Below, piece after piece: positions 1 through 64,000 of a stretch of 64,000 bases of DNA. Both the position numbers and the translations under genes were made by a program. The notes beneath the pieces are model-generated. The model did no database searches and was not told where the DNA came from. It was given only the letters and a program-made list of their open reading frames with translations. This DNA is from Ethanoligenens harbinense YUAN-3. Lineage in GTDB: Bacteria; Bacillota; Clostridia; Oscillospirales; Ethanoligenentaceae. The DNA lies in NCBI RefSeq assembly GCF_000178115.2, contig NC_014828.1, positions 1,333,310 through 1,397,309 on the forward strand. The letters are read 5' to 3'. How positions within the stretch are numbered: position 1 is the stretch's first letter; the number at the start of each line of letters is the position of its first letter.

Positions 1-1
1 T

Positions 2-82
2 GACACCATTCTCGTCATCATGCGTACAGAAGAAGATGCTCAAAACCTCTGCGCGCTTCTGGAAAAAAAGATCCGCGCGTAA
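2..82 (+). CDS. argR: Arginine repressor ArgR, C-terminal end (partial)
   Basis: Only the last 26 codons are in the window. The reading frame gives DTILVIMRTEEDAQ and ends in an alpha-helical EKKIRA tail, which matches the end of the ArgR hexamerisation and arginine-binding domain. ArgR senses arginine and represses or activates arginine metabolism genes. The argR-recN gene order is typical of Firmicutes and supports the call. The DNA-binding half lies to the left of the window. Confidence 0.75.
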   Translation, partial: DTILVIMRTEEDAQNLCALLEKKIRA

Positions 83-133
83 AGATTGCCCGCGCACGGA
101 TCGGTTTTTATGACATAAAGGCAGGTGGACGCT

Positions 134-1825
134 ATGCTGGCACAACTGCATATCGAAAACGTCGCGGTCATCGAAAATGCCGATCTGGTGCTGGCGGACG
201 GTCTGAATGTGCTCACAGGGGAAACCGGCGCGGGTAAATCGATCCTTATTGGTTCCATCAATCTGGCGCTTGGCGAGCGTGTTTCCAGAGAGATTGTGCG
301 CGCAGGCGCCCATGCGGCGCATGTGACAGCGCTGTTTGCGCAGGTGCCGGAACGTATTCGCACACGCGTGGAGGGATTGGGATTCCCTTGCGAGGAGGAC
401 GGCAGCCTGCTTCTTTCCCGCGAAATCACGGCGGACGGGCGCGGCAGCTGCCGTATCTCCGGTCGGCCTGCCACCGTTTCTGTTCTGCGGGAAGTCGGGC
501 GGCTGCTGGTGAATATTCACGGGCAGCACGACAATCAGGCACTGCTTGCGCCCGAGAACCATATCCGGTATCTGGACCTTTACGCGGGCAATACAGAGAG
601 TTTGCAGGCCTATCATGAGGTCTATCAGCAACTGCGTCGGTTGCGCGCGCAGTTGAAAAAGCTAGCGATGGACGATGCGGAAAAGGCCCGGCGTGTCGAT
701 CTGCTCCGATACCAGATCGACGAGATCCGTACGGCCGGTCTGCGGCCAGGCGAGGAAGAAGAACTGGAAGAACGTCGCTCGAATATCCTCCACGCTGAAA
801 AAATCACGGGTTCCTTGCAGGAAGCGTTGGGTGCTTTGCAGGGTGCGGAAACTGCAGCGGGTGCCGACACATTGGCAGGTGCGGCGGCAAGCGCCGTGCA
901 GGCGGCATCCGATCTGCTGCCGCAGCTCGTGCCGCTGGCCGAGCGCCTGCAGAACCTGCGCTATGAACTGGAAGACTGCGCGGCCGAGCTGCAGAACCGG
1001 CTGGACGGTGTGGATGCCGACCCACGCGGGCTGGAAGCCGTGGAGGAACGCCTGGACACGATCTTCCGTCTGCGGGGAAAATACGGCGAAACAATCGGGG
1101 ATATCCTGACGTTTGCCGAGCGGTCCGAACAGGAACTGGAAAGCATCACGTCGTCGGGGGAGCGGGCGGACGCATTGCGCCAGAAAGGAAAGGCGTTGGC
1201 TGCGCAGGCCAAACAGATGGCGGGCCGCCTAACGGAAAACAGGCGGCGGGCCGCACGCACGATGGAAGAAAAGATACGGACGGAGCTGGCGTTTCTGGAA
1301 ATGCCCAATGTCCGTTTTCACGTGAAGCTGACGCCGCTGTCCCGGTTGGAAGCGGACGGCGCGGACGGCGTGGAATTCCTGTTTGCGGCCAACCCCGGCG
1401 CGCCGCTGCGGCCGTTGGTCAGAATCGCGTCCGGCGGCGAAATCTCCCGCGTTATGCTGGCCATCAAAAACGCGCTGGCGGATGTGGATGACATTGACAC
1501 ACTCATTTTCGATGAGATCGACACCGGCGTCAGCGGCCGTGCTGCCTATAAGATCGGTGTCAAGCTCAAACAAGTGGCCGGGGCGCGGCAAATCGTCTGC
1601 ATCACGCATCTGGCGCAGATCGCGGCACAAGCCGACCGGCACGTTTTGATTGAAAAGACCGTGGAGGATGGCAGAACGTTCACCCGCCTGCATGTGTTGG
1701 ATTTTGAAGGGCGCAAACGCGAGCTGGCGCGCATTATTGGCGGCGCCGCCATCACGCCGCTCACGTTGCAAAACGCGGCGGAGATGCTGGGCGCGGCCGG
1801 GACGTTCCCGTCGTCGGACGGATGA
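134..1825 (+). CDS. recN: DNA repair protein RecN
   Basis: SMC-like ATPase that acts early at double-strand breaks in the cytoplasm. The Walker A motif GETGAGKS is at about residues 29-36 and is preceded by [10 protein letters not shown]. The middle is a long charged coiled coil. The C-terminal half has the ABC signature [14 protein letters not shown] and Walker [14 protein letters not shown], followed by the [10 protein letters not shown] region. Length is about 563 aa, normal for RecN. A GTG lies 9 nt further upstream in frame, but AGGTGG sits 5 nt before the ATG at 134, so that start was chosen. It lies 51 nt after argR and is probably cotranscribed with it and with tyrS downstream. Confidence 0.95.
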
Positions 1826-1844
1826 ATATTGGAGGGTTAAACAC

Positions 1845-3071
1845 ATGGGCGTATATGAGGAATTGACGGCACGCGGGCTGATCGCACAGACGACCGACGA
1901 GGAAAAAGTCAGGGAATTGGTTAACGGCGGGCCCGTTACCTTTTATATCGGCTTCGACCCCACGGCGGACAGCCTGCATGTCGGCCATTTTCTGCAGATG
2001 GTCATCATGGCGCATATGCAGCGTGCGGGACACCGTCCTGTCGCGGTGCTCGGTGGGGGAACGGGCATGGTGGGAGACCCCACCGGACGCACCGACATGC
2101 GGCAGATGCTCACACCGGAGGCCATCCGGCACAACATTGCACAGTTCAAAAAGCAGATGGAGCGGTTCATTGATTTTTCGGATGGCAAAGCCTTGATGGT
2201 CAACAACGCTGACTGGCTGCTCAGTTTGAACTATGTGGATTTTCTGCGGGAAGTGGGCGTACATTTTTCCATCAACCGTATGCTGACGTTCGAATGCTTT
2301 AAGACGCGGATGGAACGTGGTCTCTCGTTCCTTGAATTCAATTATATGCTCATGCAGAGCTATGATTTCTACCGGCTTTTCACCGATTATGGCTGCAAGA
2401 TCGAATTCGGTGGGGACGACCAGTGGGCTAATATCATCGGCGGCGTCGAACTCATCCGAAAGAAAACGGGGAATGACGCCTACGGTATGACGTTCCAACT
2501 GCTCACCACCAGCGACGGCAAAAAAATGGGAAAAACACAGGGCGGGGCAGTCTGGCTCGACCCCGAAAAGACATCGCCCTATGATTTTTATCAATATTGG
2601 CGCAATGTAGAGGATAGCAATGTCATCCGGCTTTTGAAAATGATCACGTTCGTGCCTTTGGATGAGATCGAAACGTTTTCCGATTTGGAGGGCAGTGAAC
2701 TCAACCGCGCTAAAGAACGACTGGCCTATGAAGTGACCAAACAGGTGCACGGTAAGGAAGAAGCCGATAAGGCGCAGGAAGCTACCCATGCGCTGTTTGG
2801 CACGGGCGGCAGCAACGCGAACATGCCTGCCACCGCTTTGTCGGAGTCCGATTTCCACGACGGGCAGATTACTATCCTGGAGTTGCTGGTGCGCTGTGGC
2901 CTTGCACCTTCGCGCGGGGAAGCGCGCCGTCTGATCGAACAGGGCGGTGTCAGCGTCAACGACCGGAAAATCACCTCGTTTTCCCAGACGTTTGCCCCGG
3001 CCGATTTTCAGACGGACTATATCGTTCGCAAAGGGAAAAAGGTATTTCATAAAGTAACCTTGGAAAACTGA
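1845..3071 (+). CDS. tyrS: Tyrosyl-tRNA synthetase
   Basis: Class I aminoacyl-tRNA synthetase that charges tRNA-Tyr with tyrosine. The Rossmann fold shows [13 protein letters not shown] (the HIGH motif, residues 45-48) and [15 protein letters not shown] (the KMSKS equivalent, near residue 227). The C-terminus is an S4-type RNA-binding domain ([17 protein letters not shown]). At 408 aa it has full family length. The ORF is open further upstream, inside recN, but GGAGGG lies 8 nt before the ATG at 1845 and the protein start [11 protein letters not shown] fits the family. It follows recN by 19 nt. Confidence 0.96.
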
Positions 3072-3074
3072 CAG

Positions 3075-3100
3075 GAAAAAGGGAGCCTTTTTCGATTTTT
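3075..3100 (+). terminator. Rho-independent terminator after tyrS
   Basis: A hairpin with arms GAAAAAGG and CCTTTTTC (8 bp, GAG loop) starts 3 nt after the tyrS stop and is followed by GATTTTT. It is A/U-rich and not very strong, but its position is right for ending the recN-tyrS transcript. Confidence 0.5.
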
Positions 3101-3228
3101 CGGAAGCGAAGAAGTAGTTCAAATGTCTGAAATCAAAGAATTGCGAAGGATATCGGGCCATGCTGCCGGTTTCTCAAAAATCCGGAGCGGATGTTTCGCA
3201 CTCTGTTGGAGGAACAGGAGGGGTCGAA

Positions 3229-3516
3229 ATGACAGCAAACGAAGCGGGTGCCAAGCCTGCCGAAACGATGACCCGCTGTGCGTTGGTCGATTATTGCCTG
3301 ACCTACCCCGACGCATACGAAGATTACCCGTTTGACGAGAGTGCGGATGCGGCGGGTGCATGGACGGTGATTCGCCACCGGTTGAATCAAAAGAGCTTCG
3401 CCTTTATCTATGAACGTGACGGGCTGTGCGTCAATCTCAAATGCGAGCCGGAAGATGAACTGCGCGGCATGATCGAGCACAGCTACCGTCTGACGATGCC
3501 AAAGCGCGGCAGATAG
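3229..3516 (+). CDS. MmcQ/YjbR family protein, internally shortened
   Basis: The protein begins with a short tail, then MTRCALVDYCLTYPDAYEDY, the usual start of MmcQ/YjbR (CyaY-like fold, DNA-binding) proteins. VIRHRLNQKSFAFIYERDG and VNLKCEP follow. The usual next block (a Pro-Gly-Tyr/Trp-His-Met region and a Lys-x-x-Trp-Asn motif) is missing, and the text jumps in frame to DELRGMIEHSYRL, the normal C-terminus. About 35 residues therefore appear deleted. The start is set by AGGAGGGG 5 nt before the ATG. The family's molecular function is not established, and this copy may be inactive. Confidence 0.6.
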   Translation: MTANEAGAKPAETMTRCALVDYCLTYPDAYEDYPFDESADAAGAWTVIRHRLNQKSFAFIYERDGLCVNLKCEPEDELRGMIEHSYRLTMPKRGR

Positions 3517-3554
3517 AGATGATGACGCTTTTTTGCAATTCAGGAGATGACCGT

Positions 3555-3883
3555 ATGGGCAGCTACACAAAGACCGATTTTGAACACCCCGCTTTCATTA
3601 TCATCGATATGCAGAACGACTTTGTTTTGCCGGGCGCGGCTGCGTAGATATCCGGAACATTTGCGATTTTGCCAAACATGGTAAAGTTGCTGCGGTTCGC
3701 CTGGGTACGCGTGGAGCCGACATCGTATCCCCGTTAAAGCCGAACGGTACTCCGCTCGACGACGAGAATCTGCTCAATGGGGCCTTGCAGAACATATTTC
3801 CAAATGAATGGATTGTCTATAAACCGCGGTGGGGCGCATTTTATCAGACACCGCTTGAAGATTTTTGCGGAGCCGCCATGTGA
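3555..3883 (+). pseudogene. Isochorismatase-family cysteine hydrolase, decayed
   Basis: The first frame gives FEHPAFIIIDMQNDFVLPG, the classic isochorismatase-like start with its catalytic Asp, then reaches TAG after GAAA. A shifted frame continues as CVDIRNICDFAKHG and GTRGADIVSPLKP, then EWIVYKPRWGAFYQTPLE, after which the gene stops before the catalytic cysteine region. It therefore has a frameshift, an internal loss of about 30 residues and a missing C-terminus, and it cannot be active. Neighbouring small genes show the same kind of decay. Confidence 0.65.
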
Positions 3884-3938
3884 ACGATCGTCAGGGTATG
3901 AGTAGGCGGAAATTTACGATTGGGGAGGAAACACAGCA

Positions 3939-4589
3939 TGGCGGAAGCGTTTGATTTCAAAAAGATGTACAAAGAGCTTTACGGGTCCAAAACGGAGCCG
4001 TCCCTTGTAGAGGTGTCCGCGATGCCGTTCCTGATGCTGGACGGACAATACCTCGGCGGAATATCAAACAGCGCTGGAACTGCTGTACGGCCTGTCGTTC
4101 ACCCTCAAGATGAGTCCGAAGGCCGGCGTGGTTCTGCCGGGCTATTTTGCCTATGTGGTGCCGCCGCTGGAGGGACTGTGGATGACGGAGTCCGGCGGGT
4201 TTGACGGCACGAACATTACGGACAAGTCCGGGCTTCTATGGACTTCGATGATCCGCCAGCCGGATTTCGTCACCCCAAAGGTGTTCGACTGGGCGCGCGA
4301 AACGTTGCATAAGAAAAAACCAGCCCTTCCCATCGAACAGGCGCGGCTGGAAATTTTTACGGAGGGTACTTGTGCGCAGATTTTGCATATTGGACCCGAT
4401 GACGCCGAATCTGTTTCCATTGAGAAAATGAAGCGGTTTGCAGAGGGAAACGGCTTGATCAGCGCCATCGGTGACCCGCTGCCCGGCGGTGGTATGCGCC
4501 GACACCATGAGATTTATCTAGGCGACCCGCGCCGCACGGCGCCGGAAAAGCTGCGCACAATTATCCGTCACCCGATGAAACGAGCATGA
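3939..4589 (+). pseudogene. GyrI-like small-molecule-binding domain protein, frameshifted
   Basis: The first part reads MAEAFDFKKMYKELYGSKTE and EVSAMPFLMLDGQ, typical of the stand-alone GyrI-like family. Near position 4060 the expected frame is lost and about 10 residues are missing. The other frame continues EYQTALELLYGLSFTLKMSP, FAYVVPPLEGLWMTE, TDKSGLLWTSMIRQPDFVTP and ends RRHHEIYLGDPRRTAPEKL. The two halves together make a nearly full-length protein. Family members bind hydrophobic cations or act as small hydrolases, but the role here is unknown. A sequencing or assembly error would also explain the break. Confidence 0.65.
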
Positions 4590-4604
4590 TGCGTCAGGCT
4601 TTTC

Positions 4605-4849
4605 ACTGGTTACCCTGTTCTTCTTTTTTTCGCCTGCGGAATGTGTTGACGTTGTAGTGGTTGCGGCAGGCGGCCGAGCAGAATTTGTCGCGCGGTTCGG
4701 ATTTTAGCAGGCGTTACCGCATATAAAGGAGACGCGCCGGCGGTTTCCACCGGTCGGATGTCCCGTACGCCGCTTACTTCGGCAATCTCATATTCCGACC
4801 ACTGCACCCATTGGGCATTCAGATTCGGAAAAGGCTCGTTTAATTCCAT
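4605..4849 (-). pseudogene. Decayed gene with a zinc-finger-like C-terminus
   Basis: The minus strand reads MELNEPFPNLNAQWVQWSEY, then the frame drifts. A second frame holds a KFCSAACRNHYNVNTFRRRK-type tail, the end of a small Cys-rich zinc-binding domain (two Cys plus R-N-H/W-Y/N). The two parts are out of frame with each other, so the gene is broken. No function can be assigned. Confidence 0.35.
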
Positions 4850-5302
4850 GGGTGCCCCCGCCCAGACAGACCGGCTTAGCGCCGGCCTGTTTTTTCTTAA
4901 TCGTCCCGATGCCCGCTATGCTTGTGGGTATTGTCGCGTATCTCGCAGAGGAAAAGTTTGCCCGGGTGGCGCACGGTGAACCGCCCGCACAGATGTTCAT
5001 GGATGGAATTCGTGCCGTGACGGCGGAACTGGTGAGGGTTGGCCACGCCATTGGCGTCGGACTGGAAGCTTCGGACGTGTTCCAAAGCCGCCTTGCTGCG
5101 GCAATCGAGAGCGCATCAGGACAGTATGATCTGGGGATACAGCGATTTGGAGATTGTGGAAACATACGAGCGCGAGATGTCGTTCCCCATTAGCTGGAAA
5201 GAATCAAGGCCATAGGAAACGCGGTCCACCGCTTTAGGCACTTCCTATCCTTGGAGCGATTGCGGCCATCGAACGCTCTACTTGAGTTGCACCGGGAGAC
5301 AA
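4850..5302. other. Low-confidence region between decayed genes
   Basis: An open frame of about 95 aa runs on the plus strand (4912-5193, starting MPAMLVGIVAYLAEEKFAR). A competing minus-strand frame contains ISRSYVSTISKSL, which resembles the helix-turn-helix of sporulation sigma factor region 4 but is cut by a stop. Neither has a good ribosome binding site. I see no feature here that I would call a gene with confidence, and the segment probably belongs to the decayed stretch to its left. Confidence 0.25.
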
Positions 5303-6157
5303 TTATTCGCATCCCCCTTGTGCATTTGTGTGGGAGCGGATGATACCGCTAAAATTCCGCACGGCAGGATTGATCGTGTTATTAGAAGCGGCCAGCCGGA
5401 TAAACGTCGCGCCGATTTCGTCTGCGCAAAACAGTCGGAGAGGTTCGTTTTCCGGCACGACCGCCCTCGGCAAGAGAGAAATGCCCCACCCCAAAGCGAC
5501 CGCTTTTATGATTCCGGCCAACGTGTCAAATGTAATGACCTCCGCAGGGATGCCTGTATTCCTTAAAACCCAGCTTTCAAGCAGGCCGCGATACGGACAG
5601 CCCGGAATATCGGATGCCACAAGCGGCAATCGCATGGATTCTTCATAGCAACGGTTCTCCGGCGTAATCAATGCCAAATTTTCCTGCATGGAAAAGAGCG
5701 CGATTACTTTGGAATTTTCAATCTGTGTGTTGACAAAGGCGCAATCCAATCCACCGTCGGCAACGGCTTGAAGCAGTTGGCTCTGGATGCCAGTTGACAC
5801 CGAAAAACGTGTCTGCGGATATACTCGCGCAAATGCGTCAAGCCAGATGGGAAGCGCGTGAGCGGCAATCGTTTGGGTCGCGCCGATTTTCAAAATGGGT
5901 TTATTATCGGTTAGGTGCTGTTTCGCTTCATCCAGCAGGTGAACCACCTGATCCGCATACCGGAGCAGTTGTTTTCCCTTTTCGGTCAGTGTAACGCCCT
6001 TGCTATGGCGGACAAACAGCGTTACTTCAATCTCTTGTTCAAGATGCCGGATATGGGCCGTCACGTTGGATTGGGCATAGCACATGTTTTCCGATGCTTT
6101 CGTGATGGACCCGGCATATGCCACTTCCCAAAAAATCCGAAGCTCCAAACTTTCCAT
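5303..6157 (-). CDS. LysR-family transcriptional regulator
   Basis: The N-terminus MESLELRIFWEVAYAGSITK continues as a winged HTH (ASENMCYAQSNVTAHIRHLE, then LFVRHSKGVTLTEKG), the LysR signature. The C-terminal two-thirds form a periplasmic-binding-like effector domain (KIGATQTIAAHALPIWL, GLDCAFVNTQ, GWGISLLPR). Length is 284 aa. The start was placed at the ATG preceded by GGAGGAAAAC; an in-frame ATG 12 nt upstream overlaps that site. It diverges from an SDR gene 117 nt away, with a palindrome between them, so it very likely controls that gene and itself. The ligand is unknown. Confidence 0.88.
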   Translation of the reverse strand: MESLELRIFWEVAYAGSITKASENMCYAQSNVTAHIRHLEQEIEVTLFVRHSKGVTLTEKGKQLLRYADQVVHLLDEAKQHLTDNKPILKIGATQTIAAHALPIWLDAFARVYPQTRFSVSTGIQSQLLQAVADGGLDCAFVNTQIENSKVIALFSMQENLALITPENRCYEESMRLPLVASDIPGCPYRGLLESWVLRNTGIPAEVITFDTLAGIIKAVALGWGISLLPRAVVPENEPLRLFCADEIGATFIRLAASNNTINPAVRNFSGIIRSHTNAQGGCE

Positions 6158-6202
6158 GTTTTCCTCCATCGTCCAAACAGATGGATGCGTTCGTTTTTCC
6201 CT

Positions 6203-6233
6203 ATTATACTTCCTCCGGCATAAAAAGTATAAT
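6203..6233. promoter_or_regulatory. Palindromic operator with divergent -10 boxes
   Basis: Perfect 9-bp inverted repeat ATTATACTT / AAGTATAAT with a 13-bp spacer, centred between the LysR gene and the SDR gene. Each arm contains a TATAAT reading toward the gene on its side, so the palindrome could place both -10 boxes and the LysR binding site together. This fits the usual LysR autoregulation layout. Confidence 0.5.
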
Positions 6234-6274
6234 GGATTTGTCAAGAAGCATATCAAGAAACGGAGGATTGGAAT

Positions 6275-7012
6275 ATGGATTTTCATAACAAAACAGCAGT
6301 TGTCACAGGGGGGGCAACAGGAATCGGCAAGGCAGTCTGTCTGATGTTAGCTGGGCTTGGCTCCAATATCGTGCTGAATTATGCGCACTCGAAAGTGGAC
6401 GCACAGGAAACGGAGCGGGAAATTCAGAAACTGGGCGGTCGTGTGTTGGCAGTGCGAACGGATGTTTCTGATGACGGCCAAGTGCGGGGGATGATGGATC
6501 AGGCGGCGGAACGGTTCGGCGGTATTGATTTTCTGGTCAACAACGCCAGCATCACCGAACAAATCGAATTGCCGGATCTGGAGGCGGTTACGGATGCGGT
6601 CTGGGATAGCCTGATAGCGGTCAATGTCAAGGGCATGTTTTACTGTGCCCGCGCCGCCGCGTTGGTCATGAAAGCGCATGGCGGCTCCATTCTCAATATG
6701 GGAAGTATCGCCGGTATCACCGGCCGCGGTTCCTCCATGCCCTATGCAGTCTCCAAAGCCGCCGTGCATTGCCTGACAAAATCCCTCGCTCATGCGTTGG
6801 CTCCGGAAATCCGGGTAAACTGCATCGCGCCCGCCGCCGTATCTACTCGGTGGTGGAAGGGTGAGGAAGAAAAGATGATACGATTGAGTGGGCATTTGCC
6901 CTTGCAACGTATCTCCACCCCGGAGGACATCGCGGAACTGATTTGCGCGATCTTATCGCAAAAGTCCATAACCGGGCAAGTTATCAGCCCGAATAACGGG
7001 ATGGTCATTTAA
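6275..7012 (+). CDS. Short-chain dehydrogenase/reductase (SDR)
   Basis: Classical SDR of 245 aa. It has the cofactor motif TGGATGIG near residue 12, NNAS near residue 90, an active-site Ser (GSIAGI) with YAVSK, and the EIRVNCIAPAAVST loop. It resembles FabG-type 3-oxoacyl reductases, but a dedicated LysR regulator and no fab neighbours point to a specialised oxidoreductase of unknown substrate. GGAGG lies 8 nt before the ATG. Asp or basic residues after the first strand (YAHSK) leave NADPH versus NADH preference uncertain. Confidence 0.88.
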   Translation: MDFHNKTAVVTGGATGIGKAVCLMLAGLGSNIVLNYAHSKVDAQETEREIQKLGGRVLAVRTDVSDDGQVRGMMDQAAERFGGIDFLVNNASITEQIELPDLEAVTDAVWDSLIAVNVKGMFYCARAAALVMKAHGGSILNMGSIAGITGRGSSMPYAVSKAAVHCLTKSLAHALAPEIRVNCIAPAAVSTRWWKGEEEKMIRLSGHLPLQRISTPEDIAELICAILSQKSITGQVISPNNGMVI

Positions 7013-7046
7013 CAGAATAAAAACAAAATCGCTATTTTGATTCAGG

Positions 7047-7070
7047 GAGCGCCGTTGGGTGCTCTTTTTT
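7047..7070 (+). terminator. Rho-independent terminator after the SDR gene
   Basis: GAGCGCC pairs with GGTGCTC (7 bp with one G-U) around a GTTG loop and is followed by six T. It lies 34 nt after the SDR stop codon. Confidence 0.7.
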
Positions 7071-7080
7071 GTATGCCCAA

Positions 7081-7320
7081 AACCACTCGCCTGGCGAGTG
7101 GTTCAAAAGAGGCTTCTGCCGATGAACAGGGCACAAAAACTCCCCTTGCTACAACGGAAATACGGTTCGCCAACTGCATACAAGTAGCAAAAGGAAATTA
7201 TTCGAAATGAACGACATAAACAGTTTATCGCACATAAGTTGGAATTGCAAATATCACATTGTGTTTGCACCAGATTTTTGGAGAGAAGCGCCGTGAGATA
7301 GAGGAAGTCCGTGAGCTTTT
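7081..7320 (+). mobile_element. Remnant of an IS200/IS605-type element
   Basis: A near-perfect hairpin, AACCACTCGCC TGGCGAGTGGTT, begins the segment, like the left-end hairpins of IS200-family elements. About 100 nt later a frame starts MNDINSLSHISWNCKYHIVF, the normal N-terminus of a Y1 transposase TnpA. It breaks after the VFAP position and only short pieces (RREIEEVRELF) remain. It is not related closely to the intact 600-bp IS200 copies elsewhere in the window. Confidence 0.55.
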
Positions 7321-7330
7321 TTAATTCTCC

Positions 7331-7471
7331 GTAATCACGTTGGAAGTACTGGTGGCTGCCATCGGCGCGGGCCTTGCCGTGTGGGGCGTCATCAACCGTC
7401 TAGAAGGGTACGGGTCAGACAGTCCAGGCGCGAATGAGCGGGGCCCAGAAGGAAGCAAATATAGGATATAA
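7331..7471 (+). pseudogene. Maff2-like conjugative-element protein, fragment
   Basis: The frame reads EVLVAAIGAGLAVWGVINRL then EGYGSDSPGANE, which matches the single-TM core of the Maff2 family, small membrane proteins of Clostridia conjugative elements. Start and end are missing. It shows that an ICE once occupied this place, directly upstream of the toxin-like locus. Confidence 0.5.
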
Positions 7472-7818
7472 ATACAATATGATAGGTAGCCGGCGGACGT
7501 AGGGTATGATACAGATTTATTTATATGCACATCACATTTAAAGACCATCAGCTAAAAAATGGGCAAATGGTCTTTTTGCCCTGTATAAGCAAAAATTTCT
7601 TAGTCCAGTCACGGCGATGCCCGAGATATAAGCAGCGAAAATATTGTTGAATTTTAGAAAATCCTTTATTATTTAGTAATATTAGAAATAATATATAAAA
7701 TATCTTAAAAAAGATTGTTCATAAAATAGACATAAATTATGTATTGAATATTACACAAATATGGTAAAATTATTTCATCCCCTCGTTACATAGTATAAAT
7801 GCGACACAGGAGAAACAA
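7472..7818. other. AT-rich leader upstream of the secreted toxin-like gene
   Basis: No gene is seen. The stretch becomes very AT-rich from about 7650. Candidate promoter elements occur (TTGAAT near 7743 and TAAAAT near 7764), but the spacing is poor, so I do not call a promoter. A GACACAGGAG ribosome binding site ends the region. Confidence 0.3.
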
Positions 7819-9345
7819 ATGAAAAAGAAGGTAATAGCAGGATTTCGATCAGCAATAGCGGCTACATTAGCAACCATTATGATTTTTTCCAGTACGGTTC
7901 AAACTTCTGCCGAGCCCTTGAAATTGGAACATGCCCGCCAAAATCAAGGAGCTTCCACTATTTTACAGAAGGTGCCTGATAACCAAACACCCGGTACCAA
8001 TAGCACCGTAAGTGAAGCTGGCGTATCACCATCCGGCGAGCCAGGCGCGGCTTCTGGTATTACAAATACGAGTGATCAAAATCGCCGCACTTCAGGCACG
8101 GTGCCTTCCATACCCCAAAAGAGCAATGTTGTTCTTCCAACATCATCCACCAGTTTTAACACTGCTCTCGCGGGGCTCTTGATTTCTGACGATGCAACTT
8201 TGGATCAAGAGATGGTTGCGAAGAGCATGGAGCAGGTGCCAACAAACAGCGGCATTTGGGTTCCCGCATCAGCGAGAAACGATATTTTAAATCTGCTAAA
8301 TGCCGCCTCCGCCTATCCATTTACGATAGACGGAGATGGTTACATACATAAAATAAGGGATTCCATACTGACTTCTCAAAAATCTCTTACATTTTATAAT
8401 AAAATAGATGCGCTAATCTCTGGACAGGACCGTATAATCCTGTCTATATCCCCATATTATTGGAGTTATAACGAATCTTCGCACACCATCACAAAACAAG
8501 AGATATCGGACAGCGTATCCGTGGTTTTCCATGACAGTCGGATCATGATTTTAGATCGTGCGCACTTTGCACCAAAATCGCAAAATGAGTATCCTGCCCT
8601 TGCGATCTTCATGCTGAATACACTGTATAAAGATGGAACCGATTATACGTCGGCAGTGTCAAAGGAATTAAGCAGCATATTGGAAAAGGCTGCTTCTTCT
8701 TCGTCGAATTCAACTGTACTGCCATCTTCAAACAGTACTTCCAGCCAAGATTTTTCCAATGTGTCCGGCAATTCCAGCCAAACACAATCAGATGCATCTT
8801 CTGGAAATTCCTCCAGCCCCAAGAAAGATGCGGGCGATGATGGGAGCAATCGCGAACCAAGCGGCAGTCCCAAGACATCTGGTTCTTCGGTGGATAGTTC
8901 TTCTCAAATATCCACATCTGCAAGCAGTGCATCTCAGGTGTCTGGAAAAACGGAGAATGTGTTTTCTTCCGGCTCCGTGAGTTCTTCTGAAAGAGACAGC
9001 TTGCAGGACGAACAGAAAGATAAGACTTTCTCAAATACGGTTTCATCTTCCAGATCTGTTGATGTCAAAACGAATCCCCCAGCGAAAACAGATGCAGCGT
9101 CCGCTGTCTCCTCCGGCTCAAGTCAATTGTCGCCGCCTTCAAAATCGGGTTCAGATAGCAGTATACCCTCTGCTGCTTCTGATAATAGCAGTTCTAATTC
9201 TACGGGCAGCCGTTCATATCCCAGTGTTTCCTCACAGTCAAGCGGCAGTCAGGCGCCTTCTCAAGCAAGCAGTGCATCCAACAATTCGTCTGATAAAACA
9301 GACGATTCCTCAAGCACTAAGCACTGCCAGCACTTCAGCCGGTAA
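7819..9345 (+). CDS. Secreted polymorphic-toxin-like protein, 5' part before a frameshift
   Basis: The N-terminus (MKKKVIAGFRS, then AIAATLATIMIFSS, then TSA-EP) is a clear Sec signal peptide. After a short linker comes a globular domain of about 170 aa (FNTALAGLLISDD, SGIWVPASARND, LISGQDRIILSIS, LNTLYKDGTDYTSAVSKEL), then about 200 residues of Ser-rich low-complexity linker. The frame ends in SSSTKHCQHFSR. At the AGCACTAAGCACT junction one extra A at 9319-9320 causes the break, because removing it joins the Ser-rich text directly to the downstream frame (SSSTSTASTSAG). The original gene thus ran to 13069, about 1750 aa. I do not recognise the N-terminal domain. Confidence 0.75.
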   Translation: MKKKVIAGFRSAIAATLATIMIFSSTVQTSAEPLKLEHARQNQGASTILQKVPDNQTPGTNSTVSEAGVSPSGEPGAASGITNTSDQNRRTSGTVPSIPQKSNVVLPTSSTSFNTALAGLLISDDATLDQEMVAKSMEQVPTNSGIWVPASARNDILNLLNAASAYPFTIDGDGYIHKIRDSILTSQKSLTFYNKIDALISGQDRIILSISPYYWSYNESSHTITKQEISDSVSVVFHDSRIMILDRAHFAPKSQNEYPALAIFMLNTLYKDGTDYTSAVSKELSSILEKAASSSSNSTVLPSSNSTSSQDFSNVSGNSSQTQSDASSGNSSSPKKDAGDDGSNREPSGSPKTSGSSVDSSSQISTSASSASQVSGKTENVFSSGSVSSSERDSLQDEQKDKTFSNTVSSSRSVDVKTNPPAKTDAASAVSSGSSQLSPPSKSGSDSSIPSAASDNSSSNSTGSRSYPSVSSQSSGSQAPSQASSASNNSSDKTDDSSSTKHCQHFSR

Positions 9346-12300
9346 TGCAACTTCGAATACGGATTCTAACCATTCGGGTGTTTCCGAAGCCAACAGTGAT
9401 AACCAAGTACAGCCTCATACATTTGATGTTGCTTTAGCAGGTCTTTTGGAAGGGAAAAAACATTCCCTATCCAGAACGGACGTAGATGGCATCATAAAAA
9501 ATGTTCCGGTTTCCAATGGTGTTTGGATTCCAACAGCGGCTCGCGAGACGATGCTGACTTTGATCAATTCGCTTTCGTCAAAACCGTTTGAAATTGACGT
9601 ACAAGGATATTTGAAACTGAAAGCAGACGCACCAGAAGATCAAACAAAGTCCGCTTTATTCGCGGACAAGTTGCTGTCGTTGATAAACGGGCAGGAACGC
9701 ATCATTCTTTCCCCGGCGACGGAAATATGGTATGATAACAGCGGAGAGCCTGCCCCCTCTCCAACCGGATTCGGGGATGCTTACAGCATACAGATTCAAG
9801 GGGAAAAAAGTCGTTTGGTATTGCTGGATGGATCCTTGTTTAAAGCGTACGGTACGGATGCATCCAATGTAACCGTTTCTTCTTTGCTCTTGGATCAGCT
9901 TCTGGAAGACGGCATCCATTATTCGAATCTAATCAGCAAGGAACTTGCCGAGAAATCATCCAGATTATTAATCTCCGCTTTCTCCATCAATATTGCAGCG
10001 GCAGGAACAATGACATCGGCACAAACCTCCTATGCTGGGCCGGGCGGTTCCATCTATGCTCAGGTGGGCAGTGTGGATAATGGAGAGTATATCAGCATTA
10101 TTGATTTCGAACAAGGATGGCTCTATATTGAATATGGAACTGCCAATGGGAATAAACGGGGGTACGTTCCATCCGGAAGCGTCAGTTACAGCGGTTCGGT
10201 TCCTACCGCAGATTATCATGGCGGTTACTACAATGCGCCAAATGCCAATTTGAATGTGTACTATTTACCCACAGTAAGTGGACTGAGTGTTGGAAGCATT
10301 TATGCGTATGAAGGTGCAACTGTTCTTGAAACCAGCGGGAATATCGCGTATATTGAATATAGTTCACCCTCCGGCACAAAACGCGGATATGTGTGGACTT
10401 CCCAGCTCTGCAGCCGTCACGATGGGGTAATCGGTATCGTGACGGCATCCAGCACGCCGGTTTATGCGGGTACCGATACGCATTTTGCATCGGTCGGCAG
10501 TATTGACCGAACGGAATACACGGTTATTTTGAAATCCAGCGGATTGTGGGCATTTGTAGAGTATAACACGCCATCCGGCAGGAAACGGGGATACACATGG
10601 GTTGAAAATATAGGAGATCATTATAGCCTGAGTAATCTTCCTTCTATTGAAATCACCCGGAATCTAGGGGTCTCTACCGCTAATTTACCTGCCTATACCG
10701 GACCCAATCCTAATTACGCGCAGATGGGCAGCGTGTTTGCGGGGGATCAGGTCAATATTATTACGGAAAACGAATACGGCTGGTGCTACGTGGAGTATTA
10801 CACCGGCGGCAGCGCTTCCAAGCGCGGATATGTAGATATCAATGCAATACAGCACATATCACTCGACAGTTTACCAACCCCAAGCGGAGTCAGCGCGATA
10901 CCATATGGCACGAGTTCATCCCAGCGTCTCTTGAATGCTTATAAACTCGGAACTGGGCCGAATGTTTTGTTCGGCGTATTTGAACAGCATGGTTTTGAAG
11001 ACGGCTGGGCGGCAGATGGTGTAGAACTGGTAAAAATCGCAAACAGCCTGATTGCAAACCTGAATGGAAACGGAAATCTGTCAAAATGGACGGTTTATGT
11101 AATTCCATCCGCCAATCCAGACGGTTTGTTAAGTGGTTACACCAATAATGGATTTGGCCGCTGCACAGCGGCATGGGTCGATATGAACCGTTCCCACAAT
11201 ACCAATCCATTGGCGTATTACACGGATGACCGCAACCGTACCAACAACAACGCGCCGGAAGTCGTCAGCCTTGAAAATTTTGTAAGCCAGCACAAGAGCG
11301 GGGCAGGTCAAAATGTGCTGCTGGATGTTCACGGCTGGGAAAACAGCACGCTGGGCGATCCGACAGTCAGCAGTTATTTTGATAATGCTTTAGGTCTGAA
11401 CCATGTTTCGAATGGAGGCAGCGACGGTTACCTAATCAAGTGGGGCATGCAGAATGGGATCAACTCTACCCTGGTAGAATTGCCGCTGCCCGCGAATCCA
11501 CAGGATGTAATCAATCGGAACCTGTCCGGGGAATTCATTTCTGCGGTCAATAACCTGCTCGCGAATACCGGTGTTCCCGCAAGCAGTACCAGCGCGCCGG
11601 AAGGCTGGCTGGATGTTGTGGACGGTGATCGGATTGCCGGTTGGGCGCGTGACCGGGACAATCTTGCGGATTCGATTTGGGTACATATCTATATTCGTAA
11701 CCGCAACACCCAGGAGATCGCACGATTCGCCGCCGTTTTGGCAAATTGCTACCGGGGCGATGTGGCGCCTGGCTCGCACGGATTCAACTATGCTGTGGAT
11801 TGGCGTACAATTCCTCCCGGCGAATACCAAATTGAAACCTATGCCATTGGACAAAACGGAAATAACCCCCCGTTATCCGGAACCCCTAAATACTATACTG
11901 TGAATGCGTCCAATGGCTGTGTGGATTATGTGGACAGCTCTGGTGTTGGTGGATGGGTATGGAAGTCTTCCGCACCGAATCTGCCCATTGAGGCACATGT
12001 GTATGTTTATGATTCAAATGGAACGCAAGTTTATGGTGTGCCGGTAACTGCGAACCAATATAGAAGCGATTTGGCAAATTTGCGGTATGGTAATGGACAT
12101 CATGGGTTTTCGACTTCAATCCCGTGGAGCAGCTTACCCTTAGGCCCATTAAAAATAGTCGTATATGCTGTTGATGGCTCGGGAACCAATTCAACGATAT
12201 ATAATTCAACAGTAAAAAATCCATCAAGTCCGGATTATTCGTACACCAAAATGGCGTCGTATTTAAGTCACCTGACAGACGCTGTGAACCATTATAAATC

Positions 12301-13069
12301 AAGCACTGGTGCCACAACATCTAGCATTGAGTTAGCGTTACAGTATATAAGGCGGGGAGAATACGACAGTTCACGGTGGACACAGGCTGCTGGTGCAATT
12401 AACCACAATATGATTAACTATATAAATGGAAGCAGTAACTACCAGGATTTACAATATTATTTTACAAACGGGACAGAGGATTACATCGAATTTGTGGATC
12501 CAATTACAAATGCCAAAATTGATGCCATCCATATGTTTTCCACTTTAAATGTTTTAGTACATGACACCTCTCCGAATGAAGCCGGATGGTTGCCAGCGAC
12601 AGCAGGAGAATCGTTGATAGATGATTTGGGAGGATGGGCTGGAGATTTGGAAACGTTTCAAAATGACATAGTTAAAGCCAACCATCCCAATGACTATCAA
12701 ATCAATTACAATCTTGCTATTTCGCTTTTGAGAGAAAACAGCGGTTCAACTTTTCCAATCTCAGATTTCAACGCTGATGCCGATGCTCTTAATATGTATT
12801 GGAATTTAATAGGATCAAGCAGCACATTGCCCCAGTTGTTTTCAAATTATTATCAAAATCAAACTAAAAAGCGATATACTTCATTTGCTGGCCATATTGT
12901 ATCAGAACATGGAAGCCTGCTTGAGGGTGCAATGGACTACATATCACCACTCTCTGCTATTGAAAAAATTTCCCCCCTGATGAAAAATTGCAATCCGACG
13001 ATTATTCAAGCAACTGCTGTGGCCAGCGCGTTTCGCGATCGTTGTGAGGAATTGATGTCTAATGAATAA
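9320..13069 (+). CDS. Secreted toxin-like protein, 3' part: SH3b repeats, M14 peptidase, CT domain
   Basis: Continuation of the preceding frame (it stays open upstream to 9059, but that part is out of frame with the Ser-rich text). Order: a second copy of the N-terminal domain (FDVALAGLLEGKKH ... LLEDGIHYSNLISKELAE); four SH3b-like repeats (about 10010-10850), each with a KRGY motif; an M14 zinc-carboxypeptidase domain (10880-11570) with zinc ligands HGFE and DVHGWE, an NPDG and a DMNRSHN motif, and catalytic STLVELP; two beta domains (IAGWARDRDN ... GSHGFNY and VGGWVWKSS ... HHGFSTS); and a CT of about 270 aa with IDAIHMFSTLNVLVHD and DLGGWAGDLETF. M14 enzymes with SH3b domains usually cut cell-wall peptides. 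The stop overlaps the next start (ATGAATAA). The CT function is unknown. Confidence 0.75.
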   Translation, partial: STASTSAGNATSNTDSNHSGVSEANSDNQVQPHTFDVALAGLLEGKKHSLSRTDVDGIIKNVPVSNGVWIPTAARETMLTLINSLSSKPFEIDVQGYLKLKADAPEDQTKSALFADKLLSLINGQERIILSPATEIWYDNSGEPAPSPTGFGDAYSIQIQGEKSRLVLLDGSLFKAYGTDASNVTVSSLLLDQLLEDGIHYSNLISKELAEKSSRLLISAFSINIAAAGTMTSAQTSYAGPGGSIYAQVGSVDNGEYISIIDFEQGWLYIEYGTANGNKRGYVPSGSVSYSGSVPTADYHGGYYNAPNANLNVYYLPTVSGLSVGSIYAYEGATVLETSGNIAYIEYSSPSGTKRGYVWTSQLCSRHDGVIGIVTASSTPVYAGTDTHFASVGSIDRTEYTVILKSSGLWAFVEYNTPSGRKRGYTWVENIGDHYSLSNLPSIEITRNLGVSTANLPAYTGPNPNYAQMGSVFAGDQVNIITENEYGWCYVEYYTGGSASKRGYVDINAIQHISLDSLPTPSGVSAIPYGTSSSQRLLNAYKLGTGPNVLFGVFEQHGFEDGWAADGVELVKIANSLIANLNGNGNLSKWTVYVIPSANPDGLLSGYTNNGFGRCTAAWVDMNRSHNTNPLAYYTDDRNRTNNNAPEVVSLENFVSQHKSGAGQNVLLDVHGWENSTLGDPTVSSYFDNALGLNHVSNGGSDGYLIKWGMQNGINSTLVELPLPANPQDVINRNLSGEFISAVNNLLANTGVPASSTSAPEGWLDVVDGDRIAGWARDRDNLADSIWVHIYIRNRNTQEIARFAAVLANCYRGDVAPGSHGFNYAVDWRTIPPGEYQIETYAIGQNGNNPPLSGTPKYYTVNASNGCVDYVDSSGVGGWVWKSSAPNLPIEAHVYVYDSNGTQVYGVPVTANQYRSDLANLRYGNGHHGFSTSIPWSSLPLGPLKIVVYAVDGSGTNSTIYNSTVKNPSSPDYSYTKMASYLSHLTDAVNHYKSSTGATTSSIELALQYIRRGEYDSSRWTQAAGAINHNMINYINGSSNYQDLQYYFTNGTEDYIEFVDPITNAKIDAIHMFSTLNVLVHDTSPNEAGWLPATAGESLIDDLGGWAGDLETFQNDIVKANHPNDYQINYNLAISLLRENSGSTFPISDFNADADALNMYWNLIGSSSTLPQLFSNYYQNQTKKRYTSFAGHIVSEHGSLLEGAMDYISPLSAIEKISPLMKNCNPTIIQATAVASAFRDRCEELMSNE
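10946..12080 (+). repeat. 1.13-kb direct repeat, copy 1 (second copy at 17383-18517)
   Basis: The M14 and beta-domain DNA of the full-length gene recurs 6437 nt downstream with no indel and only a few substitutions that I could see (for example GTCGTCAGCC versus GTTGTCAGTC). Such near-identity is ample for homologous recombination, which would swap the CT and immunity genes between copies or delete the interval. Confidence 0.8.
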
Positions 13070-13730
13070 AAAAACAAAAACCAAGAAATTGGAATTAATC
13101 ATTTTTTTAATTTTGTTTGGATTGGCTTTGCTTTTCGGAGTATGGTATTATAACACTTGGAAACATTCTGCATATTATATTGATGGCTCTAATCGTAGTG
13201 GTCAAACCACCGTTGATCAATTTGGACAAAAGTTATCTTTGCATTACACTACTACTTATTCAAACGGGCCTACTCAAACTATGGTTTATTTGTTTTTATC
13301 AGGACAAAACAGTGGAGCAGTTGAGTTATATAGTATTCGCGGAGAATTTACAATGCCATCAATTAGCTTAATTTACAATTTAAATTCATTAAAATGCTAT
13401 GAATGGCTAAGTGCATCTACTTGCTTTATTACTTATAAAACTGGAGATTCGAACGTTAAAGCTTATCCCAACATTTTTTTTGACCAATCCGATTATCGGT
13501 TATTATATCCTGTAGCGAAACAGGAATTTATGACGAAAGATTGGAGACGAGTTCACTCTTTTGCTGAAATACTTTTAAAAAACAATGATGCAGAAGCACG
13601 GGAAATATTACAACGTTATGCCAGCGGGTCGTTTACAACAGAGGAAATTGACCAAAACGAAAAAAGCAATAGTGTGACCCCAAATCAAATCCAAACTTTT
13701 TCATACAGTTTACTTCTGAAATACAAATAA
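13062..13730 (+). CDS. Type A immunity-like membrane protein (A1)
   Basis: 222 aa. It has a Lys-rich start, one hydrophobic segment (LIIFLILFGLALLFGVWYY) and an outward globular domain (QKLSLHYTTTY, LNSLKCYEWLSAS, LLYPVAKQEFMTKDWRR), then the helical tail AEILLKNNDAEAREILQRY. The ATG overlaps the stop of the toxin-like gene by 8 nt (ATGAATAA), which suggests translational coupling. The membrane anchor would place it where a cell-wall-acting toxin works. The last 210 nt are almost identical to A2 and A3, while the first two-thirds differ. I infer an immunity role from position only; no family is recognised. Confidence 0.6.
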   Translation: MNKKTKTKKLELIIFLILFGLALLFGVWYYNTWKHSAYYIDGSNRSGQTTVDQFGQKLSLHYTTTYSNGPTQTMVYLFLSGQNSGAVELYSIRGEFTMPSISLIYNLNSLKCYEWLSASTCFITYKTGDSNVKAYPNIFFDQSDYRLLYPVAKQEFMTKDWRRVHSFAEILLKNNDAEAREILQRYASGSFTTEEIDQNEKSNSVTPNQIQTFSYSLLLKYK

Positions 13731-13742
13731 AAGCGCTTTCCA

Positions 13743-13781
13743 TCATTTGTCGATTATATATGGGAGTTAAAAAATGAATAA
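13743..13781 (+). pseudogene. Remnant of a lost toxin C-terminus before B1
   Basis: Reading back from a TAA that overlaps the B1 start (ATGAATAA), the frame gives SFVDYIWELKNE. This parallels the last residues of the intact CT domains (FADRCWELKSYE) and of the remnant before B2 (FTDYIWRLKSNG). Only 12 codons remain. It implies that B1 was once translationally coupled to its own CT. Confidence 0.5.
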
Positions 13782-14460
13782 GCCTATTAAAGAGACCGAA
13801 CACTTACACACCATATTTAAACTTATAATTGCTGGCATAGTTTCTGTTTTGGTAATTGTTGTTTCGTGCTGCCTTGCTTTTGGGGGATCATTTGCTTATG
13901 TTTGGCTATTTACTCCAAAAAACATCCATAAAGAGGTCTCAATTCAACAAGCTGGAGAAATGCTTACTATCCGTTATACGACAACATATGCAAGAGAACA
14001 CTCTACAGACGTATATATATTTTCTGAAAAGCAATCAGGTGAGCTGACCCATTACCTAATTGACGGCGACTTTGTTTCACCAAAAATCAAGCAAATCTAT
14101 AATACTCAAAGCCTTGTGGCATATGAGTGGAGTGCTGGAAAGGTATATTTTATTACCTATAAAGAAAAAGGATCAGTCATCCAACCCTTTTCAAGTATAC
14201 AGATTGATGCTGGAAATTTCCAGGATGCAAATTTATTGTATCCTGTTGCAAAGCAGCAATTTAATACAAGAAAATGGGGATGCATCAATTTGTTTGCTGA
14301 ATTACTCCTGAAATGCAATGACACGGAGGCTAAAGCAACGCTGCAGCGTTATGCACGTGGCCTTTTCACAGATGAAGAGATGATGCAAAACCGAGGTAGC
14401 CCCATAACTTCATCTGATGTGCAGGAGTATGCTGCAAAGCTCATTTCTAAATATCCTTAA
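13774..14460 (+). CDS. Type B immunity-like membrane protein (B1)
   Basis: 228 aa, with one TM segment near residues 17-40 (IIAGIVSVLVIVVSCCLAF) and then an extracytoplasmic domain homologous to type A (GEMLTIRYTTTY, QSLVAYEWSAGKVYFITY, NLLYPVAKQQF). Its tail LLLKCNDTEAKATLQRYARG parallels the A-type tail. It therefore belongs to the same family as A1 but forms a separate branch. It follows A1 by 43 nt, and its start overlaps a toxin C-terminus remnant. B2 has a nearly identical 3' end and a different front. Confidence 0.6.
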   Translation: MNKPIKETEHLHTIFKLIIAGIVSVLVIVVSCCLAFGGSFAYVWLFTPKNIHKEVSIQQAGEMLTIRYTTTYAREHSTDVYIFSEKQSGELTHYLIDGDFVSPKIKQIYNTQSLVAYEWSAGKVYFITYKEKGSVIQPFSSIQIDAGNFQDANLLYPVAKQQFNTRKWGCINLFAELLLKCNDTEAKATLQRYARGLFTDEEMMQNRGSPITSSDVQEYAAKLISKYP

Positions 14461-14490
14461 ATTAACCGGCTGTGGAGCGAGACGATAAAG

Positions 14491-15802
14491 GGGCGATGTG
14501 GCACCGGGATCGCATGGATTTAACTACGCGGTGGATTGACGAACGATACCACTTGGAGATTATCAAATCGAAGCATATGCCATTGGACAAAATGGAAATA
14601 ACCCCCCATTATCCGGAACCCCTAAATACTATACTGTGAATGCGTCCAATGGCTGTGTGGATTATGTGGACAGCTCTGGTGTTGGCGGATGGGTATGGAA
14701 GTCTTCCGCACCGAATCTGCCCATTGAGGCACATGTGTATGTTTATGATTCAAATGGAACGCAAGTTTATGGTGTGCCGGTAACTGCTAATCAGTATCGC
14801 TCTGATTTGGTGAATGCAGGGATGGGAAATGGGTATCACGGGTTTTCAACCTCGATACCGTGGGATTATTTGCCCCAGGGGGAACTAAAGGTTGTTGCCT
14901 ATGCTGTCGATGGATCAGGTTCTAATGTGCAAATTTATAATATGCAAAGGGAAAATCCGTATCGCCCAGATTATTCATATACCACAATGGGTCATTATCT
15001 AAGTAAACTTACAGATGCTGTAAATCACTATAAGTCTATTACAGGTAAAGAAACTTCAGCTCTTGAATTTGCACTGCAATATATAAGAAGGGGGGTCTAT
15101 AATGATTCACGCTGGGTACAAGCAGCTGATCCTGTCAGTAATGAAATGATTAGTTACATCAACAGCACCAGCACTTACAAGGATTTGCAGTATTATTTTA
15201 CCAATGATCCGATTGTTCTCACGGATTCATTTACGGGAGCGCAAATAGATGCTACACACATGTTTGCCACTTTGCATGTTTTAGTGCATGATACTGTTCC
15301 GGGGGAAGCAAGCTGGTTACCAGCAACATTTGGAGAACCAATTATAGATGATTTGGGCGGTTGGGCCGGCGATTTGGAAACATTTCAACAGGATGTGATT
15401 GATAGATCAAGCAACCCAAACGATTTTCAGGCTAATTATAATATTGCAATTGCATTTTTGCGCCAGGATACGGGATCCCGTTTTTCTATGCCGGATTTAT
15501 ATGCAGATGCAGATGCGCTAAACATTAACACTGATTTAAATCAATTCAACAACAGCTTATCTGATGCTTTTTTAAATTATTATGGTGCTAAAGCAAAGAA
15601 AAGGTATACCTCATTTACTGAAAAGAGGTTCGGCTCTAATCGTGAAGATATCGTTATTGGCGCTATGGACTATGTTATGCCTACCTCTCTGATTGCCCAA
15701 TATTCACCATTAATGAAGGATTGCCATCCTACATCCAATCAAGCGAACGCAGTTATCCAAGCATTTGCTGATCGTTGCTGGGAGTTGAAATCTTATGAAT
15801 AA
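14491..15802 (+). pseudogene. Orphan toxin module 2: partial beta domains plus CT domain
   Basis: The frame starts inside the first GWA-type beta domain (RGDVAPGSHGFNYAVD), meets an in-frame TGA at 14537 (a Trp codon in the other copies), and stays open to 15802. It carries the complete second beta domain (GWVWKSSAPNLPIEAHVYVY) and a full CT (IDATHMFATLHVLVHD, DLGGWAGDLETF). There is no signal peptide, peptidase domain or ribosome binding site; the first usable in-frame codon is a GTG at 14636. This looks like a silent cassette that could recombine with the full gene through the shared beta domain. The CT is about half identical to CT1 and very close to CT3. Confidence 0.6.
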
Positions 15803-16448
15803 GAAATATTTGATAGCTTTCGTTTTCTCTGCGCTGTTAATTGGATTGTCAGTAATGTATTTTGGGGTAAAATATAATACTTTTCAGCATTATTCCAATT
15901 CTTCTGACGATCAGAATAAAACAGGGCAAATTACCGTTCGACAATTTGAACAAAATTTATTTCTGCGTTATAGAACTTATCATAACGGACCTACAGAAAC
16001 GTCAGTCGCTTTATTTTTATCAGAAAAAGAAGATGCAGCAGCGTCTTACGTGTTTCGCGGTGAATTTGAAAAGCCCGAAATCAATCTTATCTATAATGCG
16101 AATGGATTAAAATGTTATGAGTGGCTCAGTAAAAGCACTTGTATTATTACATATAAATATGAAAATTCTAGGGTCAAGGCATATCCCCCCATTATACCTA
16201 ATGATTCTGACTACATTCTACTATACCCTGCATTGAAACAGGAATTTATGACCAAAGACTGGAGACGAGTTCACTCTTTTGCTGAAATACTTTTAAAAAA
16301 CAATGATGCAGAAGCACGGGAAATATTACAACGTTATGCCAGCGGGTCGTTTACAACAGAGGAAATTGACCAAAACGAAAAAAGCAATAGTGTGACCCCA
16401 AATCAAATCCAAACTTTTTCATACAGCTTACTTCTGAAATACAAATAA
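15795..16448 (+). CDS. Type A immunity-like membrane protein (A2)
   Basis: 217 aa with an N-terminal TM (LIAFVFSALLIGLSVMYFG) and an outward domain (LKCYEWLSKSTCIITY). Its front differs clearly from A1 and A3, but from QEFMTKDWRRVHSF to the stop it is nearly identical to both in DNA. The ATG overlaps the stop of orphan CT2 through ATGAATAA. It is the presumed partner of CT2. Confidence 0.6.
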   Translation: MNKKYLIAFVFSALLIGLSVMYFGVKYNTFQHYSNSSDDQNKTGQITVRQFEQNLFLRYRTYHNGPTETSVALFLSEKEDAAASYVFRGEFEKPEINLIYNANGLKCYEWLSKSTCIITYKYENSRVKAYPPIIPNDSDYILLYPALKQEFMTKDWRRVHSFAEILLKNNDAEAREILQRYASGSFTTEEIDQNEKSNSVTPNQIQTFSYSLLLKYK

Positions 16449-16461
16449 AAGCGCCTTCCAT

Positions 16462-16569
16462 GCACAAATTGCAACTTTTGTCGGAGGGACAGTAGCAACT
16501 GCCAATCAATCTGATGCAGCGACTGATGCTTTTACAGATTACATCTGGAGGTTAAAATCCAATGGATAA
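16462..16569 (+). pseudogene. Remnant of a lost toxin C-terminus before B2
   Basis: An open frame reads QIATFVGGTVATANQSDA and DAFTDYIWRLKSNG, with a TAA overlapping the B2 start (ATGGATAA). The end aligns with the ends of CT2 and CT3 (QANAVIQAFADRCWELKS). It is the longest of the three toxin remnants (35 codons) and the best evidence that type B genes once had their own CT partners. Confidence 0.55.
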
Positions 16570-17236
16570 TAGAAAAAAGGAACGTAGCAAAAGAATTTGG
16601 AGTATCAGTGGGATACTTGTAGTCGTCATCGTTATTGTTTCAGCGATAATTTATTCTATTAATATAAATATGCGTCAAACGACGCCTATAACTTCAAGAT
16701 CACAAGTGACATTTCAAAACGGAGGTGATGATTTTATTCTTAGATATGTTACTGATACTTTTCCTGAACATCGAACTTCGATTTACATATTTACTAAAGA
16801 CAATAAAATGGCATTATACTCATACATAATTACAGGAGATTTTGAAAAACCTGATATTAGTTTGGGTTATAATACAAATGGCCTAAAGTGTTACGAATTT
16901 AGCAGCAATTCTGTTTACTTCATTGCATATCAAGCAACTGCTAATGGATCTAAGTTTAAAATATATTCTGAACAAACCGTATCAAATAATGATTTTTCTG
17001 ATACAAATATGTTATATCCTGTCGCAAAGGAACTATTTATGACCAAAAACTGGAATCGGGTAAAACTGTTTGGTGAATTACTCCTGAAATGCAATGACAC
17101 GGAGGCTAAAGCAACGCTACAGCGTTATGCACGCGGTCTTTTCACAGATGAAGAGATGATGCAAAACCGAGGTAGCCCCATAACTTCATCTGATGTGCAG
17201 GAGTATGCTGCAAAGCTCATTTCTAAATATCCTTAA
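16562..17236 (+). CDS. Type B immunity-like membrane protein (B2)
   Basis: 224 aa. It has a basic N-terminus, a TM segment (GILVVVIVIVSAIIYSI), and the family pattern (FILRYVTDTF, NGLKCYEFSSNSVYFIAY, NMLYPVAKELFMTKNW). From LLLKCNDTEAKATL to the end it is almost identical in DNA to B1, while the rest is diverged. The start overlaps a toxin-tail remnant. An immunity role is inferred from the arrangement. Confidence 0.6.
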   Translation: MDNRKKERSKRIWSISGILVVVIVIVSAIIYSININMRQTTPITSRSQVTFQNGGDDFILRYVTDTFPEHRTSIYIFTKDNKMALYSYIITGDFEKPDISLGYNTNGLKCYEFSSNSVYFIAYQATANGSKFKIYSEQTVSNNDFSDTNMLYPVAKELFMTKNWNRVKLFGELLLKCNDTEAKATLQRYARGLFTDEEMMQNRGSPITSSDVQEYAAKLISKYP

Positions 17237-17382
17237 AAGCTTTTTTACACCCATATTAATGCTTGAAAATTGACCACCAACCCAGTAGGCGTTTCAAAAT
17301 GATTGCCTTGTGAAGCTATATGTCAATTTGCTGTTTTCCATGGGGCTATCAGAAAAGAAGGACCAAAAGCGGTTCAGTTATA
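17237..17382 (+). other. Rearrangement junction before orphan module 3
   Basis: After the B2 stop there are about 145 nt of sequence not found in the other modules. It then joins abruptly to the middle of the M14 domain. An ATG at 17320 opens a short frame (MSICCFPWGYQK) fused to the peptidase text. It could be the scar of an excised element; I cannot identify it. Confidence 0.35.
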
Positions 17383-19503
17383 CTCGGAACTGGGCCGAAT
17401 GTTTTGTTCGGCGTATTTGAACAGCATGGTTTTGAAGACGGCTGGGCGGCAGATGGTGTAGAACTGGTAAAAATCGCAAACAGCCTGATTGCAAACCTGA
17501 ATGGAAACGGAAATCTGTCAAAATGGACGGTTTATGTAATTCCATCCGCCAATCCAGACGGTTTGTTAAGTGGTTACACCAATAATGGATTTGGCCGCTG
17601 CACAGCGGCATGGGTCGATATGAACCGTTCCCACAATACCAATCCATTGGCGTATTACACGGATGACCGCAACCGTACCAACAACAACGCGCCGGAAGTT
17701 GTCAGTCTTGAAAATTTTGTAAGCCAGCACAAGAGCGGGGCAGGTCAAAATGTGCTGCTGGATGTTCACGGCTGGGAAAACAGCACGCTGGGCGATCCGA
17801 CAGTCAGCAGTTATTTTGATAATGCTTTAGGTCTGAACCATGTTTCGAATGGAGGCAGCGACGGTTACCTAATCAAGTGGGGCATGCAGAATGGGATCAA
17901 CTCTACCCTGGTAGAATTGCCGCTGCCCGCGAATCCACAGGATGTAATCAATCGGAACCTGTCCGGGGAATTCATTTCTGCGGTCAATAACCTGCTCGCG
18001 AATACCGGTGTTCCCGCAAGCAGTACCAGCGCGCTGGAAGGCTGGCTGGATGTTGTGGACGGTGATCGGATTGCCGGTTGGGCGCGTGACCGGGACAATC
18101 TTGCGGATTCGATTTGGGTACATATCTATATTCGTAACCGCAACACCCAGGAGATCGCACGATTCGCCGCCGTTTTGGCAAATTGCTACCGGGGCGATGT
18201 GGCGCCTGGCTCGCACGGATTCAACTATGCTGTGGATTGGCGTACAATTCCTCCCGGCGAATACCAAATTGAAACCTATGCCATTGGACAAAACGGAAAT
18301 AACCCCCCGTTATCCGGAACCCCTAAATACTATACTGTGAATGCGTCCAATGGCTGTGTGGATTATGTGGACAGCTCTGGTGTTGGTGGATGGGTATGGA
18401 AGTCTTCCGCACCGAATCTGCCCATTGAGGCACATGTGTATGTTTATGATTCAAATGGAACGCAAGTTTATGGTGTGCCGGTAACTGCGAACCAATATAG
18501 AAGCGATTTGGCAAGTTTGAAGTACGGAAATGGGTATCACGGGTTTTCAACCTCGATACCGTGGGATTATTTGCCCCAGGGGGAACTAAAGGTTGTTGCC
18601 TATGCTGTCGATGGATCAGGTTCTAATGTGCAAATATATAATATGCAAAAGGGCAATCCGTATCGTCCAGATTATTCATATACCACAATGGGTCATTATC
18701 TAAGTAAACTTACAGATGCTGTAAATCACTATAAGTCTATTACAGGTAAAGAAACTTCAGCTCTTGAATTTGCACTGCAATATATAAGAAGGGGGGTCTA
18801 TAATGATTCACGCTGGGTACAAGCAGCTGGTCCTGTCAGTAATGAAATGATTAGTTACATCAACAGCAACAGCACTTACAAGGATTTGCAGTATTATTTT
18901 ACCAATGATCCGATTGTTCTCACGGATTCATTTACAGGAGCGCAAATAGATGCTACACACATGTTTGCCACTTTGCATGTTTTAGTGCATGATACTGTTC
19001 CAGGGGAAGCAAGCTGGTTACCAGCAACATTTGGAGAACCAATTATAGATGATTTGGGCGGTTGGGCCGGCGATTTGGAAACATTTCAACAGGATGTCAT
19101 TCGACGATCAGGTAATTCTGATGATTATCAGTATAACTATAATATTGCTATTTTGCTATTGAGACAAGACGAAGGCTCAAGTTTTTCTATGCCGGATTTA
19201 TATGCAGATGCAGATGCGCTAAACATTAACACTGATTTAAATCAATTCAACAACAGCTTATCTGATGCTTTTTTAAATTATTATGGTGCTAAAGCAAAGA
19301 AAAGGTATACCTCATTTACTGAAAAGAGGTTCGGCTCTAATCGTGAAGATATCCTTATTGGCGCTATGGACTATGTTATGCCTACCTCTCTGATTGCCCA
19401 ATATTCACCATTAATGAAGGATTGCCATCCTACATCCAATCAAGCGAACGCAGTTATTCAAGCATTTGCTGATCGTTGCTGGGAGTTGAAATCTTATGAA
19501 TAA
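17320..19503 (+). CDS. Orphan toxin module 3: truncated M14 peptidase, beta domains, CT domain
   Basis: About 22 unrelated residues are fused to LGTGPNVLFGVFEQHGFEDG. From there the M14 domain (HGFE, DMNRSHN, DVHGWE, STLVELP all kept), both beta domains and a CT follow. It lacks the signal peptide, the duplicated N-terminal domain, the SH3b repeats and the first M14 strand, so it is unlikely to be secreted or active. The first 1.13 kb is about 99.5% identical to the full-length gene. The CT is close to CT2 but differs in a patch (RRSGNSDDYQYNYNIAILL). The stop overlaps A3 (ATGAATAA). It is probably a recombination donor rather than an expressed toxin. Confidence 0.6.
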   Translation: MSICCFPWGYQKRRTKSGSVILGTGPNVLFGVFEQHGFEDGWAADGVELVKIANSLIANLNGNGNLSKWTVYVIPSANPDGLLSGYTNNGFGRCTAAWVDMNRSHNTNPLAYYTDDRNRTNNNAPEVVSLENFVSQHKSGAGQNVLLDVHGWENSTLGDPTVSSYFDNALGLNHVSNGGSDGYLIKWGMQNGINSTLVELPLPANPQDVINRNLSGEFISAVNNLLANTGVPASSTSALEGWLDVVDGDRIAGWARDRDNLADSIWVHIYIRNRNTQEIARFAAVLANCYRGDVAPGSHGFNYAVDWRTIPPGEYQIETYAIGQNGNNPPLSGTPKYYTVNASNGCVDYVDSSGVGGWVWKSSAPNLPIEAHVYVYDSNGTQVYGVPVTANQYRSDLASLKYGNGYHGFSTSIPWDYLPQGELKVVAYAVDGSGSNVQIYNMQKGNPYRPDYSYTTMGHYLSKLTDAVNHYKSITGKETSALEFALQYIRRGVYNDSRWVQAAGPVSNEMISYINSNSTYKDLQYYFTNDPIVLTDSFTGAQIDATHMFATLHVLVHDTVPGEASWLPATFGEPIIDDLGGWAGDLETFQQDVIRRSGNSDDYQYNYNIAILLLRQDEGSSFSMPDLYADADALNINTDLNQFNNSLSDAFLNYYGAKAKKRYTSFTEKRFGSNREDILIGAMDYVMPTSLIAQYSPLMKDCHPTSNQANAVIQAFADRCWELKSYE

Positions 19504-20173
19504 GCGGTTTGCTTTTGGAAAGCTAATGTTAATTGTTTCTTTACTGGTGGTAGGATTTGTTATGGCATTTTCAATTCTATACCATAACATCTTGCTGCGC
19601 CCTAATAATTCTGGTTCCTCCATGTTCCAAGAAACAACGAGTAAAGTTATTCTTCATCAATTTAACCAAGATGTATATTTAAAGTATTTCACATCTAATA
19701 TCAATGGCCCTACTAAAACAATGATTTATATATTTTTGTCAGAGAAAAAGGGGGAAGCAGCAATTGCATCTTATGAAATAAATGGAAATTTTTCAATGCC
19801 AGAAATTAAAATGGTCTATAGCAAAAATGACTTGACGTGCTATGAGTGGGCGAGTCAAGATAATTGCTTGATAACGTATCAATATGGGGATTCAAAAATC
19901 AAAGCATATCCCGATGTTTTTTTTGACCAATCTGATGATACTTTGCTGTATCCTGTAGCGAAACAGGAATTTATGACGAAAGATTGGAGACGAGTTCACT
20001 CTTTTGCTGAAATACTTTTAAAAAACAATGATGCAGAAGCACGGGAAATATTACAACGTTATGCCAGCGGGTCGTTTACAACAGAGGAAATCGACCAAAA
20101 CGAAAAAAGCAATAGTGTGACCCCAAATCAAATCCAAACTTTTTCATACAGTTTACTTCTGAAATACAAATAA
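19496..20173 (+). CDS. Type A immunity-like membrane protein (A3)
   Basis: 225 aa. It has a TM near the N-terminus (LIVSLLVVGFVMAFSILY), an outward domain (VYLKYFTSNINGPTKTMIY, NDLTCYEWASQDNCLITY) and the shared tail starting QEFMTKDWRRVHSF. Its 3' end and the following 100 nt, through the start of the next B gene, match A1-B1 closely. It overlaps the CT3 stop and is the presumed partner of CT3. Confidence 0.6.
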   Translation: MNKRFAFGKLMLIVSLLVVGFVMAFSILYHNILLRPNNSGSSMFQETTSKVILHQFNQDVYLKYFTSNINGPTKTMIYIFLSEKKGEAAIASYEINGNFSMPEIKMVYSKNDLTCYEWASQDNCLITYQYGDSKIKAYPDVFFDQSDDTLLYPVAKQEFMTKDWRRVHSFAEILLKNNDAEAREILQRYASGSFTTEEIDQNEKSNSVTPNQIQTFSYSLLLKYK

Positions 20174-20216
20174 AAGCGCTTTCCATCATTTGTCGATTAT
20201 ATATGGGAGTTGAAAA

Positions 20217-20439
20217 ATGAATAAGCCTATTAAAGAAACCGAACACTTACACATCATATTTAAACTTATAATTGCTGGCATGGTTTCTGTTTTGGTAATT
20301 GTTGTTTTGTGCCGCCTTGCTTTTTTGGGGCCATTTGCTTATGTTTGGCTATTTACCCCTAAAAACATTCATAAAGAGGTCTCAATTCAACAAGCTGGAG
20401 AAATGCTTACTGTTCGTTATACGACAACTTATGCAAGAG
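20217..20439 (+). pseudogene. Type B immunity-like gene B3, 5' part, split by IS66
   Basis: It starts like B1 (MNKPIKETEHLH) with the TM segment and GEMLTVRYTTTYAR, then is cut by the IS66 element. The 8 bp TGCAAGAG before the insertion are repeated after it, and the frame resumes there. A toxin-tail remnant (YIWELKNE, stop overlapping the ATG) precedes it, as for B1. The gene is not functional as it stands. Confidence 0.7.
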
Positions 20440-20446
20440 GTAACCG

Positions 20447-21979
20447 TCAAATCAACGGGCACGCCCCCCAAGGCATGAGGTTTTCAACATCCGCGCCATT
20501 GGGCGCTTCGGTGAAAATCTTTGTGAGGTACTCAAAAGGCACAAGACCATTCTCCCTGGCAGAGACGATCAAGCTGTAATAGATTGCGCTGGCTTTTGCA
20601 CCGTTTGGCGTGTTGGAAAACAGCCAGTTCTTCCGTCCCATTACAAAAGGTCGAATGGCGTTTTCCGCGCGATTGTTACTGATTTCCAGCCGTCCGTCCA
20701 ACAGATACCGCACAAGATACATGCGCTGTGACTGTGCATAATGGATTGCTTTACCCATCAGGGTTTTAGGCAGTTCCCGGAGCGATCCGACCCAGGCGTA
20801 GAACGCCTCAACCACCGGTTTACTTTGCTGTTCGCGTTCCTTCAAACGATCTTCCGGGGTCAGCAAAGTGAACTGTTTCTCCAAATGAAACAGCCTGTCA
20901 CAGTAAGCAATCCCCTTTGCGGCGTCAGACGATTTCCGTTTATCCTTCGGCAGTGTTTGCAGCGCTTCGTCAAATTTCCGACGCAGATGCGCCCAACAGC
21001 CCACCACGGTGATTCGGTCAGGCAGCTTGTGGTATCCGTCATAACCATCTGCATGGAGAAAACCTGAAAAATCCTCTAAGAAGTCTTTCGGACGGATATG
21101 CTTTCGATCCCGCTGGTAGTCATACAGCACAATCTGGCGCTTAGCCTCGCCGCTTGTACGATAAAGCCACATGTAACTTTTACTCTGGGCGGGCTTGCCG
21201 TCCTCATGCAGCACCTGAAGGGTGGTTTCGTCTGCGTGAAGGACTTGATGATTGCATAGCTGTCGCTTCATTTCCTGATAAATTGGCTCCAGCCAATCTT
21301 CACAGGCTCTGATGAGCCAGTTGGACATGGTTTGACGTGAGAGCAGAATGCCGCTTTGCGCCCACTCCTGCTCTTGCCGATAAAGCGGGCTGCCCATCAC
21401 AAATTTTTGCACGGCGATATGGGCGACGGATTCGGGTGATGCGAACCCTCCCTTGATGACGGGTTTTGGCATCTCCGCCTTGACAATCGGCACACGATCA
21501 GAGGACTCCTCGCAGTGGCGGCAGGCATAGACGTGCCGTACATGGCGTACAATCACGGCTTTTGCCGGGATGATTTTCAGTTCCTCACGGATGTCTTCCC
21601 CCATTTTGTGCAGAGGACAACCGCAGTCCGGACAGATACGCGCCTCGATCGGCAGCTCGTGTTCAATGGTCTCAACAGGTAAATCTTCCGGCAACTTGTC
21701 GGTGGTCAGGCGCGTCTTTCTGCGGTAATGCGCCTTGACCTCGGTGGTTTCCGGCTCTGGCACGGTCAAATCGGCGGTTTGCTCTGCTTCGTTAAACAGA
21801 CATAATTGTTCGTTGTCCGTCTGTTCACTGGACGCGCCGAATTGCTTACGTTTGGCCAGGCGGAATTGCTCCATCAGCCACTGAATCTGCTGTTTTAGCT
21901 CGGCAATCTGCTCCGCCTGTTTGAGAAAATTCTCGTAAACAGAAAGCGGTATTTCAATTGTTTTTTCTTGTTTTTCCAT
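20447..21979 (-). CDS. tnpC: IS66 transposase TnpC
   Basis: 510 aa DDE transposase. It has an N-terminal leucine-zipper helix (IAELKQQIQWLMEQFRL), a zinc-finger-like region (CPDCGCPLHKMG and CRHCEES), and the catalytic core with LHADETTLQVLHEDG, FLHADGYDGYHKL and EISNNRAENAIRPFVMGRKN, the latter two being strong IS66 signatures. Full length for the family. Its stop lies 8 nt from the left end of the element. Confidence 0.94.
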   Translation of the reverse strand: MEKQEKTIEIPLSVYENFLKQAEQIAELKQQIQWLMEQFRLAKRKQFGASSEQTDNEQLCLFNEAEQTADLTVPEPETTEVKAHYRRKTRLTTDKLPEDLPVETIEHELPIEARICPDCGCPLHKMGEDIREELKIIPAKAVIVRHVRHVYACRHCEESSDRVPIVKAEMPKPVIKGGFASPESVAHIAVQKFVMGSPLYRQEQEWAQSGILLSRQTMSNWLIRACEDWLEPIYQEMKRQLCNHQVLHADETTLQVLHEDGKPAQSKSYMWLYRTSGEAKRQIVLYDYQRDRKHIRPKDFLEDFSGFLHADGYDGYHKLPDRITVVGCWAHLRRKFDEALQTLPKDKRKSSDAAKGIAYCDRLFHLEKQFTLLTPEDRLKEREQQSKPVVEAFYAWVGSLRELPKTLMGKAIHYAQSQRMYLVRYLLDGRLEISNNRAENAIRPFVMGRKNWLFSNTPNGAKASAIYYSLIVSARENGLVPFEYLTKIFTEAPNGADVENLMPWGACPLI

Positions 21980-22044
21980 TCTCTAATTATACCGGAAAAA
22001 CCGCATAGAATCAAGAAAAAACGGCATTTTCGTATCCCGATGTG

Positions 22045-22398
22045 TTACGAAATATTGTGTTCAAGAACTTCGCTGCGGCGAAGCTTTTTCTCCAGCCTTG
22101 CGCCATCGATCAGACAAGACAGTTCCTCACTGTTCAGCGTCATTGTGGTTTCCTCGTCTGACGACGGCCAGCGGAAATGTCCGCGTTCCAGCCGTTTGAA
22201 ATACAGCCAAAAGCCATCGCCGTCCCACTCCAGTATTTTCAGGCGGTCACGGCTTCGGTTGCAGAACACGAACAGCGCGTCGACAAAAGGGTCGAGAGAA
22301 AAACTGTGCTGCACAAGCGTCATTAGCCCGTTGATCGATTTCCTCATATCCGTGCACCCACAGCAAAGATACACAGGTTTTTCTCCGAACTGCATCAC
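22045..22398 (-). CDS. tnpB: IS66 accessory protein TnpB
   Basis: 117 aa, with VYLCCGCTDMRKSINGLM and DALFVFCNRSRDRLKILEWD, then GFWLYFKRLERG, the conserved core of the IS66 Orf2 family, which is needed for transposition by an unclear mechanism. It overlaps tnpA by 4 nt. Confidence 0.93.
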   Translation of the reverse strand: MMQFGEKPVYLCCGCTDMRKSINGLMTLVQHSFSLDPFVDALFVFCNRSRDRLKILEWDGDGFWLYFKRLERGHFRWPSSDEETTMTLNSEELSCLIDGARLEKKLRRSEVLEHNIS

Positions 22399-22754
22399 AG
22401 CGATCTCAGGATGCGGCAGACTCTCGCCAGCAATTCCAGGTCGGTTTGGGCATTTGCAAGGATATGGCAGCCGGCGATTTCAATGTCTAGGGTGCCTTCG
22501 CCGGCAGTAACAGATTTTGCTTCCGTAAGCTGCGTCCAGCCGTCCGGCACAAGCCCGGTTCCGCGCTTTTGTTTCTCCATAAGCTCCATGCAGGCAGCTT
22601 CCCGTACTTTTTTCTGCCTGTAGTAATAGGTGGCCTTGCTGATGTTTTTTTCTTCGCAAAATGCGTCCACGCTCTGCCCGCCAGCTATTCGCTCCTTTAC
22701 CGCCTCGCCCCACTCTGATAGCCGGAACTCCCTCGCGATTTTTTGCGTATCCAT
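22395..22754 (-). CDS. tnpA: IS66 accessory protein TnpA
   Basis: About 119 aa. It starts MDTQKIAREFRLSEWGEAVK and has an HTH region (SVDAFCEEKNISKATYYYRQ) that probably binds the element ends. An in-frame codon 24 nt upstream is possible, but GGAG lies 7 nt before the chosen ATG. The C-terminal part (TLDIEIAGCHILANAQTDLE) is typical of the family. Confidence 0.85.
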   Translation of the reverse strand: MDTQKIAREFRLSEWGEAVKERIAGGQSVDAFCEEKNISKATYYYRQKKVREAACMELMEKQKRGTGLVPDGWTQLTEAKSVTAGEGTLDIEIAGCHILANAQTDLELLARVCRILRSL

Positions 22755-22869
22755 TTTATTCACTCCAATTTGGTCCAAAACACTCCATTACATGTTTTGA
22801 ACCCTTTTGAAGTTCATTGTACCTTCCCCGACACCATGCTTACAAGGTGCGCGCGGTCTTGACGGTTAC

Positions 22870-22995
22870 TGCAAGAGAACACTCTACAGATGTATATATA
22901 TTTTCTGAAAAGCAATCCGATGAGCTGACCCATTACTTAGTTGACGGTGACTATATTTCACCAAAAATCAAACAAATCTATAATACTCAAAAACT
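22870..22995 (+). pseudogene. Type B immunity-like gene B3, middle fragment
   Basis: After the repeated TGCAAGAG the frame resumes as EHSTDVYIFSEKQSDELTHY and IKQIYNTQKL, matching B1 closely. It is cut at 22995 by the IS21 left end. The rest of B3 is not on the other side of IS21, so the 3' part was lost in a deletion. Confidence 0.7.
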
Positions 22996-23073
22996 TGTCA
23001 ACGCCGATTTGAATTTGCAGGTTTTCGCCAGTTAAAAAATGCATGAAAACAGCGGTAAGGAAATGTTGAAAAA

Positions 23074-23871
23074 TTAGTTTTGGCCCTGCTCGAAAAGGGT
23101 GTTGACGATGTGCTGCTTCTGCTTCATGTACTCCTTTCGCTCTTTAAGGCGATAGCTCTCACCCTTGATATTGACAACGGTGCAGTGGTGCAAAACACGG
23201 TCTAGGATTGCAGAGGCGATAGTGACGTCGGCGAAGATCTCATTCCATTGGGAAAAGGTCTTATTGGAGGTAAAGATCGTGGAGACTCTCTCATAACGTC
23301 TCGCAATCAGTTGAAAAAACAGATTCGCCCCCTGAATATCCATCGGGAGATAGCCAATTTCGTCAATAATGAGCATTTTGTACTTGCCCAGAGTTTTGAG
23401 CTTGTCCGGTAGTCTATTCTCAAAATGAGCCTTTTTGAGCTGCTCAATTAGGGTGTGGCAGTTGATGTAATAGGTGGAGAATCGATGCTTGGCGGCAACC
23501 AGCCCCAGTGCTGAGGCCAGATGGGTCTTGCCCACACCGGGCAGGCCGAGGAAGACGATATTCTCTCCGTTTTCAAGGAAACGCATGGTAGCCAGTTCTT
23601 CAATCTGGCGCTTGTCAATGGAGGGCTGGAAACTGAAATCAAAATCCTCCAACGTTTTTTTGATGGGAAATCCGGACATTTGCACCTGCTTTTCATAGGC
23701 GCGTCGCCGTTTTGACAATGCTTCCTCGGCAAAGATATGGTCGAGCACATCTACAACGTTGAGTTCGTCCTTTACAGCTCTTTCAAGATAATTGTCCAAT
23801 ATCTCCAGCGTGTTTTTCATCTTAAGGCTTTCGAGGTTTTCCCTGAGACGTTCCATCGTCAGTTCCGTCAT
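23074..23871 (-). CDS. istB: IS21 helper ATPase IstB
   Basis: 265 aa AAA+ ATPase of the DnaC/IstB family, which remodels target DNA for the IstA transposase. Walker A is GLPGVGKTH and Walker B LIIDEIGYLP. FTSNKTFSQWNEIFAD and AILDRVLHHC are typical of IstB. It overlaps istA by 4 nt, which implies coupled translation. Confidence 0.95.
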   Translation of the reverse strand: MTELTMERLRENLESLKMKNTLEILDNYLERAVKDELNVVDVLDHIFAEEALSKRRRAYEKQVQMSGFPIKKTLEDFDFSFQPSIDKRQIEELATMRFLENGENIVFLGLPGVGKTHLASALGLVAAKHRFSTYYINCHTLIEQLKKAHFENRLPDKLKTLGKYKMLIIDEIGYLPMDIQGANLFFQLIARRYERVSTIFTSNKTFSQWNEIFADVTIASAILDRVLHHCTVVNIKGESYRLKERKEYMKQKQHIVNTLFEQGQN

Positions 23872-25070
23872 AGCAGCACCTCGTCATACCGGTTCAAATC
23901 GTGTTGTTGGATAGGAAAGTCGATGACACTGTCGCCGTCCAGCAGGGTGTTTTCTGTATCAAAGGATTGCTTGACGGTCAGCCTGCGATAATGATGGGCA
24001 TTGACGACCATGTCTTTTTTCTGGTAGGATATTCGGTGCAGGGCAATTTGCTTTCCTTCATAGTAGACAGCAAGCACGTTGTCCAATGCTACGACTGCCA
24101 CATCTTCGCCGGCGTATTCCGATGGCACGGAATACTGATTACCGCCGTACGAGATGAGGCAGTCTTTTTGTACCCGGCGCAGATTGATTTTGTCGATGAT
24201 ATATTCACGTTTAAGAGGGTTAAGGCCCTCTTTTTTTAGTCTCTCGAAGGGAATTTCATTTGTTGTGGCGTGGACTTTCCCATTGACCTTATTACACCAT
24301 GCGAGGGCCTGGCCATTGAGGTCGTCAAGTGAAGAGTACTTGATGCCAATCATGAAATTATCCCGTACGAACTGTACCGTGCGCTCTATTTTACCCTTTG
24401 TCTGGCCTCGGTATGGCCGGCACAGCACAGGCTTGAACCCATAGAATCCGGCGAAATCCTCAAACTGCCGGTTGAGGGTACTGTCTTCCTGCTTCAGCAG
24501 CCGTTTGATGACGACCTGCTTCATGTTGTCATACAGAATTTCCTCCGGGTAACCGCCTAAATACCGGAACGCGTTGGCATGGCAGCGGATCAGAGTGTTG
24601 GTACTCATGTCGGTCACAAACTCTATGTACCGTGTCCGCAAGTACCCCAAAATGAACAGAAAACAGTACAGCTTTTTCAGCTTCCCATCCTCCGGCACGG
24701 TGTGATCCTCAAAAAACGCCCAGTCCATCTGCCCTTGAAGTCCCGGCATCGTTTCAAACCGCACCGTTGCTTTCTCGTCCAACTGTTCCTTCTTGTTTCG
24801 CACGTATTCCCGCACGATGCTGTGCCCACCCTCGAAGCCCTGCTCCTGAATTTTCTCCAGTATCCGCTCCGCTGAGTACGGCGCTTCCTCCAGCCATACC
24901 GTTATCTGCTCCTTGTAGGGGTCCAGCTTCGACGGCTTCGTTGCGCTCAGGCTGTATACCGGTCGCGCCTCGCTCTCGGCGTATTTCTTCGCCGTCCTCG
25001 GGTCAATGTTGTACTTGCGCGCTATCTCTGTGTAGCTCAGTCCTTTTTGCCGGTCGCTTCGGATATCCAT
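23868..25070 (-). CDS. istA: IS21 transposase IstA
   Basis: About 400 aa. The N-terminal HTH is MDIRSDRQKGLSYTEIARKY. An rve-type catalytic core follows (QMDWAFFEDHTV, FVTDMSTNTLIRCHANAF, LYDNMKQVV, CRPYRGQTKGKIER), then a C-terminal domain with VNGKVHATTNEIPFERL. An ATG 18 nt upstream is in frame, but GGAAGGAG precedes the chosen start. Confidence 0.93.
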   Translation of the reverse strand: MDIRSDRQKGLSYTEIARKYNIDPRTAKKYAESEARPVYSLSATKPSKLDPYKEQITVWLEEAPYSAERILEKIQEQGFEGGHSIVREYVRNKKEQLDEKATVRFETMPGLQGQMDWAFFEDHTVPEDGKLKKLYCFLFILGYLRTRYIEFVTDMSTNTLIRCHANAFRYLGGYPEEILYDNMKQVVIKRLLKQEDSTLNRQFEDFAGFYGFKPVLCRPYRGQTKGKIERTVQFVRDNFMIGIKYSSLDDLNGQALAWCNKVNGKVHATTNEIPFERLKKEGLNPLKREYIIDKINLRRVQKDCLISYGGNQYSVPSEYAGEDVAVVALDNVLAVYYEGKQIALHRISYQKKDMVVNAHHYRRLTVKQSFDTENTLLDGDSVIDFPIQQHDLNRYDEVLL

Positions 25071-25211
25071 CCGGTTTGCTCCTTCCATTTTGACACCCTT
25101 TCCGCCTGCTGCTTAACAGACAGATTTGAGTGTACCATATTGCATCCCTTTCCGCTGCAAACCTACATTTTTTGACCGGCGTTTTTCTTCATTTTATCAC
25201 TGGCGCTGACA

Positions 25212-25564
25212 CCCGTTTCAGCGAGGAAAACTTCTCCGAAAACATTAAAGCTGCTTTGCTGAAAATAGCGAGGATTATTGTTGCGGAAGAAATCAATCAC
25301 AACATCGGCGGTATCCACCCAAGATATGATGGCGGCAGACTGACTGCTTCATGGCAGGTTGGCAATCTGCTCCAGGCGTTGTATTTCTCAATTTTCTACA
25401 TGAGAGCAGGAGTCGAAATTTACAAGGAGTGCGAAAATCCGAACTGCAAACGTGATAAATTCTTCCTCGTGGAAGCTACCCGGACCAACAAGAAATACTG
25501 TTGCAAACAATGTTCTAACGCTGCTGCAGCACAACGCCACCGCAACAGACAGCTTGAAAAATAG
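25212..25564 (+). pseudogene. C-terminal fragment of a Cys-rich zinc-finger protein
   Basis: The frame to the right of IS21 reads ENIKAALLKIARIIVAEEIN, LTASWQVGNLLQALYFSIFY and ends CENPNCKRDKFF with KKYCCKQCSNAAAAQRHRNR, a CGNR-like zinc-binding tail. The N-terminus is lost at the IS21 end. Full-length relatives are putative transcription regulators; no function is claimed here. Confidence 0.5.
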
Positions 25565-25610
25565 GCAAAAAATAAGGCCCCACCTCATTCAAAAGGTAGA
25601 ACCTTTTCGC

Positions 25611-26036
25611 TTATAACAGATTATTTAGAAGTTCCGCTTTCATTCGTTCCATTGTTTCCAGAAAATGCTTGTTATCAAGTTCGCATTCCCAGACTACAAC
25701 CACATTCCATCCGAGGGCTTGCAGTTTTTCTTTATTTTTTCTGTCATTGGCAACATTCCGCGCGAACTTCTTATTCCAGAAATCAGTTCTGGTTTTCGGC
25801 GTGGTTGCGTTTTTGCAGCCTGGATGCCTGTGCCAAAAGCACCCGTGCACAAATATCACCGTTTTATACTTCGGCAGGACGATGTCCGGTGTTCCGGGAA
25901 GTTTTCGGACATTCTTTCTGAAACGGAAACCTTCATGAAACAGCCACTGCCTTACCTTGATTTCGATTTCCGTATCTTTACCCCGTATTCTGGACATATT
26001 CCAGCTTCTTTTTTCTTTTGAAATTCTGTCCGCCAT
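25611..26036 (-). CDS. vsr: Very short patch repair endonuclease Vsr
   Basis: 141 aa. It begins MADRISKEKRSWNMSRIRGK, the standard Vsr start, and includes the catalytic core GTPDIVLPKYKTVIFVHGCF and HRHPGCKNATTPKTRTDFW (zinc and catalytic His/Asp). Vsr nicks next to T:G mismatches left when 5-methylcytosine deaminates, so it protects the host of the two m5C methyltransferases upstream. The start codon shares one base with the R2 stop (TAATG). It is the last gene of the restriction-modification operon. Confidence 0.94.
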   Translation of the reverse strand: MADRISKEKRSWNMSRIRGKDTEIEIKVRQWLFHEGFRFRKNVRKLPGTPDIVLPKYKTVIFVHGCFWHRHPGCKNATTPKTRTDFWNKKFARNVANDRKNKEKLQALGWNVVVVWECELDNKHFLETMERMKAELLNNLL

Positions 26037-27292
26037 TATGTTACCGGCTCCGGGACCGGATCTCGGGAGTTGACTTTCTCAATGCATTCAGCAAGTTCCT
26101 GTTTCTGCTGTTCGGAAGTACCGATATAGTTGTACATGAGATATCTCGTATCGACAACGATTCCCTGGATACGCTCATAGTTTTCCCTATTGCCGCGCCA
26201 GTCTCCGACCGCTTCTCCGATGTTACCCATATTTCCGTTGATCATGAACAGATTGTTGGCCTTGTTGTATGGCATTATGAAAGCATTATACAATCTTTCG
26301 TTCGGAAGTTCTTTTGTCCGCTTTATATATTCTCCGTATGTAATCTGTTTGTTAATATCAGAGCCGTTCGGCAGATGTTCCGGATTCGCACTCCATCCAT
26401 ACTTGTAGAGTTTGGCATCAAGCACATAATATTTGTCACTGTAGACCATGATCGTATCTGGCTGCAGAGGCCTTTTTTCGTGGACCCTGCCATAATCGAG
26501 CAGCCATCTGGTTCGCGGGAAATACTGCTCTTTATCCTCAACACCGAACGCCTTATCGATCATTCGCTCCCACACTGTATCAAAGAAGTCCGTACCGAAG
26601 AAATACTGCTTGTCTGAACTCCTTTTATCGATATATACAAGCATATCTCTCATAGCTGTGAACAATCCCTGTTCCACGTCATTATGTGTGGCCGCAAGTT
26701 TTTTATTAAGGATATAGATCGATTCTTTCGTGCTCGGATGTGGTCCGGGATTATCCGGCATAAAGGGGACATAAAGCCATCCCATCTTATCAAAGGCTTC
26801 GTAAACACAATACCTGTGTATCTGGGTAATTTGCTTGTTGGAATTCGGTGTAACAGAGCGGATTGTCATATTAGTGAATACCAGAGAACCGTTTTTCTGT
26901 ATCAGAGCTCTCTGCTCCCTTACGGTACGTGGCCAGTTTGCACTGCCCTTTGTATCTGTTCTGTACTGAGGGTCGGTTTCAACATAGTAACGCCCGGTCC
27001 GCAGAAAATCTCTGATAATTTTTAAATATGAATGCATTGGGAAATCGACAGTCCTCGGTGCCTCAAACTTGGAAGCCTCGATTACCCGGTCCTCTTTCAT
27101 AAAAGCAGCCAGAACACTAAGCAGATTGTTGATATCGATACGGAGATCATCGTCATCGTCCGGCAGCTGATAGCCGATAGGGAAATAGATGATGGCATCT
27201 TCAGTATCCGCCTTGACGCCAACAAAACTGTCACCATCCTCATTGGTATTCACATGACAGCGTTCCCGGATATTTTTTCCCAAATCCATCAT
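26036..27292 (-). CDS. LlaJI-like restriction endonuclease subunit R2
   Basis: 418 aa LlaJI-family protein. The nuclease site is visible as LQPDTIMVYSDKYYVLDAKL (a D...DxK core of the PD-(D/E)xK type), and MYNYIGTSEQQKQELAECI closes the protein. In the LlaJI system (established for Lactococcus, asymmetric site GACGC) R2 supplies DNA recognition and cutting, while R1 is a McrB-like motor; both are needed. The recognition site of this system cannot be read from sequence alone. It lies 29 nt after R1. Confidence 0.82.
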   Translation of the reverse strand: MMDLGKNIRERCHVNTNEDGDSFVGVKADTEDAIIYFPIGYQLPDDDDDLRIDINNLLSVLAAFMKEDRVIEASKFEAPRTVDFPMHSYLKIIRDFLRTGRYYVETDPQYRTDTKGSANWPRTVREQRALIQKNGSLVFTNMTIRSVTPNSNKQITQIHRYCVYEAFDKMGWLYVPFMPDNPGPHPSTKESIYILNKKLAATHNDVEQGLFTAMRDMLVYIDKRSSDKQYFFGTDFFDTVWERMIDKAFGVEDKEQYFPRTRWLLDYGRVHEKRPLQPDTIMVYSDKYYVLDAKLYKYGWSANPEHLPNGSDINKQITYGEYIKRTKELPNERLYNAFIMPYNKANNLFMINGNMGNIGEAVGDWRGNRENYERIQGIVVDTRYLMYNYIGTSEQQKQELAECIEKVNSRDPVPEPVT

Positions 27293-27321
27293 TTATCACC
27301 TCCTAGTGCTATACAGCCACA

Positions 27322-29049
27322 TTACTGCTGTTGTGCAGAATATAGCGTATCGCGCACTGTCTGCTTGAAAATTTTGAACCGGTCCTTCCCTTTATTATAA
27401 ACAAACATCCGGATAACCTGTTCCAGACTCTTGACAATGTCGGTATCGAACAGTGCTTCAGGATTAAACTTGAATGCATCATCCCACAGGTACTTTATGA
27501 CTTTTTCCGGGAACATTCTGTTATGCATCAATGCTTCACGGATTTCAGCAAGTCGAATCTTTTCATCATCATTTATTGTTTCAAGAAGCTCTTTTCCAAG
27601 AAGTGCATTATATTCAGTGAGCAGAGTGGCGTTGCCTTCTGCAGGAATCGCTCTCTCATCAAAAGTAAGGTCACCTTCATGGACAAAATAAACCCCGAGG
27701 CGTTTGTCTTCAGCAGATGCCATTTTAGACTTGTTTCCGATAATGATTGTATTAACTGTTTCACAGAACCTCTTCCAGGTCACTCCGGTATCAAGTATCA
27801 AAGCATTGGCAAGAGAAGATCTGACATTATCAAAATTGTTTTCGATTAGTCTCATACGCCATCTGCGCTGGAACGCCGTATCAAGTGTAAACACATTCTG
27901 GTCAGAGGTGTTCATCGTACCTATGATGGAAAGATTTGATGGAATGCGAACCTTATGAGTAGGGCCTTTGTATATGTAGTCAGCCATATGCTTATGTGTT
28001 ATACCATACTCACTCGTTCCGACCGGATAGCCATCATCTCCGTCATGCATTTCAACTTTTCTGTCAAGGAGCTGGAATATTTCTCCGAAGATAGCCGGTG
28101 CGTTGCCGCGGTTGACTTCTTCTATGATGAGAATATATTCTTTCGTCGGATTTATATACGCATCTCGAAGAATCGTTGTAAAAGGCCCGGGTGTAAATTC
28201 GTAAGTAACCTGTTTGTCTTTATCTACAACAGGCAATATCTGTCCAACAAAATCTGCATTAGTATAATCAGGATGGAAAACCAAGCGTTCCACTAAACAC
28301 CCAGGTTTGCAGTACTCATGTTCAATAGTCCAGCTCTTGCCGGAACCAGGAACACCATAGAGAAGAATATTGGTTCCACCTGCTTTTCTCTCGACAGTAT
28401 CATAGTTCACCGTCAGCCTGCCAAACATAAAAACCGTACTGTCATTGGAAGCATTTGCAGAAAGATACATATTCTTTCCGCTGCCAAGGTTCACATCTTT
28501 TTTTACTCCGAAAGCTTCGTACGACGATTCAGATTTCCGCTTTACAATTACAAGATAATCATCTACATTCAACTGCTCACGCAAAGGCATCAGGTCATCA
28601 CCGTAGCAGATTTGCAGTGTAGGATTCCCATTCCCTTGACCATCATCGTTAAGGATTCTCCTTCGAATCTGAATAGAGTCCGGTCTCCAAGAATCCGTTG
28701 TGCCTCGTGCAGCACCGCTCAACTGCTCGACATTCCTAATATTGATACGGGCTGGAATCGAAATCCTCCAGCTTTTGAAAGAAGAGTTCAATGTCAAAGT
28801 CGGAAAAAAGTCTTCCGTTTTTTTGGAGCCCTCTACTGACTCTCGTTCACTTGTCAATTGTATCTGTGTGGCGTGGCTTGCTCTCCGTGCTTTATTCAAG
28901 CTGTCTGTATTTTTTAGCTGGATGATGAGCAACCCGACGGCGTCATCCCAAGAAAACGAACCGTCCTCGACATAAGAAAGTGCACTTTTCAAGTCAGAGC
29001 GATAACGCTCAAACTCATCCGCCATATTCGCTGTGACATCGTTCGGCAT
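27322..29049 (-). CDS. McrB-like AAA+ GTPase, LlaJI-type R1 subunit
   Basis: About 575 aa. The C-terminal half is a McrB-type AAA+ domain: Walker A LLYGVPGSGKSWTIEH, Walker B EYILIIEEVNRGNAPAIFGE with the McrB-specific NRGN, and sensor IIGTMNTSDQNVFTLD followed by the arginine finger region FQRRWRMRL. The N-terminal part probably binds DNA or R2. The ORF opens 27 nt earlier, but GGGGAGGA precedes the MPNDVTANM start. In LlaJI the R1 subunit couples nucleotide hydrolysis to cleavage. Confidence 0.85.
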   Translation of the reverse strand: MPNDVTANMADEFERYRSDLKSALSYVEDGSFSWDDAVGLLIIQLKNTDSLNKARRASHATQIQLTSERESVEGSKKTEDFFPTLTLNSSFKSWRISIPARINIRNVEQLSGAARGTTDSWRPDSIQIRRRILNDDGQGNGNPTLQICYGDDLMPLREQLNVDDYLVIVKRKSESSYEAFGVKKDVNLGSGKNMYLSANASNDSTVFMFGRLTVNYDTVERKAGGTNILLYGVPGSGKSWTIEHEYCKPGCLVERLVFHPDYTNADFVGQILPVVDKDKQVTYEFTPGPFTTILRDAYINPTKEYILIIEEVNRGNAPAIFGEIFQLLDRKVEMHDGDDGYPVGTSEYGITHKHMADYIYKGPTHKVRIPSNLSIIGTMNTSDQNVFTLDTAFQRRWRMRLIENNFDNVRSSLANALILDTGVTWKRFCETVNTIIIGNKSKMASAEDKRLGVYFVHEGDLTFDERAIPAEGNATLLTEYNALLGKELLETINDDEKIRLAEIREALMHNRMFPEKVIKYLWDDAFKFNPEALFDTDIVKSLEQVIRMFVYNKGKDRFKIFKQTVRDTLYSAQQQ

Positions 29050-29072
29050 AATACAATCCTCCCCGTTTGTAA

Positions 29073-30113
29073 TCACAAATAACTGTTCAAAAAATGTTCT
29101 ATAACTGCCTGAGCAAGATTAACCGGAAGCGCATTACCTATAAGTTTATACTGCGTAGAATAGGCAAGCTTGAGGTTCTTTGCTATCTCTGCATATTTGT
29201 CAGGGAATCCTTGCAATCGGAATCCCTCTAATGGAGTAATCCTGCGTATAGGTTCCGTGTCCAAATTCACGCTTGGACGCACATACGGATCAGTACCGGC
29301 AATGTATGCTTCGCTAAAGTAATTATCCTGGTTTGCTCTATGCCATTTCGCCATTGTTGCAGTCAACGGTCTCGCTATTGCATTATCAATATTCACATCA
29401 CCTTCCCAGTTTGAAGGCTTAGTGAGAATCGTTCTTCGTGACCCCTGCGGTATGTAGTGTTTTGGATCGACTGCTCCTTTTTCAAGAAGATGCCACGTTG
29501 TAGGATATTTCGCGGTTTTTAAATCTACCACAGGCGGTTCTGAGATTCCTTTTGGCTCTGTCAGGTCCTTTCTGATTCCGCAGAAGAAGATACGGTTTCT
29601 CTTCTGTGGCAATCCGTAATCAGATGCCAACAAATTCCACGTGTGCAGAATATACCCGTTTCCGATCTCACAGAGAGCCTTTTTCATTTCATCAAGAAGG
29701 CTCCCGTTCTGTATGGTGTGAATTTTCTGAACATTCTCCAGGACAAAATATTTCGGCTTATAGTAATCAAGCATATCAAGGATATAAAAGAACAATTGTC
29801 CCCTTGGATCGTCAAAGCCCTTGCGATAGCCCACATTAGAAAACGACTGGCATGGAAATCCTGCAAACAGAATATCAAAGTCTGACACCATTATTCCGTT
29901 CGGATTTTTTTTAGTCTTGATATCTTTTACATCCTGTATCTTTTGAGTCCCCTCCGAAGAGCAGGCTACGTCGTAGAACTTCTGTGCGCTCTTATCAATC
30001 TCACAGTAGGCTACATGGCGAAATTCATATTTATTACTTTTTATTTGTTGTACGCCATAATAAAAACCTCCTATGCCCGCAAAACAGTCGAAAAATCTAA
30101 TTACTTCCTTCAT
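29073..30113 (-). CDS. DNA (cytosine-5) methyltransferase, LlaJI-type M2
   Basis: 346 aa. m5C motifs in order: I (FDCFAGIGGFYYG), IV (DILFAGFPCQSFSNVGYRKG) with the catalytic Cys, VI (VLENVQ), VIII (LPQKRNRIFFCGI), and IX/X (RRITPLEGFRLQGFP, YKLIGNALPV). A short target-recognition region lies between VIII and IX. The start overlaps the M1 stop by 4 nt (ATGA). Two different m5C enzymes are needed for an asymmetric site, one per strand. Confidence 0.92.
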   Translation of the reverse strand: MKEVIRFFDCFAGIGGFYYGVQQIKSNKYEFRHVAYCEIDKSAQKFYDVACSSEGTQKIQDVKDIKTKKNPNGIMVSDFDILFAGFPCQSFSNVGYRKGFDDPRGQLFFYILDMLDYYKPKYFVLENVQKIHTIQNGSLLDEMKKALCEIGNGYILHTWNLLASDYGLPQKRNRIFFCGIRKDLTEPKGISEPPVVDLKTAKYPTTWHLLEKGAVDPKHYIPQGSRRTILTKPSNWEGDVNIDNAIARPLTATMAKWHRANQDNYFSEAYIAGTDPYVRPSVNLDTEPIRRITPLEGFRLQGFPDKYAEIAKNLKLAYSTQYKLIGNALPVNLAQAVIEHFLNSYL

Positions 30114-31426
30114 GCTCTGTATATCCTCTCCAGCACTTGTTTAAGTCCGCTGGCCAACACTCTCGCCATAAGCGGACTGACTGCATTTCCGATTTGTCTG
30201 TACCATTCATTTGGGGAACCAAGGAAAAGGTAATCATCTGGAAAACCCTGAACTCTTGCTGCTTCTCGTGGTGACAGACCTCTTGCTTGGTACGGATGAA
30301 TGTACATATTGCAGTCATAATACATATGTGCCGTTATCGCTTTACATGGTTCCTCTGCAAGCAACTTGTCAAATTTGTCACGAAAAATATCTGCACGACT
30401 TTTATATGGGTTAATCTCTTGAATACTTTCTGCATCTGATTTTTCTCCCGGTCTTAAAAGCTGAAATATCTGTATATCGCGGTCATTATTGTATTTGCTC
30501 CTATGATTCAACAAGGGGACTCTGATAGGTAGTCCCTGATTAACCAGCCGTGCATATTCAGAGTCAGCGTCATGAAATCCTGCAACCGTATATCCCCACA
30601 CCGCATTTTCACTATATGTGCTATTTTTCATTGTTTTCGCTTCCAAGGCGGGCAAATCACATATTGCATCCCACAACGAGAGTGTTGTCCCCCTCATATG
30701 TCTCTGCAACTCATCCTTGAATAATTGATACAGTTCTCCAGAGATTCTCTGGTGTTCTTTTTTGATGCCCAGGATGAATGCCCTCTTCCTGTTTTGAGGG
30801 AAACCGAAATCTTTCGTGTTAAACACGAGCGGTTCACAGGCAATATAGCCCACTTTGCTAAAGTCCCGCTTGATTTTGCTGTACAACTGTAGTATACCTT
30901 CGACATTCTCCAAGAGAAATATGTCCGGTTTTGCTTGGCCTACTGAATGAACATAAAATCTGTAAAGCTCGTTTCGTTCATCATTTTCCTTTTTATGTTT
31001 ATTGACCACGCTAAATCCTTGACATGGAGGGCCCCCCACAACTACTGGAACATGAGGAAATATATCCTGGTTCACTATTTCACGGATGTCTTCGTGAATA
31101 ATACTTCCATCCGTAAGCCATGGCCTGTTAAATCTATATGTCAAAACAGCCGACTGATCCTTATCAACAGCAGCCACAGGCCTAAATCCTTCTTGCTCCA
31201 AGCCTACGGATAGTCCGCCTGCACCGCAGAACAAGTCAATGAAATCGTACTGAAAGTCTGCGAGATCAGGATTGCCGAACTTCACTCTATAGTAATCAAG
31301 CAGCTGACGCTGAATCTCATCCTTGTCAACTGATCTGTCAATTATTTTGATTTTTGAAAAAACGCTGTTTAGCTGATCAACGATGAATGTATCGTTATTT
31401 ATTGCTGTAATATTTTGCTTCAGCAT
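30110..31426 (-). CDS. DNA (cytosine-5) methyltransferase, LlaJI-type M1
   Basis: 438 aa m5C methyltransferase. Motif I is FIDLFCGAGGLSVGLEQEGF, IV VVGGPPCQGFSVVNKH, VI IFLLENVEG, VIII FGFPQNRKRAFILGI and IX/X LSPREAARVQGFPDDY with RQIGNAVSPL. Only distantly similar to M2, so it probably recognises the other strand of the same asymmetric site. First methyltransferase of the operon, 23 nt after the small HTH gene. Confidence 0.92.
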   Translation of the reverse strand: MLKQNITAINNDTFIVDQLNSVFSKIKIIDRSVDKDEIQRQLLDYYRVKFGNPDLADFQYDFIDLFCGAGGLSVGLEQEGFRPVAAVDKDQSAVLTYRFNRPWLTDGSIIHEDIREIVNQDIFPHVPVVVGGPPCQGFSVVNKHKKENDERNELYRFYVHSVGQAKPDIFLLENVEGILQLYSKIKRDFSKVGYIACEPLVFNTKDFGFPQNRKRAFILGIKKEHQRISGELYQLFKDELQRHMRGTTLSLWDAICDLPALEAKTMKNSTYSENAVWGYTVAGFHDADSEYARLVNQGLPIRVPLLNHRSKYNNDRDIQIFQLLRPGEKSDAESIQEINPYKSRADIFRDKFDKLLAEEPCKAITAHMYYDCNMYIHPYQARGLSPREAARVQGFPDDYLFLGSPNEWYRQIGNAVSPLMARVLASGLKQVLERIYRA

Positions 31427-31448
31427 ATTCTTACTTCGTTCCTCTCAG

Positions 31449-31640
31449 TCATATTGCACTCTTGCCGCTATTCACCCAATCATCCAGTTCGGAACGCTTG
31501 AACTTCCAGAGCCGCCCTATCTGATGCGCAGGAAGATCTTCCTTCTGTTTTATCCATTTCCGCAGAGTTACTGGTTTGATGTTCAAGTATTCTGCAGCGT
31601 CCTCAAGGCTGATATAGTTATCATCTGTTCTTTCGCTCAT
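31449..31640 (-). CDS. Small MerR/excisionase-type DNA-binding protein
   Basis: 63 aa. The sequence SLEDAAEYLNIKPVTLRKWI and GRLWKFKRSELDDWV is the helix-turn-helix-17 (excisionase/MerR-like) fold. AGAGGTG lies upstream of the ATG. As the first gene before two methyltransferases it is well placed to be the control (C) protein that times restriction after methylation. An excisionase left by a mobile element is the alternative. Confidence 0.7.
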   Translation of the reverse strand: MSERTDDNYISLEDAAEYLNIKPVTLRKWIKQKEDLPAHQIGRLWKFKRSELDDWVNSGKSAI

Positions 31641-31798
31641 GTACGTTCACCTCTTCAAGTCGCTAAAGGCATAAACCCACAAAATAAATTATAGCTCTTT
31701 GCTACATGTAAGTCAATGTTTTTTGATATACATCGATACGAAATGGTATTAAATAGCACTTTGAAAACATGGTTGCAGAGTATTCTTGTTATCTCTTT

Positions 31799-31900
31799 GC
31801 GGAGTGCCGCCGAAGCATACTTTTTCATGACAAGTGGGTTGATAACACTGACAAACAGCCCTGCTTGTTTGAGACTGGTCAACAGTGGTGGTCTCGGAGA
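31799..31900 (-). mobile_element. IS110-family transposase fragment
   Basis: The minus strand reads PPLLTSLKQAGLFVSVINPL then VMKKYASAALRK, a highly conserved block in the N-terminal DEDD domain of IS110 transposases. It ends where the next conserved residues (GKTDKID) should be. Only about 34 codons remain, within a 300-nt stretch (31641-31947) that otherwise holds no gene. Confidence 0.55.
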
Positions 31901-31947
31901 GAGCAAAAGTCCTCAACCAAATCTTTTAACGTTTCCTCACACTATTT

Positions 31948-32547
31948 AATCTCTGAGGGTTTAATTCCCCGCCGCTTGCGGCGTTAAATAAAAGGGTATA
32001 AAATTGGTATAACAAAAAACGAGAAGAGGGAAGAGATGAGTGAGTATATTCATAAATCTCACAATGTCTCAGTGCTGATGTACCATTTTGTATGCCCCGC
32101 TAAATATCGCAGAGCGATATTTAGCGAAGAAGTTACCAAAACACTCGTAGAAGTGTGCGGAGGAATAAGCGAACGATTTGAGATGTACTTTGTTGAAATA
32201 GGTACAGATAAAAATCATGTGCATTTTCTAATACAATCAGTACCCAAGTACAGCCCGACGAAAATAATCACAACAGTGAAAAGTATAACAGCACGAGAAA
32301 TATTTTCTAAACATCCGGAAGTAAAAAAACAATTATGGGGTGGAGAATTATGGACGGATGGATATTTTGTGAATACGGTAAGCAAATTTGGCAGTGAAGA
32401 AGTAATAAAAAGATACTTGCAGAATCAGGGTAAGACAGAGGAGTATAAACAACTTTACAAAGTTGAAACAATAGAACAACTCACGTTGTTTTAGCAAGGG
32501 TAGGGTTAGCATTGGATACCCCGCCGCTTGCGGCGGGGTGATTCATT
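31948..32547 (+). mobile_element. IS200-like element, copy 1 (identical to 62729-63328)
   Basis: 600 bp, the same length and sequence as the second copy. Both sit 3' of TATTT with no target duplication, as expected of single-strand IS200/IS605 transposition. Hairpins built on CCGCCGCTTGCGGCG lie near the left end and again at the right end. It encodes only TnpA, with no TnpB. Confidence 0.9.
32036..32494 (+). CDS. tnpA: IS200 transposase TnpA (Y1 HUH nuclease)
   Basis: 152 aa. HNVSVLMYHFVCPAKYRRAI is the N-terminal strand; the HUH motif lies in TDKNHVHFLIQSVP and the catalytic Tyr in the helix RYLQNQGKTEEY. Full length and apparently active. AGAGGGAAGAG lies before the ATG. Confidence 0.94.
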   Translation: MSEYIHKSHNVSVLMYHFVCPAKYRRAIFSEEVTKTLVEVCGGISERFEMYFVEIGTDKNHVHFLIQSVPKYSPTKIITTVKSITAREIFSKHPEVKKQLWGGELWTDGYFVNTVSKFGSEEVIKRYLQNQGKTEEYKQLYKVETIEQLTLF

Positions 32548-33059
32548 TATTCCTCATAGCTGCTTTCCTTGCAGGGTAAGTCGGCAAACGGGCCTCCCGT
32601 CCCAACTGACCGGCAAGCGACAACTGATTATATAGAAAAAGAGCTTCCGGAGATTGATGAAATCCTCGGAAGCCCTTTATTTCAAGCCTTTTTCGGCACA
32701 TCGCTGCCGGGTAAGGCTTTTTCTGTTTGTATCAAAGACGGTAAGAACATAGACCCTGCGTGTGGAAGCGTAACATTTTTCGAAGCCTTTTCTGATTATA
32801 ATGGAAATAGCGACCATTTTAGCCTATAATAAATTTCAAGAAGGTAAAAAAGAGGTGGATTATCGTGGCGATCATAGCTTGTCCCGAATGCGGTAACCGA
32901 AGATGATGTTACGCCGAACGATGACTTTAACATTGGCGGTAACAGAATCAGCTTGAAAACGCTCGACTTGAATCGAGACTGGAGTACCATAACGGAACAG
33001 TTGGATAATCTGTGCGAATAGCTGGCAAAAAGCATTTTGGCTCCATAGGAGGGTATTCT
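32548..33059 (+). other. Remnants of small genes upstream of the helicase
   Basis: An open frame at about 32569-32829 ends in FFGTSLPGKAFSVCIKDGKN and lacks a recognisable family. After it, GTGGCGATCATAGCTTGTCC reads AIIACPECGN, the start of a zinc-ribbon protein, and stops after a few codons. A further frame ends NRDWSTITEQLDNLCE. The last two may be the two ends of one gene with its middle deleted. I see no intact gene. Confidence 0.35.
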
Positions 33060-35519
33060 ATGCCAACAACGATGTTAAAAATAGATGAGGCAATTCAGGA
33101 AAGCAATAAAATTATTTGCCGCCAGATTAGTCGTCTGGGTGAATCTACTAGGGGCGAGGTTTCACAGGAAGTCTTAGAATCGCTAAGGCATTTTGTGGAG
33201 CATATCCTTCTTAAAGTTTATGCCAATGGCGATGATATAGAGGATACGCAGGAAAATGTTAAGGCGGCGGTCAAACACGCAAAGAGTAACTCTAATTTGA
33301 AACATTTGTCGCGGTTTCACCATTTTCTGCAGGTGTCTGTCTCTCATCGTGCTTTAAAAGAGCAGAATGCCGAACGGCTAATGCTGAAATATTATGAGTA
33401 TCTGTTGCGGATTAGGAATTTCTTGCACGATCGTTATTCCCTTGACGTGCTTGCTAACCTTGAGCAGTTCCCATTGGAAACAGACGAGAGTCTAACAGAG
33501 TATTATAAGAAAATCGCTGAAAAGGTTAGTGAATACAATACTCCGATACACGGCGAGTTCCGTTATGACCGCTTTTACGTGCAGAAAATCAAGCCGTTTT
33601 TTGTTGACGGTAAAATATATTATGAGGTAGCTTTTGTTCCAGCAAATGACAATGCGAGCAAAACTGATCGTATTATCGCTTTTACCGATATAGAGGTAAC
33701 GAGCTTTTATGCCGTAAAGTTTGCCATTGCCAACAACAACATAGAAATCCTCGGCAAACATATGCCCATCCGCATTATTGTGGACTGGGAAGTAAACATT
33801 CGGCCTTGCGAACTAAAAAACTTCACGGCAATTATTGAAAGGATGCCCAGAGAGTATGGTAAAGCTGAACAACGCGAACTTAGCCGATATCTAACTGAAA
33901 CCGGGCTTAGCCTATCGGAAATTGTTATGTTTTCTGATGAGGCATTTGCGGCAGTTCGTGACCGTATTGTGCCTAAAACAGAAGCCACGCACTTCTTTGA
34001 TTGCCTAGAAACTTGCAGAAATCTTATAAAGCGGGAAGCAGCCGGTAGCAATATACTGCGATATTTACTTCACCATATGACAAACCGTGTTCTCAAAGCC
34101 CAGTTCCATATAACATATACACAAATGCAAGAAATTCGTGGCTGCCATCTTTTGAGCGGACTTTATCTTGATTATAAATGCATTCCGTTCGATGAAATGC
34201 CGTTTTGCTCGGGTTTGAAAAGCCATGTTCCGAGCCTTTCGGATTTGTTTGAATGCCTTGATGCAAACGGTCGTGAGCACGAGATTTTAGCGTGGCTTAT
34301 AAAAAACAATACTGAACAGCAAGATATGCTTTTTACTCCGCTTGAAAAAAATGAAGACGGGAAATATAAACTCGGCAATTTTGACGATGTTGCTGCTCTC
34401 GTAAAAACGTATAATGAAAAACTTTACGATTCGCCAAAGCAGCAACTTCGTAAAATGATAATTAAGTACGACCATGTTTTTATTAACAGCTACAAGGAGG
34501 ATACGGTATCAATCATTAAGACGATTAAAGGGCTTACCAAAAGCGGTATTGACAACTACGCTAATTTGGTAAGCTACTGGATGCAAACTACCAGTCAAGT
34601 GAACAGCGAAGAGAAAAAGCAAGCCTTGCTCGGAATGTTTACCGACTCAAAAGCGGCTCTTGTTTATGGTTCGGCTGGAACAGGCAAGTCGTACTTGATT
34701 AACCATATCTCGCATTTATTTGCTGATAAATCAAGACTGTACTTAGCACAAACAAACCCCGCCGTAAATAATATGAGGCGAAAAGTTACAGCTTCAGCGG
34801 ATAGCACTTTTATGACAATATCGAAATTTACGAACCCATATTACAAAGGAAAAACCGAGTTTGACATTCTTATAATTGACGAGTGTAGTACGGTAAACAA
34901 CCATGATATGAGAACTATTCTCAGTCAAGCGAATTTCGAGTTGCTTGTTTTAGTCGGCGATACATATCAGATAGAGGCTATTGAGTTTGGCAACTGGTTT
35001 GATGCTGTGCGTAGTTTCTTGCCGGAAGCCTCTGTATGCGAGCTAACGAAGCCTTACAGAAGTGATAGCCCCGCTTTATTAAAACTTTGGAGCGATGTCC
35101 GAAAAATGGAAGATGATATTTTTGAACTCTTGCAAACATATAGCTACTCGGCAAATTTAGATGCGACAATTTTCACTCCCGCTGCTGAAAATGAGATAAT
35201 CCTATGCCTTAACTACGGTGGTCTGTATGGCATAAACAACATCAATCATTTTCTGCAAGAAAGCAATAATGGTAAGGAAATATGGTGGGGCGTTCAGCGT
35301 TATAAGGTGGGCGACCCGATTCTATTCAATGACTCGGCGGATAAGTTTTTTACACGAATTGATGACCAAGTTCCTGTTATTCATAACAATATGAAAGGTC
35401 GCATTATTGATTTTGAAGTGCTAAACGAGGGAAAATCAAACGAAAGTAGCCAATTCGATATTGAGATTGACAGACCTCTTATTGAAATGGATGCAAAAAT
35501 ATGGACTTCACGATTGTAA
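33060..35519 (+). pseudogene. SF1 (RecD/Pif1-like) helicase, main part before a frameshift
   Basis: About 820 aa. The first 500 residues are an unfamiliar helical region. Then come the helicase motifs I (ALVYGSAGTGKSYLINH), II (DILIIDECSTVNN), III (LLVLVGDTYQIEAIEFG) and IV (ELTKPYRSD). The frame ends early at WTSRL. The lost motifs V-VI are in the next frame, overlapping from 35501. AGGAGGG lies 6 nt before the ATG. One base appears missing in the A-run of GATGCAAAAATATGG; six A would restore DAKNMDFTIV. Possible roles are mobile-element or defence-related unwinding. Confidence 0.7.
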
Positions 35520-35863
35520 GGAATGCAGCCAACGGGAATTCTGTCATACGCTTTGCCGTAAACAAAAACAAAAGCACCGATGAAGACGATGACGGCGTTT
35601 CAAAAACACTCGTACCGTTCCAAATTGCTTACGCCGTATCTATTCACAAGGCACAGGGCTTGGAGTACGACTCTGTCAAAGTTATCATAACCGATGAGAT
35701 TGACGAATTGATAACTCACAGCATTTTTTACACCGCAATAACCCGTGCAAGAAAATCGCTGAAAATATACTGGACGCAATCTGTCGAAAAGAAAGTGCTT
35801 GAACGGATAGAACCGAAGGATAATGAAAAAGATGTGGCACTGCTAAAGCTAGAAATAATATGA
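35501..35863 (+). pseudogene. SF1 helicase, C-terminal part after the frameshift
   Basis: The frame reads MDFTIVRNAANGNSVIRFAV, then PFQIAYAVSIHKAQGLEYDS (motif V) and FYTAITRARKSLKIYW (motif VI), the RecD/UvrD-type C-terminus that the previous frame lacks. Alone it could not work. Whether the break is real or an error in a homopolymer cannot be told here. Confidence 0.7.
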
Positions 35864-35943
35864 CCGCACGTCAAAAAATTCTCGCTTTCTGCCTTACTTT
35901 TTCCGCCGCCTACGACGACTTCCCGCAAACTGAAAAACGATAA
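35860..35943 (+). pseudogene. MmcQ/YjbR family protein, N-terminal stub
   Basis: 27 codons. The start overlaps the helicase stop (ATGA) and reads MTARQKILAFCLTFSAAYDD then FPQ, which matches the first helix and strand of MmcQ/YjbR proteins. It then stops. The overlap suggests that helicase and MmcQ were once translationally coupled. Confidence 0.5.
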
Positions 35944-36183
35944 AACACTTACCTGATATTAATCTGATGCTATCGTTCTAATCAGTGAGTGGAGACAGGT
36001 CGGGCATATACCCCACGATTACCTCCATAAATGCCACGAATACCCTATAAATTACACGATTACTTGAAGCACACAGGCTTAAAACCCAAAAAAGGCAAAC
36101 AGTCGCTGCGGAAATTACTCCACGGCGGCTGTGCTTTATGTGCTGATAACGGCTGAAAAGCCTTTATTTCAAGGGATTTTTAG
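35944..36183. other. Gene-free stretch left of the tRNA fragment
   Basis: Contains CACGATTAC twice (near 36015 and 36055) within sequence of no coding potential. I see no gene or RNA. Confidence 0.3.
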
Positions 36184-36226
36184 CAAAAAAGAAGCACCAC
36201 TATTCTATCAAAATAGTGGTGCTTCT
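36184..36226 (-). terminator. Strong terminator next to the tRNA-Ser fragment
   Basis: On the minus strand a perfect 15-bp stem (AGAAGCACCACTATT with its complement, loop TTGAT) is followed by TTTTTT. It begins just after the CCA end of the tRNA fragment, as expected for the original tRNA gene terminator. Confidence 0.75.
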
Positions 36227-36227
36227 A

Positions 36228-36288
36228 TGGCGGAGGCGGAGAGATTCGAACTCTCGGACCCGATAAAGGGCTTACCGCATTTCGAGTC
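36228..36288 (-). tRNA. 3' fragment of a tRNA-Ser gene, probable att site
   Basis: The minus strand from the anticodon loop (CTCGAAA, anticodon CGA) to the CCA end is present. It includes a long variable arm, a T arm GAGAG-TTCGAAT-CTCTC and an acceptor end CGCCTCCGCCA. The 5' half is replaced by unrelated sequence. Such 3' pieces are left when an integrase uses a tRNA gene as attachment site and the tRNA is rebuilt at the other end. The partial minus-strand frame running into it (KKHPKGTREHSLPTT) could be an integrase tail. Confidence 0.6.
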
Positions 36289-36545
36289 GTTGGAAGCGAG
36301 TGCTCACGGGTGCCTTTGGGGTGCTTTTTGGTGCGCTGAAAACTGCCACAAACGTTGTATTTATGCGGGTTCACGGGCAACATCCCTGATGCGGACAGGG
36401 TTTGGAGAAAAGGGTGCCGAAAGCACGTTTCCGGGATAATTGTTAGCAAACTGTGAGCGGTTACCCTGTTTACTCAGTGTAGTCTTCATCGTAGCAACAC
36501 GCATCAACAGCTAAATGAGCCAAGATCGCAATATGTCGAAAAGTA

Positions 36546-36609
36546 ATTACGGATTGTCCGTAATTTTATTACGGAATTTGTTGACTTAATGCTTTGCCGT
36601 GGGTATAAT
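36546..36609 (+). promoter_or_regulatory. Canonical promoter with triple ATTACGGA operator
   Basis: TTGACT (36581-36586) and TATAAT (36604-36609) are 17 nt apart, an almost consensus sigma-A promoter, 23 nt before the AbiL-like ATPase start. Just upstream are three ATTACGGA half-sites: two form a perfect palindrome, ATTACGGA-TTG-TCCGTAAT, at 36546-36564, and a third is direct at 36568-36575. This suggests tight control of a strong promoter by a dimeric repressor, which I cannot name. Confidence 0.7.
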
Positions 36610-36631
36610 AACGGTAAAGGATGGTGGCACC

Positions 36632-37729
36632 ATGTTAAAACTGTTTGAGGTCACAGGGTTTAAAAATTTTGAGAATACCATTCGGTTGAATTTTTCCGAC
36701 GTCCGTGATTATAAATTCAACAATTCCTGCATCACTAACAGCCTGCTCAGTAAGACCATTGTTTACGGCAAAAACTCTGTCGGCAAGTCTAATTTGGGCT
36801 TGGCTCTTTTTGATATCGTCTCACACCTGACGACAAACAATGTGACGCCGGGCTTGTATGATTATTATCTGAATGTCAACAACAAGGCCGGATATGCAGA
36901 ATTTCATTATGTGTTTACGTTCGATAGCGGTGAGGTTGATTACCGCTATCGTAAAAATGATAAGCAGACTCTTGTTTATGAATCCGTTGCCATTGACGGC
37001 AGGCGCCTTTTTACTTACGATTACGGAGACAAACGCGGCGATCTGACCGGTCTCGAGGCATTGACCACAACATTGAATCTTTCCTTCCGCGGCACTGATT
37101 CCATTCTGAAATATGCTATCGCTAATTCTGCACTCTCGAACGATCATCCGCTTTATCAAATGCAGCATTTTGTGTCTCATATGCTATGGTTCCGCAGCCT
37201 GGATGAAAACCGTTATATCGGTTACAAGGCAGACAGTAAGGATTATTATGACTTCATTTTTCAGGGTGATATGCTCAAAGAGCTGGAGGCTTTTCTGCAC
37301 AACGCGGGGATTAAAGAAAATTTAGTTGCGAAGAAAGACGCCGACGGGAGTAAACGCCTGTATTTCGATACCAGAAAACCACTGCCGTTTTTTAAGGTGG
37401 CATCCAGCGGCACCAAAGCGCTTTATACATTTTTCTATTGGTACAAGACTTCTGTCGATGTTTCTCTGATGTTCATTGATGAGTTTGACGCGTTCTATCA
37501 TTATGAATTGGCCGAAACGCTTGTTGAGCTTTTGGAGCATATGCCCGGTTTCCAGACCATCCTCACTTCCCATAATACGAACCTGCTTTCCAATCGTATC
37601 ATGCGTCCGGACTGCTACTTCATTCTGACCGGAGAAAATCTTACTTCATTTGCCAATGCCACCGATCGGGAGCTTCGGGAGGGTCACAATCTGGAGAAGC
37701 TCTATATGAGCGGTGAATTCAATGGCTGA
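36632..37729 (+). CDS. AbiL-like AAA/ABC ATPase (AbiLi)
   Basis: 365 aa ABC-type ATPase of the OLD/AAA_15 group. It starts MLKLFEVTGFKNFENTIRLN, the usual N-terminal strand. Walker A is TIVYGKNSVGKSNLGLALFD; the C-terminal lobe has VASSGTKALYTFFYWY (signature region), VSLMFIDEFDAFYHYEL (Walker B) and ILTSHNTNLLSN (switch His). No TOPRIM domain is present, but the next gene supplies one. Together they match the two-gene abortive infection system AbiL, in which ATPase and nuclease-like partners are inferred to trigger growth arrest on phage infection. An upstream in-frame start at 36599 would lie inside the promoter, so the ATG at 36632 was chosen. Confidence 0.75.
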   Translation: MLKLFEVTGFKNFENTIRLNFSDVRDYKFNNSCITNSLLSKTIVYGKNSVGKSNLGLALFDIVSHLTTNNVTPGLYDYYLNVNNKAGYAEFHYVFTFDSGEVDYRYRKNDKQTLVYESVAIDGRRLFTYDYGDKRGDLTGLEALTTTLNLSFRGTDSILKYAIANSALSNDHPLYQMQHFVSHMLWFRSLDENRYIGYKADSKDYYDFIFQGDMLKELEAFLHNAGIKENLVAKKDADGSKRLYFDTRKPLPFFKVASSGTKALYTFFYWYKTSVDVSLMFIDEFDAFYHYELAETLVELLEHMPGFQTILTSHNTNLLSNRIMRPDCYFILTGENLTSFANATDRELREGHNLEKLYMSGEFNG

Positions 37730-38450
37730 GGAGAAACGGAAGATTCTCGTGCTGGTCGAGGGCGCGAAAACAGATGTCGCTTTGATGGAGCGGCTGCTAT
37801 CTGTTTATCAGATTGATATCAAATATGAGATCGTTTCCTATTGTACGAATATCTACACACTTTATCATGAAATGTTTGAGGACAACGATCCCGCTGATAT
37901 TGACTTGCTCCAACTGCTGAAGTCGCGTGAACCTGATCCGACAAAAAAGGCGCTGTTTGACGAATTCTACTCTGATATCCTTCTGATCTTTGATCTTGAT
38001 CCGCACGATCCCGGCTTCACATCGGAAAAGATCCGTGACATGGCAAAATACTTTGTGGAATCGTCCGATATGGGAAAGCTATACATCAATTATCCGATGG
38101 TGGAGGCATTCTATCACATGGCGTCCATACCCGACCCGGATTTTGATTCTTACTATGCTTCTCTTGACGAGCTGCTCGCCGGAGAATATAAGGCCCGTGT
38201 CAATCGGGAGAACCGGAATCACGATTATCGTAAGTTTGCCGCAACAAAGGAAGAATGCAATATTGTAATCGAGCAGAATATTAGCAAGTCGTGGCGGCTT
38301 GTCGCCAGCAATCCGGGAGAAGATCTGCTTCCGGCACAAGTCGAGATGCTCACCGCACAGCTAAATTCTATCCAGAGCGACAGGCGCGTTGCCGTGCTCA
38401 GCACCTGCGCATTTTTCATTCCGGAGTACAATCCTAAATTGATACGCTGA
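37722..38450 (+). CDS. AbiL-like TOPRIM partner (AbiLii)
   Basis: About 242 aa. The N-terminal KILVLVEGAKTDVALMERL carries the TOPRIM-like Glu, and YSDILLIFDLDPHDPGF the DxD pair, so a metal-dependent nuclease-type site is likely. VESSDMGKLYINYPMVEAFY is conserved in AbiLii/RloB-like proteins. The ATG overlaps the end of the ATPase gene by 8 nt; a GTG 9 nt upstream is a second option. Overlap and partner type indicate one functional unit. Confidence 0.72.
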   Translation: MAEEKRKILVLVEGAKTDVALMERLLSVYQIDIKYEIVSYCTNIYTLYHEMFEDNDPADIDLLQLLKSREPDPTKKALFDEFYSDILLIFDLDPHDPGFTSEKIRDMAKYFVESSDMGKLYINYPMVEAFYHMASIPDPDFDSYYASLDELLAGEYKARVNRENRNHDYRKFAATKEECNIVIEQNISKSWRLVASNPGEDLLPAQVEMLTAQLNSIQSDRRVAVLSTCAFFIPEYNPKLIR

Positions 38451-38940
38451 ATTTATGCCGTTGAATTAAGAAAAAACCTTGTCGATTTATATATTTATTT
38501 CTGAACAGAGAAAAAACTTTTACTTTTGTGAAGTTTTGAAGCATATCTCAAATTTTCATATCAATAGAGAACATATAAAATTCGGACGGCTGGTTGCTGA
38601 ATTTATGATTCTAACACATTCGATGACGAGAATGGTTAGAATGTGTTAGAATCTGTGTTAGAATGTCTGAAGTTCGAGAAACCCGAATTACTGTCGGCAC
38701 AAAAGTATGGGAATAGGTTCCTTTCTGTGATTCTGCCTTCGTCCAGCGCCTTGTGAGAAGGATCGTATCCGGTTGCGGCAGCGTATTCTCGATCTTGTTG
38801 TACACGCTCTCAATGAAATAGACGAGAAAAGGCATCAACGTTCATCAGCCCGCTTATCTTTACATTTTCCTCAGCCAGCGTCAGTATAATGGAAAATAGG
38901 CAGCCTGACGAGGGTAAAATATAAAATCATGTGATCATTT
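38451..38940. other. Gene-poor stretch after the AbiL-like pair
   Basis: No intact gene. The minus strand at about 38611-38838 has a short degenerate frame (NTLPQPDTILLTRRWTKAES) without a recognisable family. The 15-bp inverted repeat listed separately is the main structure. Confidence 0.35.
38607..38653. repeat. 15-bp inverted repeat GATTCTAACACATTC
   Basis: Perfect arms GATTCTAACACATTC and GAATGTGTTAGAATC are separated by 17 nt. A further direct GTGTTAGAAT follows at about 38656. There is no T-run, so this is not a usual terminator. It may be a protein binding site or an element end. Confidence 0.5.
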
Positions 38941-38970
38941 GGAACCATCTGGGAGGAAGGTTCCTTTTTT
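38941..38970 (+). terminator. Hairpin and T-run just before the HTH gene
   Basis: GGAACC and GGTTCC (6 bp) flank a 12-nt loop and are followed by six T, 17 nt before the next start codon. It could end upstream transcription or act as an attenuator in the leader of the downstream gene. Confidence 0.45.
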
Positions 38971-38987
38971 ATTTGCGGAGGTGCAGA

Positions 38988-39416
38988 ATGAAGATATCCA
39001 GCCGGAGCAGCAAGGCACCGTTCGTGATGGTGGATAAGGCCGTACTGATGGACGAAACGCTTTCCGTTTACGACAAAGCGGTCTACTGCATTCTTTGCGC
39101 CTATGCCGACAAAGACAGCCGGAGCTGTTTCCCATCTTATCAGACCATCGCACGCAAAGCTGGATGCTCGCGTCGCAAGGCAATTTCCGTCGTAGCCCAT
39201 CTGGAAGAACTCAGCCTAATCGAGAAAAAAGAACAGCGCAATTCAATCGGAGACAGTACCAGTAATCTGTACACGGTTAAGCCGATGAATGTGCCGGCGG
39301 AACAGAGCGATGAAGACAATGCACTAACTGATGAACAACAGGATTTGCCAAGTGAATATGAGATACCCGCACAATGCTTGTTCAAACAAAAACAGTTAGA
39401 TGGCTCACAAGGTTAA
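38988..39416 (+). CDS. Helix-turn-helix (HTH_36/RepA-type) protein
   Basis: 142 aa. It reads VYDKAVYCILCAYADKDSRS, CFPSYQTIARKAGCSRRKAI and HLEELSLIEKKEQR: a winged HTH of the type found in plasmid and ICE replication initiators and phage replisome proteins. The C-terminus is acidic and short, without a further replication domain, so a truncated initiator or a regulator are both possible. GGAGGTG lies 5 nt before the ATG. Confidence 0.7.
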   Translation: MKISSRSSKAPFVMVDKAVLMDETLSVYDKAVYCILCAYADKDSRSCFPSYQTIARKAGCSRRKAISVVAHLEELSLIEKKEQRNSIGDSTSNLYTVKPMNVPAEQSDEDNALTDEQQDLPSEYEIPAQCLFKQKQLDGSQG

Positions 39417-39700
39417 CTACCAAAATAAACAAATATAAGCTATAAATTACCTAAGCACGGTTCCAAACTGTTGAGAAACTTGTCCGATTATCCCTCAAAA
39501 ATGAATCCGGTTGCACGATAAAACGAGACCTCTTGAAACCGAAAATTTGAAACCGCTAAAAACGACGAGATTCGATAACTTGCAGTGCAGAAGCCTGTCT
39601 ATATCATTCAATCAGTTGCATGTACACATTTTTCACTTTTTTTTCGAGGCAGTTTGATTCTTTACTTGACTGGCGGCAGACACAGAGCGTTAATAGGTAA
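39417..39700. other. Gene-free stretch
   Basis: No open frame, hairpin with T-run or repeat stands out. Confidence 0.3.
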
Positions 39701-39724
39701 AATCCTATGAAGGAGGTCTGCCCC

Positions 39725-40549
39725 TTGACCGATGACCAAAAACGTATGATCGCACAGATGATTAAATCAGGTTTAAATCATAGAGAAATCGCGGAGTCCT
39801 TGAATCTAAAGAGAAACACGATAAATACCTATTGTTGGCGGCAAGGATTACATCCAATTAAAAAGCCAAAACCACCGGTTGAGCTCAATCAACCTAAGAA
39901 AAAACCGGGAAGGCCTCCCAAACCAAAGCCTGCACCCAAGCCTAGGCCATTTTATGAATTTTGTCTGACATGCAACAAACCTCTGGTTCAAGGTAAACTC
40001 GGGCCGGGTAAAAAGTTCTGCGGCAAAAAATGCAGAAACGATTGGTGGAACAGTCATCCTAAAATGATAACCGGCACCTGTTCGTACTGCGGAAAATCGT
40101 TTACAACGAAAAACCGCAAACAGCGATATTGCTCAAAAACGTGTTTTATGCAGCGTTTTTCCGAGGATCAAGCCCGAAAGGCTGAAAGAAGGAGCGAGGA
40201 ATTGCAGGAAAAGCAAATGCACGAAGTCTGCGGAACACAGAATCATTTCTATTTCATGCTCAATGCCGCCATGCGATACGCGCTGGGCAGAAAATCTTAT
40301 GATGTCGGCCTGGTTGCTGGTTTTATAAAAGATAATCTCTCGGTGTTCAATGAAAAATGGCTGGTCAACAGCATCAACGACATACAGTTGTATCTCGATG
40401 ACAGGGAAAACGGTAATGTGGATGATGATGACTGCGATCATCAGATATGGCTGAATCTACTCGAGACCGTGCGCGAAGAATATAAGAGTCGGGATTTTCC
40501 GAAACCCTCGCGTTACAATATGGTGGACAAGGCTTGGCTGGAGGAGTGA
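39725..40549 (+). CDS. HTH and double zinc-finger protein of mobile-element type
   Basis: About 274 aa. An N-terminal HTH (IKSGLNHREIAESLNLKRNT) is followed by a Pro/Lys-rich linker (PKKKPGRPPKPKPAPKPRP), two zinc ribbons (CLTCNKPLVQ ... KFCGKKCRNDWW and CSYCGKSF ... RYCSKTC), and a helical C-terminus. Similar proteins occur in Clostridia integrative elements, often with sigma-like labels. The ATG at 39707 overlaps its own AAGGAGG; the TTG at 39725, 7 nt after that site and starting LTDDQKRMIAQ, is the more likely start. Confidence 0.65.
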   Translation: MTDDQKRMIAQMIKSGLNHREIAESLNLKRNTINTYCWRQGLHPIKKPKPPVELNQPKKKPGRPPKPKPAPKPRPFYEFCLTCNKPLVQGKLGPGKKFCGKKCRNDWWNSHPKMITGTCSYCGKSFTTKNRKQRYCSKTCFMQRFSEDQARKAERRSEELQEKQMHEVCGTQNHFYFMLNAAMRYALGRKSYDVGLVAGFIKDNLSVFNEKWLVNSINDIQLYLDDRENGNVDDDDCDHQIWLNLLETVREEYKSRDFPKPSRYNMVDKAWLEE

Positions 40550-40581
40550 GATGGTAGCAAATTACTGCAACACCTGAAGAA

Positions 40582-41802
40582 TTAACGCCTATGCCGACCG
40601 CTCTCCGCCGCCTTGAAGTTATAGACCGGCTTGATTTTTGCTATAATTTCTGCCGTGGGTTCAATTTGCGCGATTATCTCATCCATAGGCTTATAGGCCA
40701 TAGGAGATTCGTCCAGCGTGTCAGGCACGACACAAGTTGAATAAACACCGTTCATTTCTGTCTGGTACTGCTCCATCGTCAGTTCATGGAAAGCTTTACT
40801 GCGACTCATTAAGCGTCCTGCTCCATGCGGTGCGGAAAAGTTCCAATCCGGGTTGCCTTTGCCAAGGCAGATTAAGCTTCCATCACGCATATTGATTGGG
40901 ATCAAAAGTTTTTCATCCGCTCTTGCCGAAACGGAGCCTTTGCGAAGAATCATGGAGTCGGTGTCAATATAGTTGTGAATCGTAGTAAATTCCTCCGCAG
41001 CAGAAAGGCGAAGCCCAACAAGAATCGTGTCTACCATCGCTTTGCGGTTCAATACAGCAAAACGTTGGATGATTTTCATATCGTGTATGTAATCATCAAA
41101 TAGGGAGCCCTCCACATAAGCGAGATCTTTCGGAACCGGAATTGCGGTTTGCTCTTTCAAAGACCTTATGGTACTTTGGATTTCTTTTTCTCTGCCTTGA
41201 GCTTTCAACCCGGCGATCACTTCTTCTAATTGAAACTGAGCGTTGCCGCATAAAGCGTTATAACCTTCCTGCTGATAATATTCTGCAACTTCACAACCCA
41301 AATGACGGCTACCGGAGTGTACCACAAGGTATAATTCTCCGTTATCGCCTTTATCCACCTCGATGAAATGGTTGCCTCCTCCGAGAGTACCAATGCTTTT
41401 GTACGCACGGTCAATATTGACATGACGGGCACACCGAAGCTCACGCAGGTCAATTTCATCCGCCAGTTTGTGAGTGCGCATACGCACCTCGACTCCAGCG
41501 GGAATGTGTTTATGAATGCATTTATCCAAACGCTCGAAGTCAATTTCGTTCGTGTCTAACAGCACGGTTTCCATGCCGCACCCGATATCAACCCCCACCA
41601 TGCCGGGGACAATTTTGTCGGTGATGGTCATCGTGGTGCCGATTGTACAGCCTTTACCGGCGTGAACGTCCGGCATAATACGAATTTTGCAGTCAGCAAA
41701 CGCTTCTTGATCGCAGACAGATTTTATTTGATCAGCCGCCTTATCTTCCAACCGGGCAGTGTAGCAAACGGCGGTGTTGTGCAAGCCTTGTACGTTAATC
41801 AT
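40582..41802 (-). CDS. rtcB: RNA ligase RtcB
   Basis: About 406 aa. RtcB joins RNA 3'-phosphate or 2',3'-cyclic phosphate ends to 5'-OH ends using GTP and Mn. Motifs: RIMPDVHAGKGCTIG, MVGVDIGCGMETV (metal-binding Asp/Cys), GTLGGGNHFIEVDKGD, LVVHSGSRHLGCEV, and NFSAPHGAGRLMSRSKAF. It is the last gene of a minus-strand set with a Ro60-like protein and structured RNAs, so RNA repair after tRNA or rRNA cleavage is the likely job. The upstream GTG overlaps the AAAGGTG site, so the ATG giving MINVQGLHN was chosen. Length fits the shorter RtcB2-like branch. Confidence 0.92.
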   Translation of the reverse strand: MINVQGLHNTAVCYTARLEDKAADQIKSVCDQEAFADCKIRIMPDVHAGKGCTIGTTMTITDKIVPGMVGVDIGCGMETVLLDTNEIDFERLDKCIHKHIPAGVEVRMRTHKLADEIDLRELRCARHVNIDRAYKSIGTLGGGNHFIEVDKGDNGELYLVVHSGSRHLGCEVAEYYQQEGYNALCGNAQFQLEEVIAGLKAQGREKEIQSTIRSLKEQTAIPVPKDLAYVEGSLFDDYIHDMKIIQRFAVLNRKAMVDTILVGLRLSAAEEFTTIHNYIDTDSMILRKGSVSARADEKLLIPINMRDGSLICLGKGNPDWNFSAPHGAGRLMSRSKAFHELTMEQYQTEMNGVYSTCVVPDTLDESPMAYKPMDEIIAQIEPTAEIIAKIKPVYNFKAAESGRHRR

Positions 41803-42109
41803 GGGATTCACCTTTGTTGATCGAATTTTGGGTTAGCTGATTAAGAAATTGCGATAATTCCGCCACCTCTGCTTTGGTCATAACAAGCTCGGTCAGATAG
41901 TATTCCTTGCCGCGCAGTGCTTTCCAGAGCCGTTTGAAATACGGCCTGATGCGTCCGGTCTGTTTGGCGTACCAACTGCTTTCAGTAAGCGACACAAAAT
42001 ATTGTTCGCCCTCATCATCACAATTCATTGCTTTCCAAAGCAGCCCCGAACCGCACCCGCAGTCGCAGGTTATAATAAGCTCGTTGTTTTCTTTGGTTGT
42101 GTATATCAT
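41795..42109 (-). CDS. Small conserved-looking protein of the RNA-repair operon
   Basis: 104 aa. It begins MIYTTKENNELIITCDCGCG with a CxCGCGSG patch that might bind metal, and has a basic middle (RPYFKRLWKALRGKEYYL). The end overlaps the start of rtcB by 8 nt and it lies 10 nt after the HEAT gene, so it is firmly in the operon. I do not recognise a family. Confidence 0.7.
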   Translation of the reverse strand: MIYTTKENNELIITCDCGCGSGLLWKAMNCDDEGEQYFVSLTESSWYAKQTGRIRPYFKRLWKALRGKEYYLTELVMTKAEVAELSQFLNQLTQNSINKGESHD

Positions 42110-42119
42110 AGTATTATCC

Positions 42120-43658
42120 TCATCGCAGCAAAAATAATAGTTCCTGCTGTGTCCGTCCTGGTATTCTGCCGGTTAAATTCCGAATGCTCGCTTTGATTTG
42201 CTCTATCTGCACTTCGTTTGGCAATATGTAGGAACGGTTATAGCCGCCGACCCATCTTACAAGAGCCGTCAAAGCGGATTCACTCATCATTTCTCCATCG
42301 GATTCCAAGACGTTGAGTATAAAGATAAGCCGTTGCCATTTACCCGCTGTCAGTAGTACGGAGAAACACTTTTGCCTGGTGTTTTCGCACAGCGTATTTT
42401 TGAATATTTCCATTACTCTTGCATAATCCGGAGCATTTGATTTACAAATAAGGTTACGCGCTGTCTTTACAATGCCGACCCGATTGTCGCCCAGAAGTTC
42501 CGTTATAAGCGGGGCATACATTTCACCGCCAAGACGCATCATTGCTATCATAGCGGCTCGAACGACCGATACCTGCTCTGAGTGCAAGTGCTTTTCAAGC
42601 ATAACGGCATCTTCGTGTGTACCTGTTTCGCCTAACCCTAAGATTGCGGGAGCCATCTGATCGGACATATGGCTCCTATAAAACTCACGATAATCGAATG
42701 AACCGTTGCAACTGTTCAGGTAAAAGCGGGCATGCTCCCGGATTGCCGCATTTTTATCAAGCAGCAGACGTTTAGCAATTACTGGAGCATCGTTTCCTCT
42801 ATGTTTGCAAATATACTGGAATGCTAATAGCCGATTTATCGGATATTTATCCTTCAAAAATTGTTCTGCTACTGTATCCAAAGTTTGATCGGCATCGATA
42901 AGACGCTGAAAGATACTTCCGCGTAGAAAAGGGTCGTGTTCCCGTTTCAAGCGCGCAAATGCCAAATCATATCTTAAGAATTCAGCATGGAAAAGTGTGT
43001 TTGTACAAATTCGGCGCGTTCTAAGATTTGCATCATTAAGACCGGTAATCAATTCGCTTTCATTTTCTTTTTCCGCAAGAGCAGAAAATATACGTTTTGA
43101 GCATTCTTCAGATTCCCGCGTTCTCATGCTGCGACTTAATTTATCCGCAAAGGGCAAGGCAGAAATCAGCTCACCGCTCACCAGATGGGATAGGCGATAG
43201 TTGACAGCCTGTTTGGCGGCTGATCTTACCTGCGGTACCCAGTCATTTTGACGCAGGATGGCGAAGGAAAGCGTATTGTCATAGTATTGCATCGCTTGCA
43301 ATGCACGTTCCCGAATAAAACCATTCGGATTAAAAGAAGCAAAAACCGCAACAGCACGTCGTTCTTGCTCATTCATTTCGGGGGTAAAGAAACTGTCCAT
43401 CGTGTATTTGCGCCAATCAATGCTCCATTCCATCGATGAGGTCTGACGCATTTGCTCATCCACGCGCACTAGTTCGTCAAAGTTCATTGTGTCAAGCGCT
43501 CCGCAAAGCGCCTTTGAAGCAACTGCTTTGGCCCTTTCACTGTTTTCGGTAAAAACGCAGAAAATCCAAGGAATAGCGCTGAAATCTCCGGATTTCAGCG
43601 CCGATAGGTACTCCGGCAGTCGTGCGGAAAACCAACCGGTGTTTTTATTCCAAAACAA
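42120..43658 (-). CDS. HEAT-repeat protein of the RNA-repair operon
   Basis: 512 aa, almost wholly alpha-helical repeats (for example DWVPQVRSAAKQAVNYRL, DANLRTRRICTNTLFHAE, EQVSVVRAAMIAMMRLGG, NRVGIVKTARNLICKS). HEAT solenoids bind proteins or nucleic acid. No enzyme motif is seen. The start is an unusual TTG, 7 nt after GAGGTG; the ATG within that region runs into a stop at once, so the TTG is well supported. It follows DUF2828 by 24 nt. Confidence 0.8.
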   Translation of the reverse strand: MFWNKNTGWFSARLPEYLSALKSGDFSAIPWIFCVFTENSERAKAVASKALCGALDTMNFDELVRVDEQMRQTSSMEWSIDWRKYTMDSFFTPEMNEQERRAVAVFASFNPNGFIRERALQAMQYYDNTLSFAILRQNDWVPQVRSAAKQAVNYRLSHLVSGELISALPFADKLSRSMRTRESEECSKRIFSALAEKENESELITGLNDANLRTRRICTNTLFHAEFLRYDLAFARLKREHDPFLRGSIFQRLIDADQTLDTVAEQFLKDKYPINRLLAFQYICKHRGNDAPVIAKRLLLDKNAAIREHARFYLNSCNGSFDYREFYRSHMSDQMAPAILGLGETGTHEDAVMLEKHLHSEQVSVVRAAMIAMMRLGGEMYAPLITELLGDNRVGIVKTARNLICKSNAPDYARVMEIFKNTLCENTRQKCFSVLLTAGKWQRLIFILNVLESDGEMMSESALTALVRWVGGYNRSYILPNEVQIEQIKASIRNLTGRIPGRTQQELLFLLR

Positions 43659-43682
43659 CAGTCATCACCTCGTAAAAAACGG

Positions 43683-45140
43683 TTACGCCTTTATCCCTGT
43701 GTATCGCTCGTTGTTAAGCGCATCCAGCATGAACGACATCGGCGACATATTGCCGGATTCGATCATCGAAAAGACGCGGGGGGAGGCGCCGGAAACCAGT
43801 AGCACGCCCTGCTCATTGCTCGTTACCGGCTGCTGCTCGTTTCGGCTTTGCACATTCCAAAAGACCACGGTAGGCAGTCGGTAACCGTGCGCAGCATAAG
43901 CTTTTTTTGCGTATGTAAAATTCGATATCTCCGCATTCGTTGTGCAGAAGTCAAATTCCATATCGGAAATGATGTAAAGCGTCGCGGGCAGTTCGCTTTG
44001 CGGGAGCCTGTTTTTTACCGCCGTTCGCAGAATCAGGTCAAATACCTTTTGGATGTTGGTATTCGCGATCTCGTTAAACGACATGCAGTATTTCACTTTC
44101 TCAAAAATGTCCCTGCCCTTGATCTCCACAAGACGGGGATTTTCGGAAAAGGTGATAAAATGCCCCGCAAAGCCGCCACGGCCATGCTCGGCAAAATAAA
44201 TGCCCAGCGACAGAGCAACCTCGGCGGGCTTGGGGTCACCACAGCTGTACATGGAACCGGAGCCATCGATGACAGCCAGCGCATTTTCGCCGTTTGTGAA
44301 ATCCTCAAGGGCATTCCATGTCGCATCCATGCTTTTACGCTCACCGTCGGTCATGCTGCCCGAGAGAATCGGGCGGATGATATCATACGGATAGAGCGTG
44401 CCAGTGTGAAGTGTTGCTTTACCGTTCGCCACACGGCTTAAAAATTCTTTGTAGCGTTCACCATCATTACGCAGAAATGCCTTGCGGTATTTCATCATCG
44501 CTTTGGACGGCTGCCTTTCATAATCAAAGGTGTAGTCTTTTTTGCGCAGATTATTCTCAATCAGCTTGATTTTTGCGCGAAGCTTTGTCAGCGTGCGGCG
44601 GTAATCCGCCTCTGTCATTCCAAGAGCTTTTGCCAGCAGCTTGCCGCAGCGCACCGCTTCCGCGCTGTGTGCATTGACAGAAGGGAGCCACTTGCCGAGC
44701 AGAGAAACGGTGCCGTCGCCGTCAAACGCCCGGATGTCAGAATCAAGCTGTGTCTTTATGTAAGAAATTACGTCCTGCCGCAGGGGAGAATCAAGCAAAA
44801 CGAGCAGATCGTCATACCGGCCATATTCCGGCACCGCCCACAGATTTTTCAGTACCGACGCGGGCATATCATTTGCCATGTGGCGAAGAATCAAACGGAA
44901 TACCTTCCGCTCACCCAATCCCCCGCGAATATCGCGCGCAAAGAACAGGGTTTTAACCGCGAGGTCGGCGTTCTCGGCATAGGCGCGGGCAAAGCGTTTA
45001 ATAACCTCTTCGTCCGGTTCATTGCGAAGCGCACCGATGGTAGCAAACAGGTCAAGGCAGTCGGAACTGGTGGTCGCGTAGGTAGCTGCGCCGTTTTCGG
45101 TCAAGGCCGTGTTTGCCTGTTTCTTTAAAAAGTTCAGCAT
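43683..45140 (-). CDS. DUF2828 family protein (TROVE/Ro60-like with vWA domain)
   Basis: 485 aa. The N-terminal helical ring region (LDLFATIGALRNEPDEEVIK, FFARDIRGGLGERKVFRLIL) resembles TROVE-type RNA-binding proteins. The C-terminal von Willebrand A domain has the metal site ALAVIDGSGSMYSC and a Thr/Asp-rich rim (NTNIQKVFDLI, IISDMEFDFC). Ro60/Rsr proteins bind misfolded RNA and Y RNAs. Here the gene is directly preceded by structured tRNA-like RNA modules and followed by RtcB, the arrangement known from rsr-yrlA-rtcBA operons of other bacteria. AGAAGGG lies 9 nt before the ATG chosen (MLNFLKKQA). Confidence 0.82.
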   Translation of the reverse strand: MLNFLKKQANTALTENGAATYATTSSDCLDLFATIGALRNEPDEEVIKRFARAYAENADLAVKTLFFARDIRGGLGERKVFRLILRHMANDMPASVLKNLWAVPEYGRYDDLLVLLDSPLRQDVISYIKTQLDSDIRAFDGDGTVSLLGKWLPSVNAHSAEAVRCGKLLAKALGMTEADYRRTLTKLRAKIKLIENNLRKKDYTFDYERQPSKAMMKYRKAFLRNDGERYKEFLSRVANGKATLHTGTLYPYDIIRPILSGSMTDGERKSMDATWNALEDFTNGENALAVIDGSGSMYSCGDPKPAEVALSLGIYFAEHGRGGFAGHFITFSENPRLVEIKGRDIFEKVKYCMSFNEIANTNIQKVFDLILRTAVKNRLPQSELPATLYIISDMEFDFCTTNAEISNFTYAKKAYAAHGYRLPTVVFWNVQSRNEQQPVTSNEQGVLLVSGASPRVFSMIESGNMSPMSFMLDALNNERYTGIKA

Positions 45141-45162
45141 GATTTTCATCCCTTCTGGAAGC

Positions 45163-45228
45163 AAGGCGCGGGAGGCCTTGCGGTCTCCATAACGTGACAG
45201 GTTATTCTTGAACTGCTGTACGCGCCTT
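45163..45228 (-). ncRNA. Structured RNA module 3
   Basis: 66 nt closed by a perfect 8-bp stem AAGGCGCG / CGCGCCTT. Inside are TACAGCA, a 5-bp hairpin with a 7-nt loop (ATAAC-CTGTCAC-GTTAT, anticodon-arm-like), and GGAG-A-CC-GCAA-GG-C-CTCC, a GNRA tetraloop hairpin. It shares ACAGCA after the 5' strand and CCGCAAGGCCTC near the 3' strand with module 2. It ends 15 nt before the DUF2828 ribosome binding site. Confidence 0.55.
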
Positions 45229-45242
45229 TATGATTTGCTAAC

Positions 45243-45328
45243 AAGATGCCGTCTTTTGCCGAGGCCTTGCGGCCGGGGGCCGGATTTGAACCGGCATTAA
45301 CCATTTTCATTCTTGCTGTTGGCATCTT
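45243..45328 (-). ncRNA. Structured RNA module 2 with tRNA-like T arm
   Basis: 86 nt closed by a perfect 8-bp stem AAGATGCC / GGCATCTT. It contains AACAGCA, a T-arm mimic (GCCGG-TTCAAAT-CCGGC: 5-bp stem, 7-nt TTCAAAT loop), and a GGCC-GCAA-GGCC tetraloop hairpin. No complete cloverleaf or acceptor pairing is found, so it is not a tRNA. Y RNAs of bacteria carry similar tRNA-like modules, and the next gene is a Ro60-like protein. Confidence 0.6.
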
Positions 45329-45335
45329 TAAATAC

Positions 45336-45391
45336 AAAGCGCATTCGAATGTCGAAATCCGATAAACCAGATTGTCTGCTGTCTGCGCTTT
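45336..45391 (-). ncRNA. Structured RNA module 1
   Basis: 56 nt closed by a perfect 8-bp stem AAAGCGCA / TGCGCTTT. Inside are GACAGCA, a CAGA-CAA-TCTG hairpin and TTCGA-CAT-TCGAA. The first base of the stem lies 7 nt after a TATAAT box, exactly where transcription should begin, so the RNA would start with a closed 5' end. Module 2 follows after only 7 nt. Confidence 0.55.
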
Positions 45392-45397
45392 ACGAGT

Positions 45398-45403
45398 ATT
45401 ATA
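45398..45403 (-). promoter_or_regulatory. -10 box for the ncRNA and RNA-repair operon
   Basis: A perfect TATAAT lies on the minus strand just before module 1. The -35 region at 17 nt (ATTTTT) is poor, as in promoters that need an activator; the two WYL-domain genes upstream are candidates. Confidence 0.45.
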
Positions 45404-45447
45404 TTAGCAAATAAAGGAGTAAAAATCATGGAAAAAAAGTTGCGAAC

Positions 45448-46359
45448 TTAATCCATCATAAATTCTTTCTGGCGAAAGAGACGTTCTTGTATCAGATTGA
45501 TAAAGCTTTCCGGCGCGGTCACGCGAATCATCGGCCCAAAGGACAAAATGCGGATCAGCAGCTCGGTTTCATCCTGCGGTTCGTACCAAAGGGTAACAGT
45601 ATAGTGCCGCTCATCCAGCCGTCGGGTTTCTTTTCGGCAATCGGAAAAGTGCAGCATCACCCTTTCCAGCGCGTTGCGTTCATCCGTCAGATCAAAGATG
45701 ACGGAGGCATCCTTTTGTCTCGGAGGAATACACTCGCCATCAGCGTACTCCCCCAGCAGCTCACATTGGGTGATGCGTGCAAGGTTGATGGTACGGCTGT
45801 GCCAAGCGCCGGATGTGATCAATCGGAATTTATCGTCCTTGCCGGAGTATTCCAGTCTGAAAGGAACAAACACGCCGGAAACACGCCTGTCTATTCGGCT
45901 GCTGTGGCTGATTTTCAGCTTGCGTTTTTCCCGCAAAGCCTGCAGAACGGTATGAAAGTTCTGAATATAGTTCGCATCTGTATAAGGGTCGCCGTCCGCG
46001 TAGCGGTCAAAGTAGACGACATCGTTATAAGAAAACAACGGTTCCACATCATCAAGTCCGGTTTCGTCCGGCTGAAAAAGCGCAATACGAGGATCGGAAA
46101 GCAGCGTTTTCAGCCACCGCTTTTCAAGCGTTGTCAGCGGCATTTGCGGCGGTTGCTTCATGGGTGTTTGTCCCTTTCTATTCATCAGGAGCCATTCTTC
46201 ATTTTTAAGCGCCGGAAGAACGGTGAGAACACTCTCGGAAAACGCTTTTTCCCGGATAAGCTCCGACATGCGCTGATCTGTTATATCGCACTGTATCGCC
46301 TCGCGCAAAATGGCTGCAACAGCGTTAAAATAAGTGCTGTAGACCTCGCTAAACAGCAT
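45448..46359 (-). CDS. WYL-domain protein (second of a pair)
   Basis: 303 aa. Its core has RKLKISHSSRIDRRVSGVFV, PFRLEYSGKDDKFRLITSGA and INLARITQCELLG, the WYL fold (Sm-like, ligand or nucleic-acid binding) and its C-terminal extension. The N-terminus is helical and lacks a clear winged HTH. It overlaps the preceding WYL gene by 11 nt. WYL proteins often control defence operons in response to DNA or nucleotide signals. The gene ends 45 nt before the promoter of the RNA modules. Confidence 0.75.
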   Translation of the reverse strand: MLFSEVYSTYFNAVAAILREAIQCDITDQRMSELIREKAFSESVLTVLPALKNEEWLLMNRKGQTPMKQPPQMPLTTLEKRWLKTLLSDPRIALFQPDETGLDDVEPLFSYNDVVYFDRYADGDPYTDANYIQNFHTVLQALREKRKLKISHSSRIDRRVSGVFVPFRLEYSGKDDKFRLITSGAWHSRTINLARITQCELLGEYADGECIPPRQKDASVIFDLTDERNALERVMLHFSDCRKETRRLDERHYTVTLWYEPQDETELLIRILSFGPMIRVTAPESFINLIQERLFRQKEFMMD

Positions 46360-47584
46360 TACCTTCTCCTCCGTTTCCTTTATACAAATCGGTCATCGCC
46401 GCAAGGTCGCGGTGGAATCGCTCTTCAACGGCACGATTGGAGCAGGTCAGAGACTGGATTCTGCCAATAAAAGTCCGCACCCAAGGCAGCATTTCCTGCG
46501 CATCGTATACATCAGCAGCATACCGCCAGCATGTGGCGTTGATTTGCGTGACGGAGCCGCAGCGTTTTTCACGTTCCACTCGCTTTGCGATATAATCCTC
46601 ATCCGCGCCGATTTTGAGCGTCATTTCAATGTGTTCTGTCTGTTCATTCTGCCCGGTTGACACGCCCCAAAGATGTTTTTGAAATTCGGTGAACCGCGCC
46701 GAGTCTACGCTATAATCCTCTGTGATCGTAAGAGGCTTTACGGTTTTGATGGAATCCAGCCGAAGGAAGAAAAAACGTTTACCGTGAATTCCGCAGCAAG
46801 CCGCATACTGACGCCCGCTCTGTGTGCTGATATAAATTTTAAGCGGTAGCACGGTTCGCCGCTTATTGGGGTAGAGCTCAAGCTCAATACAGCGATGATT
46901 GTGGATGGCGGTAAGCAAATCCAACATGACACCGCTGTCTGGCGCAAAAAGCAGATAGTTATGCTTGAATGTATAATATTCTGGTAGCGCATCGAATTTA
47001 TCCCGCAAATAGGAACCGATCACGCCAAGCGGATCTGTCTCGGCAAAAAAGCAAACTGCATCGCGCCATATCCCATAGTCGACAGCATCGTAGGGTAACC
47101 GATAGGCAAGTTGCTTGCCTTGCTTTTCGGCGGCGATCAGCCCCAGATCCACATATTCTTTCAGTTTTTTGCGAATGGTAGACTCATCGATTGGATCGGC
47201 GTGCTCGAAAAGCGGCAGATAATCGCGATCGATCATATCCATAATTCCTGTAAGCGATATTAATTTATCCGGCGACAGAATATCCATCAGCCAAAAATGC
47301 AGCGTGATATCATTTTTGGTGAAGCTTTTGGCTTTCCACGCCTGATAGAGTGGGTTATGCGGAACACGGCGGCTGTCAACGGAGATAAACATATTCTTTC
47401 CGTTTGCATCCTGATGAAAGGACATATATTCACAGAGCCAGCTCTCTATCCGGCGACGCTCGTTGTCATAGCTCCGCGCACTCTTAATGCCGACTTCTTC
47501 GCGGCTTTTAAATCCGTAAACAAAAAACTCCCGCATGTAATCACGAATGCGGGAGAAATTTTTGACAAGTTCGTTATACGGCAT
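46349..47584 (-). CDS. WYL-domain transcription regulator (first of a pair)
   Basis: 411 aa. The N-terminal part has winged-HTH features (SARSYDNERRRIESWL, DESTIRKKLKEYVDLGLI), then the WYL domain (CIELELYPNKRRTVLPLKIY, GRQYAACCGIHGKRFFFLRL, DSIKTVKPLTI). It lies 90 nt after jetD and just before its paralogue, between the Wadjet and RNA-repair genes, so it may control either or both. Confidence 0.75.
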   Translation of the reverse strand: MPYNELVKNFSRIRDYMREFFVYGFKSREEVGIKSARSYDNERRRIESWLCEYMSFHQDANGKNMFISVDSRRVPHNPLYQAWKAKSFTKNDITLHFWLMDILSPDKLISLTGIMDMIDRDYLPLFEHADPIDESTIRKKLKEYVDLGLIAAEKQGKQLAYRLPYDAVDYGIWRDAVCFFAETDPLGVIGSYLRDKFDALPEYYTFKHNYLLFAPDSGVMLDLLTAIHNHRCIELELYPNKRRTVLPLKIYISTQSGRQYAACCGIHGKRFFFLRLDSIKTVKPLTITEDYSVDSARFTEFQKHLWGVSTGQNEQTEHIEMTLKIGADEDYIAKRVEREKRCGSVTQINATCWRYAADVYDAQEMLPWVRTFIGRIQSLTCSNRAVEERFHRDLAAMTDLYKGNGGEGNAV

Positions 47585-47673
47585 GCGGGGTTCACCTCGG
47601 TATTCCTAAATTTGTTTTCCTGTCCTAAAACAGCATCTTCAGCGGGCGGCTGCGCATTGTTAAATACCCCTTT

Positions 47674-48954
47674 TTACCGAACTTCGGCATTTAGGTCGTT
47701 CAGGAGCTGTTCCAACAACAGTTCCTGATAGCCCGCGCGCCGAGTTTTCTGTATCTCCGAGGAAACTGCCTGCAAATCGGGCAAACGTAGCTGGGCTAAC
47801 GCTGTAAGCCGCGATGAAGGAATTGATTCTTCCGACAAAGAACGGTAATAATCATCTTTCTCCAAATGCCAGAAAAAGAATTGTTTGGGGTAACGTAATG
47901 CCAGTCGGTCGGCTATGCGCAGGCCTTCTGGGTCAAAATCACCGGAGTAATACATCATGCAGCTTGAAGCAGCCAACAAATCAAGCAGGATCAGTGATGC
48001 GGTTTTAACCTGTCCGGATGTACATAAAATAGGGGAATGTGACGGTAGAGATTGCTCACACAGATGGGAAAAAACCATTTGATTTTCAACAATATAAATC
48101 TTCCCAGTCGGACTTGCCGCACGAACAATTGTTGACAGATTGGAAAGTGTCACTACAGCGCTTTCATTGCGGGTACGGAATGCTTGGAATGCGGGATGTT
48201 CCCCTTCTTCCGTGTAAAGCAGAAGACCGAACTGCGTGGTAAAGCTGGAAATATCGTCCGCGAAAAGATTGACTAAAAAAAGGGTTTCCGCACGCTGCTC
48301 GGCAGTGTGGGGATATTTCCTTTGCTGCCAATCGCAAATTCCGTATAGAAGTAACTTACCGGCAAGGCGGTCCATATCGAAACTGTGCGGATTTGCGGTT
48401 ATTCCCGCGCTGAAAACTGCCAGACGGCGCTCTGAAAGCGATTGGGTCGCCAAAATATCAAGTGCAGCACACGCCTGTTTTAAAGAGGTACAGGCCATTG
48501 CCTCGTCTTTGTTGGCAGCTTTCAAAAAAAGTTTGTACCCACTGTCCTTCGATTCCAACATTCTCTGTACCCAGTTTTGGGTTACTTTGGATGTAGCCTG
48601 CGTGTATGCTTCTGCAAATAGGTTTTTAACCCATTCTTGGTGGGTTTTACTCACTTCTTTATTCATACACACAGGGTAACCGAAATAACCCTCCAACAGC
48701 TCTTGCAAAGAAGTGTCCTGAAAACGACTGGCCTTTAGTGCTTGCTCGAAGTCCGAAAGCTGATACCGCAACGGCGGATAAAATGTTTTACCCATGAAAA
48801 GACCCGCTACACGGCACTCCTCCTCTGTTGCGTCCGGAAGAGAAACAGTTCCGGAATTATTCCCATAAGACTTGTACTTTTTTAAAATTTGATTCATCTG
48901 GCGGGTCCAGCCCGATTTTTCGAGGAAATAGGTAACACAGTCAGTTTGACTCAT
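47674..48954 (-). CDS. jetD: Wadjet type II nuclease subunit JetD
   Basis: About 426 aa, DUF2399/TIGR02679-type. The TOPRIM domain is visible as TGKIYIVENQMVFSHL (Glu) and SCMMYYSGDFDPEGLRIADR (DxD-like). In Wadjet, JetD cleaves plasmid DNA after the JetABC loop-extruding complex has sensed its circular topology. The ATG overlaps the jetC stop (ATGA), so the longer ORF start inside jetC was not used. Confidence 0.85.
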   Translation of the reverse strand: MSQTDCVTYFLEKSGWTRQMNQILKKYKSYGNNSGTVSLPDATEEECRVAGLFMGKTFYPPLRYQLSDFEQALKASRFQDTSLQELLEGYFGYPVCMNKEVSKTHQEWVKNLFAEAYTQATSKVTQNWVQRMLESKDSGYKLFLKAANKDEAMACTSLKQACAALDILATQSLSERRLAVFSAGITANPHSFDMDRLAGKLLLYGICDWQQRKYPHTAEQRAETLFLVNLFADDISSFTTQFGLLLYTEEGEHPAFQAFRTRNESAVVTLSNLSTIVRAASPTGKIYIVENQMVFSHLCEQSLPSHSPILCTSGQVKTASLILLDLLAASSCMMYYSGDFDPEGLRIADRLALRYPKQFFFWHLEKDDYYRSLSEESIPSSRLTALAQLRLPDLQAVSSEIQKTRRAGYQELLLEQLLNDLNAEVR

Positions 48955-51900
48955 AGAAGCATCGCACCTTCGTCGAGTGTTTTTTGGTAACCGTCCCACT
49001 GATAAAGAAGGATCGTGACTACCTGAGAATTAGCCGGGCGGTACATATCCGCAATTTCGAGTTGTGGGACAGATGCATAACAGCCCCACAATGCCTGTGA
49101 ATTCATGATATAGCCAAAGCCAAGTGTCTCCACAAGGGCAAACATGCTCTCAATATTTTTGTCGTCCACACCCGCAAAGGCCTCATCTAATGCGATGACA
49201 TATGGGCATTCCACGGTGGCTCTTTTATATTGCGCGGAGATTGCGGCAAAGAGAGGAACATACATAGCCATTGCTTTCTCACCTCCGCTGAACTTATTGA
49301 ACTCGGAATTGGTAAGATTTTTTTCCTTTTCACCCCGTCTTTGAAAAGAAAGAGTGAATTCAAACCAATTGCGAAAATCCAGAGCGTCTCGGATAAGGTC
49401 GGCGTAGCTGACAGACTGGTCATTTTCCGTTGCATATCTGCGTGCAGAGTTCACCTTAGTCCGAAAATGCGCTGTAATTTTGCGGCGGTCTTCATCGCTT
49501 AAAATTTCGATATCTCTATTTAAAAGCTCTACAAGCTTTTTCGTATCCAATTCCCCATCTGCTTGCTGGGATTTCCCTTTCCATGAAAGATTAAAAACAA
49601 GCCCCATTGAGGTGTTCACACCGCTCATAATTTCGCCCATGGTGTGCACCCATCTGTGGCTAACCGCAATGCGGTTACGGAGTTTGCCACTGATTGTTTC
49701 TGTCAGGATGGATTCGAAAAGTTCCCGATCCTTTTCGTTCAGCAATTCCTGCATCAAGGAAATCTTCTGGCCAATTTCCTGTATGAAAAAGGGAAGAGAA
49801 ACCTGTTTCCCATCCAGTGTCAGAAGAATCAACCGCCGCCTTCGCAGAACCCCCTCGGTCTCTTCAAACTGCGGAATAATTTTGGGCTGATAGTCCGTAA
49901 GCGCGGCGCTGTTTTTGAGAAAATTTTCGTGAAGCGCCTGATACATATTATCAGGCAATTGCTCCACATCCTGTGCGCGCAACTTAAGCTCGGCTTTGCG
50001 CGCAGCTGCTAAAACGCTTTCATCCGCTGTATCGGGGAAAAATCCTAGCGCCTGCTCTTCCAGAAAATACGTCCTCAGATTATTTTCATGTTCAATCATA
50101 GTCACGAGTTCTTGCGCTTTTTGCAGCTTTTTTTCACATAGCTGTTCAAGTTTGGTCCCGTCTACTCTGACGTCTGCTTTCCAATCTGGCAGATTTTTTT
50201 CTAAATCAGAGATTTCCCCATTAATTTTTTGCAATTTTTCCGCGAGCGCACGATTCTCGGGTTGATTTAAAAATTCCTGAAGCGCTTTGATTTCCCGGGT
50301 CAGCGTCTGTGATTTATTTTTCCTCGTTCGCGCCGCTAGTTCAAGTGACAGCAAATAATCCTCGACCTGTTCCAGCTTGTCACTTTGTGCCCCAAAAAGT
50401 TCTTCGGCGTGGTGATAGCCGTTCCAGCCTTCCTCCAGATCATGCAGCAGCGCCATGTAATCGTCCAAAGAATTCTGCTCTTCCAGAAATGCGCTTGCGG
50501 TTCTTGAAACCGGTATTTCTTTGCACAGAGTAATCGCTCGCTGCTTTGCATTGCCCAAAGCGGCACGGGCATCCTTTTCCGCCTTATCAAGCTGCTCTAC
50601 TGCACCCTTGGCGACCGCAAGGCTGTTTTCACAGGTCTGTACCAAACTCAGCGCCATCGCGAGATCAGCGGTAGAAGGTCTACCCTCATATTCTGCATTT
50701 AGGTTATTGATGCGCTGCTGCAATTTTTCGAGTTTCATATACTGCAGTCCCAGCGCGCCTTGGCATTCCGCAATTTGCTGCTTAAGCGCGTCTATTTGCC
50801 GTTGGCGATTCTCGCGGCGGGCAGCCGCTCCAATGAAGCCTGCCGTTTTTAAAGGATGGCTTTTTCCGCTTAAAACACCGAGACGGTAACGACCGTCCGG
50901 AAGAACGGCAGTATCCCCGTCATCGTCCGTACAGGAGATTCCACTAAGCGCTGTCTCTGCGGCTTCCTTCAATGGGCCTTCTACAGCGTAAAGATCATGC
51001 AGCGGCTGACGGATATGGGCATCGGATATTTTGACAAAATGGTCAGGATGTCGCTGTAAAATGTCAGACACAACCGCCTGTTCAGACTGTGGCACCACAA
51101 GAGCGTCAAGCAGACCCATATCGGTAAGCTGTGCTTCCAGCAAATCCTTTTTCCTTTGTTCCATACCTGGGGCATAATCAATCAGGTCGTAAAAAGGTGC
51201 ACAGGAAACGCCACGGCGGCACAGCTCTTCACGGGTTTCCTGAACTGCCGCTGTCCGGAGTGGAATAGGTTCCGGCGCATCCTCCAGCACTTTGAGCTGT
51301 GCGCACAACGCATTATAAGTATCCTGCAATTCCTTCCGCTGTGCTTGACATTCGGCTAATTGCGTCTGCAAAAGGCTGTAAAGTGCATTTTTTTCATTGG
51401 AGAGAAGCGCGTTCAATTCACTGTCGTCCACCGTGCTTTTGTAATGGGAGACGATTTGTTTAATCTGTCCTAAAAGCGTATCGGAAAATACAAATTCCCG
51501 ATTTCCGGCTTGTATGCGCAAAAAGGCTTCAATCAGTTCGTCGCGGGCTTTCTGCTCTACCAAATATGCGGTATCTAACTCATTTTGGGCGGTACGACAC
51601 TTGACATCCGCGTCGTTCAACCGCTTTTGGACATCGTCCAGTTCTCTGCTTTTTTCTTCCTGCTGTTCCAGCGCGGTCTGAGCGTCCTTCAACCGGCGGC
51701 TATAAACCGTGCCGGCAGTGTAGGCCTCTTTGAAAGCGGTGTATGACTTTTTGGCGAGCTGCTTTTTTAGTTCCGAAGGCCCGTTCCATTGCAACTGCTC
51801 CTGCACCTCGTCCAGCTCATCCAATCGTTGTTGGTAAAGCGCCTGTTGGTCGTCTTTCTGCCGTTTCAGATTATCTAGCGTGCGTTGCGACTGGTTTCGT

Positions 51901-52997
51901 TTTTCCCTCTGTCCTTCAACATTACGCGCATCCTGTTCAAATTCGCGATCATTTTCTTGCAGTGCATCTTGTAGCTCTGTCAAGCGATCCGCCTTTTCCT
52001 GCAGTGTGTCGCTGCCGCCAAGCGCATTTTTCTCTGCTTTAAGCTGAGAAAGGGTTTCGCTATCCTTCTGTATCTTTACATTCAGCTTCTCAATTTCAAG
52101 CTCTAGGTTTGCAATATCGTTTTGTGTGGTGGAAACATGACTTTGCAGATTTTCCGTTTCCTCGTGATGCTTCAAAAACGCACGCGCTTTTTGTGCCAGC
52201 ATGTATTGGTTATATCGGGTATATTCAGTTCGGATAATTCCCGCACTGATCTGCGCGCGTTCCAGCTGTTCCAGATTCCCCTGAATGCTGTCCATCTTTT
52301 CCATCGCGTCAACCATCGCCTGCAAGTCATTATCACTGAGCGGCTGTAGGGATGAATTCAAGATATCCTGTACCAAGGATGGTTTGAAATCCTTGCTTAG
52401 CTTTGGGGCACGAATTTGAATCAATAGTGTGATAAACTGCTCATATTGGTCAATGTCCGGGAACTGGAAAATACGGTCATTGACCAGCTTTTTATATTCG
52501 GTCGTGCTGTCGGCCCAATTGCCGGAGTCGTTTAGTGCGTTTTTAGCCTCTTGTTTGCTGAGAGGAAGCCGCTGTGACCCGGCTTCGCGGTACAGGCACA
52601 AGTCGGAACCGATTCTGCGCCCGTCACAAAGGCAGAATCCCCAAAACGATGAAATTCCCTTGCCTTTCTGGGCACGCATTCCGATTACCAGTGTGCAATA
52701 ATGTTCCACGTCCGGCTTCTTAAATTCCAAATACAAATATCCGGTGGATTCGTCCCGGTCGCCGTCTCCCAAGAGATAAAAATCCATTTTCCGATCCTTA
52801 GTTCCAAAGGAATCCAAGCGTTCCGGACGATGGTTACCATCCAAAATAAAGGGGATAAAGCTTTGCGTCGTAATGGATTTACCTGCACCATTCGCGCCGC
52901 GCAGCAGTAATCTGCCGCCTCGAAAGGGAAACTCTTCAACATCATATAACCAAAAATTAACGAAGCCTAAACGGTTCATTAGCCAGCGCAACATCAT
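48951..52997 (-). CDS. jetC: Wadjet type II SMC-like ATPase JetC
   Basis: 1348 aa. Walker A is LLLRGANGAGKSITTQS at about residues 31-47, after the TIGR02680-type start RWLMNRLGFVNFWLYD. Two long coiled-coil arms follow (for example about residues 250-480 and 740-1000) around a hinge. The C-terminal head has SKFSGGEKAMAMYVPLFAA (signature), YVIALDEAFAGVDDKN (Walker B) and GYIMNSQALWG. It is the motor that extrudes plasmid DNA. A second ATG directly follows the first; GAGGAGG spacing favours it slightly, and the first overlaps jetB by 4 nt. Confidence 0.92.
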   Translation of the reverse strand: MMLRWLMNRLGFVNFWLYDVEEFPFRGGRLLLRGANGAGKSITTQSFIPFILDGNHRPERLDSFGTKDRKMDFYLLGDGDRDESTGYLYLEFKKPDVEHYCTLVIGMRAQKGKGISSFWGFCLCDGRRIGSDLCLYREAGSQRLPLSKQEAKNALNDSGNWADSTTEYKKLVNDRIFQFPDIDQYEQFITLLIQIRAPKLSKDFKPSLVQDILNSSLQPLSDNDLQAMVDAMEKMDSIQGNLEQLERAQISAGIIRTEYTRYNQYMLAQKARAFLKHHEETENLQSHVSTTQNDIANLELEIEKLNVKIQKDSETLSQLKAEKNALGGSDTLQEKADRLTELQDALQENDREFEQDARNVEGQREKRNQSQRTLDNLKRQKDDQQALYQQRLDELDEVQEQLQWNGPSELKKQLAKKSYTAFKEAYTAGTVYSRRLKDAQTALEQQEEKSRELDDVQKRLNDADVKCRTAQNELDTAYLVEQKARDELIEAFLRIQAGNREFVFSDTLLGQIKQIVSHYKSTVDDSELNALLSNEKNALYSLLQTQLAECQAQRKELQDTYNALCAQLKVLEDAPEPIPLRTAAVQETREELCRRGVSCAPFYDLIDYAPGMEQRKKDLLEAQLTDMGLLDALVVPQSEQAVVSDILQRHPDHFVKISDAHIRQPLHDLYAVEGPLKEAAETALSGISCTDDDGDTAVLPDGRYRLGVLSGKSHPLKTAGFIGAAARRENRQRQIDALKQQIAECQGALGLQYMKLEKLQQRINNLNAEYEGRPSTADLAMALSLVQTCENSLAVAKGAVEQLDKAEKDARAALGNAKQRAITLCKEIPVSRTASAFLEEQNSLDDYMALLHDLEEGWNGYHHAEELFGAQSDKLEQVEDYLLSLELAARTRKNKSQTLTREIKALQEFLNQPENRALAEKLQKINGEISDLEKNLPDWKADVRVDGTKLEQLCEKKLQKAQELVTMIEHENNLRTYFLEEQALGFFPDTADESVLAAARKAELKLRAQDVEQLPDNMYQALHENFLKNSAALTDYQPKIIPQFEETEGVLRRRRLILLTLDGKQVSLPFFIQEIGQKISLMQELLNEKDRELFESILTETISGKLRNRIAVSHRWVHTMGEIMSGVNTSMGLVFNLSWKGKSQQADGELDTKKLVELLNRDIEILSDEDRRKITAHFRTKVNSARRYATENDQSVSYADLIRDALDFRNWFEFTLSFQRRGEKEKNLTNSEFNKFSGGEKAMAMYVPLFAAISAQYKRATVECPYVIALDEAFAGVDDKNIESMFALVETLGFGYIMNSQALWGCYASVPQLEIADMYRPANSQVVTILLYQWDGYQKTLDEGAMLL

Positions 52998-54130
52998 ACC
53001 TCCTCTGTTTCATTTCTTTCCCGGTAATTTCCAGTCATTTTTCCCGCTGCGGGTAGAAGTGTAAGGCCCTCTTCTCGCCGGGACAAAAGCATCCAGCTTT
53101 CCATATAGGAGAGTACCTCTTCGGTCAATTTTTCAAGGGGCATCTCACGATACTGCTTCCCCCATAAAGCAGAATACTGTGTTCGGCATTTCTCCAGTTC
53201 CCGGGTGAAATCATGGAAGGACAACTCCACGAAATCATTCATGGCACGTGGGTACTCATTCTCAAGAACAACTGAGCGCAATCTTGCAGAAAGGTTTAAC
53301 GCAATATCGCTCAACATACGGTCTTCCGGATAGCTCATACCAAATGACTCATCTTCATCCAAAACAAAATACGCACCGTTTTTGTAGATCTGCAAATTGC
53401 CGCCAATGGTCTTTTCCAGGTAATGTTGTACCGAACCGCGTTGATTCTTGATATATGCATAAACCGGATCATCAGGCTGCTCCCAATACACTGCGGGTGA
53501 CAGCGCAAGCTGGCGATACACTCTGTGGGTACGAAGGACACCACGGTCCTGATTCAGGTTTTCCGCGCCCTCCTTTTCAAAGTCCGTGGCGCAGGAAAAG
53601 CCTGAAATGTCATAACTGAAGCTGACGGAAAACCATCTTGACAATCCGGTATTTTCATAAAGAACCTCCTGACTCTGATCGGATGAGAAATTCTCGCTGA
53701 TTCCGTCTCGGGTCTTAATCAGCGAAAGAGACTCCGCATAGCATAGTACCCGAACCAAACTCTTACGGCTAGAAAAGGTTTCCCAATTCCAATCAGAAAG
53801 AACAGGCTGCAGATAAGCAAGCAATGAGGGAGTGAGTTCTGAAAGGAGAAACCGTTCTCCCTCATCTCTGTCCTCCAAAAAAATCAATAATGCACATAGC
53901 AGACAGTAATCGGAAGGTGCATCAAAAGCTTCGATTCCCATAGAAGGTTCCGCATGTGCCGGAATCTTTTCCAATTTAATCAGTTTTTCGTTGATGAACA
54001 GCTTCCAGCCAAACTGTTCCCCAAGAATCTTTTGAAAAGTGGGTAAGGCTCGTTTAACACGGTGGTATAGGGCAGCATCCTGTTCTCTAAGAATCCAAAA
54101 TTGTCCTAAAAGAGCACGAAATTCATCCAT
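52994..54130 (-). CDS. jetB: Wadjet type II subunit JetB
   Basis: About 378 aa, DUF2398/TIGR02678-type. Probably a winged-helix kite-like protein bridging JetA and JetC heads. Visible blocks: FQKILGEQFGWKLFINEKLI, DYCLLCALLIFLEDRDEGE, FFVLDEDESFGMSYPEDR (in the C-terminal half). It overlaps jetA at the start and jetC at the end, as in other jet operons. Several near ATGs exist; MDEFRALLGQF gives the best family start. Confidence 0.85.
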   Translation of the reverse strand: MDEFRALLGQFWILREQDAALYHRVKRALPTFQKILGEQFGWKLFINEKLIKLEKIPAHAEPSMGIEAFDAPSDYCLLCALLIFLEDRDEGERFLLSELTPSLLAYLQPVLSDWNWETFSSRKSLVRVLCYAESLSLIKTRDGISENFSSDQSQEVLYENTGLSRWFSVSFSYDISGFSCATDFEKEGAENLNQDRGVLRTHRVYRQLALSPAVYWEQPDDPVYAYIKNQRGSVQHYLEKTIGGNLQIYKNGAYFVLDEDESFGMSYPEDRMLSDIALNLSARLRSVVLENEYPRAMNDFVELSFHDFTRELEKCRTQYSALWGKQYREMPLEKLTEEVLSYMESWMLLSRREEGLTLLPAAGKMTGNYRERNETEEV

Positions 54131-55622
54131 TCGCATCACGTCCTTCAAACACCAGTACATAGGCGGGCATGGTCAGATTACCATCTGTGCAGTGCAGCAC
54201 ACAGGAGCCTGGCTGGCGGAGCAAATGAAACTTCTGTCCATACTCAGTGATGGCATGACGGTCAGAGGCGTTGTTGGCCAGCACAACCCAGTTTAGAAAG
54301 ATTTGCCGTGTCGAAGGTTCAAGTGTATCTGTGATGGTAGAAAAATCCAACTTTCCATTCCGGATATATTGCAGCGCCAGTCTTTTTGTTCGCTCCTGTT
54401 CTTCAAGAAGTTTTTGGCGAAGCGCCGCTTTCTCCAGACTTTTGCTTGAAAACCCGCTTTTGTCGATGCGTGGCTTATATTGACGGCTGCGGGTGTCGAG
54501 TAGATACACGCAAGGGGCTTCCTCATAAATGCTGCTGTTTATGTTATCCGTATCTCGGGCGCTATTGATCGTAAAATGACGGACGGAGGCAACACCAAAA
54601 ACATGGGCGAAAAGCTTATGTGCTTCTTTTAGGTTCTCGCATTCCGCAAATAGCCGGAGAAACTTTTTGTAATCTTCTTTGCGGCTTACACCATTGTTTT
54701 GCATCTGAATGATAAAATTGGCATTTTGAATGATCTTTCTAATCACTTCATTGGTCGTTTCCAAAACATATTGACTTTCGCTCAGGCGACCTGCTTCAGA
54801 AACAAACCACTCATAAAGTGAACGCCACTTTCCACGGATGTTTTCTTTGATCTGTACCTTGAAATTTGGCGGGCGTTCCGATGAGGGACGCGGCTTGTCC
54901 AGCTCACTTTTAACGATTTTATCTAAAATAGTATTTATTAACGTATCGGGAATTTCAAAGAGTACTTTCTCAATTTTTCCGCCCCTTGATTGCAGTTCCT
55001 GTACAAAATCTCTTAAATATTTAACGACGTGCTCTTTATGCGCAATAAATTCTGCAGAACGCATCATGTGTTCTGCCTTTGAAGAATAAAAGTCTCTCAA
55101 ATAATCCTGGTAATTCTGATTGAGCCGTTTGAAATCCTCTTGCAGGTTCTGCCACCATTCATCCACGTCCTTAAGTGGGGCGGCCTGCAGAGATTCCATC
55201 TCCATCAGTGCGTTTTGAATACGGGGGAACAGGTAAATCGAAAGCGAGGCGCTTTCTAATACGAGCGCTTCCAGCCGGATCGTCATACGCTCTACTTCCA
55301 CGGCCGCCCCTGACATAAGATAGCGGAACTGATTGTTTTTATATTCCGCAATTGTGTTTGCCCGGCTCGGATCTTGGATGGGTGTGAGATTTTTCCAAAT
55401 AACCAATTGGTTCAGGTGCGGAAGAAGCTGTTCCATCGTGTAGTCCGCAAAGGCAGGAATTTGATGTAGCTTTTCCAGAACAGTTTCCTTATCTAACTGG
55501 TAATGAGTCTTCTCGGATTCGTCATAAAACACACGCATGATGGCACGATAATGCGCTGTATTATCCGTGTTTAAATAAGATGTTTCAGGTATATTATCCA
55601 TAGAAACTGCATTGACCGGCAT
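54123..55622 (-). CDS. jetA: Wadjet type II subunit JetA
   Basis: 499 aa, DUF2397/TIGR02677-type, the kleisin-like subunit that links the SMC heads. It starts near TDNTAHYRAIMRVFYDESEK, has a helical middle (TIRLEALVLESASLSIYLFP, EWWQNLQEDFKRLNQNYQDY) and the conserved end DRHAITEYGQKFHLLRQPG. First jet gene, 59 nt after the DUF4357 gene, so probably on the same long transcript. Confidence 0.87.
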   Translation of the reverse strand: MPVNAVSMDNIPETSYLNTDNTAHYRAIMRVFYDESEKTHYQLDKETVLEKLHQIPAFADYTMEQLLPHLNQLVIWKNLTPIQDPSRANTIAEYKNNQFRYLMSGAAVEVERMTIRLEALVLESASLSIYLFPRIQNALMEMESLQAAPLKDVDEWWQNLQEDFKRLNQNYQDYLRDFYSSKAEHMMRSAEFIAHKEHVVKYLRDFVQELQSRGGKIEKVLFEIPDTLINTILDKIVKSELDKPRPSSERPPNFKVQIKENIRGKWRSLYEWFVSEAGRLSESQYVLETTNEVIRKIIQNANFIIQMQNNGVSRKEDYKKFLRLFAECENLKEAHKLFAHVFGVASVRHFTINSARDTDNINSSIYEEAPCVYLLDTRSRQYKPRIDKSGFSSKSLEKAALRQKLLEEQERTKRLALQYIRNGKLDFSTITDTLEPSTRQIFLNWVVLANNASDRHAITEYGQKFHLLRQPGSCVLHCTDGNLTMPAYVLVFEGRDANG

Positions 55623-55681
55623 AGCTCCGCCTTCTTTACATTATCGCGAAATATTTCTATTTGATAAGAAATCATTTTAGC

Positions 55682-56260
55682 TTATTGATTTTTAAATGAA
55701 AAATCCACGGGATCTACTAACTCAGCAGTATTGTGTTTAGAATACTGCTTAAGCGATATTCCGTCCGGTGTTTTCCATTCCTCAATACCATTAACGTGTA
55801 TACCGGTGACAAATCTTGCTGCCTGACCAGGGTTATCAAAACTGATTTCTTTCGTGAGTATATTGTCTGAGTTTATGAATACGGAATTTTGAGCACGCAG
55901 ACGTTTTACTATTTCATACATATCTAAGGACATGGTTGAAGCTATAAAACTTCCGGATAAGACCTTAAAGCGTGTCCCATCCAGCACACCATAGGCTTTT
56001 CCACTCATATCACTGCGAGCAATCACAAAATAAGTGTAAGAAGGCAGTTTCGGATGCACAATTGTCACGCTTTTTTCAATAGTTAAACCCTCAACTTTTA
56101 TTTCTTGCAGTTGACTAATCAACTTTTTTATTTGATGGTGCTGCTTATGCCACTCTTCTGACACAGGCGCATCTGGCTGAGAATAAAACTGCGCTTTAAT
56201 TTCGTTATCAGTTTTGAGCAGTTCATTTATGGCTTGCTCGATATAATTGGCTATGCTCAC
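55682..56260 (-). CDS. DUF4357-containing protein of the DISARM-like set
   Basis: 192 aa. A helical N-terminus (YIEQAINELLKTDNEIKAQF) is followed by a DUF4357 domain near the end (VLSGSFIASTMSL ... AARFVTGIHVNGIEEW), a small domain often linked to restriction enzymes and helicases. The start overlaps drmB by 4 nt, which ties it to that system. No catalytic motif is seen, so a specificity or partner role is possible. Confidence 0.7.
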   Translation of the reverse strand: MSIANYIEQAINELLKTDNEIKAQFYSQPDAPVSEEWHKQHHQIKKLISQLQEIKVEGLTIEKSVTIVHPKLPSYTYFVIARSDMSGKAYGVLDGTRFKVLSGSFIASTMSLDMYEIVKRLRAQNSVFINSDNILTKEISFDNPGQAARFVTGIHVNGIEEWKTPDGISLKQYSKHNTAELVDPVDFSFKNQ

Positions 56261-58113
56261 TGCTGGTCGCCTCCAAGCAATTCAAGTGCAATATTGCCCA
56301 TAAGCCCTAAGTCTGGATTATCTGCTGTACCTATTACTGAGATACGATCAAGAAGAACATTCCGAAATTCACATGAGGTTTCAGGGAGCAAAACACAATC
56401 ATGGCAAGCAGCATAATTTAGAGAGTTGAATCCCTGCTGCATTGAACTTGCGCAAAGCGGATCGCCGCTACACCACAAAGCTTTTTGTAGCATATTTTTA
56501 AGGACTGCCTGTAAGCGTTTCGGATCTTTACCGATACTTATCAGCCCGCCGAGGCTTCCTTCTGCATCAGACGTTGAAAGGTATATAAGTACCCCATGCA
56601 TTTCAGTCTGGCTTGTCCCCTCATGAAATGTTGAGTATATCTTTTCTTTTAAAGACGAGGCACTATATCCGCAATCATCCGCAAGTTGTCGAATAAACAG
56701 GTGCGCGAATGTGTGCATTGCAACATATTCAGAGGAAAATCGCTCATTTGTAAAGAACGAATTTTCAAGCTCATGTGCCATTTGCGAGTAACGATCATTT
56801 ACAACGGTACTCCAACCGTCTAACGCCTTTGCATCAAATTTAATAAAAATGCCCTCACCCAAAAGTTTTACTGCCGGTAACCATTTCTTTTTTTCTATGG
56901 AAAGAGGCGCGAGACAGGGATTATCTTTAATTGTTCCATTCCACGGTTGTATACGCGTAAACCCGATTAAAGCACTAATGACTGTAAGTTTTTCAACAAT
57001 AGTTACTGATTCAAAAATGCTTTTGAACGCAGGTGGAACAATAGCTTTAGAAGCCACATATTCATCCGCGGTAACATTTCCTCTGCACAGAACATCGTAT
57101 TCAGCCGCAAAAACATCACCTTCAGAATGCATTGCTGAGGATGCTTTTTTATCTTTAACTAATGTATATGCTGAAATTAAATCTTCAAATGTTATTGGAT
57201 CTCTAACTTTAGTTAGCACTTGCCTCCTAATGAATTTTCTAACAGCAGCGTCGCCGAACTCCTCCATCTCCTGAATATTCTCATACGCGGCTTCTATTGC
57301 TTGCACCGCTCTTTGACTCCAAGGCGGAATAGACAAGGCACTCATATTTGCTGGAAAATACACGCTTGAGGAAGAACGCAACCGAGCCGAAACAATCTCT
57401 GCACATTCAGAATGATGATTTATTCCTAAATGAGGATGATGTCCACTACAAGGATATCCATTTTCACCGCTGAAAGCATTTTTGGCAAAAGCATTAGCCA
57501 TCCCACGTCTTGCTTGACATTCTTCACATTCAACCATAAGGCTATCAACATCACTCCTGTTGTCTATGTTGAACATCTTGATCCGTGGATTAGCTTTGCC
57601 GCTACTGCACTTATTTCCATGATGCACCCACCATGAGTACGGAAAATCCTCCATATGACCATTCGGGCATACCAAAATAAAACGGGATGCCACAAGATGC
57701 CCACCGCATGGCTTACCGCCTTTTTTAGGATTAGGCATGAAGCAGTTATGCTTTTTTTGCTGGTTCCCAAGTTCTTCAGCATCGATTATGTGTTTACAAA
57801 TAGGGCAATAGAGCTTTCTTGGGAAAATATAGGACTCAACATCGTTGCTTTTTCTGAACCGTATATTACTTGCTGATTTAGGCGCAAGGAAAAATTCTGC
57901 TCCTGTTAAAGTCTGAAGGTTATTATTGAATAGTTTTCTATCCTCCCAGTCTTCATATATGTCATCCCTGTCCCACTTATCAACTCCTCCGATAATAACA
58001 GTATCGCGTACAAAATCCACTATTGAACCAATTCCAAATGTGGTAATGAGCTGGCTTTGACGAACTTCACCGGTATTTTCAGGTTTTTGTTTACTTCCAA
58101 ACTGACGAGCCAT
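56257..58113 (-). CDS. drmB: DISARM protein DrmB (DUF1998)
   Basis: 618 aa. QSQLITTFGIGSIVDFVRDT is the classic DrmB start. Zinc-binding Cys pairs occur (CPICKHIID, CECCQ-like VECEECQARRG) and the DUF1998 C-terminus shows MHTFAHLFIRQLADDCGYSA, GVLIYLSTSDAEGSLGG and a CxxC set (CHDCVLLPETSC). In DISARM, DrmB and DrmA form the core DNA-binding complex. It lies 5 nt after drmA. Confidence 0.85.
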   Translation of the reverse strand: MARQFGSKQKPENTGEVRQSQLITTFGIGSIVDFVRDTVIIGGVDKWDRDDIYEDWEDRKLFNNNLQTLTGAEFFLAPKSASNIRFRKSNDVESYIFPRKLYCPICKHIIDAEELGNQQKKHNCFMPNPKKGGKPCGGHLVASRFILVCPNGHMEDFPYSWWVHHGNKCSSGKANPRIKMFNIDNRSDVDSLMVECEECQARRGMANAFAKNAFSGENGYPCSGHHPHLGINHHSECAEIVSARLRSSSSVYFPANMSALSIPPWSQRAVQAIEAAYENIQEMEEFGDAAVRKFIRRQVLTKVRDPITFEDLISAYTLVKDKKASSAMHSEGDVFAAEYDVLCRGNVTADEYVASKAIVPPAFKSIFESVTIVEKLTVISALIGFTRIQPWNGTIKDNPCLAPLSIEKKKWLPAVKLLGEGIFIKFDAKALDGWSTVVNDRYSQMAHELENSFFTNERFSSEYVAMHTFAHLFIRQLADDCGYSASSLKEKIYSTFHEGTSQTEMHGVLIYLSTSDAEGSLGGLISIGKDPKRLQAVLKNMLQKALWCSGDPLCASSMQQGFNSLNYAACHDCVLLPETSCEFRNVLLDRISVIGTADNPDLGLMGNIALELLGGDQQ

Positions 58114-58118
58114 CTCAA

Positions 58119-61100
58119 TTACCTCCTGTTAAAATAGATATTGACTGTGGGATCGACATTGCGCAGTGAGTTTAAAATTTTGGGCAAGCCCAGTTCCGAA
58201 TCCTCTTCAGCTGAAGATAACAAACTCGGATTCCCATTGTAGCTCTTGTAGTACAAGGTGTTTTCGTTTTCTTCCGCGACATCTTGCCACTTCTGTGCAA
58301 ACTCACCTAAGGAAGTCTGAGCAAATGCTACGCTGTCTGGCATTATCTCACGTACTCGCTGAACGAGGTATTCTTTAATCTGAATCACCGCAAAGTTATC
58401 TGCCCTAAAATATCTTGCAGCGTCATTCGCTGCCAAATTAGGAACAGTTGCACGAACAAGTGCAACAAAAACACAATGCAAAGCCTTTTCTATTGCTCTC
58501 ACCGAAAACGGCGTCACACTCGTTGCTTCAACATATCGGTAAAATGATTTATGATAATAGCCGAATTGTTCGTAATGAGATTTATCCCGTGATCTCATAT
58601 TATTGTACATTGTCAAAACAAGACCGGGATTCCTTCTTCCGACACGGCTGGTCGCCTGAATGTACTCTGCATTACTTTTGGGCTGATTATAAACAGTCAT
58701 GACGCCAAGCCTGTCGATATCGATTCCAACTGAAAGCATATTTGAAGCGAGAATATACGAGAAGCAAGCTGAATCCGTGTAGGGTATCGTCAACTGATCC
58801 AGTGTATCTTTAATTTCTTTTGAACTCTTGCGGCTTGTGAGTTCTGAATGTTCAAACATTTTAACGTCATTGGCAGAAATACCATATTGTTCTGATTCAG
58901 TTTTGAATGTTCTTGCAATTAAATTTCTTATGTGCGTAAAGATACGGTCTTGGATAATCGTTGAGGATGCACCTAAATCTTTTAGAGCATTAAAGTACCC
59001 TACAGTAGTAAAATACTGATCAATAATATCCGTATTTTTGCCTTGTTTAATGAACAAGGCTTTTGTAAAAAATAAGGTTGCATAAAGACGAATCAGCAAA
59101 TCGGATATACTGCCGCCCATTTCGCAGAAACCTAAATAAGTTCTCGCCGGACGCTTGCTTGCATCCGCTTGTACAGCAAAAAAAGAATCATCAAAATTAA
59201 TTCCCGCAGGTGGAAATTGAATTGCGTTTCGATTGTACAGATTTTTTATCTGTTCCTTAGCATTCCTTACCGTTGCAGTTGAGGCTATTATTTTCGGTTG
59301 CTTCCCTGATTTTTCGCAAAGATACTCAATGGCGATTTCATAAATTCCGGAAAGTGATCCAAGCGGACCGGAAATAAGATGCAATTCGTCCTGGATAATC
59401 AGTTCAGGTGCTGGACAGTTCATTCCAAAAAGATTACGGGCTCTTTCCTCCCATGTTATTCTTGCAAATTTATCAATGGTGCTTAATAGAAGTGTTGAAC
59501 GGTTACTGTATATATCATCGTCAACAACATATATGGGTAATCCTTTATGAAAATCGCAGGTCTCATTGTCAGCACAGCTAATGCGCATTTCTCCATCAAC
59601 AATCTCATAACCATTTAAATCAATTTTCTGACCGCACCAAGGACATCGTGTTATTTGAACAGGGTTTCCCTCATATATTTTTTCATTAGGATTCTCCTTG
59701 AGTTTTTGCAGGACACTTTCCGCCTCAGTAATGTGGTTAGGCGTCATGCTGCTTCCAATCCAAAGCCCAATGCTGATTTCACCGCCGGAGATATTGTCTC
59801 TTCTGCGAATATATTCACAGGCACAAATTAATGCTGACGCCCTTTCAAATTGCTGGATAGTAAGAAGTCTGAGTGTGTAACGCATAATAACGGTAACACC
59901 ATCGATTGAACTTGAAACGGTTAGGCGACGATAAAGAATTGTAAATGCAGCTACGCCCAAATACGCTTCAGTTTTACCACCACCGGTAGGAAACCACAGC
60001 AGGTCAACGGATTGTCTATAGTCGCTATCTTTATTAACGATGTCAGGTAATATTTGAAGAATATAAGCAAGCTGAAAGGGATACCAATTAACATCTTCTG
60101 GTTTGATTTCTTTTGTTTTGATTCTCTGAAGAAGCATAGCTTCATTCATTAAGCCAAATGCTCTCCATGCTTTGTCATTGGCAAGGAGCGTACTGACCCC
60201 CGCGTTTAGTCTTTTAATGCATTCATCAACTCTGTTCAACACCGTTTGACTGTCAGCTTTATTATTTAAAGTTAAAGGAACAGATATAGATTCCTGTTTC
60301 TTTTTCCATGAGGCATATTCATTAATGAATTCCTGCAATTCTTTACAAGCAATATTCTTATCAGCGGTCGTCCAATAGTCAAGATTTAATATCTTGGCAT
60401 TGTTTATTGTGCCTGGCATCATTTGGTAGACCATCTGGGTAGGCATAAATTCACTTCTTACAGAAAATACTCCTATTTCAGTTTCGTCATATTCAACTGA
60501 GCACCCATGTCCATAGGCGTAATTTTTCACATTTCTGTATTGCAATCCGCTGATTTTTTCTTCTTCGTCCGCAATAATTGCACTGTTTTGATAAACAGGA
60601 ATAAATTTTTCATCAGACGAAATAGTTAACTCACATTGGAATATTGCATTGATATTTTGCTCAATTCCAACTTGAGCGGCAGAAACAATATTAGTAGCAG
60701 TGATTGTAACAAGTTTGCAACCGTCATCCATAATATGGCGCACGGACAACGTAATCTCAAAACCAAGTTTTTTATCTTGAAATACTTGTTTCATACCAAG
60801 CCGTTTTTGAACCGTTACCTGAGGATTCACCTCAAATGGTACCCTTGTATATCGGTGTACAACCCTCTCGCGTTCAATTACTTCCTTTTCGCCCGTTTCA
60901 GGATTCTTTCTCTCTATTGGTACCATTTTACGCTCTTCATCATGGGTATATTTTGCACCTTTAAAACGAAGAGTAAGTGTGTGAACTTGCTGCGGCAGAG
61001 TGATTGATATACCCATAGATATAGGCTTGCGTTTATTTGCGTTACTTATTGAGTCGTCGTTGCTTTCCGTTATATCTTCGGGCTCCACTTCCTCTGACAA

Positions 61101-61304
61101 AAGCTCAACATCGTCAAATGTTAGTTGGCTGCTGTCGACAGCGGGTTGGTCTAATCTCCTTGCCCAGAGTATTCCGCAAGCATATGTATTGAGTGGTTCA
61201 ACATTAACGAGAACCTCGTTTTCTTCAACTGCGCCAATCAAATCTCGTTTCAAACAAGAGCGAATCTCGCTGATAGCGTCGTAATACTCTTTATAACCAC
61301 CCAT
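58119..61304 (-). CDS. drmA: DISARM-like helicase DrmA
   Basis: 1061 aa SF2 helicase. The Walker A region is LLWFPTGGGKTEAYLGVAAF, motif II LIIQDELHLISGPLGSLSGI, motif III IIASTATVRNAKEQI, and motifs V-VI LSVGIDIDRLGVMTVYNQPK with IQATSRVGRRNPGLVLTMYN. A zinc ribbon (CPWCGQKID ... CADNETC) sits in the middle. The N-terminal 400 residues are a beta-rich domain seen in DrmA. It is the motor of DISARM, which blocks incoming DNA. Confidence 0.85.
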   Translation of the reverse strand: MGGYKEYYDAISEIRSCLKRDLIGAVEENEVLVNVEPLNTYACGILWARRLDQPAVDSSQLTFDDVELLSEEVEPEDITESNDDSISNANKRKPISMGISITLPQQVHTLTLRFKGAKYTHDEERKMVPIERKNPETGEKEVIERERVVHRYTRVPFEVNPQVTVQKRLGMKQVFQDKKLGFEITLSVRHIMDDGCKLVTITATNIVSAAQVGIEQNINAIFQCELTISSDEKFIPVYQNSAIIADEEEKISGLQYRNVKNYAYGHGCSVEYDETEIGVFSVRSEFMPTQMVYQMMPGTINNAKILNLDYWTTADKNIACKELQEFINEYASWKKKQESISVPLTLNNKADSQTVLNRVDECIKRLNAGVSTLLANDKAWRAFGLMNEAMLLQRIKTKEIKPEDVNWYPFQLAYILQILPDIVNKDSDYRQSVDLLWFPTGGGKTEAYLGVAAFTILYRRLTVSSSIDGVTVIMRYTLRLLTIQQFERASALICACEYIRRRDNISGGEISIGLWIGSSMTPNHITEAESVLQKLKENPNEKIYEGNPVQITRCPWCGQKIDLNGYEIVDGEMRISCADNETCDFHKGLPIYVVDDDIYSNRSTLLLSTIDKFARITWEERARNLFGMNCPAPELIIQDELHLISGPLGSLSGIYEIAIEYLCEKSGKQPKIIASTATVRNAKEQIKNLYNRNAIQFPPAGINFDDSFFAVQADASKRPARTYLGFCEMGGSISDLLIRLYATLFFTKALFIKQGKNTDIIDQYFTTVGYFNALKDLGASSTIIQDRIFTHIRNLIARTFKTESEQYGISANDVKMFEHSELTSRKSSKEIKDTLDQLTIPYTDSACFSYILASNMLSVGIDIDRLGVMTVYNQPKSNAEYIQATSRVGRRNPGLVLTMYNNMRSRDKSHYEQFGYYHKSFYRYVEATSVTPFSVRAIEKALHCVFVALVRATVPNLAANDAARYFRADNFAVIQIKEYLVQRVREIMPDSVAFAQTSLGEFAQKWQDVAEENENTLYYKSYNGNPSLLSSAEEDSELGLPKILNSLRNVDPTVNIYFNRR

Positions 61305-61317
61305 CGATTACTCTCCC

Positions 61318-62728
61318 TTACTTAATTGTATCCCAGTCAGAATATGTGTTAGGTATCCAGTCGCTACACCTAACTGGTTGTGGTTTCTCATAATGCCAGT
61401 CGATTTTTGGGAAACCGGACAGTTCCACGCCGAGCCAGAATTTAGTTGTTCGGTAATATGTAGACACATTATCAGGAAATCTGTCTGGGGTTACTGTTAT
61501 TATGTTTGTAACGAAAACGGGTGATAAAAATGGTGGCGGGTTAGAAGTCCCAACATTTTCCTTTGCTATGCTCCAGAACTCGTTATATAGACTGGAATCA
61601 AGAGAACCGATTTTTCTACCTTTATGGTGAACGTGATAAACATTGCCTGTGAGTATGAGCTGTAATTCATCTCCAACAGAAACTGCTTCCGATATATACT
61701 CTTGTGTTTCAATTGCTCTTTCAAGATCACCAGAAACAAAACCAGCTGCAAGAATATCTTTTGGTAATCCCACAACAAGATTACTGCAATGGTTGTTACC
61801 CCATCGTGCTTTATGGAAGCCTAATCCTGCCCATCGAGACGGATTTGAACCACATTTTCTTAAATACTGGTTTTTCTTACTTAGCTTATTCAGCTGATTC
61901 TTCGCTCTCGTACAACCTACATACCATACGCGAGCTTCTTCGGTATCTGTGGCATTGGGCGTGAATCCGCTATTCAATAAATAAACGCAATCAAACTCTC
62001 TGCCTTTAGCTTTATGAATAGTGGAAACTGTGAGTAATGATTCTCTTGTGTTCAAAAGCAATTCTGGTATTTTTACTGTTGGTTTACTGAGTTCAGCAGA
62101 TAGTTTTTCAATCTCAATAAAAGGCTTTTTGTCATCATAAACCAATTCACAAAGAGCTTTATAGCAGAGCTCAGCCGTGACCTCATCATCGGCAACTCGG
62201 CCGCAATATCTTGTAATAAAATCATCTTCAGTTATCCGTGAATCGGCTTGATAATCCCAAAAGCAATCTGCTATCCATCGATTTAAAGAAGCAACTTTTC
62301 CAACTCCTCGCAACAAAGTATGGCTAATTCCATTCTTGAAGAGGAAGTGGCTTATGTATTCGGCTTCGCCGTTATTCCGGCAAAGTATTGCAGTTCTTTT
62401 TGCAATATTGGAAAAGTCAAATGTTTCAATCGTTCCGGCGGCCTGAATACTACCAAGTTCGTCTTTGATAAACGAATTTACAACTGATGGATCGGCAAAT
62501 TCAAGCAAAGCGCAACGCATATTATCTGATACACGTGCAAGGTTGGCGGTTTGCCTCTGATTCCCGGTCAATTCATATTTGAAAACATCTATCGGAAGAA
62601 TTTTATCGAGCCGTTTATAGAATTCAACAGAGTTTACACTCGTTCCGTCGTGGCAATCATAATCATATATTGCTTGGCATTTATCGCCGAGCAGTAAATA
62701 ACCGCCTGTTAGCGCGCTGAGAATATTT
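61318..62728 (-). pseudogene. UvrD/PcrA-like SF1 helicase, C-terminal part, split by IS200
   Basis: The frame starts after the IS200 end with NILSALTGGYLLLGDKCQAI (motif III region) and includes LLTVSTIHKAKGREFDCVYL (motif V) and RVWYVGCTRAKNQL (motif VI), then a C-terminal beta domain. Together with the N-terminal part right of the insertion it forms one SF1A helicase of about 700 residues or more. It lies 13 nt before drmA, so it looks like the first or second gene of the DISARM-like operon. The insertion inactivates it. Confidence 0.8.
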
Positions 62729-63328
62729 AATCTCTGAGGGTTTAATTCCCCGCCGCTTGCGGCGTTAAATAAAAGGGTATAAAATTGGTATAACAAAAAA
62801 CGAGAAGAGGGAAGAGATGAGTGAGTATATTCATAAATCTCACAATGTCTCAGTGCTGATGTACCATTTTGTATGCCCCGCTAAATATCGCAGAGCGATA
62901 TTTAGCGAAGAAGTTACCAAAACACTCGTAGAAGTGTGCGGAGGAATAAGCGAACGATTTGAGATGTACTTTGTTGAAATAGGTACAGATAAAAATCATG
63001 TGCATTTTCTAATACAATCAGTACCCAAGTACAGCCCGACGAAAATAATCACAACAGTGAAAAGTATAACAGCACGAGAAATATTTTCTAAACATCCGGA
63101 AGTAAAAAAACAATTATGGGGTGGAGAATTATGGACGGATGGATATTTTGTGAATACGGTAAGCAAATTTGGCAGTGAAGAAGTAATAAAAAGATACTTG
63201 CAGAATCAGGGTAAGACAGAGGAGTATAAACAACTTTACAAAGTTGAAACAATAGAACAACTCACGTTGTTTTAGCAAGGGTAGGGTTAGCATTGGATAC
63301 CCCGCCGCTTGCGGCGGGGTGATTCATT
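62729..63328 (+). mobile_element. IS200-like element, copy 2
   Basis: 600 bp identical to copy 1, inserted after TATTT in the helicase gene, in the opposite orientation to it. There is no target duplication. Removing the 600 bp restores the helicase frame exactly (ALMT joined to NILSALTGG), which defines both ends. Confidence 0.92.
62817..63275 (+). CDS. tnpA: IS200 transposase TnpA (Y1 HUH nuclease), copy 2
   Basis: 152 aa, identical in sequence to the copy at 32036. HUH motif in TDKNHVHFLIQ and catalytic Tyr in RYLQNQGKTEEY. The presence of two identical copies shows that the family is recently active in this genome. Confidence 0.94.
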   Translation: MSEYIHKSHNVSVLMYHFVCPAKYRRAIFSEEVTKTLVEVCGGISERFEMYFVEIGTDKNHVHFLIQSVPKYSPTKIITTVKSITAREIFSKHPEVKKQLWGGELWTDGYFVNTVSKFGSEEVIKRYLQNQGKTEEYKQLYKVETIEQLTLF

Positions 63329-64000
63329 GTCATTAAGGCGCGTTCGTTAACAAGATCTTGTAGTTCATCTACAATTACATATTCGAAGTTTGAAAAATCT
63401 TCTTTTACGAACTTTTCATTGAACATATTAATTCTTCCATTATAATCCAATTGGACAAATTGCGCCTCAATAGTTGATAGGTAACTCGTTGCAAGGGAGT
63501 CAAATGTGCAAACATCCACATTTATTGCCGAATATGGAAGCAATCTCTGCGATACACCGGATTCCAAACGACTTGAAATCTCGTTCTTTGCAGCATTTGT
63601 ATATACAAGAACTAAGACGCTTGATAAATCCTCAACGAGTTCCTTGTTAATAATGTGTTCGAGCCTTTTTATAACAGTATAAGTTTTACCGCTTCCCGGT
63701 GCGGCATTAACGAGTATCTTGCTGTTAATTGGGGCTTCGATAATTGCGGACGGTTCCGCAATCTTTATAAATTCTTCAGGTTTAACAAATTCTTTGAAAT
63801 CTTCAATTATGGATTCTTCAGGAACTGTTTCTATTGATTCTTCATCTATTTCATTTTCTGCGAAGACTTCCTCAATATTTTCAATTCCAAGCCATTCATA
63901 TCTTAAGGCGGGACTTTTCTCTTCAGTAATATCAGCATGCTCAATTACTGCTTGTCGCGTAAATTTTGCAGCGCCTCCGCAGGACGAAAATGACTTACAA
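63329..64000 (-). pseudogene. UvrD/PcrA-like SF1 helicase, N-terminal part (runs off the window)
   Basis: Open to the right edge. It contains SKILVNAAPGSGKTYTVIKR (Walker A), SVLVLVYTNAAKNEISSRL (motif Ia), VDVCTFDSLATSYL and YVIVDELQDLVNERALM (motif II). The acidic region before Walker A is rich in Glu (EESIETVPEESIIEDF). It ends at the IS200 junction. The true start lies beyond the window. Confidence 0.8.

Follow-up and report, generated by a model that had tools for sequence, protein, structure and literature searches.

In Ethanoligenens harbinense YUAN-3, two overlapping genes that an initial annotation had taken for an AbiL-like pair stand behind a strong promoter with a palindrome upstream of it, and no regulator gene is obvious nearby; the question raised by this locus is what recognizes the palindrome and with what consequence for the two genes. 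The window is the whole stretch of 64,000 nucleotides of contig NC_014828.1 that was analyzed, and A and B denote the two genes and their products. The relevant features, in coordinates of the window, are:

36536..36552, no strand: distal and degenerate second copy, TCGAAA-AGTAA-TTACGG, which matches 10 of the 12 core bases and lies 22 bp upstream of the main palindrome
36546..36564, no strand: the palindrome as initially annotated, ATTACGGA-TTG-TCCGTAAT, made up of the right half of the distal copy and the left half of the main palindrome
36558..36574, no strand: main palindrome, CCGTAA-TTTTA-TTACGG, the proposed operator core, with perfect arms out to 36557-36575
36568-36575: third of the initially annotated half-sites, ATTACGGA
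36581..36586, + strand: -35 box TTGACT, from reading the sequence and a promoter scan
36604..36609, + strand: -10 box TATAAT, from reading the sequence and the promoter scan, with a 17-bp spacer to the -35 box
36632..37729, + strand: gene A, 365 aa, AAA_21/Rad50-like ABC ATPase, PDC-M12A (profile matches, structure model)
37722..38450, + strand: gene B, 242 aa, PDC-M12B, with a Toprim-like E...DxD motif (profile matches, alignment)

The promoter and its half-sites

The near-consensus promoter of the initial annotation, TTGACT-17-TATAAT, is borne out at 36581-36609, where it scores 11/12 and ranks at the top of the 10 promoter-like sites in 36400-38600 (shuffles give 4.6). The main palindrome sits directly 5' of its -35 box, and the promoter region as a whole displays four alternating CCGTAA/TTACGG half-sites with an 11-bp period, three of which had been recognized before. 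The palindrome and third direct half-site of that earlier reading are both present as sequences; its pairing of the first and second half-sites is not conserved, and the relatives instead keep the second and third, i.e., 36558-36574. The half-site ATTACGGA occurs eight times in the window, where 1.6 copies would be expected and none of 100 shuffles attains that number; three of the eight are the promoter half-sites.

The operon and its affinities

Genes A and B overlap by 8 bp. Among the PADLOC models, A is matched by PDC-M12A at 1e-122 (residues 1-364 of 365), AbiLi at 2.3e-35, and AriA at 1.1e-28, and against Pfam it scores 142.5 bits with AAA_21 (cut-off 27), while B is matched by PDC-M12B at 4.7e-113; no NCBIfam model was found for either protein at 0.001. 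The same families recur in the relatives, with PDC-M12A being the best family for all seven distant A homologs scanned and PDC-M12B being matched by 10 of 10 diverse B proteins. The Toprim-like motif of B (E13, D91, D93) is invariant in these 10, and D93 is changed in one of 16 clostridial B relatives (L010). Weak matches to RloB were recovered in five of the 10 diverse B proteins and to AbiLii in two of 10 B relatives (best 1.5e-05), and neither these 10 nor the window's B gave a DUF4435 match at 0.1. A profile search for helix-turn-helix families found none in A or B. On the structural side, the A profile reaches the AriA chains of the PDB at 0.0018, and the AlphaFold2 model of A (pLDDT 70.5) resembles the heads of Rad50, SMC, RecF, and AriA, with a hairpin-bound Rad50 head at rank 50; the B model (pLDDT 73.4) recovers nothing at E 0.001 in a PDB fold search, its weak matches including topoisomerase II.

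Judged by these profiles, the operon is the PADLOC candidate system PDC-M12 and not AbiL proper, with both models matched near full length and the A-then-B order shared. The literature searched, which did not extend to subscription papers and preprints, yielded no use of the PDC-M12 name, no promoter element, and no demonstrated function, and this is weak evidence of absence. The Lactococcus AbiL system likewise joins an ATPase (AbiLi) to a Toprim-type partner (AbiLii, RloB/Toprim), and A does match AbiLi; the earlier AbiL-like identification nevertheless gives way to PDC-M12, with 1e-122 for PDC-M12A against 2e-35 for AbiLi, and we reject AbiL membership because AbiLii does not match the window's B even at 0.1 and the palindrome was not found at the AbiLii-type loci examined. 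A search of the own genome for AbiLii gave no match at 1e-8. PARIS, which combines the ABC ATPase AriA with the DUF4435 Toprim nuclease AriB and features an anti-restriction protein trigger and tRNA cleavage, also shares an AAA_21 ATPase and a Toprim-like partner with the operon; membership in it is rejected because the window's B lacks DUF4435. Lamassu/DdmABC has a comparable Rad50/SMC-like ATPase with different partner genes; the hairpin palindrome to which it is reported to respond (PMC10586767) lies in the invader, whereas that of PDC-M12 lies in its own promoter.

Conservation of the palindrome in PDC-M12 relatives

A genome scan with A recovered 27 loci, and in 25 of them with the A start, taken together with the window, the core matches at 12/12 in 20 and at 11/12 in six, with TTG(A/C) starting 6 bases past the core in 25 of the 26 and 7 bases past it in the remaining one. 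More distant A homologs were obtained from 11 of 391 genomes of the class (the own genome included), 14 plasmid records, three phage records, all Vibrio, and 17 IMG/VR loci, the last being retrieved by an alignment query after a scan with the single A protein gave no relative. In a sample of the phylum, M12A is present in two of 398 genomes, one of these being the window's own. Removing 13 near-duplicates and L083, which has no upstream sequence, from the 63 loci with an A start leaves 49, each of which was scored by its matches to the 12 core bases, taking the best within 130 bp upstream of A (for L084 a T-centered 10/12 match was used instead of another 10/12 match in the same span). The best score is 12 in 30 loci, 11 in 13, 10 in four, and eight in two; hence, at least 10/12 is reached in 47 of 49 (at least 11 in 43), a score that random windows drawn from these loci attain in four of 943 cases and shuffles in 31 of 4900. 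The two loci with 8/12 in the 130-bp span are L046, where a 10/12 match is visible by eye farther upstream, and L048, which has a half palindrome.

The core lies at the M12A promoter in Bacillota, among them Clostridia and Holdemania; in Fusobacterium; on gammaproteobacterial plasmids of Escherichia, Raoultella, Pectobacterium, and Acinetobacter; and in one Vibrio filamentous phage. One of the plasmids, of 4.0 kb and with just four annotated genes including A and B, has it at 10/12. The core is likewise found at the promoter of the contigs L103 and L109, probable Bacteroidota whose hosts are assigned only by -7 boxes that we take to be of the Bacteroidota type. The distal copy, at exactly 22 bp upstream, scores at least eight in 10 of the 49 loci, in which A is 65-100% identical to the window's A; this degenerate copy is mainly a feature of near relatives. 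Offsets of +13 and -13 have mean core scores of 5.3 and 4.8 against 4.5 at -22, with scores of at least eight in one and zero loci against 10; we take these raised means as half-site self-overlap. It is the comparison of sequences across loci that indicates the anatomy of the site, its conservation, its association with PDC-M12, and its adjacency to the promoter. The initial view of a defense pair behind a strong promoter with an operator is upheld insofar as an ATPase and a partner gene, a near-consensus promoter, and a conserved operator-like element are all present.

The center and outer arms

The five central bases of the palindrome are 97% A/T, and AAAAA and TTTTT centers are about equally used (14 and 15 of 47 loci), as expected of a double-stranded, directionless site. 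Outside the 17-bp core, at least five extra contiguous complementary bases are seen in 14 of 47 loci (L046 and L048 omitted) and at least seven in 11 of 47, compared with 0.37% and 0%, respectively, when flanks are paired across loci; in 5000 permutations, the number of loci with at least five extra pairs averages 0.47 and never exceeds four. The arm sequences vary among loci, and a compensatory pair sets L027 apart from L028, the two A proteins being 81% identical. In L107, perfect 20-bp arms flank a 5-base center just upstream of A, with a -10-like TACAAT inside the right arm. Such complementary yet variable arms hint at selection for a hairpin or cruciform, or else at perfection of the palindrome by template switching, which in replication can perfect palindromes without selection.

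These arms bring in the possibility, unlikely in our estimate, that the palindrome is a structural element, namely, a DNA hairpin or cruciform that would serve as a substrate of the sensor or on which the Rad50-like ATPase would load, transcriptional control being secondary or absent. The core, however, is kept in sequence and not just in symmetry, 20 of the 47 loci lack any extra pair, the window's site has a single one, and the arms could have an unselected origin in template switching. The excess of paired arms, their differing sequences, and the compensatory pair are what would be predicted of such an element, and it further accords with the resemblance of A to Rad50 heads, one of them hairpin-bound, and with the reported response of Vibrio Lamassu to hairpin-forming palindromes (PMC10586767).

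Placement relative to the promoter

The -10 box was picked by hand in 28 of the 49 loci, with L094 offering two candidates that place the center at -37 or -50. The center of the palindrome lies at -50 to -52, abutting the -35 box, in 16 of the 28; at -34 to -39 in five; and at -29/-30, overlapping the core promoter, in another five (E. coli, Raoultella, two Acinetobacter, and L107), while the remaining two have a Bacteroidota-type promoter. Some two helical turns separate the -50 to -52 class from the -29/-30 class. Lying at or abutting the core promoter, the site would allow a bound protein to hinder the polymerase, which supports its being an operator. A divergent promoter formed from mirrored -35 boxes was looked for by eye in L020, L025, and L028, and no consistent -10 was found. 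The constant placement beside the -35 box in the 16 loci would also suit an activator site, from which an operon product or another protein upstream of the -35 aids RNA polymerase; we hold this to be improbable, given that the promoters of those 16 loci are near consensus and that the site lies inside the core promoter in five of the 28.

Specificity of the palindrome

In the search of the genome for further sites called for by the initial annotation, ATTACGGANNNTCCGTAAT matched nowhere else in the 3,008,576 bp when up to two mismatches were allowed, and CCGTAAN5TTACGG is present in one exact copy, at the M12A promoter. Inexact copies of the latter (up to two mismatches) show no enrichment in the own genome, numbering 80 where the reversed control has 146. 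Across the 391 class genomes, the exact core followed by N6 and TTG occurs at the M12A promoter of G000, G235, G313, and G057, and elsewhere at one place each in G235 and G288, where the centers are not A/T-only; by a rough estimate, these two matches are about what chance would give. A regulon of the palindrome finds no support, given the single exact core in the own genome and the two class matches away from M12A. The same counts weigh against a host-encoded transcription factor, rather than an operon product, as the protein binding the palindrome, as does the sharing of the core by several phyla, 4-kb plasmids, and a phage; such a factor, which would account for the absence of a regulator gene beside the operon, seems to us quite improbable. 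A role as terminator or insulator ahead of the operon is very improbable, for although a scan marks 36557-36575 as terminator-like, the stem of the relatives has no T tract after it (e.g., L013, L024, L027), and terminators are not known to keep one sequence across phyla.

At 30 AbiLii loci with about 1.5 kb upstream covered, the best core score is 10 (two loci); in 20 AbiLii places with more upstream sequence, all of which include an upstream or ATPase-sized ORF (at least 316 aa) and the region upstream of that ORF, the best is again 10 (two of 20), neither at the ATPase promoter. The palindrome was not seen at PARIS-type DUF4435 loci, which number four only, too few for a firm statement (best core score 9). 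On this evidence from sequence, the palindrome is a mark of PDC-M12 and not of AbiL: the conservation upstream of related AbiL loci by which the initial annotation would have judged it is absent at AbiLii-type loci and strong in PDC-M12. Matches in IMG/VR were also considered as viral trigger sites and rejected; the core with TTGAC is found in two stretches, coding-like by eye and not M12 promoters, and CCGTAAAAAAATTACGG in 69, of which 64 are without an M12A match and five are at M12A (L121, L125, L139, L145, L148).

A probable operon partner of the site

Among the 47 loci that allow B to be assessed (L018 and L049 do not), 11 have a broken or partly deleted B that has left remnants, and in every one of these A is intact with a core of 11-12 (L007, L009, L012, L013, L019, L022, L024, L025, L027, L044, and L045), with the qualification that several of these are MAGs, in which assembly errors are possible, and that L019, L022, and L044 have fewer than 650 bases after A. 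B was unrecognized in L048 and L094. The converse state is seen in L108, where A is broken, B is intact, and the core is 10/12. Four loci in which A lacks its N-terminus fall outside the 49: L030, with A broken, B intact, and the core lost (best 9); L031, with A truncated, no B match, and a core of 11/12; and L050 and L106, both cut by the locus ends. A search with B matched nine of the 391 class genomes, including G071, which has no A match at 1e-30 and in which A is cut by the contig end. The evidence tilts towards A as the partner of the site, although the numbers are small and most loci were found through A, a route that favors loci with an intact A. The intact B beside a broken A in L108 and L030 implies that loss of A does not make B strictly lethal.

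A proposed autoregulatory circuit

Taking these observations together, we propose, with confidence slightly above even, that the palindrome is the operator of a self-regulating PDC-M12 operon, to which A would bind as a repressor, by itself or in complex with B, and that infection would free B. An autoregulatory operator best explains why the site accompanies the two genes to 4-kb plasmids and why the host genome holds no other exact copy of it; the 11 loci with a broken B that keep A and the site make A the probable binder; and that no regulator was seen nearby is best explained by its being encoded inside the operon. The layout, with an overlapping two-gene operon and a conserved palindrome at its promoter, is toxin-antitoxin-like. 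We infer protein binding at the palindrome, A as the binder, repression, B as the effector, and a phage trigger as the components of the following scheme. A, most likely, alone or with B, would occupy CCGTAA-W5-TTACGG and thereby limit the adjacent promoter, as an antitoxin does in a toxin-antitoxin operon, such that A and the potentially harmful Toprim-like B are kept in balance. Upon infection, A would release B, as AriA frees AriB in PARIS (PMC11455837), and with A off the operator expression of the operon would rise. AAA proteins also neutralize their Toprim effectors in the toxin-antitoxin-like AAA:TOPRIM_OLD pairs described with NetFlax, for which the accessible part of the report mentions no operator (PMC10440598). 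It is plausible that tight repression spares the host from killing, as the initial annotation had supposed.

Several observations count against such a circuit. Neither A nor B has a recognizable helix-turn-helix family; the arms vary yet stay complementary, which a plain operator would not need; the center ranges from -29 to -52; the clostridial promoter already comes close to the consensus; and there are L108 and L030. Further, deletion of either PARIS gene is reported to be non-toxic, which is not the behavior of a toxin-antitoxin pair (PMC9122126). A more speculative and rather unlikely version would have the sensor ATPase double as the repressor and read the palindrome at its promoter in part as a hairpin or cruciform extruded from the DNA, making the operator a built-in decoy of the trigger. 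If so, phage DNA structures or DNA mimics that pull the sensor away would both free the Toprim-like effector and induce the operon, and one Rad50-like protein would join structure sensing to gene control on chromosomes, 4-kb plasmids, and filamentous phages.

Genomic neighborhood and mobile carriers

Just upstream of the operon, 36235-36255 (- strand) holds a 21-base piece of a tRNA 3'-end, presumably serine-like as judged by eye, which might be the boundary of an integrated element; no second copy was found in the genome with up to one mismatch, and ARAGORN found no tRNAs in the window. Farther upstream are a large helicase gene (33012-35863, + strand; PADLOC PDC-S53, 3.7e-301, profile 1-777 of 900), which looks split by a frame break, an ORF in another frame at 35501-35863 having a UvrD_C_2 match; two adjoining, overlapping DNA cytosine methyltransferase-like genes (29073-31426, - strand); and, close to the latter, an IS200-like transposase (32036-32494). 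The methyltransferases, transposase, and helicase look like a defense island. Downstream of the operon, an HTH_36 (replication-initiator-like) ORF at 38931-39413 (+ strand) is not likely to be its regulator.

In the Escherichia and Raoultella plasmids of 4.0-4.4 kb (L084, L085, L089, L092), the M12 pair takes up about half of the length, a share that suggests a strong benefit or addiction. Vibrio phage 10N.286.54.F2_PE002 (Tubulavirales, filamentous; L091) carries the pair with the palindrome at 6862-8728, and its record labels the ATPase 'Paris_II__AAA_21'. In the Ruminococcus albus KH2T6 contig, B is present a second time ahead of the operon, as a partial copy (L028:179-403; 94% identical, residues 168-242).

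Implications

The palindrome provides a sequence signature for PDC-M12, and its presence on 4-kb Escherichia plasmids makes the regulation of the system testable in E. coli. An element shared across phyla at the promoter of such an ATPase-Toprim pair would be a direct clue to the target that the pair binds.
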